Both the position numbers and the translations under genes were made by a program. The notes under the pieces were generated by a model that worked only from the letters and a program-made list of their open reading frames with translations, ran no database searches and was not told where the DNA came from. From positions 9,738,452 to 9,802,451 of the forward strand of contig NC_045142.1 of assembly GCF_008831285.2 (NCBI RefSeq): a DNA stretch of 64,000 nt, written 5' to 3'. The DNA is from Nymphaea colorata. Its lineage: Eukaryota; Streptophyta; Magnoliopsida; Nymphaeales; Nymphaeaceae. Of this stretch, positions 1-64,000 are shown piece by piece. The number at the start of each line of letters is the position of its first letter. Positions within the stretch are counted from its first letter, which is position 1.

Positions 1-169
1 TGAAAATGCTCAATTTCTAAGAAATTGGAATTATTAAACAAACATGGAGTTTTGTTTCCAGATTACAAAATTGAAATGTGGAATTTTGATTCCATTTTAA
101 TTTGAGGAGGAATTATGCTTCTGAAATTTTCATTATTGAATCAAAATTCCAGACCATCAAATGCTCCTT
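1..169. mobile_element. MITE fragment (AATTCC-rich, GGGGCGTTTGATGG-type end), cut by window edge
   Basis: The first 169 bases are rich in GGAATT/AATTCC words. On the reverse strand they end in GGAGCATTTGATGG, which closely resembles the terminus GGGGCGTTTGATGG of the element at 61731-62145. I infer that this is the end of another copy of that non-autonomous TIR element family, with the other end outside the window. No transposase is visible and the superfamily cannot be assigned. Confidence 0.5.
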
Positions 170-717
170 TAATTACTAATATTTTTTTCTTCTTCCTTGT
201 GTCTTGCCTCAACTATTACATAAATTCTGGATTATAGTATTATTTTCAATTGGTATTCTACTCTTTCATTGAACTATAAGTTTAGTAATTTGTAGTTCTC
301 TTGATATAAACCTAGGTTACAAGACCTAGGAACTAGGTCTAGGTTCTAAAATAAAAAATGTACTAGATACATGTGATAATGGAAAAACCTTAAATCCTAA
401 AGCTTAAATGGGATTCAAAACTTAGATTCACAAACATAAGGGTGTTGAAACTGAATATGAATCAAAAGACAGTTTAAGCATTCAACTTTGTTGCCAAATC
501 ATACTAAAACAAATTGGAGACCATTTGCATCCTCATTCCCCATACTCAATCTTCACAGGTAAAACAAACAGAGCCATTTTCACGATAATTCCACATTTAT
601 CTGTAAGATCACTAAGGGCCTATTGGCTACTGCATAAAAAAAATGTTGAAAAGTTCCTCTAATTTCATAACGAAATGGAATACACGAAAAATTCAAGCAT
701 GAAGAAAAACTATAATG

Positions 718-723
718 TTTATT
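718..723 (-). terminator. Candidate poly(A) signal of the HPt gene
   Basis: The reverse strand reads AATAAA 31 bases beyond the TGA stop (755-757) of the pseudo-HPt gene. It is the nearest canonical plant polyadenylation signal to the stop codon. The position suits a short 3' UTR, but the cleavage site itself cannot be seen. Confidence 0.4.
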
Positions 724-754
724 TTCATCCCAAATACAATTAGAAAGCCAAAGA

Positions 755-3700
755 TCAAGCAACACCATTCTCAAGTTCCTGAATTCTCCGTTCCAGCTGC
801 ACAATAAAGAAACATGTTATTCTTGCAAACTCAATAGTTGAAGATTTTGAAACACATTAGATAAGTTTTCTAAAAAGACACCATTTTCAAATGAAGAAGT
901 TTAATTTTCATATATAATTGCACCTAGGAGTTATTGGCATACAATGGAAGAACATCTTACATACAGACACTTGTGAACAATGTGAAAATTTGCATAATTC
1001 ATTTCATAAGAATGTTTGGAACTTTTGATTTATGGCAATCAGATGTTTCGTGGTCTTGTCAAGAAAGGTATGCATCAATCTCCCTCCTACTTTTAAATAA
1101 TTTGGCAAGGTTCATACATGTAGGTTTTATCCTAGGTTTCCATTGTTGGGAAGAGGGGTTTTTTGATTTGGGTGGACATTGAAGATGATCTAAAGTTTAC
1201 TCTTCGTAGGAAGGCCTAGAAGTTTTTTAGGAAAACCCTCACCACAAAAAAATGATGTCCAAGGATGGTGATGTATTTGATCTGATGAGCAAAATGCCAT
1301 TTTGGGTCAGGCTTCCTAGCCTTGAATCATTAATGTGGAACATCAGGATGTTCAATAGAGTAGACATGAAGCTCTATGGGGATTCATTGGAAGTAGATTA
1401 TCCTACCAGAAAGATTTTGAGAAATGGCATCACTTGCAAATGTTTGGATGTGCAATTGAAGACAAAACTCATAAGGGAGATTGAAATTGAGATGGTTGGA
1501 GGATCAACGCTTGTATAGTTGCTAGTATACGAGACAATACTCCATTTTGGTTGTGGAGTAAATTCCTAAAGGAGCGAGATGTTGGTTTGAGCAGACTTCA
1601 AACTTTTGAAGAAGTTAAGAAGGTTGTTTTTATGGCTGACAATGAGAGCGTGCTGGGGTTGGATGGCTTCCTAGCAGCATTTTACCAAAAGCATTGGTTG
1701 GTGAACTGAGTTCACGTTTACAAGGTGATGATAAATGTGCAACATGCAGAATTTATTAAGATGAAAAGGCGGTTTTTGTCAAGGTGATCCTCTATCACTT
1801 TATTTTTTTTTAGTTGTCAAGGAGGTTTTATTTAGAAGCTTTGTGAAGGAAGTGGACAATCTAAATATTCGAGCTTCAAAATTGCAATTGGGCACTGGTC
1901 CATCATGACTATTATTTGTTGATGTCATATTTTAATGTTGCAGCAAAAATAGGAGACTAGTTGAGGGGATGAAGCATTTTTTTATATGTTTCAACAATGT
2001 TTAGGACTTGGAGTAAATCCAGCGAAGTTCTTGATGATTCCTTTTTAGACTAATCATGATCAAGTGATTACTCTTAAGGGAATTCTTGGACGGGATGTCA
2101 AGTCCCCTCCTCTAAGGTACTTAGGGTATTCTTATATTTCAGAGGAAGCTTAAAGGGGAGTGGTGCATGGAGTTGATAGACAACATGGTTCATAAATAGG
2201 AAGGATGTGTCTTATTAAACATGTAATCACCCAAATCATATGCTTTTTGAGATGAGTTTTCATGTTCCACAATCGGTGGTGGCTAGACTGAGTAACATAA
2301 TTTTTGTGGAGTAGACAAGGTGTGAATTTGATTGGGTGTAATACTTTGTACAAGCCATTGATTGAGAGAGACATTGATTTGTCTAACATCCAAAAGCTAA
2401 ATAGAATTACATTGCAAGTCTTGCTATAAAGGTTTGCATGAAATGGAAGCGTTGGGCCCAGATGATTAATAAGAAGCATTTCAAGTTTTAGAGCTTGTGG
2501 ATTTGTGGGGCAATGGTAGATATTTTGGTTCTTAAAGGATACAAAGTGAGGGTGGAAAAGTGTTTAAAAAAAGGGCTTATTGGCAAGTCAAAGAGTGTAA
2601 GACTAAATTTTGTCAAGATAAATGGGATGTGAAATGTCTTTATCCTAAGCAATCGACAACTCGATGACCCTTAATGACAGTTTATCTTTTTCAGTAGCTG
2701 TGGTTCTCAACTTTGACGATATTCTTCTGCCCACATTCAAGGAGATGCCTGACAAAAGTGGTGTTAGTTGTCCAATGCTTCGGGTGGAAAGAGATAAGCA
2801 TGATGCAACCAAATGAAGATAATGGATATGGCTAGAAAATTGTCATCTTTGCTCTAAATGGTTCATTTATATAGCATCATCAAGCAGATTGCCTACTTTG
2901 GACAGGGTTAAAATGATGAGTTTTTCTAGTTCACCTATACTTCATTTACAAGAGAAGGGAAGGGACCGCATAACATATTTTCTTGTCCTACAATTTCGGC
3001 AAGAAAATTTTTTACCTGATTGATAGGAAATTAGGTCATAGAAGGAGACCTCACTCTTATGTGTTACAAGAGTTAAACATTTGGTTCATTGATGGTTTAA
3101 AAGGAGATGACTTAACAAAATGTTGATGGATGTCTTTCCATCTAGCAGATTGATGTTTATGGAACAATAGGAATTGGTTTATATTAGATCTCAATTAAAG
3201 GAGGATGTCAAAGAAAGTGGGATCTGTGTGTTGGAGGTGTTTAGAACTCTATTCTACTTGTATCAAATAAAATAATAAAGATTTAACTTAATTTAAGGTG
3301 TGGTCTAGGACAAGAATTGTTTATCCTAGACTCAAGTGTAGCTTGTGTCCAAATGGTTGCAATTAGACATCAGAATAAGAAGTTACCTAGCATGTCTTTA
3401 GAGAAGAGTTTGATTTATATAGTGGTAGTCTCAAACCAGCAAAGCTACTTGAGGAGTTTGAGAGGGTGCTTGGAAGAAAGAATCAAAAGGAGTGAGCACT
3501 GTCATCATCTTATCAAGGTTAGAAGCAAATTAAAAGTCTCTAGCAAATGCATAGGTGTGGAAGTGGCTATAAAATTGCTTGCTTTCTCATAATTTTCTTT
3601 GTTTTTTCCTTTTTGCTTTCTTCATTCTATACAATTCTTTGTATTCAATATATCTTCAGTTTGTTTTTGAATAAAATATTGGAGGCCTATATATTGCATG

Positions 3701-6700
3701 GAATGCATTATTTCTTGACATTATCTTCATGCAATTTTGATGGGATTTAATTCTTAAAACCCACATTTTTGTGCTTGTGTAGGAATAAAAGACCCATGGT
3801 TCTAATTTTAATGAAAACATAGTATGAGAGAAAAATGATCTAAGTAGAGCAAAATGGTTTCCAGGGATAAGATCATCACTTTATATCCTAAAAACCCATA
3901 GTTTTTGTCTAGCCAAGGGATTTGACTCCTAGGTTGCAATCATTTACACTTTACATTTTTTATCATAGTGTATTTAAATTTAGGTAGAAACGTACTAAGT
4001 TGTTTAGGATTTAGGAATAAAAGGAGTAGGAGGGGTGCTTAATAATTGCTACTTTTGGAAAAAAAATGGAGTGTTAGGGCATAAACCTAGATTGTGTTCT
4101 TCAAAAAAGGTTTCTTAATAATTGTTCCTTTTCGGCCAAACCTTGTTGAAGTTCAGAAGAAGAGGGTGCTGCTTGATTCTAGTAGGTAGACACCCCATTG
4201 GGAGAAAACTTCTCTCTCCTCATGACCCCTCTTCCTCCCATTCTTTTTCTTTGAAACCCTTAGCACCAACTTTTACAATAAAAAGTAAAAAACAATTATT
4301 TTAAAACCTTTTCCTCTAGTAGAATGGATTCAAGGTACCTTATTTCATAATATTGATGTGCTTTTGACTTAAAGCATCTCATGCCTGGTTTGGAACTTAA
4401 AAACGAGGAATGAAAACATGAGTGACCCATGGATGATATGGTAACCATTTAAGAGAATGACACAACACTAGGAATTCTTCATTCTTAAATATCAAGTTCA
4501 TAATCCAGTTGACTTGTAAAGTTCATAATCCAGTTGACGCAAATCCATATCCATTTCATATGCTAAACTTAATTCACCAGTATAACCAAAGTGCTAAACT
4601 GAACAATGGGAAACAAGTGATAATTTTTTTACATTACCTGAATCAGAGTTTGCAATTTATCTTTTAGAATGTAAAATTTTTGCTTGACAGTGTTCAATTC
4701 ACCTTTACACCTGCATCAAAATATGTAGGTTTACAATTTTATTTGAAAATACAAGAGGCACTTTGAAATAAAAAAGACAAATTTGTTTGGAAATGCTAGT
4801 CAATGCAATGATAAAACACAAAACCAATATAGGTAGAATACTAGAGACAAAATGGGATCAATTTGTTACTAAATGCAATGAAGTTTTGATATCATTCAAA
4901 AAAAAAAGATGCCAATGGGCACCTCAATTGTACACAATTTTAAGTTTAGTATTTAAATCAACATTTAATTCTTACTTGGGCCAAACCAAAAAGTGACATT
5001 TGGATCCAAATGCATTCATTATTTAATTAAGAGAAACCGTCTCAAAACTTCTAAGATTAGTTTGCCTCTTCAAGAGTTTACTTAGCTACAAAAGTATAAG
5101 GTGATTTTTGTTGTATAAAGCCATTTATTAGCCATGACTAAAGTTCCCAAGGAGCATACAAAATAAAATTGTTGTTTCAAACAAAACTTTAACAGTTTGT
5201 TTTCAAGTTAGAACATTAAGTACACGAGTCATATATAACACATTTAGCCTTGTGTAAGCACCTCTACAATCAATGGTAATTGGACTCTAAAAGAAGTGAC
5301 CACTCACCCATCTTTATTTGCTGCATCACAACAGCTACATAGCATGGTACAAGCCAACTTAACTTGATGAGCACCCATACTGCAAGAATTATGTCAATTA
5401 TGAATTGAAACAAACTCGACCATAATATTGTCACAGATTTCTACATGTGCATACACATACACCACCCATGACAAAACAAAGGCGAAGTTATGTAAATAAA
5501 CATTAAAAGTTTGTTGAAGTTATATAGACCTCCTTGTCATACATGACTACTAGACAAGATTGAGAAAATAACCAAACTACCTTGCACTGCTTCCCTTCAA
5601 TCGGTAAACAGACACATCAACTTTTCCATAATCAGGTGTCTCTTTATCCCTGCAAGGGCACATCTTAGAAGGTTTATAACTATGTAACAAACTACAATAA
5701 TTTATGCAAATGAGTTCAAAATATGATGACAGTTAGGTTGTACATACAACAATTGGCTTAGTTCTGCTAATATGTTCTCAAAATCCTCACAAAATATGTT
5801 AATCACAGATATTACAAAACCAGGATTGTTGGCATCTTGCAGCATTTGAACCTGCTTGAATTGCTCATCAAGTTGTCCCTATAAGAAGTAAGGAGAAGAA
5901 AAAAATGAATGATAGTTGACAAAAAACACTATACTTTCTTCCCTATGAAATAATAAAGATGAAAGGTAAATTCCCTGATTGTACCAATCATACATCATAA
6001 AAGATTGAGATCATGTCAAGCTAGTCAAGCGTTCAGATATTTAGATGAAGGATCTGCACTCTTTTTTGTGGTTTAAACTTCTTGTACCTTGAAATAATAA
6101 TTATTTGCCATTTTGAGAATTGTCTTTGTTAATTACAGTACTATCCTTAGTAATGAATATTCACAACCACGTAATTATACATGTGTGTCCATATAAGTTG
6201 TGTTTTTATTTGTACTCATGTTTATGCACATGAAGTAAAAAAAGAAAAAGTCATCAGGTATCTGATTATTTCTCCAATCTTCCAAAATGAAATAGATTGC
6301 TTTGTTAATATCGATCATACATGGGGAGCTAAATGTAGAACTTACAAAAGATTAGGAGAAAAGGGAAAATAATTAGTGATTGTTAGTTGCATAAGCAAGA
6401 TTTTCTTTCATTGGAATAAAATCAAAAACTTTTCTTCAACAATTTTTGCTTTATTGGTAGATTTTTGACACCACGATAGTCCTCAACACAATGACAGAGG
6501 AACTTTTTGAATGTCAAAAAAGTGGAGTGCATATTGTTCAGAAACTATCACTTTCATGGCAGATTTTTAGTATCACTTTCATTGCATCATTAAAAGAGGC
6601 CGACAAAAATTTAACCCACTTGGGAGAGAACATGCTTTCTACATGACACAACATCCACCTTTCCTTTTAGACTCATAGCAACTACATTCTAAAATGTCAA

Positions 6701-8333
6701 GACACCAGACAATAAATCATTGTCAATTACCCTTTGCATGTGTTTTGTGGTAGTAGGCAAACACAAAATTTTGTACATTCTCATTCATGTATATGAAAAC
6801 AATACTCATGCTATCATTCAGCCAAGATATTAACTTGCAAATTGTTAAGGTGATGCAAAGAGGATCATGTGGAATGAAGAGAAGCTTGTGAAGATTGTGT
6901 TGCGAAAAGTTATAAGATTAATGCAGCCACACCTGAGGAATTGATAGAACCTTCTATCCTATTTGAATGTGATTCTATACAATCTAGATTTAATGTTGGG
7001 GATAATGATTATATAACAGTTCTTATGTATAAAGGTCAAGTAACTACACTATAGATGTTAATTTAGTTCCACATTATAGGTTAAAGCCAATGGTGTCCTT
7101 CCATGGTGAAAAACTGACATTAAGTATTTTGGCATTGTTATTTTCTTTTATGTTTTTAACATGATATTAGATCAGCAAAAACTCCACATACCAAGCCAAT
7201 ATATTGTTGGCACAGAGTAGATTGATCCTGATTTTGAAAATATGTCAAGTTAGCATAGATTTTCCGATAATGGAGAATGAAATACTTGTAGAAGAAGATG
7301 TAAGTCACAACCAAAGTGACTGTGCCTTCTTCATCAAATTGCCAATTCCTGTTTTAAAAATTTACACAACAAACTTAAGCTCTCCAAACTATGATCCAAT
7401 TTGAGTGAGGATAGAAACAAACATGCTATCACTATGGAAAGCTTGTATCTAGTGAATTGTTAAGGAAAGTGATATAAAGAAGATCATGAAGAATGAAGAG
7501 AAGGTTATGAAGAATATGCTGTAAAAAATAATGAAGTTAATACTGCACACTATTAGTCAATTGATAAAACCATCTACTTTTATTAGATTTGAATATGATT
7601 AAGATTTAATTTTGGAGATAATGATAGTGTAAAAATTCAAATGTAAGGGCCAAGTAATGACATAAAAATGTTGATTCAGTGCCACGCTATTGATTAAGGC
7701 TGTTGGTGGTCTTCCATGGTGAAAAAGAAAATCATGTTAATCTATGGTCTTCATTAATTTTTTTTTATGTTTTTCAAAACATATGTGTCTAGGGCTATAT
7801 CATGAGCAAGCTGCTTGTGAAGCAAATGTCAAGTCAGGTCCATCTTTGAACCATTAGAAAGGACGATAAAGGGATATCAAATATAATAAGGATTTGCATT
7901 TAAACTAAGAGACAGGGTAGGATAGCAATCAAAGTGTAAATTGGAGTGTATTTCTGAACCATCATATTGCGGCATAAAGACAATGAGAAATATGGTGGGA
8001 CTCGATCACCAAGCACAACCATGAAAAAGGAAACACACATACAATCATCAACTCTTATTATTTTCCATGATTACTTTTAGTTCTTCGGTACAGTCTTCAG
8101 AATCTCCTAAACCTGCTTCATTTAAAATTTCACATTTCTTCCACAAACCAATGAGATATAGTATGTGGTTCACTTCAGAAGTTGTTTAGAAAAAAATGAA
8201 AGAGACACTACATTGCCTCTTACTTCTTCATAATCTAGCACTACTAATGAGTTTATAGACAGAAAACAGCTAATAACTAAAAAACTTCCTTGAGCAATGA
8301 TATATATGTGTGTGTGTGAAAGCATGCATGCAT

Positions 8334-8390
<57 letters not shown>

Positions 8391-8615
8391 ACCTCATGGA
8401 AGAGGGAATTGATGTAGGCTTCACATTGTTGCTTGAGCAAGTTAATGTTCCCAACATCCATACAACAAAAACTAGTGTTGTTGGGGTGTTAAGAATGGTG
8501 ATTAGAAGATGAGGGAGAAAGAGGAGGCCAAGAGAAAAGAAAGCAATGAAGAATAGCATCTCTAGAGGGGAGAGAAGCACATAATTATGTACATTGAGAC
8601 TCTCCCAACTAAAGA

Positions 8616-8648
<33 letters not shown>

Positions 8649-8665
8649 ACACGTGAGCACCCATG

Positions 8666-8733
<68 letters not shown>

Positions 8734-8804
8734 ACCTCAAGGAGGAGGGAGTCGATGTAAGCTCCACACTGTTGCTTGAGCAAGTTAATGCTCTCAGAAG
8801 CCAT
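755..8804 (-). CDS. AHP: Pseudo histidine-containing phosphotransfer protein (HPt/AHP family), six exons, His replaced by Tyr
   Basis: The six coding exons on the minus strand are 8736-8804, 5748-5878, 5581-5649, 5308-5379, 4638-4710 and 755-796. All junctions are GT-AG and all phases join, giving 456 nt and 151 residues, the normal length for plant HPt proteins. Family landmarks in order are: N-terminal INLLKQQC near residues 6-13; LDEQFKQVQMLQD then NPGF in exon 2; VYRLKGSS at 81-88; MGAHQVKLAC in exon 4; VKQKFYILKDKLQTLIQ in exon 5; and LERRIQEL at the end. Family members shuttle phosphate from cytokinin-receptor kinases to response regulators, using the His of HQLKGSS. Here that residue is Tyr82 (TAC at 5604-5606, one transition from CAC) followed by Arg (CGA). 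Phosphotransfer should therefore be lost, as in the known inhibitor AHP6, which has Asn at this site. The inhibitory role is inference. A still-functional inhibitor and an early decaying gene remain alternatives. Confidence 0.9.
1180..3280 (+). mobile_element. Decayed non-LTR retrotransposon (LINE) in intron 5 of the HPt gene
   Basis: The reading frame at 1252-1518 resembles the DUF4283 region of plant LINE ORF1 (FWVRLPSL, then EIEIEMVGG). It is followed directly by broken reverse-transcriptase pieces: LGLDGFLAAFYQKHW near 1655, QGDPLSLYFFLV near 1780, and LKGILGRDVKSPPLRYLG near 2070. A zf-RVT-like segment with RLPTLDRVK and a degraded cysteine region follows at about 2890-3010. Many stops and frameshifts interrupt it, and the endonuclease region between ORF1 and the RT is missing. 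It runs opposite to the host gene inside its last intron. It is clearly dead; the outer limits are approximate. Confidence 0.75.
6838..7725. repeat. Pair of diverged direct repeats in intron 1 of the HPt gene
   Basis: Two segments of about 280 bases (roughly 6838-7115 and 7445-7725) share a common order of words: AATTGTTAAGG, GAATGAAGAGAAG, GATTTAAT, GGGGATAATGAT, and CCATGGTGAAAAA at the end. They are separated by about 600 bases and have diverged considerably. No coding potential or known element was recognised. Confidence 0.55.
8335..8390. repeat. (GA)n microsatellite beside alternative exon 1a
   Basis: A GA tract of about 55 bases with a few interruptions. On the gene strand it is (CT)n and begins two to three bases after the GT donor of the proximal first exon, which makes it part of the 5' end of intron 1. 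Confidence 0.9.
8393..8461 (-). CDS. AHP: Duplicated alternative first exon of the HPt gene
   Basis: This 69-nt block is a second copy of the gene's first exon, 343 bases nearer to exon 2 than the copy at 8736-8804. Both encode 23 residues with the same core (INLLKQQC, AYI, SL) and both end GAG before a GT donor, so either can join exon 2 in phase. This copy starts MDVGN and the other MASES. The similarity continues into the 5' flank, so the duplication included leader sequence. I infer alternative first exons or a redundant copy; RNA evidence would be needed to say which is used. Confidence 0.75.
8622..8648. repeat. (AT)n microsatellite in the exon-1 duplication
   Basis: An AT tract of 27 bases lies between the two duplicated first exons and has no counterpart at the same place in the other duplicate. 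Confidence 0.9.
8673..8732. repeat. (GA)n microsatellite beside exon 1b
   Basis: An uninterrupted GA tract of about 60 bases. Read on the gene strand it is a (CT)n run starting right after the GTGC of the distal first exon's donor site, as at the other duplicate. Confidence 0.9.
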
Positions 8805-8989
8805 ACTATAAAGGCTAGTGGTATTGGGGTGTTAAGAATTGGTGGCCAGAGGGTGAGGAAGAAAGAGGAGGCCAAGAAAAAAGAAATCAGTAAAGAAGGG
8901 CATCTCTAGAGGTAGGGAAGCACATAATTATATACCATGTCTTGCTTCCAACTAAATAAATAAATTATATTAAATCTAGTCAAGGTTTT

Positions 8990-10059
8990 TGAAATAAAAC
9001 ACTGAAGATTGTGATGACAATCAAGGATAATCTTAATGGAGAAAGAAATCTGGTGACCACCAAATAGCTGGGTGACATCTCTATGGATAAGCAATGGTTA
9101 AGGAAAGAAAATATTATGTAAAGATTGGGTGACATCTCTATGGATAAGCAATGGTTAATGAAGGAAAATATTATGTAAAGATTATTTCTATAGACAAGAA
9201 AACACCGTGTTTAAATGATGACAATAAACAACCCCATTGGGTGGTAGCGTATTGGGTGGCAAGGTGGTCCGGTTCCTCTAAAGACTTAGGTTCGAGTCTT
9301 GGAGTGGTCATTGTCACGTCCTAGTGCACTCTACCTCTGGCCCGTAAAAGAGCCCGAAGCATGCTTTACGAAAACCTAGGGGAGTAGGCACAGGAAGGGG
9401 GGAACAGTGGCCTCTCTTAGGGACAGTGGAATGAACCATTCACCCTTTTTTTAAAAAAAAAATCAAACAATTAAGCTTTCAATGAGAGAGTTTGTGGAGG
9501 TAGGATGGGTAAATCTGAACCACATAAAACATCCTTTTTCTTGCCTAATTTCTCCTTTCCGATTTGGCAGCACCTCATTAATGATAACACAACACACCAT
9601 CAGCAGCACCAATCTCATGGCAGCTCAATTGAAAGAGTTTTATAAAAATGAAAAATCATCAATATTCATCCAAAAGGAAACAAATCATATCAAAAGATGG
9701 TCAATGTTTTGAGATAGTGCACAAAAGATTATGTTGGCCTTAAAGACAATCTTAATGAAGAAAGAAATCTAGTGACCACCAAACAGCTAGCTGACATCTC
9801 AATGGATGAGAAATAGTCACAAAACTGTTATGTCAAGATTTTTTCTATAGCAGAAAAACACGACGCATATGACAATAACATAAACTTTAACTATTAAGCT
9901 TTTTCTATGCAATAATTCTTGAAAGTAGGAAGTCAAATCTAAATCACATTTAAAATCCAATTTCTTACCTAATTTTTCTTCCTCTTTTTGATTTAGTAGC
10001 ACCTCATTAAAAAATCCTCAATGATAATCCATAGCATAACACCAGCCGGCAGCTCATTG
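8990..10059. repeat. Degenerate tandem array, period about 436 bp (left part)
   Basis: Repeated landmarks recur in the same order: CTCATGGCAGCT, AAGAAATCTGGTGACCACCA, TGACATCTCAATGGAT, GTTATGTAAAGATT, AATGATGACAATAA, then GAACCACAT and CTTGCCTAATTT. One unit here carries a SINE insertion at 9232-9462. A 57-bp sub-duplication of the GGTGACATCTC segment lies near 9070-9183. The array resumes at 22187 and at 25452, beyond two LTR-element insertions. It lies upstream of the HPt gene. No protein is encoded. Confidence 0.7.
9232..9462 (+). mobile_element. tRNA-derived SINE, copy 1
   Basis: The head has a pol III A-box-like TAGCGTATTGGG at about 9246 and a good B box GGTTCGAGTCT at 9289-9299. Next comes a unique body with GCCCGTAAAAGAGCCCGAAGCATG and GTGGCCTCTCTTAGGG, split here only by this description. 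The element ends ATTCACCC followed by T- and A-rich tail. A second copy with the same head, body and end lies inverted at 32776-32965, which shows this is a mobile family and not a tRNA gene. It is inserted in a unit of the 436-bp array. Short AAACAA words flank it but a clear target duplication is not visible. Confidence 0.85.
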
Positions 10060-11842
10060 TCAAACTTTTGAAAAGATTCTTGAAAAGTTGCTTGAAAATG
10101 TGAAATGTTTTGAGGAAAAAGTGGAACTAGTAAATATCATTTGAAAAACTTGTGAAATCATTTTGAAATCACTTTAGTGTTCTCTTAAGACTTTAAATAG
10201 GTTTGAGATTTTGCTCTAATTCGGTTACCACCTAACTAGAGCTCCATCTCATCTGCTTAAGTTCTTTTGGAGAGGTGCTTATGATCATAAGTGAAATAAA
10301 GTGGGTGAGAATGCATGGATGCATTTATCCTATATGATTGAAAGAATGTAAAACATTCCTACCACAACATTCATCTAAAGTCATTCCTACCACAACATAC
10401 ATCTAAGATTTTGTTGTTATAATTATTATATATAAGAAGGAAAAGTTTTTTTTTTTGAAAAGAGATAGGGATTGTAGACCATCAAGCATGATTCCAATAT
10501 TGGGTCATTACTTGGTTTGTGGTCTTAATGAAGTTGGTAAATGAAAAGTTCGTGAGAGAAGAATGTTAAAAAGAATGCAAGAGATGAAACACTCTTATGA
10601 AAAGAAAGAGAGAGAAATAGAGAAAGACATGCATACATGTGTACATACCATCACATATATACATATATGAAAGCTTAAGAGAAAAAGTTGTATTGATTTG
10701 AAGAGAAAGAGAGATTTTAAAGGAAAAGAAAAATATCATATGTATATATGAGTATGAGAAATTTTATAAGAGAAGATATTTGTCTTGAAAAGAGGAATAA
10801 ATATTTGAAAGAGAAGAAACAGAGCACATGTACATACCTATTTATGCACATATGAAAATTTATAAAATGAAAGAGAAGTGAGAGGGATGATGGTTACATA
10901 CCTCTAATGAGAAATGACTTAAGGAAGATGAACACCTTCACTTGAAGATCTAAGATGATGCCTCCAAGAGGGTAGTAGCTTGCTCCAAGTTGGAGAGAAA
11001 AATAGAAAGTTGAAGAGGGAGAGAGAGAGAGCTCAAGGGAAACTCTAAGTTTTCAAGTGAGAATACACTAGAGTTTCTTCCAAGGGCCAATCTTGCCCAA
11101 GAGGAGGGGGGGGGAGGAATGAGAGGTATTTATAAAAGATTTTGGAGTCAAAACCCTAAATTTGAATTTTTTTACTCAAAAAGACTAAAATCACCCTCTA
11201 AAATGAGGTTTTTGGTCAAAAGGAGGGGCAAATCGGTCTTGTTTATCCAAAAAGACTAAAATCACCCTCTAAAAGAAGGTTTTTGGTCAAAATAAGGGGT
11301 AAGTTGGTCTTGTTCACCCAAAAAGACTAAAATTATCCTCTAAAAGGAGGTTTTTGAGCAAAAGGAGGGGCAAATTGGTCTTGTTTACCCAAAAAGACTA
11401 AAATCACCCTCTAAAAGGAGGTTTTTGATTGAAAGGAGGGGCAAATCGGTCTTGTTTATCCAAAAAGACTAAAATCACCCTCTAAAAGGATGTTTTTGGT
11501 CAAAAGGGGAGGCAAATTGGTCTTGTTTACCCAAGAAGACTAAAATCACTCTCTAAAAGGAGGTTTTTGGTCAAAAAGAGTGGCAAATCAGTCTTGTTTA
11601 TCCAAAAAGACTAAAATCACCCTCTAAAAGAAGGTTTTTGGTCAAAAGGAGGGGCAAATCGGTCTTAAATGCTTGATTTGGATTTGATCTTGGGTTTCAG
11701 ATCTAATTTAGATCTTAAAGTTGTATTTTGGATTTCATTTGGATCTAAGAGTTGTATTTTGGATTTGAATCTTGTGCTTAAATTTGAGTTTCACACTTGG
11801 ATAAAACATCATAATCTTTTAGAAAAATTTGGGGTGATTAAA
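10060..11842 (-). repeat. 3' LTR of the gypsy element, truncated
   Basis: Matches 19911-22186 from TCAAACTTTTGAAAAG through GGGGTGATTA. It lacks the outermost 232 bases that the other LTR has at 19679-19910. It is also shorter because it holds only seven 70-bp minisatellite units instead of fourteen. The inner boundary follows the purine-rich tract at 11843-11855. Confidence 0.88.
11173..11667. repeat. LTR minisatellite, about 7 units of 70 bp
   Basis: Each unit contains AAAAGACTAAAATCACCC, then CTCTAAAAGGAGGTTTTTGG, then GGGGCAAATCGGTCTTGTTT. Seven units are present here and fourteen in the other LTR of the same element. Confidence 0.9.
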
Positions 11843-11855
11843 AATGCCCCTCTTT
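11843..11855 (-). other. Polypurine tract of the gypsy element
   Basis: On the minus strand the purine run AAAGAGGGGCA lies immediately before the start of the 3' LTR (TTTAATCACCCC, a mutated TGTAATCACCCC). The position and composition fit the plus-strand priming site. Confidence 0.6.
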
Positions 11856-11934
11856 GTTAATAAGCCGGTATTAGCCGTGCTTAATAACAAAGATAAACGC
11901 CAAAAATTTTTCAAAAAAAACATTTTCATAGAGA

Positions 11935-12240
11935 CGTTTCAGGTTTTACCCCTTACCTAAATGAGTTGTTTGAGATTAAATTGTAGGTTTAACCCCTTAC
12001 CTGCATGGGTTTGTCAATTTCAAATTCAGGTTTAACCCCCCTGAATGGGTTGTCTTGACTTGCATCACAAGTTGAACCCTTTAACTGTGTAGGTTGCTTT
12101 GGCTTGTACCACAGGTTTAACCCCTTTGCCTGCATGGGTTGCTTTGGCTTGCATTGCAGGTTTAACCCCTTAACCTGCGTGGGTTGCCCTCATATTATAG
12201 GTTTAACCTTTTACCTGCACGGGTTGCTCTCAAGTCCTGA
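11935..12240. repeat. Tandem repeats in the gypsy 3' untranslated region
   Basis: Six or seven diverged units of about 45-55 bases, each built on CAGGTTTAACCCCTTACCTGC then ATGGGTTGC, lie between the integrase gene and the 3' LTR. Repeats at this place are usual in Tat-lineage elements. Nothing is encoded. Confidence 0.75.
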
Positions 12241-12436
12241 GCGATAATAATAATAAAAAAAAATGCCCAGTGTAATTGTCATGTTTTACGATTGAAAAGA
12301 ATCTAGATTGAATAATCGAAGTGAAAACACAAATGTTTGACATTGATTGGAAAGTGAATACAAGAGAACTAGACATAAAATTTCTTGAGGTGAAGGGCAT
12401 TAACAAGATCGGCAAGTTCCACCCCATCAACATCGA

Positions 12437-13400
12437 TTAGTTGGTATGAATTGTTGGGCAAAGCTTCCTTAATGACATATGGGTCTTCCCAATTTGGTGC
12501 TCACTTGCCTCGTGGTCGTCATTTAAGGTACACCGCAGATCGTAGGACCAAATCATTACTTTGAACTTTCTCTCGATAACTAACTTGGCAAATTGTCTGG
12601 CTACCCTTTGGCGATAAGCTTCAGCATGTTCAGCTACTTTTAGTCTCTTTTCATCTAGCAAATCGAGCTGCATTAGCCTTTTCTGCTGATATTGAGTAAG
12701 AGGGAGCTCTATGAGAGAATGGAACTTCAAAGCAGGTTTCAATACATGTAATGGTAGAACCACTTCTGTTCCATAGACTAGCTCTGCTGGAGTGGCATTT
12801 GTTGGAGTTCTCATAGTGGTGCGATATGCCCATAGAACGTTATGCATCTTTTCATGCCAATATCTTCCACTTTCTACTGTCCATTCTAAGATGCAGATCA
12901 GGATCTTGTTGGTAGCCTCTGCTTGTCCATTGCCTTGGGGGTAATAAGGAGTTGAAACATGGTGCGTGATGTGGTACTTGCTACACAATTGCCTCATCTT
13001 TTCATTTTTGAAATGAGTTCCGTTATCAGATATTATATCATGAGGGACTCCAAATCTGCAAAGAAGATTTTTGTGAATGAAGGACACTACATGACGTCCT
13101 TCTACTGTTTTGAGTGTGACGACTTCTACCCACTTGGTAAAATAGTCTGTTTCAGCAAGAAAATACTTATGACCATTAGAAGCTGCAGGGGATATCCGTC
13201 CAACTACGTCAAAGGCCCACATTGAAAATGGCCAAGGAGGTGTCACAGAATGTAAGTGAGAGGCTGGGGCATGGATCACTAGAGCATGCAGTTGGCATTC
13301 TTTAAAACTTTTGACGTATTGGTGACAATATTTTTGCATGGTTGGTCAATAATATCCTGCTCAAATTATTTGTTTGGTGAGGGTTTGGTAACCAACATGG
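12437..13400 (-). CDS. Gypsy integrase (partial, degenerate)
   Basis: A 300-codon open stretch (12437-13339) encodes most of an integrase. The catalytic core is visible: FDVVGRISP supplies the first Asp, SDNGTHFKNE the second, and GNGQAEATNK the glutamate of the D,D-35-E triad. The zinc-binding domain upstream is interrupted by a stop at about 13350. Near the C terminus the frame shifts after RKFKV, so the normal tail is lost. The protein would insert element cDNA into chromosomes. Here it is probably inactive because both ends are damaged, although the core residues survive. It follows the RNase H remnant in the usual Ty3/gypsy order. Confidence 0.88.
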
Positions 13401-13485
13401 CCCCTACAATCTCTTTGATGTGATTCTTCGATGACTTCCTTCGCCTCATCTTCATCAAGGTACCGAGAGTACTAAATCCACGTCT

Positions 13486-14380
13486 CTATAATACCCCTAC
13501 TAGGATAAAGTACCTCGCTGACATACGTTGTTTTGCTTTTTGTTCATTTTTAGGCATTTCAGCCGGGAATTCTCTGCTTTCAATGTACCTTTTGATGTCA
13601 TGGTACCAAAGCATATTCCCCCCTTGGATATGATGAACATGCGCCATCGTTTCAAATGCAGGGTGTTCTAATCTTTCAATCTCAAAAGAACAGATTGCTT
13701 CATTGGTTCGAAAAGTGATGGTGGATCCTAAGCTTGCGAGGCCATCCGCAATAGGGTTACCTTCTCTCTTTACGTGAGCCAATTATACTTCTTCAAATTG
13801 ACGGATTAAGGAGGTAGCGATTTCTTGATATGGCACCAACTTTTCGTCTTTGACTTGCCATTCTCCATTCACTTCGTTTATAATAAGCTGAGAGTCGCTG
13901 AAGGCATGCACTCTTTTCACTTGAAATCTCAATAAAGAATGAAGTCCTTGTATGAGGGCTTAATATTCAGCCATGTTATGGGTACATGGAAAATCAAGTT
14001 TCAAAGAGTGCAGGATCATTTCGCTTTCTGGAGTGATGAGTAAGATGCCTATGCCTGCTCCCACGATGTTCGCCAACCATTCGGGGTAATTAATGGCACG
14101 AATGAATTTCGCATTTAGCAGGTCCTCTAGTACTTCTTTTACAGGGCCTTCTAGTCGAGGGTCAAGCTTGTGCAATTTTTGCTTAATCGGCTTGCAATTA
14201 GGATTTAAAGGCAAATGATGTTCGACCAACTGGGAGTCTAAACCTGGCATATCTTCATAAGTCCAAGCAAAAGCTTCTTGGTTACTTATAAGAAAGTCCA
14301 CCAATCTTTTCTTCTCATCTACTGACAAACTGGTGCCAATTTGAAGAATTTTAGTATCTTCACTGGTTCGAATATTAATC
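13486..14380 (-). pseudogene. Fused RT N-terminus and RNase H, reverse-transcriptase palm deleted
   Basis: From 14328 downwards the frame shows the usual lead-in to gypsy RT (FAWTYEDMPGLD, VEHHLPLNPNCKPIKQKL, then YPEWLANIV). The very next residues are GAGIGILLITPESE, the start of RNase H. The whole RT palm, including any DD catalytic motif, is absent, and the frame is preserved across the junction near 14065. RNase H continues with HNMAEY, a stop, DSQLI near 13890 and HVKREGNPIADGLASLGS near 13750. An intact element carries several hundred residues between these points. The in-frame join means the element would need RT supplied from elsewhere. Confidence 0.85.
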
Positions 14381-15195
14381 TATTCAATTGGATCATTAAC
14401 CAAAGATTAGAGATGTTCTTGTTTCTGAATTTGAGTAAATTCTGGCAATTCTGGCTCGAGTATTGTCATAGAATCTCTTTCACCGACTACTTGTTCGATA
14501 AATGCTTTCTGGGGGGACTTCCGTGGAAAAAGAATAAACTGAGACATATTGAGTTCTGACATTCTGTAAAGAGGATAAAGGAAAGAGTTGGACGAAATTA
14601 AAATTGACAACAAAAGATTACTCGCATTGCATATAAAAAAAAAGTTCTTAGTTCATAGAATGGGTCCTCTCATGAGACCAGACAAAAAGATGTTTAAAAT
14701 TACAAATTTCATGGGAGGATTTGAAACAAAAGTGAATACTATTAGCCCCCAAGATCTTCTTCAAATTCCTTCATGATATCCCAGTCCTCTCGTGTTCATC
14801 TGAAAAGGGATGCTAATCGGCTGCAAGATGCCATTCATTTTTTCCGAGGCCAGTGAATGGACAGTAGCCGCCTTTCAGAAGCAACTGAAAACCTTTAGGT
14901 TTTTTTGTGAAATGAACACATAAATTATGTTTCTTGGTAACTTGCATGATTGCTCAAAACAATATGGGCACTTTCAGATTATTCGCATATCTTTATGTTC
15001 TGCATCCATTCTTCCAAAGATCCGTCCTTTATTGTTCTTATGATGGGTACATTCACTGGATCAATTGGCCTAGGGAGCAGTGGTTTGCACTAGCCTTTCG
15101 GTTGGATCCTCAGCACGTATAGTGATGACTGATGTGCCAAAATTCCATTTGAAGCATTGATGAAGAGTGGATGGGACTCCTCGTATTTGGTAGAC

Positions 15196-15714
15196 TCAGG
15201 GTCGTCCTAAAAGTAAGTTATATGATGGTGGCACATCTACCACATGGAACATAATGTGATGGCTAGTATTTTCGATGGTCACGTTCATATCGAGAGTACC
15301 TTTGCTGTTCATGCTTCGGCTATCATATCCGTAGATCTTGATATCATTTGAGTGATATTTGTTTTCACAAAACCTCAATGTTTTAGCCGTGAGATCAGGA
15401 CAAATATTCAAACCACTTCCTCCATCAATCAAAACATGTGGCACCGTCATCCCATTGACTTGAACAATGATGTAAAGAGCATCTTCATGAAAATATCCCC
15501 ATTTTGAGAGGTCTTTTTCTGAGAAGGTAATTGACTGATTTTTAAAAGCTTGAACCGAGTCTCCCTCATCCATACACTCTTCCAAGGGGAGAGCGTCCAA
15601 ATAGCATGGATCTTCATATGAGGAGTCATCTAATGATTTGTCGCCTTGTAAGATAAAAGTCTTCGGAATCATGGGAAGTTTCTTGGGCAAACTTTTTATC
15701 ATGTCATTCATCAT
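15196..15714 (-). CDS. Gypsy aspartic protease region
   Basis: This 172-codon open stretch ends in a retropepsin-like domain. The catalytic motif reads VLIDGGSGLN (residues about 113-122), the variant typical of Tat/Ogre elements. It is followed by IKIYGYDSRS, MFHVVDVPPSYNLLLGRP and the flap-like region expected of the fold. It lies between the gag zinc-knuckle region and the RT lead-in and would cut the gag-pol polyprotein. The reading frame is open here, but a stop separates it from gag and others follow, so production of the mature enzyme is doubtful. Confidence 0.85.
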   Translation of the reverse strand: MMNDMIKSLPKKLPMIPKTFILQGDKSLDDSSYEDPCYLDALPLEECMDEGDSVQAFKNQSITFSEKDLSKWGYFHEDALYIIVQVNGMTVPHVLIDGGSGLNICPDLTAKTLRFCENKYHSNDIKIYGYDSRSMNSKGTLDMNVTIENTSHHIMFHVVDVPPSYNLLLGRP

Positions 15715-15798
15715 AGCAATGAAATCCAGAGCTTCCTTTCCTTGGTCTACTACCTTGACTTTATGTAAACTGCTTCTAATATAAGGTTGAATGTACTC

Positions 15799-17560
15799 TT
15801 ATGGATGGTACGGAAGTGGAGTGCCTGTAGTGATCATGGCCACTGTCGCCTTTCCGTGGTCAGGGAATGGATTCCTTAGTATCTCAGGGGTGCTATCATC
15901 ACAAATCTTGAGATCTTTGTTGATAAAGTCTTGAATAATATTTTTGAGGACAAAACAATCCTCAGTGCCATGACCAGGGGTACGATGAAACTTGCACAGT
16001 TTTTTTTTATTTCCTCCCATCATTTTCGGAGGCTCTGATACTTTTGGCAAGACTATAGTCCCTTTGGCGAGAAGGTATTCCAGGATCTTCTCCCGAGACT
16101 GGCTCAAAGGAGTGAATCTTCGGTCGTAGCTCCAACCTGGGTGTTTGTTTTTCCTTTCATCGTCGCCTTTGAGAAACTGTGTGCTCTTCTTGAAACTGAC
16201 TTCCTTGTCATGCTTGTAGTTATTGCCATGGTCCTTTCAAATGCCAGCATTGGCTATGAAGTATGCAGACAGCTGTGTCCTTCCTCCTTTTTTCCCATCT
16301 TCTTTGTACTTAGGAGCAATAATTCCATCAAAATTTCCTTCCTCAATCCCTTCTTCTATCGAGTTTGCTTGTTCAATCAACTCAGCAAAGGTTTCGATTG
16401 GGGCGTTGCAAATGAGACTTTTAAAGGGTTTGACAAGATTTTTCTTAATGAGTGACAAGGCTTGTGTCTTAGAAATGGGCTCCTTCATCTTATTACATTG
16501 AATTCTCTATTTTTGGATGAATTCCCGAGCCTTTTCTCCCTATTTCTGACGAAGACTGCAAATGGTACTGAGGGTTGGAGCCATGGGAGCATTTTGTTCA
16601 AATCTTTCAACAAACATGTTAATCAACTTGTCAAACTCCTTCAGCTCGATTGGATTGACATTTCCTTTGTACCATTGTGTGGAAATGCCTTCAAGACTTC
16701 TTGAAAAATATCAGAACAAAGCTCTGTTATTTGTCCAAATTTTGTAGCAATCATTGAAAAAGGTTGAAAGATGAACGTGTGGGCAAGTGGTTCCATCATA
16801 TCTGATGAATTCTCTGGGCAGGTCTTTCACGTCTTCGTCCCCTTCAATGCCAAGGTAGTAGTCCTCACATGAATATGAATGTTTCCCCTTCTCCCTAAGC
16901 TCAAGATTGTTCATTCTCTTTTCCATTTCATAGAATCTGCGGTTAGTTGGACTTTCATCATCATTTGATTCGACCAATTCTGGCTTGGTCTTTTTCTTCT
17001 TGCCCTTTATCTCCTTTACTTTTTCTTCAGAACTCTCACTGTTTGAGCTACTGTTACGGATGTACTTCTTGGTCTTTTTGCCTTTCTTGGTAGACTTTCT
17101 CTTCCTTTTGGGCTTCTCTTCCGAACTTTCAGTGGTGATAGGACTAGGTGAGCTGCTTTGTATCATAATTTCTTTTCCCTTTTTGCTTTTCTTTGTTGTC
17201 TTTTTCTTTTTGAGAGGAAGCAGTTCGGGTTTTTCATCCTTACTAATTGCCGAATCCGAACTCAAATAATCTTCATCCTGATCTGTAGGAGAGGACTTGT
17301 TATTCTTCTTCATTCTTTTCTGCTTGGCAGCCTTTTTATTCTCTTGCTTTGGAGTAACCATCAAGGCATTTTCCTCTTCGTGTTTTTTCATGAATCGCTC
17401 CATGAACAAACGGAACATATGGTAAGATTCTGGCTCGATTGCTGGTAGGCCAAGTGTTTCTGGCCAGAGTTCAGAAGATGAAGCCTCGTTCTGAGGAGCT
17501 TGCTTAGCTTGCGATCTAGTTTCAACCATCTTGTTGGCTTTCAAGTATTCACCTCTATGA
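15799..17560 (-). pseudogene. Gypsy gag (interrupted)
   Basis: The N-terminal part (16711 to about 17535, from METRSQAKQ) is rich in Lys, Glu and Ser with several KK and SSSE stretches. It runs into the gag core beginning EFIRYDGTTCPHVHLSTF. Stops then break the frame. The core resumes at 16237-16488 (FKSLICNAPIETFAELIEQA) and 15799-16107, which ends with a zinc-knuckle-like CKFHRTPGHGTEDC typical of the Tat lineage. Gag forms the particle that packages element RNA. The protein is clearly broken, although the order of parts is normal. A start in the KANKMVETRS region is preferred over the upstream Met because the sequence before it looks like ORF1 tail. Confidence 0.82.
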
Positions 17561-17607
17561 CACAAGAAAATAGAGTTATTGGATGGAAATGATGACAAAA
17601 TGAAGGT

Positions 17608-18930
17608 TTATATTGCATTACAAGTTTTAAAAGTTACATCCAAAGATACTAATAAAGATGACAACGATAGAAGAAATACAAAGTTGACATCCCGCCACTC
17701 AGCATATTTCTTCTTCACCACTGGGCCTATGAACCAAGTGTATGATATCTTTGTCTTCCATTCTTGTCGAGCTATTACAAACAATGTCGTCCATTGATGA
17801 GAACTAAGGTCGAATTCGGGAATAGCTTCAATTGGTGCATGCACACAGACCATCTTCTACCTTTGAGAGAACTGTCTCATACATCTATCAGCACAATAAT
17901 CAACTATGAAGTAAGGGCCCAAGAGTGTGGTACGCTCATGATGATGGTGAGTGTATCAGGGTAGGTTCTGCCAACGATCACAGTAGTCCCAAATGATCTC
18001 TCATTCATTCAATTGCTCGATCAAACAACGGTATTGCTCCAAGGTTGTCAATGATCCATCAGTGTTTCTGAATAGACTGGCTTGGGGTCCCGCATACTTG
18101 AGGAACCACAATTGTAAAACATATGTGCATCCTTTTATGAAGTCGGTATCTCCAATGGTAAAGCGGGTGAGTCCTCGATAAAGGAAGGCTAAGGCTGTCA
18201 TTGCTACTGACAAGTGTCGGGTCCCTCTATGCCCCCATACTCAAATAAGTTGGGCAATACGGACATCTAAAAGGTCACTTCCATCGATAAAAATGTTTAC
18301 TCCTACTGTGCAGAGCATCATACAATGTTTAATTCTCCCTATGGCTTTTCGAGGTAGGGTAGAAGGTTCAACATAGGTTCCAAATTCTTCATACAAATTT
18401 TTCATGTTGATGCTTTGATTTTCATGGTTTTCTACTAAAGGCCAAGTTTTTTGTCCAGTAAAATGAGCAATGAGGTCATTTGCATTGACCTTGGTTGGGT
18501 TCATAAGGAATTGTTTTTTCAATAGATCATTTGGGTCACAAGTTGGGGTAGGGAGGTCTAGTATTTCGATAAATTCATCTAGTAATATTGTCATTTCTTC
18601 CTATGGAAACAAAAAAGAGGAGGTCATTGGGTTCCAACGCTCGGTGATTGTATGTACCAAATTTCCATCAACTGACTGCATTCCTCCAGCTGCCACTATC
18701 TCTAGCCCACATTCTTCAAAGTAAGAATGAAACATCCGAGAGAAGGTGGGATGCCAAGTCCGATACCATTCGAGAGCCAAAGGTTTAGACTCAAGAGAAA
18801 TGTAGGTGGACTGTTCGGGACCTTCCCCAAAGAGGATGTGATCATAAAGGGATGTGACACTACGTTGGAAATAATACATCTTGAATGATGACTCTAAAAG
18901 AAAGATTGAATTAGTGGAAAACATTGACTA
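17608..18930 (-). pseudogene. ORF1 upstream of gag with plant-mobile-domain-like sequence
   Basis: Three broken stretches upstream of gag share one coding trend. The first (18601-18924) ends with ITERWNPMTSSFLFP and after one TAG continues EEMTILLDEFIEILDLPTP (18241-18594), the signature of the plant mobile domain. Further pieces follow at 18001-18213 and 17608-17853 (SSHQWTTLFVIARQEWK). Tat/Ogre elements are known to carry an extra ORF here, of unknown function. At least three in-frame stops (near 18600, 18240 and 18000) make this copy non-functional as seen. Confidence 0.7.
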
Positions 18931-19661
18931 GGTTGACAAAGACAATATGAGGTAGATTTGTGGAATGAGGTTGTAAATCATCACATAATGTTTCACGCAC
19001 ATCAGCATCTATCATGAAATAATTTTCTTTTTTTTTTAGAAAATTGGGTATAGGAACATAATTGAGATAATTTTGTGTCTCGACAATCCGATATCAAGTC
19101 ATGCTTATATACCTTAGCCAAATGGCTTAGTACGAGCATAGATTCTTTCTTAAGCAACTAAGGGTAGAGTTCATCAACTTCTTCTTGATCACTCGTCGAT
19201 ATACCATAAATTACCATTCATGGTACTAACGAGGGGGCTTTCCTGCCCAAGGTGTGGTGTAGTTGTAAGGCTTAGTCTTGTGCTACCGCCAAAGACCAAG
19301 CCTGACAACATGATGACCGGAACAAATAGGTATGAGGAATTTTGAAATACGAGAAATCATATAAAATGAGCTGTCTCTAATGCAATGTTGCCTAAGTTTG
19401 AAGATTAAAATAGAAGAGCAAACATGGTTTTCAAACAACTTCTAAATTGAGAAGGGTGGTATGTGATCATAGATATATGTGAACATGATTGATCCTCCTC
19501 AATTAGTCCTATCTACAAGAAAACAATCACAATCACTAAACAATGCAATGCCAATGAGGTCAAGGCCAAAATAAGCGACATGCTTTATCATTGGCAATAT
19601 ATGAAATGTTCAAGTTTGTAGAAATGCATCAATTATAATCATAGGCAAACGATGATAGGTA
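18931..19661. other. Gypsy leader region, no coding sequence seen
   Basis: Between the PBS and ORF1, this 730-base stretch has no recognisable open frame on the element strand. It would be the untranslated leader holding dimerisation and packaging signals, which cannot be identified by eye. Confidence 0.5.
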
Positions 19662-19676
19662 CCATCTCGGTCGCCA
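19662..19676 (-). other. Primer binding site of the gypsy element
   Basis: The minus strand reads TGGCGACCGAGATGG two bases inside the 5' LTR end (GGATGCAAACA). The TGGCGAC start resembles the tRNA-Arg-type PBS described for Ogre/Tat elements. The downstream bases would need comparison with a tRNA set to confirm the primer. Confidence 0.65.
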
Positions 19677-19678
19677 TC

Positions 19679-22186
19679 TGTTTGCATCCCAAAATTTTCA
19701 TTGGTTTTGGAGTGCTCCAGAAAAATTGAGTTTTGTTTTGAAATAAGAAAGAAAAGAGACTCGCCCGTCAGTACGAGGTTCGACCGTTCCGGGCGCCTTT
19801 ACCGGGGGTAATCAACCAAAGGGCTATGTTTATCATTGATGCATTTCGTTTTAACTTAAACATCTTTTTGATTCTATATGCGGTGTAGAAAATATTGAAA
19901 GTTTGATATTTCAAACTTTTGAAAAGATTCTTGAAAAGTTGCTTGAAAATGTGAAATGTTTTGAGGAAAAAGTGGAACTAGTAAATATCATTTGAAAAAC
20001 TTGTGAAATCATTTTGAAATTACTTTAGTGTTCTCTTAAGACTTTAAGTAGGTTTGAGATTTTGCTCTAATTCGGTTACCACCTAACCAGAGCTTCATCC
20101 CATCTTGCTTAAGTTCTTTTGGAGAGGTGCTTTTGATCATAAGTGAAATAAAGTGGGTGAGAATGCATGGATGCATTTATCCTATATGATTGAAAGAATG
20201 TAAAACATTCCTACCACAACATTCATCTAAAGTCATTCCTACCACAACATACATCTAAGATTTTCTTGTTATAATTATTATATATAAGAAGGAAAAGTTT
20301 TTTTTTTTTGAAAAGAGATAGGGATTGTAGACCATCAAGCATGATTCCAATATTGAGTCATTACTTGGTTTGTGGTCTTAATGAAGTTGGTAAATGAAAA
20401 GTTCGTGAGAGGAGAATGTTAAAAAGAATACAAGAGATAAAACACTCTTATGAAAAGAAAGAGAGAGAAATAGAGAAAGACATGCATATATGTGTACATA
20501 CCATCACATATACACATATATGAAAGCTTAAGAGAAAAAGATGTTTCGATTTGAAGAGAAAGAGAGATTTTAGAGGAAAAGAAAAATATCATATGTATAT
20601 ATGAATATGAGAAATTTTATAAGAGAAGATATTTATCTGGGGAATAAATATTTGAAAGAGAAGAAACAGAGCACATGTACATACCTATTCATGCACATAT
20701 GAAAATTTATAAAATGAAAGAGAAGTGAAAGGGATGATGGTTACATACCTCTAATGAGAAATGACCTAAGGAAGATGAACACCTTCACTTGAAGATCTAA
20801 GATGATGCCTCCAAGAGGGTTGTAGCTTGCTCCAAGTTGGAGAGGAAAATGGAGAGTTGAAGAGGGAGAGAGAGAGAGCTCAAGGGAAACTCTAAGTCTT
20901 CAAGGGAGAATACACTAGAGTTTCTCCCAAGTGCCAATCTTGCCCAAGAGGGGGGGGGGGGGGAATGAGAGGTATTTATAGAAGATTTTGGAGTCAAAAC
21001 CCTAAATTTGAATTTTTTGACTCAAAAAGACTAAAATCACCCTCTAAAATGAGGTTTTTGGTCAAAAGGAGGGGCAAATCGGTTTTGTTTATCCAAAAAG
21101 ACTAAAATTACCCTGTAAAAGGAGGTTTTTGGTCAAAAAAAGGGGCAAATTGGTCTTGTTTACCCAAAAAGACTAAAATTACCCTCTAAAAGGAGATTTT
21201 TAGACAAAGGAGGGGCAAATTGGTCGTGTTTACCCAAAAAGACTAAAATCACCCTCTAAAAGGAGGTTTTTGATTAAAAGGAGGGGCAAATCGGTCTTGT
21301 TTATCCAAAAAGACTAAAATCACCCTCTAAGAAGAGGTTTTTGGTAAAAAAAAGGGGTAAATTGGTCTTGTTTACCCAAAAAGACTAAAATCACCCTCTA
21401 AAAGGAGGTTTTTGATTAAAAGGAGGGGCAAATCGGTCTTGTTTATCCAAAAAGACTAAAATCACCCTCTAAGAAGAGGTTTTTGGTAAAAAAAAAAAGG
21501 ATAAATTGGTCTTGTTTACCCAAAAAGACTAAAATCACCCTCTAAAAGGAGGTTTTTGGTCAAAAGGAGGGGCAAATCAGTCTTGTTTATCCAAAAAGAC
21601 TAAAATCACCCTCCAAAAGGGGGTTTTTGTTCAAAAGAATGGGCAAATTGGTCTTGTTTACCCAAAAAGTCTAAAATCACTCTCTAAAAGGAGGTTTTTG
21701 GGCAAAAAGAGGGGCAAATTGGTCTTGTTTACTCAAAAAGACTAAAATTACCCTCTAAAAGGAGGTTTTTGGTCAAAAGGAGGGACAAATCAGTCTTGTT
21801 TATCCAAAAAGACTAAAATCACCCTCTAGAATGAGGTTTTTGGTCAAAAGATAGGGCAAATTGGTCTTGTTTACCCAAAAAGACTAAAATCACCCTCTAA
21901 AAGGAGGTTTTTGATTAAAAGGAGAGGCAAATTGGTCTTGTTTACCAAAAAAGACTAAAATCACCCTCTAAAAGGAGGTTTTTATTTAAAAGAATGGACA
22001 AATCGTTCTTAAATGCTTGATTTGGATCTGAACTTGGGTTTCAGATCTAATTTAAATCTGAAAGTTGTATTTTGGATTTCATTTGGATCTAAGAGTTGTA
22101 TTGTAGATTTGAATCTTGTGCTTAAATTTGTGTTTCGCACTTAGATAAAACATCATAATCTTTTAGAAAAATTTGGGGTGATTACA
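19679..22186 (-). repeat. 5' LTR of the gypsy element, complete (2508 bp)
   Basis: On the minus strand the LTR starts TGTAATCACCCCAAA and ends GGGATGCAAACA, the TG...CA ends of an LTR. It repeats the sequence at 10060-11842. It carries fourteen 70-bp minisatellite units (21018-22010). It is also related to the solo LTR at 22450-25451 at both ends, but not in the middle. Confidence 0.92.
21018..22010. repeat. LTR minisatellite, about 14 units of 70 bp
   Basis: Same unit as at 11173-11667, with twice the number of copies. LTRs are identical when an element inserts, so the difference arose by unequal exchange or slippage afterwards. Confidence 0.9.
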
Positions 22187-22449
22187 ATGGATATGCAACA
22201 ATCACAAAAAACTGTTATGTTAAGAATTTTAATATTTAAGAAAGAACACTATAAAACAATGGCCACAACCAAAACTCACATGGTCAAAAGCTTTTCTAGT
22301 ATGAGAATTCATATGGGAAGGATTAGCAATATGAACCACATTAAAAATCTCTTTTCTCAGCTAAGTTTTGCTTCCTGCCTTATTTTGCTTGTGCCACATT
22401 ATGGCACTGTTAATGGCAATGATAGAAAATCATGCTGGCAGTGATAATC
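22187..22449. repeat. Tandem array segment between gypsy element and solo LTR
   Basis: Contains the array words AACTGTTATGTTAAG, GAATTCATATGG, GAACCACATTAAAAATCTC and GGCAGTGATAATC in the same order as units at 9600-10059 and 25470-25905. It is the middle piece of the 436-bp array. Confidence 0.65.
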
Positions 22450-25400
22450 TGTTATCACCCCAAATTTTTCAAAAAAGGGGTGTATTCCATTTTCACTCAA
22501 ATCTCAATTATTTCATCTAGAATTAATTCTTGGGCCCTAAGTCAAATCCTAGACCCAAAACAAATTCGAGACTATTCGATTTAGAATGAATTATCAAACC
22601 CATGTTTGAACCCAAACACAAAATTCCAATTCAAAACTCAACTTCCAACGCGAGATTGAAATCCAAAATCTAACTATCATATCCAAATTAGATCCAAAAC
22701 CCAAGTTTAGATCCAAATCAAGCATGTTGAACTCTAAATCTAAAAGCGAGTTCAAAATGACAAACTGGTGCCATGAGCGCCGCACGCACGTGCGCAGACC
22801 TTCCATTTGTTTTATGCTTCTCTCTTGTACCAAGATGTGTTTTTGAGCTTAAATCACTTACTAGAACGTGTTAGTGACCAAGTGATCTGAATCTGGATTC
22901 AAAACGAGCCCAGACTCATTCAAAACGGAGTCGGCCACCTATTTGTAACAAAAACCTTTTTTACACATTTTAAATAAAAAAATGTTTTATCCTTCTTATA
23001 TAAACAACTTTTTTTATTCATTTTATTTGATTTTATTTTGTTAATTAAAAAAAATTGTGCATCAATGCGTTGGGGTGGTCCAGCATGCGCGCTAAGACCC
23101 CTCCCATTTTTGTGTTAAAACTACCCCTTGGGGCAGTTTTGGCCTGGCTTGGTGGGCATTAGCCCTGCCCATACCTCAAAAGGGTGTTTGCAAAGCTAGA
23201 CACTTAGTCAAAGCGTATTTAAAAAAAAAAAATTATTCAAAAATACTTAAAATTCGCATGAAAATCTTGTCGAATTAAAAAAAAAATCAAATTTTGAGTT
23301 TTTGTTCCAAAACTCCCTATAAATACCCCCTTAGTCCTCCCTCTTAGGCATGAGCTAACCCTTGAGGAACCTCCATTGCTTCTTCATTTGAAATATGGAT
23401 TTTTTTAGCTTCCTCTTTCCATTTCTCTCTTCTTCCCTTCTTCCTCTTCTCCAACCTTGAGAGCAAGATTCTCCAAGTTCAAACTCTTCAAGGGAGCATG
23501 AGGAGACCTCTCAGAGGAATACTTTCATTATCTTGGTTCATATGGGGCAATCCTAAGATCATTCAAAGGAGGAGGCTCATCTATATTTGATGTATTAGTC
23601 CTCCATTTTGATTTTCATTTCCTCGTGCAACCTCCCAATGGCCGTGCAAGAAAGCTCTAAAGATTTTCTATCCAGAGTCGAGAGCTACTCTTGAGTGCAC
23701 TGGAGTATGAGCAAAACAAAATAAATCTCATTTCTTCATTTATTTTCAAGAATATGCTTGTTATATTGCTTTACTCACTGTTTATGCTTGAGATGATTCT
23801 TAGGCGTGATATATTAAGTTTCTTTAAGTAATGAGCAAATGCACAACGAGAATGAGTGTTAGGGGTTTGGGATTTTCTCACTTTTATGTTGATTTTTGAA
23901 GTTAGGACTTATCCAACCCGGGAAAGCCATTTACAAATATGTACATGTTAAAGTGCATCTTCATGTCATTCTCACGCTTAGTTTCTTTTTTAATTACCCG
24001 ATTAGAAACCCCAATGAGTACTTTATCATGTTGTTCTCCATTCCATGTATGTTTAATTTTCTTCCATACCCAATGGTGGAAGAAATCGATCTTCTTGTAA
24101 TAATTGTGGTTTTTCATGTTCACATACAAAAATATTTAGAATCATATTTTCCAAAAGATTTTCAAAAGCAAAAACCTCCTTTAATGAGGCCTTAGAGACT
24201 TAGTCTAGGCTCTTGCACGAGTCCAAGTTCCTCTCCGGTAAAAATTAAAGTCGGATATTTTCAAGTTATTTATTGATTTCAATTCTCATGAAGATATATG
24301 TGTATGTACATATTATATATGTATACGTTCACATGACTATCTCTCTTTGTCTTTCTCTTTTTATGATTTAACATATTTTTTACAAACTCTCGTATACGTA
24401 TATATATAAATATATATACAAGTATTTCATTATAAAATCTCTCTCGCTCTTTCTAAAATCTTCTTTTCCCTCTCTATTTGATCTAAACTTCCTCTTTGCA
24501 AGCTTTTATATACATATCCATACATATATATATACATATATATGTATATATAAGTATGTACATGCATACAACTCTCTCTCTCTTTTAAATTCTTTGTTTT
24601 GTGATTTTCAAAATTTCTTTCTCTCTCTCTTTCCCCATATTCTTCTTGTATTCAAGTTTTTCTTTTCCGATCTTTTAAATATTTTTCTCCCAAGATCTTT
24701 TTATTTGTCGATTTCATTAAGACCAAAACTCAACTAGTGACCCAATATTGGAATCATGCTTGATGGCTTACAACCTCATTCTATTTTCAAAAACTTTTTG
24801 CTTTTCACAAAAGTACTTATGGCAATTTTATAAATAAAAATGAGAAACTTAAATGCATGTGTTGGTAGGAATGTTCTTAGATGAATGTTATGGTAAAAAT
24901 GAATGATTTCATTCTAATCATGTAGGATCAATGCATTCACACATTCACATTCACTTGACACCATGAATGATCACAAGCACCTTTCTAAAAGAATTTAAGC
25001 AATATGAGATGGAGCTCTGACTAAGTAGTAACCAAATTAGAGCAAGACCTCAAACCTACTTAAAGTCTTAAGAGAACACCAAAGTGATTTCAAAAGGTAA
25101 TCTTCAAAACTTTCCAAATGATATTTGTAAAGATTTTTCCATTTAAGATTTTTTAAATCAAAATATTTTACAATCTCAAATGATTCTTCAAAAACTTCCT
25201 CAAAAATTTGAAATATTAAGTCTTCCATATTTCCTCAAGCATTGCACCACATTTAGAATGAAAAGATGTTTAAGTAAAAATGAAATGTATCAAGTATAAG
25301 CATAGCCCTTGGAATGATTACCTCCAGTAAAGGCATAGGGAATGATTGATCCTCGTACCGACTGACGAGTCCCTTTCTCTCTCATTTCAAAACAAAACCT

Positions 25401-25451
25401 CATTTCTTTGGAGCACTTCAAAAACTAAAAATTTTTTTGGGGATGCAAACA
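22450..25451 (+). mobile_element. Solo LTR of a gypsy element, 3002 bp, TSD TAATC
   Basis: Starts TGTTATCACCCCAAATTT and ends GGGGATGCAAACA, which are the ends of the neighbouring gypsy LTR in inverted orientation. It is bounded by perfect five-base duplications TAATC (22445-22449 and 25452-25456). No internal domain follows, so it is a solo LTR left by recombination. The 24720-25451 part matches the reverse of 19679-20400. The middle differs, has pyrimidine and TATA-rich stretches at 24290-24660, and lacks the 70-bp minisatellite. The open frames inside it are not genes. Confidence 0.93.
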
Positions 25452-26265
25452 TAATCTCATAGCAGTTTAATTGGAAGTGTGCAATTGAAATGAGAAATCA
25501 TAAATCCCCATCCAAAATAAAAGAAATCAAATCAAAGCTCATCAAAATTTTGGTAGTAAAGCATTGAAGATTATAATGCAATCAAGAAAAATCTAAACAT
25601 AGAAAAGAAATCTAATGATCACCAAACACCTGGCTAACACCTCAATGGAGCAACAACTATAGAAACAACTATGTAAAGGTTTTTTTTTCTGTAGTAGAAA
25701 AATGCCAACCATGTATGAATGATGACAATAACAAAAACACACAAAATTATGTTTTTGCTATGTGAGAATTCGAGGTGGTAGGATTGTCAAATGTGAACCA
25801 CATTAAAAATCTCTTTTCCTGCCTAATTTTCTTTTCCTTGTTGATTTAGTAGTATCTCATTATAATACAAAAGCATAACACCAGCAGTAATAACCTCATG
25901 GCAGCTTGATTATAGGAGTATAATTGGAATGAGAAATCATCGATTTCCATCCAAGAGGAAATAAATTGTACCAAAGCTAGTCAAAATTTTAGAGATAAAG
26001 TGCCAAATATTATGACGGTAGCCAAGAATAACCTTAATAGAGAAAGAAATTTGGTGACCACCACACAATTGGCTGACACCTCAATGTATAAGCAACTATT
26101 ACAGAAATTGTTATGTAAAGATTTCTTGTAACATGAAACTTCATGTACAAATGATGAATCTGACCAAAACTCTCATGATCAAGCTTTTGACGTGTGAGAA
26201 TTCATGGTGGTAGGATTGTCAAATTTGAACCATGCTAAAATTCCTTTTTCTTGCATGCTAAAACC
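25452..26265. repeat. Tandem array, right part (about two units of 436 bp)
   Basis: CTCATAGCAGTTTAATT at 25455 and CTCATGGCAGCTTGATT at about 25891 mark successive unit starts 436 bases apart. Each is followed by the ordered words GAAATCATC, ACCACCA, GCTGACACCTCAATG, GTTATGTAAAG and GGTAGGATTGTCAAAT. The array ends near 26265. Confidence 0.7.
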
Positions 26266-29200
26266 ATGATTATGTGTGTGCATGCTTGAATCATTACTAA
26301 AAGAAAGTTATGTTATAGTGATTTGTCAATACCATTGTTTGCAAAATTTCTTAACTTTGCATATAGACCGTGTAAATAAGATCTTTTGTCCATACTCCCT
26401 TCAGTTTTCCATGTGCAAGCATCCAAAAGACAAGACCCAACCTATCAATACTGGGTCTGACTATTCTCGTTGCATTTACTAGGGGTAATTAGACCAATGA
26501 CTAGACCTTATGTTTTAATATCTATTGATTAGATGACGTCCAAATCCTAAGAAAGCAAATGTGCACTGAATTTGAGATCATGCAAATCTTAAAATCTAAT
26601 TGGACCATGAAAAATGTGACTTGTCAACCCAAAAAACTCAAAATAAACAATGATATTTAAAACTTCTAATTTTACAAAACATAAAGTTTTATTCCGTGTA
26701 GAAACATAAATATTTTGATTTATAAATGCCTTGTACTGTTTTAAGCAACTGAAAATTGTTCCCTTAAATTTAAAACAGAATGCGTGTTTGATTTTTAAAT
26801 AATTTCAAGCAAGTATATATTTCCTAAATAGTTACTACCATGAAATGTGATACATAGATTATGACTAATCATCTTTTATATGTAAACAGTATCCAACTAT
26901 ATATTCTTAACTTCAAAATGATTTCGCGATCAGCTTTTCACCATTTATTTTTGTATGCAGTTAAATATAATAGCTTTTTCTATTTATGTAACCTTTTCCA
27001 TTCTTCTTCTTCTTCTGGATGGCTGCTCTCTGATAGGCCGAAAAGAGATTGCAAAGTTGCATTACAGAAAGGTAACATTCAGTAGTGCACCGTGACATTG
27101 ACTACTTTTTCGGCGCTTGCATCTCAGAATGTCAGAAACTCTCTTTCTCTGTGGTTGTGATGAACTGATGTTGATCCTCTTGTAGTCTGCTTCGATATGA
27201 TAAAATAGATGTTGGCGCTCGTCCTATTCTCATGGAGGAGATGACAGTACTGAAGCGAAGATGCATGAACAAGCTCATGCTGAATTCTTATTAAAATTAG
27301 GGTAATCAAGCGCAATCAGTTCGTGTGGCTGGTATTCAACCGGCTCAAATAAACAATTTAGATTCCTATACAGTGTGTAAATATTGATCCAAATTATTGC
27401 GCAAGTTGGACAGTCTCCAGGTTTGGATTCTTTGTCGTGCTCAGGCAAGTGCATGCGCAAGAAGGGAGGCACGTAGGTGCAAATGAAGCCTGCCAATTTA
27501 ATTTCAAGGGAGTGATCATATAATTTCATAATATATTAGATTAAACCTTCTAAAACGTCTATCTGCGCGTCATCCATTATATTTATTATTTATTTTTTGG
27601 ACGGACCGGCAGATCAGAATGTCCAAAAATGTAGTATTATTGAGATGAATCACTATTTCTCCATGATTGAATTTTATGACTTGATGAGGTATTGATTTTC
27701 AAATATATGTGTAAGATCTGAGCTAGATGCATTCAAATTTTATGATTTCCCCCCCCTTTGAATCCTACATTTTTTGACGTAGAATTTGCCCACATATACG
27801 GTTGGACTGACTACGAAAAACAACTTAAAAACGATGGCTGGACGGTTGGATGGAAGACAGACGCATATGGACGGTTGGATGAAAGACAGACGCATATAGT
27901 GAGCTTTTAATTGAATGAAACTCTATAATAATACCAGTAAGGTTTAAGAAAATCCAGTATATTATCAAGTTTGAAGACTTACAAGCGATGCCGCGGCATG
28001 GGAAATATATATATATATATATATATATAAAAAGAAGGGCATACAGAACTTGCCAATTCAGCTTAAAGAACACGTTTATAACTAATCTTAATTTGTTCGT
28101 TCATGCATCTGCACATAAATTTTGACGGTGTAACCCGAACAAGCTGTAGCTTAAGTTGGATAACAAAGAAGAAATTGATGACTTAAATTCTATTGCTGAT
28201 GGATAGCATTCAAAATTATGAAAGACTACTACTCTAGTCTCACACAGCGTCACATTGGCAAGCATCCAGTTGGTACCAAGTGACCAAGCCATGTGGTACT
28301 GCCGTCTATTGCACCCCCTGAAGACCGAAGCTGGTTAATTTCTTTGGGTGCTTCAATAGTATATCGTATGGAAGGATGTGATTGTGTACGTGAATTTTAT
28401 TTTTCTAGGTTGTAAGCGTCTGGTGTTTTTTCCCCCTAATTTTCTTCTTAAACCCACATTTATACGAAACTAACAAATTCATCCCTGCTCTATTGCCAGT
28501 GAATTCACCCTAACAAAGTTACTCTTAAAACAAACTTTTCTTTTCAACTTAAACCTTGATAAGCAGCTGAAGATCAACAAACAATGAGGAAAATGGGTTT
28601 TATGTAATTATATATATATATATATATCAAATCTCCATAGCCTTGGTGGTTTAAATAATTATTCCTAAGTAAACATTAAAAAATAAAGAATCTAGCGGAA
28701 CGTTTGATGTGACGAAAAGACTTCAGGAAAATGTATTATCTGCCTTGATAGATGCTACTGCTTAGGTATTTGGGCTTCCCTTGGTATATTTATAATTTTC
28801 ATATGATCCAAGAGAACAAAATTTGTGACCTCGCATGGTTTATGTTTTTGGATGAGCTAGCTTACCTAATGGGATAGAACAGCATTTTAGCCCCACGTTC
28901 AATATAAACGGAGGAGAAGCGTATTTTTCATTTTTTATCTTTATAAAATCTTTTTTTTTTTTTACTTTTTCTCAAATTTTTTTGTTCTATAAGATATTTT
29001 TTCATCATTTCAAGTATCAAATAGTTTAGATGATGCTAAAGCCATGTTAAACAAATTATGTTAGAGTATATCAAAATAATTCTTTTTTTAGAAAGAAATT
29101 ATTTTGATTGGAAAAATCAGGTATGATCTTCAAATTAACATGGTTTTAGTGTAATCAAGGCCCTAAACCTTTGACTGCAATCTTGAGCTAAAAACTTAAA

Positions 29201-29953
29201 AAGTCCAGAAGTGCAGGTTCAACCTTTTTCAACTCTTCGAAAGTTAGGTCTTGAAGTCATTGCAAATTTTATCTTTTCATTACTATCAAAATTAACGAAC
29301 TTTTTAACTTTTATCGCTTTCCCAGCCGTTCATGATCCGGCGGACGAAGGGCATCAGAAATTTTGAAAAATCAACACGCCGCCTCTCTCGTTCCTTTGTG
29401 CTCACGTGATTTTTTGACCGTTTACCGTTTGATTAAGGCCCAGTATATATGGGGAACGATTAAATCATATCCCACCACAGAATATTACACCAAATTTGTT
29501 CAACTTATCTATCAACTATGAAATAAATGTATAATTTAAAAACGAAATTAAGAATTAAAAAATAATTTAATATTCGAAATTGCTTTAAAAATGAAAACCA
29601 AAAGCATGAATCCATATAAGTCATGCATCCCACCGGGATCCAGTTAGACAAATATAACTGCAGAAGTCGGTCCAGTGCTCAAGGGCAATTCAGATCTGAA
29701 TCTGATCCATTTACGATTCTCAACGATCAAATACGTAGCGAGTTGATTTGATTCAGACATTATTCATCTTTCTTATTTAATTCTCTTTTTTTTACATTTA
29801 ATTCTCCAAAAAAAACTTTTTATTTTAAGATTGGTATTCCATTGAAGAAGGGATTTTCATGAGGATGGTGTGTGTGAAGATAAACATGAGAATATCATTT
29901 GGGATGAGAGGCCAATCCGATACACATGCATGGTTTATCTTAATCGGTAAACT

Positions 29954-29956
<3 letters not shown>
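26266..29956. other. No gene recognised
   Basis: AT-rich DNA with scattered short open frames on both strands. None shows a recognisable family motif or believable splice structure. It holds (AT)n tracts at about 28006-28029 and 28609-28627. A pair of 24-base direct repeats built on ATGGACGGTTGGATG and AAGACAGACGCATAT lies at 27837-27899. Confidence 0.4.

Positions 29957-30027
<71 letters not shown>
29957..30027. repeat. Long (AT)n microsatellite, about 70 bp
   Basis: An uninterrupted run of AT dinucleotides of about 70 bases, the longest in the window, 290 bases upstream of the candidate first exon at 30315. Confidence 0.95.
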
Positions 30028-30029
<2 letters not shown>

Positions 30030-30190
30030 TCATTCGCTGGTCACAATAAACGCAAGAGTCCTGCTCAATACTCAAGCCTTCTCTGCAACTAAGAGAGAGA
30101 GAGAGAGAGAAAGAGAGATCGGATACATTTGCTGGATAGAATTCTAAGTATTAAGAGGATTCTGGTCTTGACTGAACTCTTTGGCAAGCA

Positions 30191-30233
30191 CACGTGAACC
30201 ACATCGAAGATCAAGATTTGCACTCTATAAATA
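30191..30233 (+). promoter_or_regulatory. Candidate promoter: G-box and TATA box
   Basis: A palindromic CACGTG G-box at 30191-30196 is followed by CTATAAATA at 30225-30233. This lies about 80 bases before the ATG at 30315, a normal spacing for a plant core promoter. It supports the reading of 30315-30624 as a first exon but is not proof of it. Confidence 0.45.
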
Positions 30234-30314
30234 CCAGCACTACAAAGAAGTTTTACAGAATCTCTGCTATCTTGATCCTGAGATCGAAAGTGAGTAGAGA
30301 GACAGAGGCAAGGG

Positions 30315-30624
30315 ATGCCCACAGAGGCGTTGGCCATGGCTGGGGCTGATTGGATGGAGTATAGTGCCGCTTTGTCGTCGGAGGAGCAGGAGGGTGCTGC
30401 TGATAAGGAGATGGTACCAACATCTCTGTTGGGGGAAAGCTTGGACGTCAGCGAGGTCACTTCCAGGATCGAGAGATCGAATCTTGAAGAAGATGTGGAG
30501 AAGACGAAGCAGTTGCTGAAGCTGTGGGCAAAGGCTGTTGCTTGCTCTTTGAAGAAGACTATGGTGCATGGCCACTGCCAAGACGCATACGGCGGCTCAC
30601 TTGTCAAACAACGACGCCATGGAG
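30315..30624 (+). CDS. Possible first exon of an unknown protein
   Basis: An open frame starts at 30315, 82 bases after a TATA box, with a second in-frame Met at the eighth codon (MAGADWMEYS). It runs about 103 codons to a plausible donor GAG/GTTAGT at 30624-30625; read through, it stops at once. The product is acidic at first, with runs of Glu (SSEEQEG). It then has a short predicted helix (EEDVEKTKQLLKLWAKAVA, about residues 58-76) and a basic end. No family was recognised and no partner exon could be joined in phase. It could be a real first exon, a captured gene fragment, or chance. The opposite strand also has an open frame but lacks these signals. Confidence 0.35.
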
Positions 30625-30639
30625 GTTAGTTAGCGAGCT

Positions 30640-32775
30640 CTGCAGATGGCTCGTGTATGTTTCACCTGAGGGCTAACACAATGGAGACGTGGAGATAGAG
30701 AGAGGGAGAGAGATTTTTTAACTGGATTTGTTTCTTTTGTTGATTTTACTAATTCGATTTCTTTAATATTTTGTCGTGATCCTTCAATTTTGACATGTTA
30801 TAAGGCTAATAACATTGATGAAAAAACAATTGATCTCAATGAAAGATTGTTTCGATCGATCGCCATCCCTTGATATCTCTAAGTTCAATGAGGAGATCAT
30901 GAGTTCAACACTTGAATCATATATTTTTCAGCTAAAATCCATACTAAGTATTAACATTCATATGTGGTCGTAGTTAACGCTTCAATATATATAACACTTC
31001 GATACCTGAGAGTCCATTACTATCGAAATAATCGACAGCAGTGCGAAGTTCTTATTCTAGATTCAATCTCTTCCACCTCCTTCAAATTCCTTGAGATTTG
31101 GTTTTCTTGTTGAACAGTTGTGCAATCTCCAGCATTGATTTGGCCGTCATGCATGTCATGAACGCAAAATCAAGCCCATGATTATGAAAACTATATCTTC
31201 CTAGATACCCTTAGTTAATTACCACTTCGTTATTAAATTCACCTCATAATTGATTCACTGCCTATAAAACCTACGTAAAAATGTTGCATAAAGGAACAAA
31301 TTATTGCATTATGAACTTGTTATATGCACGTGCATAATACGGATCGACGTCGATTTCAATCGTTCAAATATTTAAAAATAAGTTAATTAATTAAAATTTA
31401 ATTAGAAATTGGATTTGGTTCCGCGTGTGTGTATATATATATATATATATACATACGGCGACATGTAATTGGACTCGATTGATTTTAGATTAGGATTCAC
31501 AGGAACATACGATTGGGTAATATTGGACAACTTAAATCTATATTCCAGGTTTCCGTTTCAGTGTTAATAATCGCTATATTCGGACGTCGATGCAGACACA
31601 ATTGCCCGCAAGTAAGATTTCAATTGACTGGCCATGGTTTGTGATGAGATGCAAACATATATGACAGTTTTTTCTTCACTGGATGCAGTAGGAGAGAGTG
31701 CATTCAATTATCTGCAGACCCTATGGAGATAAGGTGTGGGTGGAAGCTTCCGCCTTTTGTCGGGCAGTGGGAAACCCCCTCACCTGAAAATGGATTTGAC
31801 ACATCACCACATTAGTTCTGTTAAATGCATAAGCCTTGAAACCATAGAATCTTTGTAACGCCTAAGAAGCACAGTGAGATCTAAGTATACTCCTAGGCTC
31901 ATTGTCACAAAAAAAAAACACGTTTTATTAAAAAAAAACATGAGAAAAACTTCAAAAAAAGGGTCAGCTGAAAAAAAGGGGGAAAATGTATTTTTTTTAA
32001 GACGTCAAAATTAAAAAAAAAAAGAATAAACCACGTTTTATTCTTTTTATTTATATTTTTCACATTTTTAATTTTTTTTTCCCTTTTCAATTTTTCCCTT
32101 TTTCCCTTTTTATATTTTTTATTACCAGATTTTTTATTTTACATCTTATTTAGTTTGTTGGCTTTTCAAAAATTTATCGAGATTTTCCCAAAAAAACAAC
32201 TTTGTCATACTGTACCTAAGAAAAACATGGTCATTTTATACCCAAAAACTGTATTTGTGACAATGCTCCTACCTGTGCTGTTTGCACCTACTCTTCTTAC
32301 CACCAGTGATGGTATTAATGTGAGTATTAAGTTGGATATTTTTTAATAATTAATTTTAATGGATTTGGTTTTTTTTTTAACCGCAGTGTTTGGTTTATAT
32401 ATGTGTGTGTGTGTGTGAAAAATTTGAATGTTGAGTCTGTCGTCACTGAGTCATCTAACTAGGTCATTCAATTTACTATTATAGATGGTTAACAGAAAAA
32501 GAATGAGAAAAAAGTGATGGACATTTTTGTCATCTATTATTATTTTACACATTTTTCTCTTTGTTTTTCTCTCAACCATCTATTTGCTCTTGTAAAATGA
32601 CTAGTAACTTTGTATTGTTCATTTTTGTCTTGTTTGTTATTTTGTCTCTTATTGACTTGCAAATTTGATATAGGCCCCTCTTCTCGTTTGAGTTTTGCTT
32701 TTTTCTTCACTCAACATGCTATAACATGGTCAATTTTCTTCTCTTTTGTTTTTTTTTTTTTATCTATTTTTTTTT
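30640..32775. other. No gene recognised
   Basis: Non-coding AT-rich DNA. It includes a (TA)n tract near 31434-31450 and long A and T homopolymer stretches around 31908-32110. No recognisable element ends were seen. Confidence 0.4.
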
Positions 32776-32965
32776 AGGGTGAATAGTTCATTCCACTGCC
32801 CTAAGAGAGGCCATTGGCCCATGCCCCATTGGGTTTCAACATAATATGCTTCAGACCTTTTCACGGGCTAGAGGTAGAACGCACTGAAATGTAAAAATAA
32901 CCACTCGAACCTGAGTCCTTAGAGGAGCCGGACCACCTTATCACCCAATACGTTATCATGATTTT
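32776..32965 (-). mobile_element. tRNA-derived SINE, copy 2 (inverted)
   Basis: On the minus strand it reads ACGTATTGGGTGATAAGG, then the B box AGGTTCGAGTGG (about 32903-32914). It ends GGCCTCTCTTAGGGCAGTGG, then ATTCACCCT, all matching the SINE at 9232-9462. A T-rich run at 32745-32775 is its poly(A) tail in reverse. The body differs from copy 1 by several substitutions and short indels, so the two copies are old and independent. Confidence 0.85.
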
Positions 32966-34396
32966 TTTATGGAACACATACATTTGTCTTTTTTACGTTT
33001 TTCATCATCCTTTTTTTCTCATTTCTAGCTATTACTATTCTTCCACAAAATGCGCAAATATACATATAATTTTCACTTAACCACACCTAGTTTTACAGTT
33101 TTAGGTTGAAAGCTGCATGAGCTGATTTTAGACTGGAGTCGATGGTGACTACTTTAAATCATAGTCAAAACTATCATTTTTGTGTTTTAAACTGCGAGTT
33201 TAATTGTCTCAGGTATAATTTGATGAGCTTAAAAAATGAGAAAAGAAAATGGTAAATTTGAAGAAAGTAAAAAATTGTAAATGTTAAAAAAAATAAAATA
33301 AAGCAAAAACTAATAAGACAATATAAAAAAATAATTAAATAAGCAACAAATAAAATTAGAAAATAGAGACAAGCAGTCGGACATTAAAAAATATGAAAAG
33401 ATACCTGAAATGAAAAAAAAAGGAACAAAAACAAAAAAACATGCTTTCTTTTTCTTTTAGCATTTTTCCAAAACGCATTTTTTGCTTTTTTTCCCAAAAA
33501 AAAAAAACCTTTTCCGGCTGATTTATAAATGTCTTTTGTTTAACTTTTGTGTTTTTATAGGAAGCCCGATTCATTATCTGTTTCTGGGATGAACTTGAAC
33601 CACTACATTTGACTCAATGATACTTTTTTTCGTTAAGTATCTTGTTTGAGTGCTTAATATATTATTTTGGGCTTGATTTTTTTCTTTATTTCTGCTTAAT
33701 GTTTTTCTTGGCGAGCTTTCTCAACTATGTACTATGGCATTCAAAGCTTGTCCCTGTGTTTCCTCTAAGTGCATTATGGTAATTAAGTCGTTAGGTCGCC
33801 TACCTCATTGTGGTGTTTTTTGACGTTGATGCACTATGGGGGCCCCTCTATACTTTGTTCACTCACTCAGTACTGCTACTATTTAGATGTCAAGAGTTGC
33901 TCTATACTGCAGATTCACATTATTCTCGTGCAGCGTAGATTCTTCTTGTATATGGCTGGTAGAAAGTAGATCCGATTGAATGTTGGGCCTATATCACTTG
34001 ATCAGATTGAACTTTCAGCGAGTTTGTAAAACAACATGTTTTGATTGAGGAGTTCTTTTGATCGAGGAGAACTTCAACTACTGCTAGAGACATTTGATTG
34101 CAGCATCAATATCGTTAAACTCTGAGATGGATAAGTGCATGCATTCTTTTTTGCTTTTTCTTAGAAATTTTTGCAATGAGAGAATGGTAACAACAGATTG
34201 ATTGCCAATTTGTATTGTGTTCTTGTTGAAGTCCTATTACCATTTTCATTGAAGCAACTTCCATGTTGTGTTGCTTTAACATCCCTTTAATGTTTCTGCT
34301 GCATGCACGTGATAAGTTCTTGGTATCCACTCTTTTGATTTTGTCAGTGTTAAGCATCTTAGCATGATGTTTCTGTTTAACTTGGAATACGTGTAG

Positions 34397-34689
34397 GATG
34401 CTGAGAATGCCGCACCAGAAACTAAGCAAAGCAATCATGTAATCAGAAAACAGCAAAAGCGTACTGAGGGTGATAAACTTGATCCTCATGTTGAAGAACA
34501 GTTTAGTGGTGGAAGATTTTTGGCTTGCATCACATCTCACCCTGGTCAATGTGGGCAAGCTGATGGGTTACTCTTCTGCATTCAGCGCTGTGTACAATCA
34601 TCGATCCCCTTTTCATTTATCAGTGGCGCTTAGGCTACAGATACGTACTCGAGAGCAAGGAGCGAGAATTTTACATGAAAATGATCTAG
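34397..34689 (+). pseudogene. RPS8: 40S ribosomal protein S8, last two exons only, early stop
   Basis: An exon at 34397-34566 follows a TGTAG acceptor and encodes 56 residues, including [31 protein letters not shown] 74-base intron (GT at 34567, AG at 34640) leads in phase to GYVLESKEREFYMKMI and a TAG at 34687-34689. This is the C-terminal region of the cytosolic ribosomal protein S8, a small-subunit protein. The family continues QRKKGKG; here the Gln codon has become TAG, and RKKG is still readable after it. No upstream S8 exons were found in the preceding 4 kb. I infer a duplicated or captured 3' fragment that has begun to decay. Because it keeps its intron it is not a processed pseudogene. 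Confidence 0.85.
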
Positions 34690-34898
34690 AGGAAGAAAGG
34701 CAACTGGTATTTCTGCTTGAACAGCTGCTCTGTCCTAGATTTTGCCCTCTCTACCAAGTTAGGTATATCGTGTTTTTGAGGTAGAAAATTGAAAACATTG
34801 AAGTTGTTGATTTAACTGAAAGGATTTTGTGAGAGATTGAGGGCATCTTTACTTTTGCTCTATCAAGCATCTTTATATTGGATAATTGTTTTCTTAGG

Positions 34899-35191
34899 TT
34901 TGTGCTTTGTTTTCAACTACACATGATGGAGTTTCATGATCCTTTAATGAATTCATTAAAAACTTGTTCCATGGTTAGTGATCTATCCCCATGGCAAGGA
35001 TCGATTTCATGGTATGATCTTTGTTCTGTTGTGTCATTTTTATCTGGATCACTCTGTTTCAGAATATCTATCATGGAGATCACATTCCCTTGGATAGAAG
35101 CACTACTCCCACCTCAAAATTTGAGACTTTGGCTAAAAGGATAACTGAAGTGAAAGAAATTTGCATATTAGCTCTGCCTCTGACACTCATG
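34899..35191 (+). other. Exon-like open frames, unknown product
   Basis: After a TTTCAG acceptor at 35057-35062, a frame encodes IYHGDHIPLDRSTTPTSKF, then ETLAKRITEVKE, and stops near 35191. Upstream, 34924-35010 is open and ends at CATG before GTATGATC, a possible donor. The composition looks protein-like, but I recognise no family. It may be an exon of a host gene, now uninterpretable because flanking exons are not seen. Confidence 0.25.
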
Positions 35192-37186
35192 TGATCTTTC
35201 TATTTTCAGTCCAACTGTTTTGCACTCTGAGCCAATGGTTGCAGTAGGACACTGGCTTAGATAGCCCTTGGGCTGCTTATAATGTTGCAGTCATCTGATA
35301 TTCATGGGATCTCTCTCGCTCTGTTACTGCTTGGACTCATTTTATAATCATGTGTTCTCTCTCACTCAGTTACTGCTTGAGCAGCGACCATGACTGGCAT
35401 CCCCTATCCTTTGTCACTTTCTTTATGATTGGAAATTTGAGATTTGTATGGTGTTTCATTGTCCATCGGTAACACTGTCACATGAAAAACAGCACCTAAT
35501 TGACATAATATGACCTGTGCATCTAGACAATATCTATAAATTTGAACCTTTTCTGCTGAGAGGAACAAGACTGCCTTCTCAGAATAAATTCTAGTAAAAA
35601 TAAGATCAGTAGCTCATGGTTTTACTTGATTCAGCTTGTCAAAGACTCAACTTTAATTTGTTCGTTGAGAAAACTTCCATAACATGAGATGGTTGTGTAT
35701 AAACGATCAAGATTGTGCCTTCACATTACATGGGCTAAGTTCCAAGCAGTATAATCTGTATCAGCTTGTGAATTTTAAGACTGTATTCTTTACTTGTACA
35801 TTTGCCTATAATACAGATGCGTTATGTTCTTTGTGAAGCTGCAGTCTGCATCTCTTTTCCTTACTGCAATAATAAGTGGTAGTAAACATGATCAGGTTTG
35901 TTTTCAAACTTGGAAGTTCACTTCAAATAATAAGGTTGTCACACGATTTGGAAATTCAACGTGTTGACTTTTTTTTTTCAAATTTATGAAATTGTGTGAG
36001 TATCTAAACTTTACATTGCAGGAAGCCATAGAATGGACATAATGATACCAAATGGGCATAATGGTACCCACAGTTGCTACTTGCGAAGCTGGTGCTTGCA
36101 TCGATCATATGCATATGATTGTAGGCCATTTTCCTTTAATGCTTTTGTTCTGAACTTCTTCAACCCAAATATATTTCATGTCTCAACAATATGATTCCTT
36201 TCTTTTATTTGTAGGAATAATATCCGAGTTTGGTTCACCATTATTTTCGTTTCATCAGACCTCCTGAACACATGAATAATATTTTCAAGTTGCCTTTTGT
36301 CCACAGGAATTGAGAAAGAGGATCACTCATCAAGACATTATTTTTTGCACATGATTTAATTCCTTGAGAATTGTGAGGATTTAGAAACATATTGTGCTTC
36401 AGGACCTCTTTTCTCCCTATTGACTTGATTGAGAAGGGTAGAAGAAAGAGGTAACGGAACATACTTTTGTAGCAAGGATACGTTACTTTTGGGAACTTTG
36501 GAAGTTTGGAGAACTTGTAGATAGTACATATTACTTTGTTACAGAGATCTGCATGAATTTCCCAAAAGCATAACCTTATGTCATTTCAACATTCTCTGCT
36601 TAGTAAAAGATTTGTGAAATGTGTTCTTCTCCTACGAGCCTTCTTCTATTGTCAATCTTCCTTGGTGTTTAGTATTCATAATGTTTTTTTCTATTCAAAA
36701 CTCAAATTGCCAACAACTGCTTGGCTTTTATGTGCAGTTTTTTAATCCTCAAAACAGGTTGCTTTACAGTTGCAGGCAATGTTGTTAAAGGCCTATGGTA
36801 ACGTGTATCGGTCAGGCTGAATATCATAATATATCATAAATATGGCATAGGGTACCGTAAAATTAATTTTTAAATTCAAAAAAATAGAAAAAATAGTGAA
36901 AAATCAGGAAAAATGTATTCCATATGAAAAAAACACATCTCACATAAAGAATGTTCATGATTCAACATTCATAATGTATATCAACAACACATTCAGAAAC
37001 TAGAACTCATAGATTTAGAATAAACATAATAAGCATCAATCCCAAGTTTAAAATGTTTTAGATTATATCATAAGTCTACACCATATAATTTGTTATTGTC
37101 AAGTACCAAATATCATGATTATCATCAATCAATGATAATCATCATCATCTTCGTATTCATCATCATTTTCTTTGTTACTTGTTAGT
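35192..37186. other. No gene recognised
   Basis: Non-coding DNA with no convincing exon. The stretch around 36780-36880 (ACGTGTATCGG and nearby repeated AT-rich words) resembles common plant dispersed repeats but could not be delimited. Confidence 0.35.
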
Positions 37187-40100
37187 TGTAACGCCCGTCA
37201 CATTGTTGGGCAAGTCGGGTCGGATCGGGACCTAGACCCGGACCCGAGCTCCACCCGCGTGTGAGCCCGACGCCCTCTCCTCCCTCGTCTTTCCCTCTTC
37301 TCCCGCATCTTCCTCATAGACCCCTCCCCCTCTGTTGCCACTCGTGCCAGCGCAAGGAAGAAGAAGACGACGGAGGTGCTGGGCGGCGAAGAGAAGACGG
37401 AGGTGGTGCCGGTGGCGGTGGTGACGACGGCGACTGAGGCGGCGGCACTTGGGTAAACTCTTTTTCTCTCTCTCGTGCTTTGTTTTCTGTTCTCCGCCAC
37501 TCTCATGCTCCCTTGCCCTCTCTGCCGCACTTCCTCTCTTCCTCTCTCTCGCCACTCTCTTTCCGCTAGCTCCCTCCCGCACGGTTCCTCTCCTCACTCT
37601 GCCACCGGCTCTCTCTCTTCTCTCACGTCCTCTCCCCCTCACTGCCCTTCTTCCCCATTTCTGCCCGAACCATCCTTCCCTCGCTCTCTCTTCTGTCCGC
37701 CCCTTTCTGTCAGCGCCTCCCCTTGCCTACACACTCCTTACGTGAGCTCTCTCCCCATTTTTTTTTCTATGTTTTCTCCTTTTTCCCCAACCGAGCACTC
37801 TTTCTCATGGATTTCATCACTGTTTGTTAGGATTCCAGTTTGGGGAATGCGTTCTTCCCCTCGTATCAGCGTTTATGTGGTGTTGGTGGTGGCGGCTTGG
37901 CACAATTACTGCCATTTGGGGACCGATTGTACGCTTGAGGTGGCTGTCGGAGGCGTCACAGCAGTTTGGACACTTAGATTGTGGCGAGCAAGGCCTATTT
38001 GAGCTTATATTATTGAATATTATCTATGAGAGCATGTATAATTATTGTTTGAGCATGTTAGAGTTTAGAATTGATGATTTGGGATGCTTGTTAACGATTT
38101 TGTTTTTGGGGAAGTTTAGGATTATGATGGAGAAGTGTTGATTCATGCCTATAATGATCATTTAAGCATGATGAGTTGATTTTCGAAGCAATAGGGAAGC
38201 ATGGTAAAGATTGTGTTATTGTGGGGAAGATTTAAAACTATCTTTGGGAGCACGTGGCACACGTTTTTTTTTGTGAATGGGTGTACCTTGGAGTTAAATA
38301 GGGAAAGCATACGTAAGTTGGGTGTGACTATGGGGTTGACGCCTAGACTACAGAAAGCAAATGAGAAATGTGTTGTGGGGGACTGGGCGAAACATTGAGT
38401 TTTGACATCTGTTGGCACAGCAAGAAGTTGGGAAGTGACCTATTGGAGAGTTTGTAGGTCGACACTACCCGTCGACGCCCTCTTGAGGCGATGACACGTG
38501 CCTCAATGATGTTGTTTTGTATTTGTTTGAATTGTTTGGGCATCTAGTAGGAATCTTATATTTTGTTTATGTCTGCAGGAACACCGGGCACGTCCCGTCG
38601 ACCTTGAGCTACCGGATTCGAGGCTTGAGGCATTTTGAAGAGTTTGTGAGCGCGCCACAGGTATGGCAGCATTCCAAGCAAATCCCTGCCTGGGGCAAAT
38701 GTATGAATGTGTGTTCCTAGGGTCGTGGGATCCTAGGATTGTGATGCAATTGATTGACTGTTTAGTGAATGAATGTGTGTATGCATGTAAATGTTTTGAT
38801 GTATGATATGAATTGTTTTGGAAAGACTATGAGAAGTTTGTTTTGAAAATTTTACGCATTTGCATGTGCATGTTAAAATTGATAACTGTTTGAGACAGAT
38901 GAGGCGGGGTATCGAGTCGAGTGTCTCCTCGACCCCAATTGTGCATTAGAAAGCATCCCAGAATGATAATTGCATAGGACAGCTACGAGTCAATCACAGA
39001 TCGAGACTACTCTCTGTGGTTTGGCTAAGTTTTTGAAGATGTGATTGATATGATGAATGATGTGGATGTTTTGTTCTGTTGCATACACATTGCTGCGGGC
39101 AATGATGCAAATAATGGAATTGGAGGGTAGTCGTACTCGTACTGTATGACGGCTAGCTATGACTGTTGTTGTTATGTGTAGACCTCGTGTGGAGGCAATT
39201 GGAGATGTAGGTGCACTTGTGAAGTGCACCAACCTCATGAGCTAGTCAGTCAGTTTGTAAATGTGTTAATCTAATGATAAGATTGAATGAATAAGAGATG
39301 AGAGGCCAGTGGGATGTGGCTATGTGTTTGGGAGACGTCCCGCTTTTGCCACTGGTCTCGTCTGTTCGGAGCGCAGGCGGTGCAAGACCCCAGGGTTCTG
39401 TTGCGTGTTGTGCTTGGAGCATTGGGCTCCCCCTTCCCAACCTGGGTGTCATAGGAAAGGCTGAGTATCTCTCCTTGGACTTCACACATCCATGGACGAG
39501 TGCTCTACCGCTGCAGTGGATGAAATAGATCCATATTGTTCTGGGCCACCACGGGGGTCGTCTCTTGGCTGTAGGCCGCCCGCGGTGTGCACGTGCCTAT
39601 GTTGCACCCACAGGAGCTGTTAATACACTGAAGTTAATGAAAATGTATTGTATATGATTGATTGTATGTGGTTAAGATGAATGTGATCGTTGTGCTTATA
39701 AATGCAAGTGAAATGTTTAAGCATGCCTTGCATGTGATTTGAAAGTTAGTTACTGTGGCCATTGAGTGGTTTTTACGTGTCGTGCCCTGATACGACATAA
39801 TGATAGATTATCTTGATGTTTGTTCTTTTATTTGAGCCCTACCTAAGAGGGTTTGGTATTGTCCTGGCTTGTTGCCATATTACGAAGGCCAAGCCTTCAG
39901 TTGTTTTCTTTGTCAGGTTTGGTGGACCAGGGGCAGCAGGTTGAGCAGATGGCTTCACTCACGTCCTACTGTGGAGGTTTTGGGATGTGTCTTTTGTAGT
40001 GTCGGCGCGTCTTATTTTGGTTTTATTGATGTCTTGTGTTTGTTAGGCATCAATTATACAGTTTGGGACATTTTTGTCATACATAGATGTGATTTTGTAT

Positions 40101-40246
40101 GAATTGAAATTATTACATAAATGAAAGTTCGCCCCATTGTTTTGAATGGCATGGCTCCTTCAATTTTGAATTGTTGAGTAGTCGCACCTCGATGTTTTAC
40201 GTTTAGAAAAAAAAATGTTTGAGTGTCAAAAGGTTGGGGTGAGACA
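37187..40246 (+). mobile_element. Solo LTR, 3060 bp, TSD TTAGT
   Basis: Starts TGTAACGCCCGTCAC and ends GGTTGGGGTGAGACA, with perfect five-base duplications TTAGT at 37182-37186 and 40247-40251. It is GC-richer than its surroundings in its first 800 bases. No PBS, gag or pol sequence is present, so it is a solo LTR. The TGTAACGCCC start is common among plant Ty3/gypsy LTRs. Several long open frames in its 5' part (37198-38002, both strands) are by-products of CT-rich sequence. Confidence 0.93.
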
Positions 40247-42547
40247 TTAGTAGTGCTGGTACTACTCATCTGTAAATTTCTGAATTCTCTTATATGTGTT
40301 TTCATCTGTAAAGTCCATGGCGTCATGAAAATTAGGGGTTCTGCGACTTCTATTTCATTTCTGATCTCTTTAAGTTTGTCTGTTTCATTTTGGAAACCAG
40401 TCATCTTCCTTCCTATTCAAGCGTCTAAACTGTCCCTTGTTGGTTTAAAGTCACTAAGGGTCTATTTGGCAAATGAAACAGTTGGTAACTATTCCATGAA
40501 TTTGCATGTTTCATGCCTCAATCTTTGATAAATGTACATAAAATAGTTGCATACTGTTTTTTTTTTTGCCAAATGAAGCTGTTTGGCATAAGGTACTAAA
40601 TATTGAAGTAGATTTGTAGACCGCTCCATGAATGTGCTTCCAATACTGGAGCAGATTTAATGGAACTCTCACACAGTATTCCTCACACCAAACGGTCCAC
40701 ATCTATCTCAGCCGCCTCTCTACCGACATACCCAAGCATTTGACGGGCCAGAAATCTACTGTAGCAAGGGAGACATATTTCAAATTTTAAAACATTTCCT
40801 CGGCGGGCCGGAAATTTACTGTAGCAAGGGAGATATATTTCAAATTTTAAAACGTTTTCTCGTTTGATCAAACGCGGAATGAAAAAAATGCTCGTTAAAC
40901 GCATTTCCAGAAATATCTTTCCAGAAACTTCTTTCCTCCGCGAGGGGTGGAAAAATAAACCCCGGTTTATTTTTCTGCCCGACGCCTCCCTCTCCCTCCT
41001 GCCGCAAGCCCGCAGCTGCTTCTTTCGCCCTCTCACGATCCAAGCCAACAACAGCCTAAGGAAAGACACAACAACAAAAAAAAAAAAAACAAGCATGGAA
41101 CAACGGCGGCAGTGAACAGACTGCTGGGTCTTGACGGAGGTGATCAGCGATAGCAACACAGTCAAGAGCAGACAACGGTGGACAGATGAGGCAGCCCAAG
41201 GCAGAGCACGTCGGGCAGGCGGTGCTGGGCAGAGCAGGTGATAGCAGCAGGGTCTCAACAACAGACGGAAGAGGGAAGAGACAGGCAACAGTAGGCGGAG
41301 CTCTCAGGCGACAACGACCAGAATCCCACGATGCCGAAACTTCACGGCAAAAAAAAAAACAATAGAGTCGGGTCCAGTAAGAGTGACAACACGAACCTGG
41401 GTAGCGGGCAACACAGACAAGAGTACAGACGACGCTTGAGCCAACGACAGAGAGCAGCGAAGTCAGGCAACGTCACTCCACTATTGACGCACGGGAACCC
41501 AACAGCAAGCGGTCGACGGTGGAGAAGCTCGCAAAAGCGGGTGACAGCCACGGGCGATGGAAGAGTCCACAGAGGCTGACGATGGTGGAGAAGGCGAGTG
41601 GCAGTCTCGGGCGATGTTGGAAGGATGGAGAGGCAAAGCAGAAGTTGCACCATCGGGCACAGCAAACCAGCAAGCTTCGTCGGGGTCCATCGCTAACTCG
41701 CCCAGACACTCTCTCACTAGAATTTCATTCACACTTAAAAATTTGGGTAACAAAGACATAACTAGAGCCTTAACATCCCTAAACAGGAGTAACACTGGAC
41801 CGAGTCCAGATCCAGACCCGTACATTACAACACGTCAACATTGGTTAGTGGATCACTTTAGCAATTCATTAGTAAATGATGGCATAGATTTTTATGCTAG
41901 AACTCTTGACACCATTACAGCAAATGGAAAAGGTTGTTTCCTTGACAGTGGCACGCTTCTCTGTATCATTTATCAGCTTCCATATACAGAAATATCTTGG
42001 GTTTTTAAAAATCATGGGTTGAAGATCCGAGGTATTACTCTACTTCCACTAAACATTTATTGTCATTTATCATTTCATTCAAATTATTTCTAAATCAATA
42101 ATCAAGTTGTTGTTTCCTGCAGTTTTGTGTGAGTGCTTCAGTGTTGGAAATTGTTGAATATTGGATGTTAGAGTACGTTGGAAATTGTTGGCTATTGGAT
42201 GTTAGAGTAAGTTTGCATGTTAAGTGTTTGTTGCATATTGATATTAGTTCTCAAATGTGTTGCTATGCACATATAGTTTTCAAAAGAATCATTGCCATCT
42301 CTTTGGCGTGTTGACATGTCACAATATCCAGAAATGCAGCTTTGGGTTGCCGATTCAACCTTAAATATGCCAATACAATGATATTAGCAAAACAAGAATT
42401 TGGAAGGACAATGAGTTGCTAGAGCTTACTCTAGCAAGTGAAGGAAATGCAAAATGTGAATTTGTAGGGAGAAGATGAGTAGATGTTGCAATCAAAGCCA
42501 GATATAATGTTGCTCTCAGGAGGAACATTAACAGATCACAAAATGTC
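40247..42547. other. No gene recognised; probable old repeat DNA
   Basis: Between a solo LTR and the copia element. It contains the 60-bp tandem duplication at 40741-40860 and, from about 40930 to 41700, GC-richer sequence with open frames on several frames and no family motifs. The phrase GGGTCTATTTGGCAAATG near 40459 resembles ends of plant TIR elements, but no matching inverted end was found. Confidence 0.3.
40741..40860. repeat. 60-bp tandem duplication
   Basis: Two adjacent 60-base copies share CTGTAGCAAGGGAGA, ATATTTCAAATTTTAAAAC and differ at a handful of positions. No function is visible. Confidence 0.9.
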
Positions 42548-42855
42548 TGTGAGAATCTTCACTAAAACACCACTGAATCACGTCTCTCCGTCTGAAAATA
42601 AGGAGGATGGAGAATAGAGAATAGAAGAAAGCAATGAAGGTAAGAGAACCGTCGGCCGATGCAGCCACACGATACTTGATGTCTATTATTAAAACATAAA
42701 CCTAATTAGGTTACAACAAAAAGAGGAATAAAACATGAAGTAATTACAAGAGATGCCACCACTTAGGCGTGAAGACATAAAAACAAAGTGGATCGGGTCT
42801 GAACAAACCCGATCCAGACCTGATCCCCTTACACTTATACGTACAGACTTTAACA
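42548..42855 (-). repeat. 3' LTR of the copia element
   Basis: TGTGAGAATC...CTTTAACA on the plus strand, 308 bases. It is the partner of 47410-47706, which lacks 11 bases near the AACAAACCCGATCC segment. Confidence 0.95.
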
Positions 42856-45800
42856 GCCCCCCTCAAGTTGTGCATGAGATTTGATCATGCACAACTTGTT
42901 TTTCAAATCCCAAAAATGCTGCCCTGTAAGACCTTTGGTAAAAAGATCCACTATCTGTTCACTGGTGGATATATAAATAGGTAAGATCTCGGCTTTTTCA
43001 ACCTTCTGACGAATGAAGTGTTGATCAATCTCAATGTGCTTGGTACGATTATGCAAAATGGAATTGAAAGCAATTTTGATGGCACTTTGATTGTCGCATA
43101 GCAATGAGGACTGAACAATAGGTAGATGAAGCTCTCCAAGCCAATGTCGTAACCATGATGCCTCAGCTGTCCCTGCAGCCATTGCTCTATACTCTGCCTC
43201 AGTGCTAGATCGTGCAACTGCACGCTGCTTTTTACTGCTCCAACAAATGAGATTAGAATCAAGAAAGAGGCAGAAACCTGAAACTGAGCGTCGGTCATTA
43301 GGATCTCTTGCCCAGTCTGCATCAGTATAAGTATATATTGCTATGTCCAAGAGAAACATTGGGACACTTTGTATAGATCAATCCATCCCCAACAGTGGCT
43401 TTGAGATACCGTAAGATCCGCTTAGCGGCATCCATATGTCCTTCTGTGGGTGCATGCATAAATTGAGAGATCTGATTTACAGCATAGACTATGTCTGGGC
43501 GGGTAAAGGTAAGGTATTGTAACATACCAACAATGCTGCGATAGAAGGTAGGATTTGAATAGGCAGCGGTTCCATCAAAGGCAGCCAATTTAGTGTTTAG
43601 AACACTAGGAGTAGTTATGAGTTTGCAATTAATCATACTTGCCCTGTCCAAAATATCAAGAGTATACTTATGCTGCATAAAAGTCAATCAATCATTTGCC
43701 CTGTCAAGTTCAACACCCAAGAAGTACCGAAGTTCGCTGAGATCTTTCATCTTGAATTCTTGCTGCAACAAATCCTTAACATAAGATATATGAGAAGAAA
43801 AATTCCCAGTTATAACAATATCATCTACATAGATAAGTAACCAAGTAGTAGCTTCTTCGGTATGATACATAAACAAGGAATGATCTAGAGAGCTTCGTAG
43901 AAAACCAGCTTGTTGTATACGATGAGAAAACCGATCGAACCATGATCTAGAAGCTTGCTTCAGCCCATATAAAGACTTGTGTAACTTACAAACCCATTTT
44001 TGAGGATCATGAGTATTGTAGCTGGGAGGTTGCTCCATGTATACCTTTTCCTTAAGAATCCCATGAAGAAAAGCATTTTTGACATCTAACTGATAAAGAG
44101 GCCACCCATATGAGACTGCAAGAGAAATAATCACACGTATTGTGCCCATCTTGATAACCGGACTGAATGTTTCATCATAATCTTCCACATATTCCTGTGT
44201 GAAACCGCGTGCCACAAGACGTGCTTTATGTCGATCAATTCTACCATCTGGCTTATATTTCAGTTTGTAGACTCATTTGGAGCCCACAACATTCTTATCA
44301 GTTGGACGAGGGACAATCTGCCAAGTCTGACACTCATGCAAGGCTGCCATTTCCTCATTCATAGCTTCAACCCAACATTTTTCCTTACTTGCATGGTGAT
44401 AAAATTTTGGTTCTACCTTCTTGTTGACTTCTATCATAAACAATTGAAAATCTAAAGAAAAGTTGTTATAACTTACCCACCGATCAATGAGATGTCGCAC
44501 ACATTGGGACTAACGTGGGGCTGCAGTAGGAGCTGATTGCCTAGAGTACACAAGGCTTGAGAACCGACTATGTATAGGTGAATCATGGGGTTGTGAGGAT
44601 GAGGGCATGTTGTCCAAGGAATCGCTCACAAGTGTCTCAGGCTCATTAACATCTTGCTCCTCGTGCTCAATCAAACGGTCAGCCCTTTGTCTTAGGATTT
44701 CAGCATGCAGCCAAGTATCATAAACCTCATTTTTATCCTTGAGTGTCATGCAAGTAGCCTTGGGATCTTGTAACATGTTTTCATCAAAAACAACATGCCG
44801 TGAAATATGAACACGCCCAGTTTTAAGGTTGTAACATCTATAACCCTTGTAGTTTTCTGCATACCCTATAAATATGCACAAAATAGCACGATTTTGAAAC
44901 TTGTTACGTTAGGAAACATCAACATGCACATAGCAAACACATCCAAAAACACGCAATTCCTCATAGCGTGGCTGCTCTTGATGTAATAAAAAATATGGGG
45001 ATTTGCCATCAAGCAAAGCCAATGGCAGTTGATTTATAACATGGACAGCCGTATGAAAAGCCTCAGTCCACAATGTCATGAGTAAGTCTGTGTCATGCAT
45101 CATGCTGAGTGTGCTTTCAACAATATGTCTATGTTTTCGTTCAGCAATTCCATTTTGTTGAGGAGTATGTGGGCATGAAATCTGTCTAGTGATCCCATTA
45201 TCTAATAGATTCTCAGTAAATTCATTAGAAATAAATTCACCACCACCATCACATTGAAAATGCACAATATTACTGGAGTATTTATTTCGAACGAAGGCAT
45301 GGAATTGAGTAAACAAACGGAAAACTTCATATTTGTGTTTCATGAAGTGTATCCAAGTATGTCGGGAATATGAATCTATAAAAATGACATAGTACCTACT
45401 CCCAAAAGAAGAGGAAATTGGAGCAGGCCCCCAAACATCAGAATATATGGTGTCAAAAATCCTTGAAGCTCTTTTATTAATTGACTGAAAAGGAAGGGCA
45501 TGGCTCTTACAAAGATGACAACTCGAGCACATGCTGGACTCACTAACTGAACTCAGACTGGACTTATCTAAGAGCCCGTCTGCAACAAGACTTCGAACAA
45601 AAGACTGACTACAATGAGCTAACCGACCATGCCAAATGGATGGCTTATTATATTCTACGACATTGACTTCATTATGACTTGAAGAACATGAATCTGGAGG
45701 GTGAGGTTTGGACAGCTTTGGAGCTTCTTCAAGGACATACATGTTTCCTTTGCGAGTGCCCTTAGCGAATGTCTTTTTAGTTTGAGCATCCTTGACATAA

Positions 45801-47155
45801 ACAGAAGATGGTGTGAATTCAACAGAGGAGTGAGTATCATCAATAAGTTTGGACACTGAGATAATATTTTTCTTGACACTTGGAACAACAAAGACATTCT
45901 TTAATGGAATGGAAGAAGAACCCATGGATATTTGTGCATTTCCAATATGCGATATTGTGTGATGGGAACCATCTCCCGTGACTACTGAGCCTTGATCTAA
46001 ATAAGGGGAAACACTAGAGAGATTACATGTGTCACCAGTAACGTGGGCTGCTGCTCCAAAGTCCACATACCACTCTCTTTGCTCATTTTGCTTCAAGTTA
46101 AGTTTGGATAAGGCTGTCATTAGAAGTTGTTGCACGTCTACTGAAACCTTTGAAGTTGGATTTGATCCAGATGAGGATGGAGCTGACCCGGCTGCTGTCC
46201 TGTTCTCGCGCCTGACCTGACTATTCTTGTTCTGAGGATTGTGCCAACATTCTGATTTTACATGCCCCTTCTTGTTGCAATAGAAGCATGTCGGGATTCT
46301 TCTAGATGTGGCAGAGGTAGTATTCATGCTTGGCGGTGTTGGGAGAATCCCTCTTCCCATGCCTACTTGAGGAGTCCAAGAACGAGTGCGATTTCCTTGC
46401 AGTGCGTGAGTTCTTGTGATCAGTACATTGTGGCTGTTGGAAGGAACCAGATTATGTCGTTGAACCCGACTAGCTTCATGTTGAAAAAGCTTGGCCTTTA
46501 GATCTTCAAAAGATGGGAGAACAGGTAAGACTTCCAAGGCTGTGCAAAAAATATCAAATTCTGTTCCCAGTCCACTCAAGGCTTGTTGGACTTTGTCCTT
46601 GTCGCTGACGGGATGTCCAATTGCAACAAGCTGATCACTAATACTCTTGATTTCATTCAAATACTCCAAAACTGTACGCGTCCCACGCTTGATATCCTGA
46701 AATTGCCTTCTTAATTGTAGAAAACGTGCTTCCGAGACTTGAGAATATGTTGTGGCAAGGGTAGACCACAACTCTAGGGCAGTTAAATCATCATCAATAC
46801 CTCTCAATACCTCCTCTGACAAGGTAGAAGTAATATAAGCAACAAGAGAATGTTCGTGAGCCAGCCAAACTTCATATTCGGGATTACTCTCAGGAAGAGT
46901 TTCATATTCAAAATTGATTTCACTTTCAGCCGAGGCCCTAGCACCTTTATCTCCCACGACTGTCTTCTTTACTTCACGGTTAACATACTTTGAAGGTGCT
47001 GGAGTAGTCTCATCGATGTGCCCATACAGTCTATGGCTCTTAATAAATGGGACAATTTGACGTTTTCAAGTCAAATAATTACTATGGTTCAGTTTTTGAG
47101 AGATGAGTTGTGAGAGAAAACTAGAAGATAGAAGAGAGGGAGCCAGCTGGTCCAT
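42850..47155 (-). pseudogene. Copia gag-pol polyprotein, five stops and one frameshift
   Basis: The frame starts with ATG at 47155 (MDQLAPSLL). A TGA at about 47070 breaks gag early. Then comes a 682-codon stretch (44909-46957) with the zinc knuckle CFYCNKKGHVKSEC, protease WYVDFGAAAHVTGD, and integrase zinc and core motifs (WHGRLAHCS, SDVWGP, QCDGGGEF, GIAERKHRH). Single stops follow at about 44906 (TAA), 44507 (TAG), 44270 (TGA) and 43685 (TGA), all in the same frame. RT shows LYGLKQASRSWF and YVDDIVITG. A frameshift near 43350 precedes RNase H (TDADWARD, SSTEAEYRAMA, DNQSAIK), which ends at 42850. The protease catalytic DSG reads DFG. The copy cannot make a working polyprotein. Confidence 0.93.
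42856..42866 (-). other. Polypurine tract of the copia element
   Basis: The minus strand reads TTGAGGGGGGC directly before the 3' LTR start TGTTAAAG, a typical copia plus-strand primer site. Confidence 0.85.
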
Positions 47156-47396
47156 GATTGAAAGAGAGGATTAGAGCAGATGATTTGGGCAGAATTTTAA
47201 AGGTCACGACAGAAATTAGGGCAAATTTGGGCAAACCGTGTGATTTAGGGCAAAAAACAGAATTTAGGGCAACAAAAATTAGGGCAAATCGTGGGATTAA
47301 GGGCAGAAACAGAGTTTGGGGATAACCACGGCAGAAAAGAAGATTTAGGGCAGAATACTCCAAGCTGAAATCACTCACCGGAGGACGATGTAACCT

Positions 47397-47409
47397 GGCT
47401 CTGATACCA
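47397..47409 (-). other. Primer binding site of the copia element (tRNA-iMet type)
   Basis: The minus strand reads TGGTATCAGAGCC immediately after the 5' LTR, the classic initiator-methionine tRNA primer site of plant copia elements. Confidence 0.92.
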
Positions 47410-47706
47410 TGTGAGAATCTTCACTAAAACACCACCGAATCACGTCTCTCCGTCTGAAAATAAGGAGGATGGAGAATAGAGAATAGAAGAAAGCAATGAA
47501 GGTAAGAGAACCGTCGGCCGATGCAGCCACACGATACTTGATCTCTATTATTAAAACATAAACCTAATTGGGTTACAACAAAAAGATGAATAAAACATGA
47601 AGTAATTACAAGAGATGCCACCACTTAGGCGTGAAGACATAAAAACAAAGTGGATCGGGTCTGAACAGACCCGATCCCCTTACACTTATACGTAAAGACT
47701 TTAACA
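47410..47706 (-). repeat. 5' LTR of the copia element
   Basis: On the minus strand it runs TGTTAAAGTC...GATTCTCACA, 297 bases, about 98% identical to 42548-42855 over shared positions. Confidence 0.95.
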
Positions 47707-47711
47707 ATGTC

Positions 47712-48377
47712 TTGTAATAATGGAGTTCAAATATACGGTGTACTGTGTTGCAATCATTTTTTGTTAGCATACAAGTGCATTTACCAAACTTGATGTTCCT
47801 GTTTTGAGCACAGATGAACTGGTCTTATATCGGATTGGTGAAAGTTTGTTTATGGTATGGTTCCAAGCTTAATAATAGAATTTTTTGGGGCATTGAATGC
47901 TTTATTAGTATAATGTGGTGGTAAATGTAACAGGGAGAGTCTTGATCAGCTATAAGGCAAAATGATGCAAAAGCCAAAAAGGTCCTGGAGCTAGATGCTC
48001 TTGATAGTTCTTCTTGGCCATGGTTAAACCATTGCACTTCAAATTTTGTAGTAGAATGGACATTTTCTTGATTCCAAAGCGTTACGTAGGGGAACTACTA
48101 GGTTGCCAGCAAAAAGGACTTGGGAAATTCTGCGGTCTTATATATTATTCTTGGATAGCTATCATAGTGATGTTATATTCTTCAAAGATCATTCGAGGTA
48201 TCAGAAGAGTGCACATACTTGTTCTTGGTGGAACAACTGTTTAGGGTGTTGAACAATGGATAGAAGATATATAGATGAGGAAATTTTTTACTGGTTAGTA
48301 GATGGTCCAATGCATAAATAATTACTTAATTAGAAAGCATTCCTTAAAAGAAACAAAAGGTTGTACCTGGTTGTTAA
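47712..48377. other. No confident gene; one exon-like stretch
   Basis: On the plus strand 47951-48069 is open after a nearby AACAG acceptor-like site and reads KVLELDALDSSSWPWLNHC. It is bounded by stops on both sides. I do not recognise the family, and no flanking exon was found. Confidence 0.25.
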
Positions 48378-49100
48378 TGTTAAGATATATACGTAAATAC
48401 ACATATATCTTCCAGGTTTATATGCATACCTATATTTAATATGATAATTCTTATATAGGACTTTTTGTATTTTTTTACTTTTATATTTCTTTATTTTCAT
48501 CCTTTATTCCTTTGTAAGAGATGTTGTGGAGTCCCCGACGTCTACAATTCTAGCCGTTGAGTCCTCCAACAGCTCTTCAATGTCTTATTTAAACCCCTCG
48601 TAAGATATTCTTAAATGAGGCTGTTTTACAGCCCTTATTCTTTCCTTAATAAAGTTTTTTCTTCATTCACTCGTGAGACTCTTGTTGGGCCTTGGTGCCC
48701 CTTGTGGTGTGTTCTTCCTTGTTAGGCCTTAGTGCCTGTTTATTGGTTAGGCCTTAGTGCCTGTTTTGTAAGTTTGTTGCTGCTGTTGACAGCAGATTTT
48801 GGGGGCCTTGGTGCCATTTCTCTTTAAGTTGCTTTTTGCTTTGTTATCAGCTTGGATTTGTGCATTAGTGCACGCCGCACGGTTTCTCTCTTTAGTGAAG
48901 AAATTTGGGTGTTGTGTTGTACCCTGTTGAACATTTGCGCGTTAGTGCCCTGTTTGACTTCTTGCTGAAGGATCTTTCAGTATTGTGCTCTTGGTTGAGA
49001 GAGTTCCAGAAATTGACGTTTCCTAGGTGAAAGATTTTTAGGATAGTGCAACAAAGTGACCTAGCAAAATTTGTGAAGTACCTGCCATCTAAATACAATC
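48378..49100. repeat. LTR-like repeat with TTAGTGCC motifs
   Basis: Begins near TGTTAAGATATATACG, includes a poly(A)-type AATAAAG at about 48650, and then holds six copies of a short word (GCCTTAGTGCC and variants) between 48680 and 48950. This resembles the R/U5 part of a plant LTR. No target duplication or matching LTR was found, so the limits and identity are uncertain. Confidence 0.35.
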
Positions 49101-51587
49101 TAGGGTGGTGAAATGCTAGCTTATAGCATTTAGCTCGTTCAGCACACTGCCAACATTTTGCTTGTATAAGTGCTGCAATGTTCCCATCAATTCCTTAAAG
49201 CAGCTGCATAAATCATAGAGGTTCATACTTGTTCCATTGATGGAACTGAGAAATATATGCAAAATGATTACCATATTATGGGAAAATTGCTAGATCCTAC
49301 ACCGACTTACTTTTTTACCATATACCTTGTTACACCAAAATGATGATGTAGCACCCCACACAATGGCTATGTAACATGGACTCATTTGGAGTCTTGGACG
49401 TACACACACCCACACATTGCAAGGTGGCAATACCCAGGCATATAACTTTTCCTTTTCTTTTTTCTTTTTTTTTGTGATCATTTTTTGTAAAAATTACTAC
49501 AGATTATGTGACCAACCCCAAAGTACTGTCTACACACTCGGAAAGTTACGGTGTTCAATTTAGCTTGAGGAGGCAAGGCTCCAATCTGTTCTGGTGTTCT
49601 TGTTCTTTTTGTCCTAATGTGCAGCCCGTGAACATGTTGGAGCCTTGTGCAGCATCCTTTTAGCAAGTTACACTAAATTGTTTGATACTGTGGCGATCTT
49701 GTATATGTGAAAGAAAATGCACAGCTCTTTACAATTCAATGTCTGCTTATGATGATGAATACTGCTGGGATTTGTGTGTTGTTGAACCACAATTTTGTTT
49801 GACTTTCCATATGCTTTTAGCTAAAACAAGGACTTGCATGGGATAATCTCTTATCCCCGTCATGAACAGGGGAGAATCTAGTATTTATCAATCAATGGTT
49901 TAATATGATTCTCGTAAATTAGAAGTTTGCCTTTGTAATTTAAACATAGGGGCAACTTTAAAATTGTATAGCTAATGGACAAATGATTTGGAAGATTTGT
50001 GTTGTGGAGTGAGGACATGCCATTTCGAAAATAGTGAACGAAGATCCCAATTTTGATTAGGACTGCCTTTAGTGTTGTCTTTTAATTGTTCAAGACAAGT
50101 TTCTTCGCATTTTGCCAGTGAATTGAGTGAAAAATGGATCTCCTTCTCATTTTACATTGTGGGTGGACTTTCATGAGAATTCTGAATCTCGAAAGGCAGA
50201 AGGTTAAAACCTTTTTTATGAAGATTTCCCTTTAGTCTTTTCATATTTAGGACAAGTTCCTCTGTGTTCTGCGAGTGAATTGAGAGAAAGATGGATCATG
50301 TTCTCATTTGAGAGTATGCAGGACCTAGCTGCGAGATCTGAACCTCAACAGACAAAAATTTAGATGGTTGAAACATTGATTGGTTTTGATTTCTCATCTA
50401 CTTTTCCATGCCAGTGGAAGTCCACATGCAAATTTATTGTGGGGAAAGCTGATCAGTTATTGTTTTTCTTAAATTTCTTGTTATCTTTTGATATTGGTTC
50501 TGAGATAGTTTTTTGTTCTTTTTATTAAGTGGAATCTCCGTTTCTAAGAATTTCAGTGTGGTTTCAGTTTGAATACTACTGAGATTCTTTCCTCCAGAAT
50601 AGCAAACCAGTCTCTATCGCTATGATTTACTGTGGCCTTTGTTTGAACAAAGAAATCATAGTCCATGAAGTCTTAGAGGAAGCAAGTGATGCTATCCTAG
50701 TACTAGAAGGTCTGAATTCCAATATGAGATTTAAGACCTGCCGATTACTTTTGGAGATGTTGGTAAAGTTGAGTGATGGTGGATATTACTCATCCAATCT
50801 AGTGTGTGCGTCAAAGTGGTGACTAACTATTCTCTTTCTGGTGGATACTACAGAGGCCTTAGCTTCATCTTGTTGTCACTTGTAAGAGTGGTGCGCCCAT
50901 TTTGTTGGTCAATTTCTATGTGTGTGTGTGTGGGTATCCTCACTCTAGCTGCACCTGCACCTATGCTTTTTTGGAAAATGCTGCATCTGCGCCTACATCT
51001 ACAACCGTATTTGCGCCCCATGCCTGTAACATAAGTCAGTTTACTTTTGTCATCTAAGTACTAGTTTTCCATGATTGATTGGTTAAATTTATGTTAATTT
51101 TGAAAGTGATGACTGGCATCTTCTTACCTTTCAAGAAATTGTCATGAGTGAATTTCTATACGGGTCACTTTTCTCTCGTGGCATGCTTCTCTATGGATCC
51201 GTCAAATATTCATCACATGTCTAAATCTGTTAACAAACTTTAAATTTTCAACAATCATCATATGTCGTGCAAAGTATTTTTCTTTTTTTTTTTTTTTGGT
51301 TGACCTATCTATCTTGAAGGACCACTAATTCTTGGAAGCGAGACAAAAAAGAGTCCCAAGTGACCCTCTTTATGTGGTGTGCCTCCTGTAGTTCACTAAA
51401 TGTGATTTTTTTTTTACATAGAATCTTTGGCATGATCGGAGAATGTGTTATGTGAAATGAATTTCAGTGTTGTGTTTTTTGTTTTCTTTTTGTGTTTGTA
51501 CTTTGTTCTTCATTTCCAGCATACATCCACTTAGGTGATTGCTGGATACTGCAGTAACTACAGTTAACAAGTTTCCATGTTTTATCC
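49101..51587. other. No gene recognised
   Basis: Non-coding DNA. The open frame at 50622-50822 (HEVLEEASDAILVLEGL) looks protein-like but matches no family I recognise. Sequence at 50940-51030 shares the TGCACCTGCACC and GCATCTGCGCC words of the hAT MITE at 62335-62634 and may be an old relative. Confidence 0.35.
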
Positions 51588-51924
51588 GGATATGATTTTC
51601 CGTGGAGTCTTACAAAATTCATTCCTTTCTATGGAGGCGCAGGTACCATGATTACCACCACTATGTTGGAGGACTGAGCCAAAGCAATTTCGCTTCTATT
51701 TTTACATACTGTGACTACATCTACGGAACTGATAAGGTTAGTGTTTCTCCGGTAACTTTAAATTCAGTCGACTGGTGATTGCTAGGGGCACATGTTTGAA
51801 TATTTGTCATCGTGATTTACTGATTATTGTATTTGGTTACTTGATGAAACAAATTTTACTTATTGTTGCGGGCTTTCTCTAGGGTTATCGGTACCATCGG
51901 TATCAGAAAGCACAGCTAGGAAAG
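51588..51924 (+). pseudogene. SMO1: C-4 sterol methyl oxidase (SMO1) 3' fragment
   Basis: The first exon piece (51588-51736) encodes GYDFPWSLTKFIPFYGGA and then, after a one-base loss at 51642-51643, YHDYHHYVGG and FTYCDYIYGTDK. A normal GT donor follows. The next exon (51883-51924) gives GYRYHRYQKAQLGK in phase before GTAAGA. These are the C-terminal landmarks of plant methylsterol monooxygenase 1, an ER membrane di-iron enzyme that removes C-4 methyl groups in phytosterol synthesis. YHDYHHY carries part of the third histidine cluster. The frameshift, the absence of an AG acceptor before GGATATGAT, and the absence of the first two-thirds of the protein make this a pseudogene fragment. No upstream exon was found back to the copia element. 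Confidence 0.82.
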
Positions 51925-53500
51925 GTAAGACTTTCTATTACTTTTATTAATTACATTGCTTTAGTGTTTTATAGAAATTATATTATACTGATTTTGATTC
52001 TCTCGAACGGATGAAATGCTCTTGTAGATGAAAAATATCTCGTTTGGATAAGTAAATGGAAAATCTAACAAAGCAGACCAGGACCCAAAATCTCAGTAAT
52101 GATACCTGGAGCGGAGGCTGTTCAAATGTCTTGCTACCTGTTCTTGAAGTTTGGCCCAGTCGTCCGTCCTTTTTGTATCTGTTTAATGTTTTCAGCATTG
52201 TATGTCCTGTAGCGCAAAACTGTTGTTTCAAACTGTTCCAGTTTAAATATATAGATGGCTTCTCAGTTATCATTGTCATACGTGGTGGTTCATTTGCTAT
52301 TTGGTGAAGGAACTATCTCCTAGGGCGATGCTGGAACTTGGTTGAAGCTTGTGCCTCATGAATTTGCTGGGGTATTTATTTCAACGTGACACTTTAACTA
52401 GCCTACCTAAATGTCTTTAGCTGCAAGTATCTTTTTAACATCCAAGTGAATATTTTTAAGTACAAATGCACCTTGCTGCTAAAGTGTCAACTCGAGATAC
52501 TGGAGACTGACTGGAGGATTATACATTTCAAGCCTATCGAAAGAATAGGGTTATAATGAAGTAACCAAACTTGAATTGGAAGTCGTATCTATGGAGTGGA
52601 TTGAGTGTTTGCTTGTGCAAGTATTTTTGTTTACAAATATCTTCTTCGTGTGCATGAAAATAACGGATGTTCAAAATGCCCTTGATGCCTTGCTGATTGC
52701 ATTGCATTAGTTTACGTGCATAAACCACAGGATACGTTTTTTATAGGCCACGCGTGTTTGAACAGCATCGAGCCCTACACGCGTTACTGTTTCTGTTCGT
52801 GCCAGGAGAATGGAATTAATTAATGCTTGGTTCTCTGACTGGATTTGAGTTTCTTACATTCAAGAACGGCTGCCTTGTGCCCGTTCATGGTTACCTTTTT
52901 AATCTTTACAATCAAGTTTCTTAAGCAATGCATACTATGCAACATCAGATAGCTCAAGCCTACCATATAGCTTACGGAGGCCCACCAGATTCATTTGGAT
53001 CTGCACCACATCATTTTTTATTAAATTTGAAAAAAAGGAAAGCATTTTAGATTTAGATCTAATTATTTTGTTGGGAACATTATCATTGTAGTCTTTTCAA
53101 AATAAGGTCGTTATTTAATTGGGCAAGTTTACCCCGCATGGTTTTGTACTTCAGTTTTTACTTTCCATCTACAAATAATTAACACAACAAGGAGGGGCGG
53201 TGGGCAGGCCCTCAACTTTTATTGCCAAAAATTGATTTGCTACAAGAAAAAAAAATTCACTCTCAAAGGATACCATCATTTTCAGTACATGTGACCACTT
53301 GGTCTCAGTCTTCATCCCCTACCCTCCCTTCTTTAAACACAAGAGCCGCACTAAACCATGTGACAGCTTTCCACTGAAGTTTGAGCATTTGTTAGTGGAA
53401 CTTGATCAGCTTCTATTTTGATGTGCATAAAACGATCTGCCGCACCGCACGTATCACTCCCTCCACCATTCTGCTTATCCAATTTTTCTAGCGCCTGTTG
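51925..53500. other. No gene recognised
   Basis: Non-coding DNA following the SMO1 fragment. A short in-frame tail for SMO1 could lie near 52028, but it cannot be supported. No element ends were seen. Confidence 0.35.
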
Positions 53501-53539
53501 TTGGCCTAAACCACAATTTTGCCTTCACCTGCCTCAATC

Positions 53540-56330
53540 TTTAGATGAACCCAGTTCTCAGAAAACAAGTAACCATCTCTAGCCCAACAACAGACTCCAT
53601 AGATGAATTTCCAAGTTTTCCTCCTTACCAACCCAGTAAAGATCCACCTCCGACCGTTAGTCCAAGAAACAATGTTGACATTATGAAGTATACTATCTCA
53701 GAAATGCCACTTTCCTGGGAAGAATCCAAGGTGAATCCATGCTTCTACTGTATTTTTGCTCAACCAATTTAGATCAATTTTTTGGTACTGCTCCTTGCAA
53801 AGTTGCCACAGCACATTGGAGCTACCATATCTCATCTCCTCAGCTGCGTGCTTCCTTTCATTTCTAATGTGCCATACAAACCAGATGACCAAATGCTAAA
53901 TGAGCTTCAACAAAACTGCCCACGTTTCCCCCTTCAGTTTGCACCCACACCACCATCTCAGGACTTGAGGCCTTGTTTAACATTGTTAGCTTTGGGAGGA
54001 GGCTGATTGAACTTCTCTGCTATCAAACTCCAGCAGTGTTGAGTAAATAGACATTTGAAGAATAAGTGATTTTCATTTTCCATAGCTTTATGATAGAGTT
54101 CACAGTAAGAAGCTAACTAGATCCCAAAATGCTTCAACCTAGAACCTGTCATTACCCAACCTTCACACGCAAGGAATCCCATGTTTCACCCAAACGTTGC
54201 TCCTCCATTGCTCTTCAGGCTCTTTTCTTCTGATGTGCTCCCAAAATCATCTTTCTCTGAATTTCAGCAATTTGCGTACCAGCCCAGATCAACTTATCAG
54301 GCTAGGCCCTATCTAAGATCAGCCCTCTAGCATCAAGTCGGAGGCTACTCAAAAGGCTAATCATAGTTCTGTCCTCTTGATGCACCACCTACTCCACCGT
54401 AGTTTCTTTGTTTAGGTTCTCATTTAGTGGGTTAGAAACACTTATGTCCTCCACTAAAGGGGCACAATTTCATCTGTCATACCAGACTTTAGCTAATTTC
54501 CCATTATGCACTTGCCAAGAAACCTCATTACTTATGGTCATCCATTCTGTGAGATTGATTTCCGTATATAAAACACTGAGAGAAAGTAAAATCACTCCAC
54601 ATACTATGTTTTCTTATGTATTTCTTGACATAGTTTGTGATAGAACCTCACTATCGAGGTGCTATCGCTACCTAAGATCACGCTCAGCAGGGCAGATTGA
54701 TCTCAGCTTTGTGATCTGCCACAGCTTCTCCTCTTATCGCAAGATCAGGGGAGGCAGATGTTCGTTCGTTGGTAGATGGTCGTGCTACTACTTTGGAAGT
54801 CGAACACCAGATCTACTGGTGTGCTCCTTCGCTGCAGCCTTCCCTGTTGCGTTTCCGGCCTCTAAACCTTCGTGGGTATGCGAAGGAATGCACCGTGAAG
54901 CACTTATTCGTGTTGGCTGGGGTGAAGTGTAGGCTGATCACTTGGACGGTTGGAGGCAGCCCCTTGCAATCTTCAATCGTGGATTCCTTCGGTCGATTGG
55001 GGAGAAGAAGAAAAGAGTATTGAGGATGGGAGGAGGATTGACACCGTTGGATTGAAGAGAGACACCAGCTGTCGCTGGTTAAGGGTGAGGAGAATCCTCT
55101 GGCTGTCACCGAGACAACGATCAAGATTGGATGAGAGGAGAAAGAGAAATCCCCTCGCGGAGAGGTGAGAGAAATTGATGCCAAATGAAATTTACCTCAT
55201 CATTCAGCATGAGGGAAAAACCCTAATTACATGACTTGTGTACATGAGAGCGTCTCGGTTCTAACTCTAACCCGATAAGAGATAAAAACAAACCGAACCA
55301 AAGAACGTCCCAAATTGAGACGGTACATAAGAGTAAATAGACATAAGTAAAAAGGCCATATGGATTAGATCCGGTTGCGCCCGTTCTCTCTATGGAACCG
55401 GGCTCTGTCTCCTCTTTTCTGACCTTATCTGTTCCACCCGCTCCTCCCACTGCAGCCATATAAGTAATGCCTAAGGGTTCCATAAGTATCAAACTCTGAA
55501 CCATGCCAAGGTGTCGTGTGGTCCAACTCGCTCACGTGCACTTGACCCTATGCACATAGGTGCTAGTGGTCGACCCTGCAGGTCTCTTCTTAGGCTTGTG
55601 CCCATCCTCAACCGTGTGCAATGCTGCGGCTTGCTATGCTTGGCACTCCCCGCTGAGGCTAACCTCACAAAGCAACGAGGACATAAGCCGGTCAGGTGGT
55701 AATCGGCATGCCCAACTGCTAGTCAAGCCGCTGGTCAACTCCGCTCTAGCTTTCGGCCAGGCTTTCGGTCGTCCTCAGTGGTGCCAAAATTAGGCACGTA
55801 TCAGTTGGCCTAGATATTGTTAAAATTGATAGCACAACAAGCTAGACAAGCTTGATTTACTTCATGTATTTTCTTGATGTCAGTACGACCCTCTTTAATA
55901 GGGAGACAAATCTTCACCCATTTGATTAAGTGTGCTCTGCGCATGCACATGGTCTGTCATCACCCCATAGGAAAGGAGTACATAAGCTATCAACTTTAAA
56001 CATGAATTTGGATGGGAGGTGAAAGACCATACTTCAATATTGTGGGATGGTAGACAACACGTATTTTATCAAGCAAAGTCTACCTGCAAAGGTGAGTAGT
56101 TTTTGTTTTCATAGGCTAAGTATCTGCCAATTCTCATGAGAAGGTCAGACCATTGACTGTGAAGCAAATGTTTCTTTTGAAGAGACACACCCAAATATTT
56201 CAGAGACATCTCTCCCAACTTCCAACCAAACAACCACTTTGCCTCAACAATGTCTACGTCAGTGGTATTGAATCCAACAATCACACTCTTGTTGTTGTTC
56301 TTCAAAGACTGCAATTACCTTGTTGGTGTT
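53540..56330 (-). mobile_element. Decayed LINE, interrupted by an LTR-like insertion
   Basis: The RT C-terminal part lies at 56069-56314 (EISLKYLGVSL-type region, here MSLKYLGVSLQKKHLLHS) and continues through PQYWSMVFHLP and LWGDD near 55960-56060. After the insertion at 54636-55803 the element resumes with YVKKYIRKHSMW, then LDARGLILDRA near 54320. The zf-RVT cysteine motif CELYHKAMENENHLFFKC lies near 54090, and the final WHIRNERK at about 53850. Stops are frequent. ORF1, endonuclease and the RT N-terminal half are not seen. It abuts the gypsy fragment at 56331. Confidence 0.82.
54636..55803 (-). mobile_element. Probable solo LTR inserted in the LINE
   Basis: This 1168-base block has no LINE homology and splits the LINE frame cleanly. 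On the minus strand it starts TGATACGTGCCTAATTTTGG and ends TTCTATCACA, with TG...CA ends. The flanks share AACT (minus strand) rather than a clear five-base duplication. It encodes no retrotransposon protein. A solo LTR is the best reading; a non-autonomous LTR element or other insertion is possible. Confidence 0.55.
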
Positions 56331-58084
56331 TGTTAGCCTCGGTTTGGCTAACCACCACTACAGCCGCTCACTGCAGCACTCACACAGACAACCATAGGAA
56401 GCCCAGCTCACGTCAACAATAATCTTCATTAGGGTTTGATTACCCTCAAGAGGGTTTAAGTACATGACGTGTTGGGTTGGGTTGCACACTCTAACTAGAC
56501 ACGACCCATACAAAAGAAATTGCTAAAGCAAAAACACACTGACAGAAATTCAAAGACAGGATGTGTATTACTTCCAGCCGGTAGTAGCAACTCGTAAGCA
56601 AGAGGACCAATGCGCTTGATGATGCGAAAAGGGCCGACATAGCGTGGGGCAAGTTTATTGTACCCTCGTGGCCGATGATACCCTGCTTAGTGGGTTGGCC
56701 TGCATAAGTACACCCACTCATCAATGTTGTACTGCTGGTCCCGGTGTCTACGGTTGTATTGGAGTACCATGCGGTTGCGCGCTGCTGTGAGATGTGTCTT
56801 GAGATCTCCCAAAATGATGTCCCGGCAGTGGAGTTGAGTGTCCACTAACTCTTCTCTCGCTGTGTATGAAAATTCAGCTCATGAAAAATAATCTGCCCAA
56901 AGGCATGGGTGTTGCCCTGCAAAACAACGTAAGTTTCGAGGCACCTGTTTACTACCGCTGTTTGGCCATCGATCTATGGATGCTACGCCTGCTCAACTGC
57001 AACTTGAGGCCCTGTAATTGAAAATATTCCCTCCAGAAAGTGCTGATAAAGATGGGATCTCTGTCACTGGTTATCGACCTGGGCATTCAATGTAGGTTCC
57101 CAATACGATCTTGGAAGACCTGGGCTACCATCTTTGCTGAATATGGATGCGACGATGGCACGAAATGTGCATATTTTGATAGGCGGTCCACCACTACCAA
57201 AACAACAGACTTTTCCCGGAATGAGGGTAGGCCTTCTATGAGATCTAGTGATATGTCTTCCCATATAAGCTCAGGCGTGGGAAGGGGTTGAAGTAGTACA
57301 GCTGGCTTCATGGCCTCATATTTGTTCTGTTGACAGATTTCGCATCTCCTTACAAAATCGGTGATGGCTCTTTTCATCCCCGGCCAATAAAAAGTAGGTT
57401 GCAGCCGACGGTAAGTGCCCTCCAGTCCTTCATGACCAGCTGTCTACTCATTGTGGTAATGTTGTATAAGGATTTGTGGTAGAGTGGACTCGAGTGGAAT
57501 GAAGATGTGTCCGCTGCGATATATGTATGGTTATTTCCACTCATACCCATACACCTGAAGGGGATTTCGCTCCAACTCTTCCCTAATTTTTTTTTTACCG
57601 AGATGGCTCTTTCTTGTGCCTATTGAATCTCATCCCAAAAGTGAGCTTGGACTTGTGAAATTGAAAATAAGCTACTAACATGTTGGTCATGGGATTGGGA
57701 CAGCTCGTCCGCTGCCGCATTTTCTTCCCCCTTGCGATACCAGATTTTGAAATTAAAGCTCATCAATTTCAGCATCCACTTTTGCAGTGATGAAGATAGG
57801 GTGGGCTGTTGCAGGCAATGCTTCAGGCTGCAATGATCAGTTAAGACAATAAATTGTTGCCCCAGAAGATAGTGCTTCTATTTGAGGACGGCAAGGACTA
57901 TGGCGATTGCTTCTCTTTCGTATGCTGATTTATTCGCAAATGTCGGGCCCATTGCTCGGCTGAAATAAGCAATTGAGTGTTGCTATTGGCTCAGGACCGC
58001 TCCCACCCCTAAATCGGATGCATCTAACTCAACGGTAAAGGAAAGCTGAAAATTAGGCATCTGTAAAACTGGGGCTGTAGTCAC

Positions 58085-59163
58085 TGCTAGGGGTGGGCAT
58101 CAGGCCGGGCCGGGTCGGCCCATCGGGCCTGAAGCCCGGGCCTGGCCACCAAAAGTCAAGCCCAGCCTGGCCTGTTTGGCGGGCTGGGTGCTTGTGAAGA
58201 GGGAGACGGGAACGGGAAGGGAGCAGAGAGGGAGAGGGAGAGGGGGAGCGAAGAGGGAGAGGGAGAGGGAGAGGGGGAGCGGACAGGGAGAGGAGGAGGA
58301 GAGGGAGAGGGAACCAGAGGGGGAGCGGGATCAGAGAGGGAGAGGGAGAGGGAGCAGAGATGGGAGAAGGAGACTTTATCTCTGAAGAATGGAACGATGG
58401 CGTTGCTATCGGGGGCAGGAGATGATGGATCCTCCTGATTGCTGTCGTGGTGGCCTGCGAAAACATCAGGAGAAAAACAAAAGGGCATCAGTCATTCGTT
58501 CAACTCGTGTGTTTGAGTGCAAGAGAGGTAGAGAGAAAGAGAATACCAGAAAAAGAAGAATTCCTGCTCGAGAAGAAGATGGGGAAACGAGAACGATGAT
58601 GTTGGTAGATGCTGTGGAGAGTTGGACGAAGGAAGGCGTCGCATCCTCTTCCGGTGACGTGAGGGCTGAAGATCGGTGATAATCGAGGGATGGTCGAAAC
58701 AATTGCTGCAAGGGACTCCATCTATGGAAAAGAGAGAGAAAGGGAGAGGGAAATCAAACCACAGATCTGTGAGCCTGCGAAAAGATCTGCTCTAACCCTT
58801 GCCTCCCCGTTCCATCCTTCTACGCGTAAACCTAGATTTTTTGTGACCCCACATAATCTTTTGTCTTGATTCGCCGCCTGAGCTTTCCTATCCACTCTGT
58901 GCGTCTAGAAAATTTTTCCCCATGGAGGGAAGCGAGTGGGGGACGGAGGCGGAGAGGGAACCAGAGAGGGAGAGGGAGCAGGAGAGGGAGAGGGGGAGCG
59001 GAGAGGGAGAGGGTGAGCGCCGAGCGGAGAGGGAGGCGATCGAGCCGGGGACGGAGGCCGCCCGACCGCCCGAGGCGGGAGTCGGGCCGGGCTGCCCTAT
59101 CGGGCCCAGGACCGCTGCCGGGCTAGCTTATCGGGCCCGGCCCGGGCCGGTGGCGGCCCGGCC
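58085..59163. mobile_element. GC-rich hAT-like non-autonomous element inside gypsy RNase H
   Basis: The gypsy reading frame is interrupted exactly between QQLKEVVT and TTAPVLQ by about 1.08 kb of unrelated GC-rich DNA. TAGTCAC is present on both sides (58078-58084 and 59164-59170), with the eighth base T against C, which suits an 8-bp hAT duplication. The left end reads TAGGGGTGGGCATCAGGCC and both ends are dense in GGCCGGGCC and CGGGCC words, as in plant hAT elements. The interior has purine tracts (GAGAGGGAGAGGG). No transposase was seen. Confidence 0.65.
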
Positions 59164-59235
59164 TAGTCACCACCTCTTTGAGTTGTTGGAATGTTTGTTC
59201 GGCTTGAATACTCCATGCAAAACAACCTTTTCTAG

Positions 59236-59910
59236 TTAGGGTTGTGAGAGGCACTGGTACCAAACCGTAATTTCGAACAACTTTACGGTAGTAACCCGTG
59301 AGCCCGAGGAATGCACGCAACTTTCGTAGGTTTTTAGGTGTACTCCATTCTTCACCGTATGGACTTTTTCTTGTTCCATCTTCACCTTTCCCTGACTTAT
59401 CACATGCCCTAGATAAGAGATCTTGGGAGTGCCAAAAACACATTTAGAAAGTTTGGCGTGTAGCTTATGTCGCTGCAAAGCCACTAGAAGAGTTCGTAAG
59501 TGGTTGAGGTGTTCTCGTTTCCCCTTGATGTAAATCAAAATGTCGTCAAAGAATACCAATATGAACCTTCGCAAGAAGGGGCGAAACACCTCGTTCATCA
59601 GCGACTGAAAGATGGAAGGCGCATTCATCAGTCCAAAAGGTTTGACAATGAACTCGTAGTGCCCGTCATGCATGTGGGAAGTGGTCTTAGGAATGTCGTC
59701 CTTCACCACGCCGATTTGATGATACCCAAAGTGCAGGTCTAGTTTGAAGAAAACGCAGGAATCATACAACTCATCTAGTAAGTCTTCTACAATGGGGATC
59801 GGGTACCTGTCTTTGATAATGATGGCGTTCAACGCGCGATAGTCTATGCAGAAGCGCCAGCTTCCATCCTTTTTCTTTCGAGGGTTTCTCATTGTACTCG
59901 GCTGTAGCAA
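59236..59910 (-). CDS. Reverse transcriptase domain of the gypsy fragment
   Basis: The longest open piece of this element, 224 codons. It covers RT fingers and palm from DYRALN through KLDLHFGYHQI to FFDDILIY, and continues into the thumb (HLRTLLVALQRHKLHAKLSK, YLGHVISQ). The catalytic pair is FFDD, where many gypsy elements have YADD or FFDD, so it is not damaged in itself. The frame is lost just after VKMEQEKVHTVKNG by a shift, and the preceding segment is deleted between RLYCYSR and the KKKDGSWRF start. It copied element RNA to cDNA in its active ancestor. Confidence 0.88.
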   Translation of the reverse strand: MLQPSTMRNPRKKKDGSWRFCIDYRALNAIIIKDRYPIPIVEDLLDELYDSCVFFKLDLHFGYHQIGVVKDDIPKTTSHMHDGHYEFIVKPFGLMNAPSIFQSLMNEVFRPFLRRFILVFFDDILIYIKGKREHLNHLRTLLVALQRHKLHAKLSKCVFGTPKISYLGHVISQGKVKMEQEKVHTVKNGVHLKTYESCVHSSGSRVTTVKLFEITVWYQCLSQP

Positions 59911-60110
59911 TACAGTCTAGATTTGACAAGTTCGGCTCCCAGTTGTAATTCAATGTGTTGTTCATATCCCCTTTCTGGCGGCATTGCCTTAGGCGTGCTA
60001 AAAACTGACCCAAACTCCTGTAGCATTTCCTGCACTCGTTTTCTTAAACTCTTCGGAGCTGAATCGGATGTCTTTCTCTTCTGTATGTGCCTGCACTTGA
60101 GGTATTGAAC

Positions 60111-61730
60111 AACGAGCAGCGGACTATGCCTCGGCAGAGAGAGGGGGCTCGCAGGCCATAGCCTAATTAAGAATTTCTGGCTCTGCCCGTTGCCATAAGA
60201 TAAAAAGAAAAAAGCATAGACAAGAGCTGCATGGCAGGGGAGCCCCATTACACTGAGCACATGAAGTGTGGGGCCACACCGAACCCCGAAAAGACTCGTG
60301 TCACAACTTTGCCATAAGAGGCCGGGGGCCGCGCATTTGGTTGCCACGTGCATGTGTTGAGCAGATGTCTCGCCCTTGTTTGTCTTTATGTCAAACTCAC
60401 TGTGTGTGTGTTTTGGCTAAGAGCCTAAGAATAGGAATGGGAAGGAAGGAAGGTTTTCCATCTTCCATCTTGGCAGCGGCAAAACTAGAAAAATTTTCTC
60501 ACGGAATCTCAATTCCCGAGCTAACATAACATGTCACAGATCAATTAAACAAGAATTGATAAGAACCAATTAAACAAGAATTGGTTATGCATAGTTTGAA
60601 CCAACACAAAAGAGTCGCATCTACATTTAAATATATGAATTAGGGAAGCATGGAATCCTGTAATCAGATTTTTTAATTAACTTTGGTGGACAACTGCTAA
60701 GGGACCAGTTGTAAATGTAAGATGACTTTTCCAACCGAACTACTAGCTGTTGATCGTCTTATTAAATCGTTATTTTACTATTTTTAAGTTGCTTCACTAT
60801 ATAAGCAAGTACTTGGTTGATAGCTTATACTAAACTATGTAACTTTTTGTATTTTTAAGTTGAACAATAATCTAGGCTCTGATTTTCAAATTATATGTAA
60901 AACAGTGTGACTCGATTTAAATTGTGAAACCATATAATTACCATGTTTATTAGATCTGCACGTACCTTTCATGAACAAAACCAAGCACCCTTTTAGCGCT
61001 GAATTCCCCAGCTTTTCATATGCTTGCCCACAAAAGGTATGAAGGTCCTAAGTCTTAACTTTGGCTTGCATAAGTAGATTGTAAATTTTCTTTCCTAAAC
61101 GAAATATTCTAGCCTTTGAACGCAGTTGTCGCTGATGTTATCCAAATCAGCAGCCTAAATTGGCCAATTTGCATGTTATGTGAATTTAGTGGCAAATTGA
61201 TATCACATCATAATCAAACAAACTTCAATTTTCCAAAAAAAAAAAAGATAATATCTTGTAGTTTCACTTTTTGTGAGCTATTTGAAATATTATAACAAAT
61301 TGAAGCTTTTCATAAAAATGAGAACTAGAAACAAATTTCGCAACTGCTGTGACCCTTTTTCTGAAAATTTTACGAAATTGCATACGCAAGTCCAAAGATT
61401 TACAGGTGGGCTCAAGTCAAAATCTTTCTTTATATCTTAGCCCATATTATATATATATATATAGTATAAAATATTGGCCTAGTGAGCTTAGGTACCTTAA
61501 TTACGTTTCTAAGTCAAACAGAAAACTTTGCACTTAAAATGGACTTAGCAAAAGTATTAAGGATTGAGATGAAGTGAATTAGAGTCCCAGTTACATAAGG
61601 GACCTTCAATAAATCAGCCACAACTTTTTTTTTTGGAAAGGCATTCTTTTTTATTTTTATTTTACCTGGAGGAACCACTTTTAAATTTGAGACTTGACCT
61701 AAAACTCTCAAGGCCGTTCCCTTATCCTGA
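60111..61730. other. No gene recognised
   Basis: AT-rich DNA without convincing exons or element ends. It includes a short (TA)n tract at about 61446-61462. Confidence 0.4.
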
Positions 61731-62145
61731 GGGGCGTTTGATGGTTTAGAATTATAGTTTTAGAAACAAATTTCCACCTCAACCTAACCTGGAATTAGAA
61801 TGGCAATTCTAGATCCAAGTTTCCTTTTGAATTTGATGGTATGGAAGTTTGATTTTAGAACTAAAAATAACTAACTTATTTGATACAAAGAGAATTAAAA
61901 TTCTAGAATTCATGAACTAAAACATTCATGTTTTGTGCGCCCCAAAAGTAGATGAAAGAATTCAAGAATCTTGGAATTGTAATTCCACCCCTTGGGGTGG
62001 GATCATAATTCTAGAATTTTGATTCTCAAATGAGTCTGTAGTTCCATAATCATTGTTTTTTTGTTTGATAATGCAATTCACATTTTTTTAAAAATAAGAA
62101 TAATGATTCTAGAATTCCACTCATTCCAAGTAAGTGAAACACCCC
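61731..62145. mobile_element. MITE, 415 bp, AATTCC-rich
   Basis: The left end GGGGCGTTT and right end AAACACCCC form short inverted termini. The body is rich in GAATTC, TTCTAGAATT and GGAATT words arranged symmetrically. The left end matches the reverse of the fragment at 1-169. No target duplication is obvious. Confidence 0.55.
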
Positions 62146-62334
62146 TTATAGTTCCAATACAATTCCCAATCTTATAGTCCATAGTTCACAGAGATTTTTA
62201 TATTGATATTTTAAGGTAATTTTCTTTATTTACATATTGATGTCTCTTAAAATTTAAAAGGTTGTAATTAGTGCTCTAGAATTTTCTGACTCCACTTATC
62301 GGTCAGACAAAGTCTCAATGTTTAGACTAAGAAC

Positions 62335-62634
62335 CTATGTCACTAGGGTGCGGCAACCCTGGTGATGCACCCGTGTCAACGCTCCCAAATTTATTAAAAA
62401 AAATAAACTCAAGTAACGTGGTGCAGGTTGGGTGCGAGTGCGACCCAGATTCGCACCCAACTTGCACCACGTTACTTGAGTTTATTTTTTTTAATAAATT
62501 TGATATTATTAATATATAATAATGATAAATTATTAATAATAATAAATATTCTTACCACACCGCGGCACCTAAATTTTTTGAGATGTACTGCATCAGCACC
62601 TGCATCTGCACACACGCACACCTTGGTGACATAG
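62335..62634. mobile_element. hAT-type MITE, 300 bp, with 8-bp TSD
   Basis: Inverted ends CTATGTCACTAGGGTG and CTATGTCACCAAGGTG (two mismatches) are bounded by eight-base direct repeats CTAAGAAC (62327-62334) and CGAAGAAC (62635-62642), which differ by one base. An 8-bp duplication fits the hAT superfamily. A long foldback occupies the centre. There is no coding capacity. Confidence 0.75.
62387..62501. repeat. 51-bp near-perfect inverted repeat with 13-base loop
   Basis: Arms at 62387-62437 and 62451-62501 pair over all 51 positions except one (G against A at the GTGCA/GGTTG step), with loop GTGCGACCCAGAT. Transcription through it in either direction would give a long stable hairpin. Confidence 0.92.
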
Positions 62635-62642
62635 CGAAGAAC

Positions 62643-63478
62643 GCCAATGACTAAACTGGTTAGCTCACCACACGAACGCTCCTGAGTGAAATATGTCTCT
62701 CTCACTCCGGTGCACATCAAACGATGGAAGCATCCAAAACTCTTCTCCGAATTAAAAAGGTCTTCCCTTTCCTCTCTTCTTCTCTTCCAATGAGAGATGC
62801 CAACTGTCCAGGAGCTTTTGGTTGTGGAGCGAGCATAACTTGTCCTTGGACCAAATGTCTCCTAGAAAATTTAAAACCTCCAAGTTTTTTATTTCCCCCG
62901 AGTTTGTATTTGAATCAGGAGACGCATATTTTGAGCACTAATTTGCTAATGAATATGCTCAATATAAGTGTGAACCTCAAATTTATAGTAGTTGCTTTGC
63001 ATGTACGACTAACATGGACCATTTAATTTCGCTTAGGGTCTGATAAGTTGCAAGAACATCATTGTTAATTGTGATTGTTAGTCATATATGTCAATGGCTT
63101 AACACAATCGTTGGTACGTTGTAGTAAATCAGAATTTTTTTTCATAAAATACTAAATATATAATTAACAAATTTTCAATTGACCAGAGACAAGTTACCCG
63201 AAATGAGTTTCATAGGGTGTATGCCACACAAAGTCTAAAATTATCAAGGAAGAAGAGGAACTAAGACTCTTGATCAAATCAAAGTCTTAGTCTGCAGCAA
63301 TTTGGCAGGCACACCCCTTTCCATAGATCTTGTGACTCGGTTGAAAATCTTGGAATCCTTTTCTTTTTGAATTTATGGCTGATATTTTTTTTTCCATCAT
63401 TGACTCAAATATATACCTACTCTAATATAAGATTATCTGGATTTGTGATCCAAAACATTTTCAAATCTAGATCGTATC
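62643..63478. other. No gene recognised
   Basis: Contains an open frame at 62724-63026 with no recognised motif and no exon signals; otherwise AT-rich non-coding DNA. Confidence 0.35.
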
Positions 63479-63931
63479 TAGGGATGTCAATATATCATAT
63501 TTGAATAGGATATTCGACCACACCAATCCAAAAAAAAAAAATCAGATATGAAAAAAATTTAATATCTGATTAAAAAATGGGATCTGGTTCAAATTTAAGA
63601 AATGACATCGAACAAATTCGGATATACATAAATATCCGATCGGATATAGATACGAACCATGCGAGATATATATATTTTTAAACAAATATCCTATATCTAA
63701 GGATATCCGATTCTGAGAATAGGCAAAATTCTGTTCAAAATTCAGATTCAGATTTGGATATGAATATACAAATAAGTTCAGATAGATTCAGATTATGAAA
63801 TTGGTTTTGGGACTTGCATTCAGATATGAGTTTTCTTCAAATGTGAATTTGAATCTAAATACCTAAATATTCGAGAAAGCGGATATGATTAAAAGTATAT
63901 TTGATTCGAATACGATCCATTGACATCCTTG
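63479..63931. mobile_element. hAT-like MITE with GGATAT/ATATCC subterminal repeats, about 450 bp
   Basis: The ends are TAGGGATGTCAAT and, reversed, CAAGGATGTCAAT, with ten perfect bases in common. The interior has many copies of GGATAT, ATATCC, CGGATAT and GATTCAGAT on both strands, as in plant hAT non-autonomous elements whose transposase binds such motifs. A clean 8-bp target duplication is not visible. No transposase. Confidence 0.65.
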
Positions 63932-64000
63932 ATGTGCATCAAAGTCGTTGTTGTGACGTAGCTTCGATGGAAGGGAAAAAAATGAATCAACCTTTCAGTT

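Follow-up and report, generated by a model that had tools for sequence, protein, structure and literature searches.

The 64-kb window analysed here (the whole stretch of 64,000 nucleotides of Nymphaea colorata DNA, to which all positions refer) carries on its minus strand an intact gene for a histidine-containing phosphotransfer protein (HPt) with Tyr82 at the position of the phospho-acceptor His. On balance, we favour the view that its product is an independent, lineage-specific pseudo-HPt of N. colorata which is dead for phosphotransfer and probably acts as a competitor in His-Asp signalling. In the proposed scheme, a canonical HPt gene would have been duplicated inside the water lilies, and one of the copies would have lost the acceptor His (Tyr82) together with two contact residues (Q83R and R104C), and kept the predicted helical-bundle fold and nine of 13 docking positions. 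The Tyr82 protein would neither accept nor pass phosphate because the acceptor His is lost, as is described for AHP6 (PMC6518804, PMC12785465). Its probable partners are the receiver domains found in hybrid kinases and in response regulators, for which it would compete with the true HPts in the way proposed for AHP6 of Arabidopsis. Judged by sequence, the gene appears to be ordinary in kind, with a residue that is new as far as searched.

Gene structure and product

The gene comprises six exons which encode 151 residues and a stop codon. With either of two possible first exons, all exons are open, are spliced in phase and are bordered by GT-AG introns. The exon-1B splice product is identical, letter for letter, to the NCBI/nr entry "histidine-containing phosphotransfer protein 1-like" from N. 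colorata (P0001). The features are the following.

8736..8804, minus strand: exon 1B (ATG at 8804), the first exon of the NCBI protein P0001; MASESINLLKQQCGAYIDSLLLE
8393..8461, minus strand: exon 1A (ATG at 8461), alternative in-frame first exon; MDVGNINLLKQQCEAYINSLFHE
5748..5878, minus strand: exon 2, docking helix, with Q29, Q32, L36, D38 and N41 kept
5581..5649, minus strand: exon 3, the active-site exon (VYRLKGSS); encodes ...DVSVYRLKGSSA
5604..5606, minus strand: codon 82, TAC (Tyr), phospho-acceptor position
5601..5603, minus strand: codon 83, CGA (Arg)
5595..5597, minus strand: codon 85, AAG (Lys)
5308..5379, minus strand: exon 4
5337..5339, minus strand: codon 104, TGT (Cys), equivalent of the docking residue Arg101 of AHP1
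4638..4710, minus strand: exon 5
755..796, minus strand: exon 6, including the stop codon; LERRIQELENGVA followed by stop

An earlier, sequence-only reading had described the motif VYRLKGSS with TAC (5606-5604) followed by Arg, and re-reading of exon 3 on the minus strand gave the same result; the TAC codon would be one C-to-T change from CAC. The other exons, which that reading took to be open and in phase, proved to be so in the spliced product of 151 residues with its GT-AG borders. Its first exon was placed at 8461-8393, and this assignment has to be replaced, as P0001 begins at 8804-8736 instead. Between positions 8334 and 8970, exon 1 is present together with its 5' flank as two tandem copies about 343 bp apart, with 57 of 69 bases identical between exons 1A and 1B and 133 of 168 between the 5' flanks. 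Both copies of the exon are open, each with a GT donor, and the ATG at 8461 and the ATG at 8804 are therefore both possible starts. That the NCBI model passes over the nearer exon 1A may reflect transcript support.

The translated 5' flank (8923-8795) is weakly similar (46% over about 40 residues, E value 0.016) to residues 42-81 of P0002, a His-bearing paralogue from N. colorata, and the flank frame contains a stop. P0002 has an 85-residue N-terminal extension which is hydrophobic close to its end. Because of its weak likeness to the 5' flank of the Tyr gene, in which a stop is in frame, this extension may be translated 5'UTR and not a membrane anchor.

Elsewhere in the window, no second HPt gene was detected by tblastn with P0001, P0002, P0003 and P0009, the matches shown outside the gene and its 5' flank having E values of at least 0.13. 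The Rfam scan at gathering thresholds gave no match in the window, and five of the 10 reading frames scanned with Pfam were without a match. Remains of LTR retrotransposons lie on the minus strand at 12437-13345, 43688-47065, 57087-57443 and 59236-59916; they comprise gag/integrase and reverse transcriptase of the copia type, divided among different frames, plus separate integrase and reverse-transcriptase fragments.

The acceptor position among plant HPts

Two sets of homologues were aligned, a canonical set of 126 HPts, which includes the best 120 of 643 matches, and an AHP6-type set consisting of the best 120 of 270 matches from a search with AHP6 (P0127-P0246). Tyr at residue 82, a form with which the sequence-only reading was unfamiliar, occurs only in P0001 among these 246 retrieved homologues, a sample that leans to canonical and AHP6-like sequences and does not extend to rarer forms such as the Gln types of the grasses. 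Among the canonical matches listed, the acceptor position is His in 125 of 126 proteins and Tyr in one, P0001; position 83 is Gln in 124 and Arg in two (P0001 and one other), and position 104 is Arg in 114 and Cys in two (again P0001 and one other). Lys85, Gly86, Ser87 and Ser88 are invariant (126/126 of those listed). The active-site motif xHQxKGSSxS, taken from PMC7690396 and PMC6712864, corresponds to VYRLKGSSAS in P0001, with His and Gln replaced and the rest kept. In lacking the phospho-acceptor His, P0001 is like a pseudo-HPt.

The AHP6-type proteins have a different signature. Among the best 120 of 270 matches, the acceptor position is Asn in 119 and Ile in one. None of the 120 retains Lys85, which has given way to Met in 85 of them, Ile in 22, Val in 9, Thr in 3 and Leu in 1. 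The loss of Lys85 thus appears to be a second AHP6-type signature beside Asn, among the 120 proteins listed. In the portions of the literature consulted, neither a Tyr pseudo-HPt nor the N. colorata gene was found; PMC13206810 names N. colorata in two places there, both on receptors. Tyr could occur elsewhere, for instance among the 16% that remain of the 78 HPts of a legume study, in which 84% are given as His or Asn at the acceptor site (PMC6518804).

Two ways in which the protein might still have an acceptor His were rejected. The exon-1B form contains a single histidine, His94, and the exon-1A form also His22, and neither is at the acceptor site. RNA editing cannot restore His, since C-to-U editing is generally known to run the opposite way.

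Origin and relatives

A tree was built from a hand-chosen subset of 32 of the 246 proteins, the midpoint root serving for drawing only. P0001 is sister to P0002 (support 97/89), and P0003 from N. colorata and P0004 from Victoria join the pair in a group with support 100/99. The AHP6 group (100/100), including the Victoria AHP6 P0229, is placed elsewhere, and the loss of His in P0001 is therefore independent of AHP6. Orthology to AHP6 is rejected by this placement and by the kept Lys85, which is lost in 120/120 AHP6-type proteins listed. The suggestion of a pseudo-HPt in the sequence-only reading holds in so far as the gene is intact and the acceptor lost, which makes a pseudo-HPt likely; it is refined in that the gene arose as a duplicate of a His-bearing HPt within the water lilies and is no orthologue of AHP6, with Lys85 kept and the changes Q83R and R104C.

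P0002 and P0008 from Nymphaea thermarum differ at two of 126 residues compared. The P0001-P0002 pair has 53 differences, and so the HPt duplication looks much older than the split between N. colorata and N. thermarum. The annotation of P0008 is without the exon-4 segment of its relatives, which is probably a gene-model error.

Rate of change and constraint

A young pseudogene, in which the duplicate lost selection and the active site mutated by chance, with a stop or frameshift yet to come, is a rather unlikely explanation. The branch length in the tree is 0.48 for P0001 and 0.068 for P0002, and P0001 has evolved about 4-7 times faster than its sister. Unique changes number 28 against 7 with P0003 as outgroup (Tajima P 0.0004) and 26 against 5 with P0004 (P 0.0002); the counts obtained from distant outgroups are 15 against 10 (P0009) and 16 against 10 (P0007), which is not significant (P 0.32 and 0.24). 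This fast branch favours the pseudogene, and it also fits relaxed selection. In favour of the pseudogene are also the exon-1 duplicates, which are nearly as diverged as their flanks (57/69 vs 133/168; dN 0.18 and dS 0.27, from tiny counts), and the lack of a Tyr-bearing protein from N. thermarum or Victoria among the matches listed.

Against a pseudogene stands the integrity of the gene, with six open exons and intact splice sites. Comparison of P0001 with P0002 and with P0003/P0004 assigns 30 changes to the P0001 branch. Survival of the frame and splice sites was simulated under neutrality after set numbers of residue changes, with indel rates derived from the 5' flanks of exon 1. After 30 residue changes, the gene was intact in 0.021 of the simulations without indels; when two or three indels were allowed per 35 substitutions, the fraction was 0.0017 and 0.0003, respectively; for 20 to 40 changes in twelve settings, the fraction ranged from 0.08 to 0. 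Moreover, the duplication appears far older than the species split, the frame having survived since. As judged from the DNA, the intact frame together with the age of the duplication favours a kept gene, which is not proof.

The 30 changes are weakly depleted at conserved positions, when the active site is included. They fall on 5 of 45 positions conserved at 80% (expected 9.1, P 0.05), on 4 of 36 at 90% (P 0.09), on 2 of 26 at 95% (P 0.06), both of these being residues 82 and 83, and on 2 of 18 at 98% (P 0.24). If residues 82 and 83 are left out, a post hoc choice, none of the 24 positions conserved at 95% is changed among the remaining 28 changes (P 0.004).

Fold and docking face

P0001 scores 38.6 bits against Pfam Hpt (PF01627), above the cut-off of 24.6. 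The AlphaFold2 model is a helical bundle with a pLDDT of 94.9, a value that says little about stability because the underlying alignment consists mostly of canonical HPts. Foldseek returned 11 matches with E < 0.001, to HPts of rice, maize, Medicago and Arabidopsis (1yvi, 3us6, 1wn0, 9h6e, 4euk, 4pac and 4g78), with rmsd of 1.3-1.8.

The contacts of AHP1 to ARR1 and AHK5 reported in PMC11903765 include Q26, Q29, Q32, L33, D35, N38, K82, G83, S84 and S87, and apart from Q32 each of them has its identical counterpart in P0001. The 13 AHP1 contact positions were mapped onto P0001 by adding 3, with one entry of that source, 'Ser83', taken as Gly83. Nine of the 13 are identical to AHP1 (Q29, Q32, L36, D38, N41, K85, G86, S87 and S90). 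Among the changed positions, E28 and M35 are common to the His-bearing P0002, but R83 and C104 are not, so that Q83R and R104C are docking-face changes absent from the sister. With these contacts altered, docking could be weaker or directed elsewhere. Compared with the 15-position motif rule for HPts described in PMC12785465, P0001 deviates at three positions besides Tyr (Q83R, V91M and R104C) and would be classed as motif lost; AHP6 itself deviates at two by our own count, and the rule thus does not settle docking.

The changes at residues 82, 83 and 104, in the acceptor site and on the docking face, can also be read as those of a neofunctionalised HPt, in which Tyr82 and Arg83 would form a new receiver-selective docking surface or Tyr82 would be phosphorylated by another kinase. 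Lys85 is kept, unlike in AHP6-type proteins, and the protein is fast-evolving yet predicted to fold. When AHP1 is bound to ARR1, a single water molecule bridges the His and the receiver Asp (PMC11903765), and a longer Tyr could therefore fill this gap. We nevertheless consider neofunctionalisation improbable. Tyr is not known to be an acceptor in His-Asp relays.

A one-base assembly or base-calling error is very improbable: the window and P0001 presumably derive from a single assembly, so that their match is no independent confirmation, but the copy is truly diverged, as is shown by the adjacent Q83R and the rest of its 30 lineage-specific residues.

Comparison with known systems

The preferred reading, an independent pseudo-HPt, has precedents of differing weight. 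Pseudo-HPts were inferred in PMC5975490 to have at least two independent origins, and competition is given there as the most likely mode of action of AHP6. According to PMC12115143, rice PHPs bind both receptors and response regulators, a direct interaction between AHP6 and cytokinin receptors is no more than probable, and there is no binding of AHP6 by CKI1. Published data on the expression of other such genes speak against a functional pseudo-HPt, in that, of three TM-HPt transcripts annotated as non-functional, two were virtually unexpressed (PMC12785465) and atypical duplicates were mostly weakly or narrowly expressed (PMC6518804).

A more specific proposal is that the gene represents a third or later independent origin of pseudo-HPts, with a Tyr-Arg class in place of Asn or Gln which keeps the active-site Lys and places an aromatic residue in the phospho-Asp pocket of the receiver as a tighter or more selective blocker; this we regard as doubtful, and we put it forward tentatively. 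If true, such a blocker would act in an early-branching flowering plant. A further origin in water lilies, with another replacement residue, would suggest that disabling of HPt duplicates is a recurrent route to a brake on hormone signalling. The Tyr82 protein would also be a natural mutant with which one could separate what docking owes to the acceptor position, to the Gln that follows it and to the Lys.

Among the known proteins, the canonical plant HPts (AHP1-5, ZmHP2, OsHP1/2, the nearest found being P0002) resemble P0001 in fold, length, the KGSS motif and most docking residues, whereas P0001 has Tyr for His82, Arg for Gln83 and Cys for Arg104. The grass pseudo-HPts (OsPHP1-3, ZlHP3/5/6), none of which is in the alignments used here, are like P0001 in having lost His separately. 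In rice, the acceptor site of the pseudo-HPts is occupied by Gln. The same residue is found at this site in three of the eight HPts of Zizania (PMC7690396). The AHP6-type pseudo-HPts share with P0001 the lack of the phospho-acceptor His, but they form a separate group in the tree and carry Asn (119/120) with Lys85 replaced (120/120 listed), whereas P0001 has Tyr and has kept the Lys.
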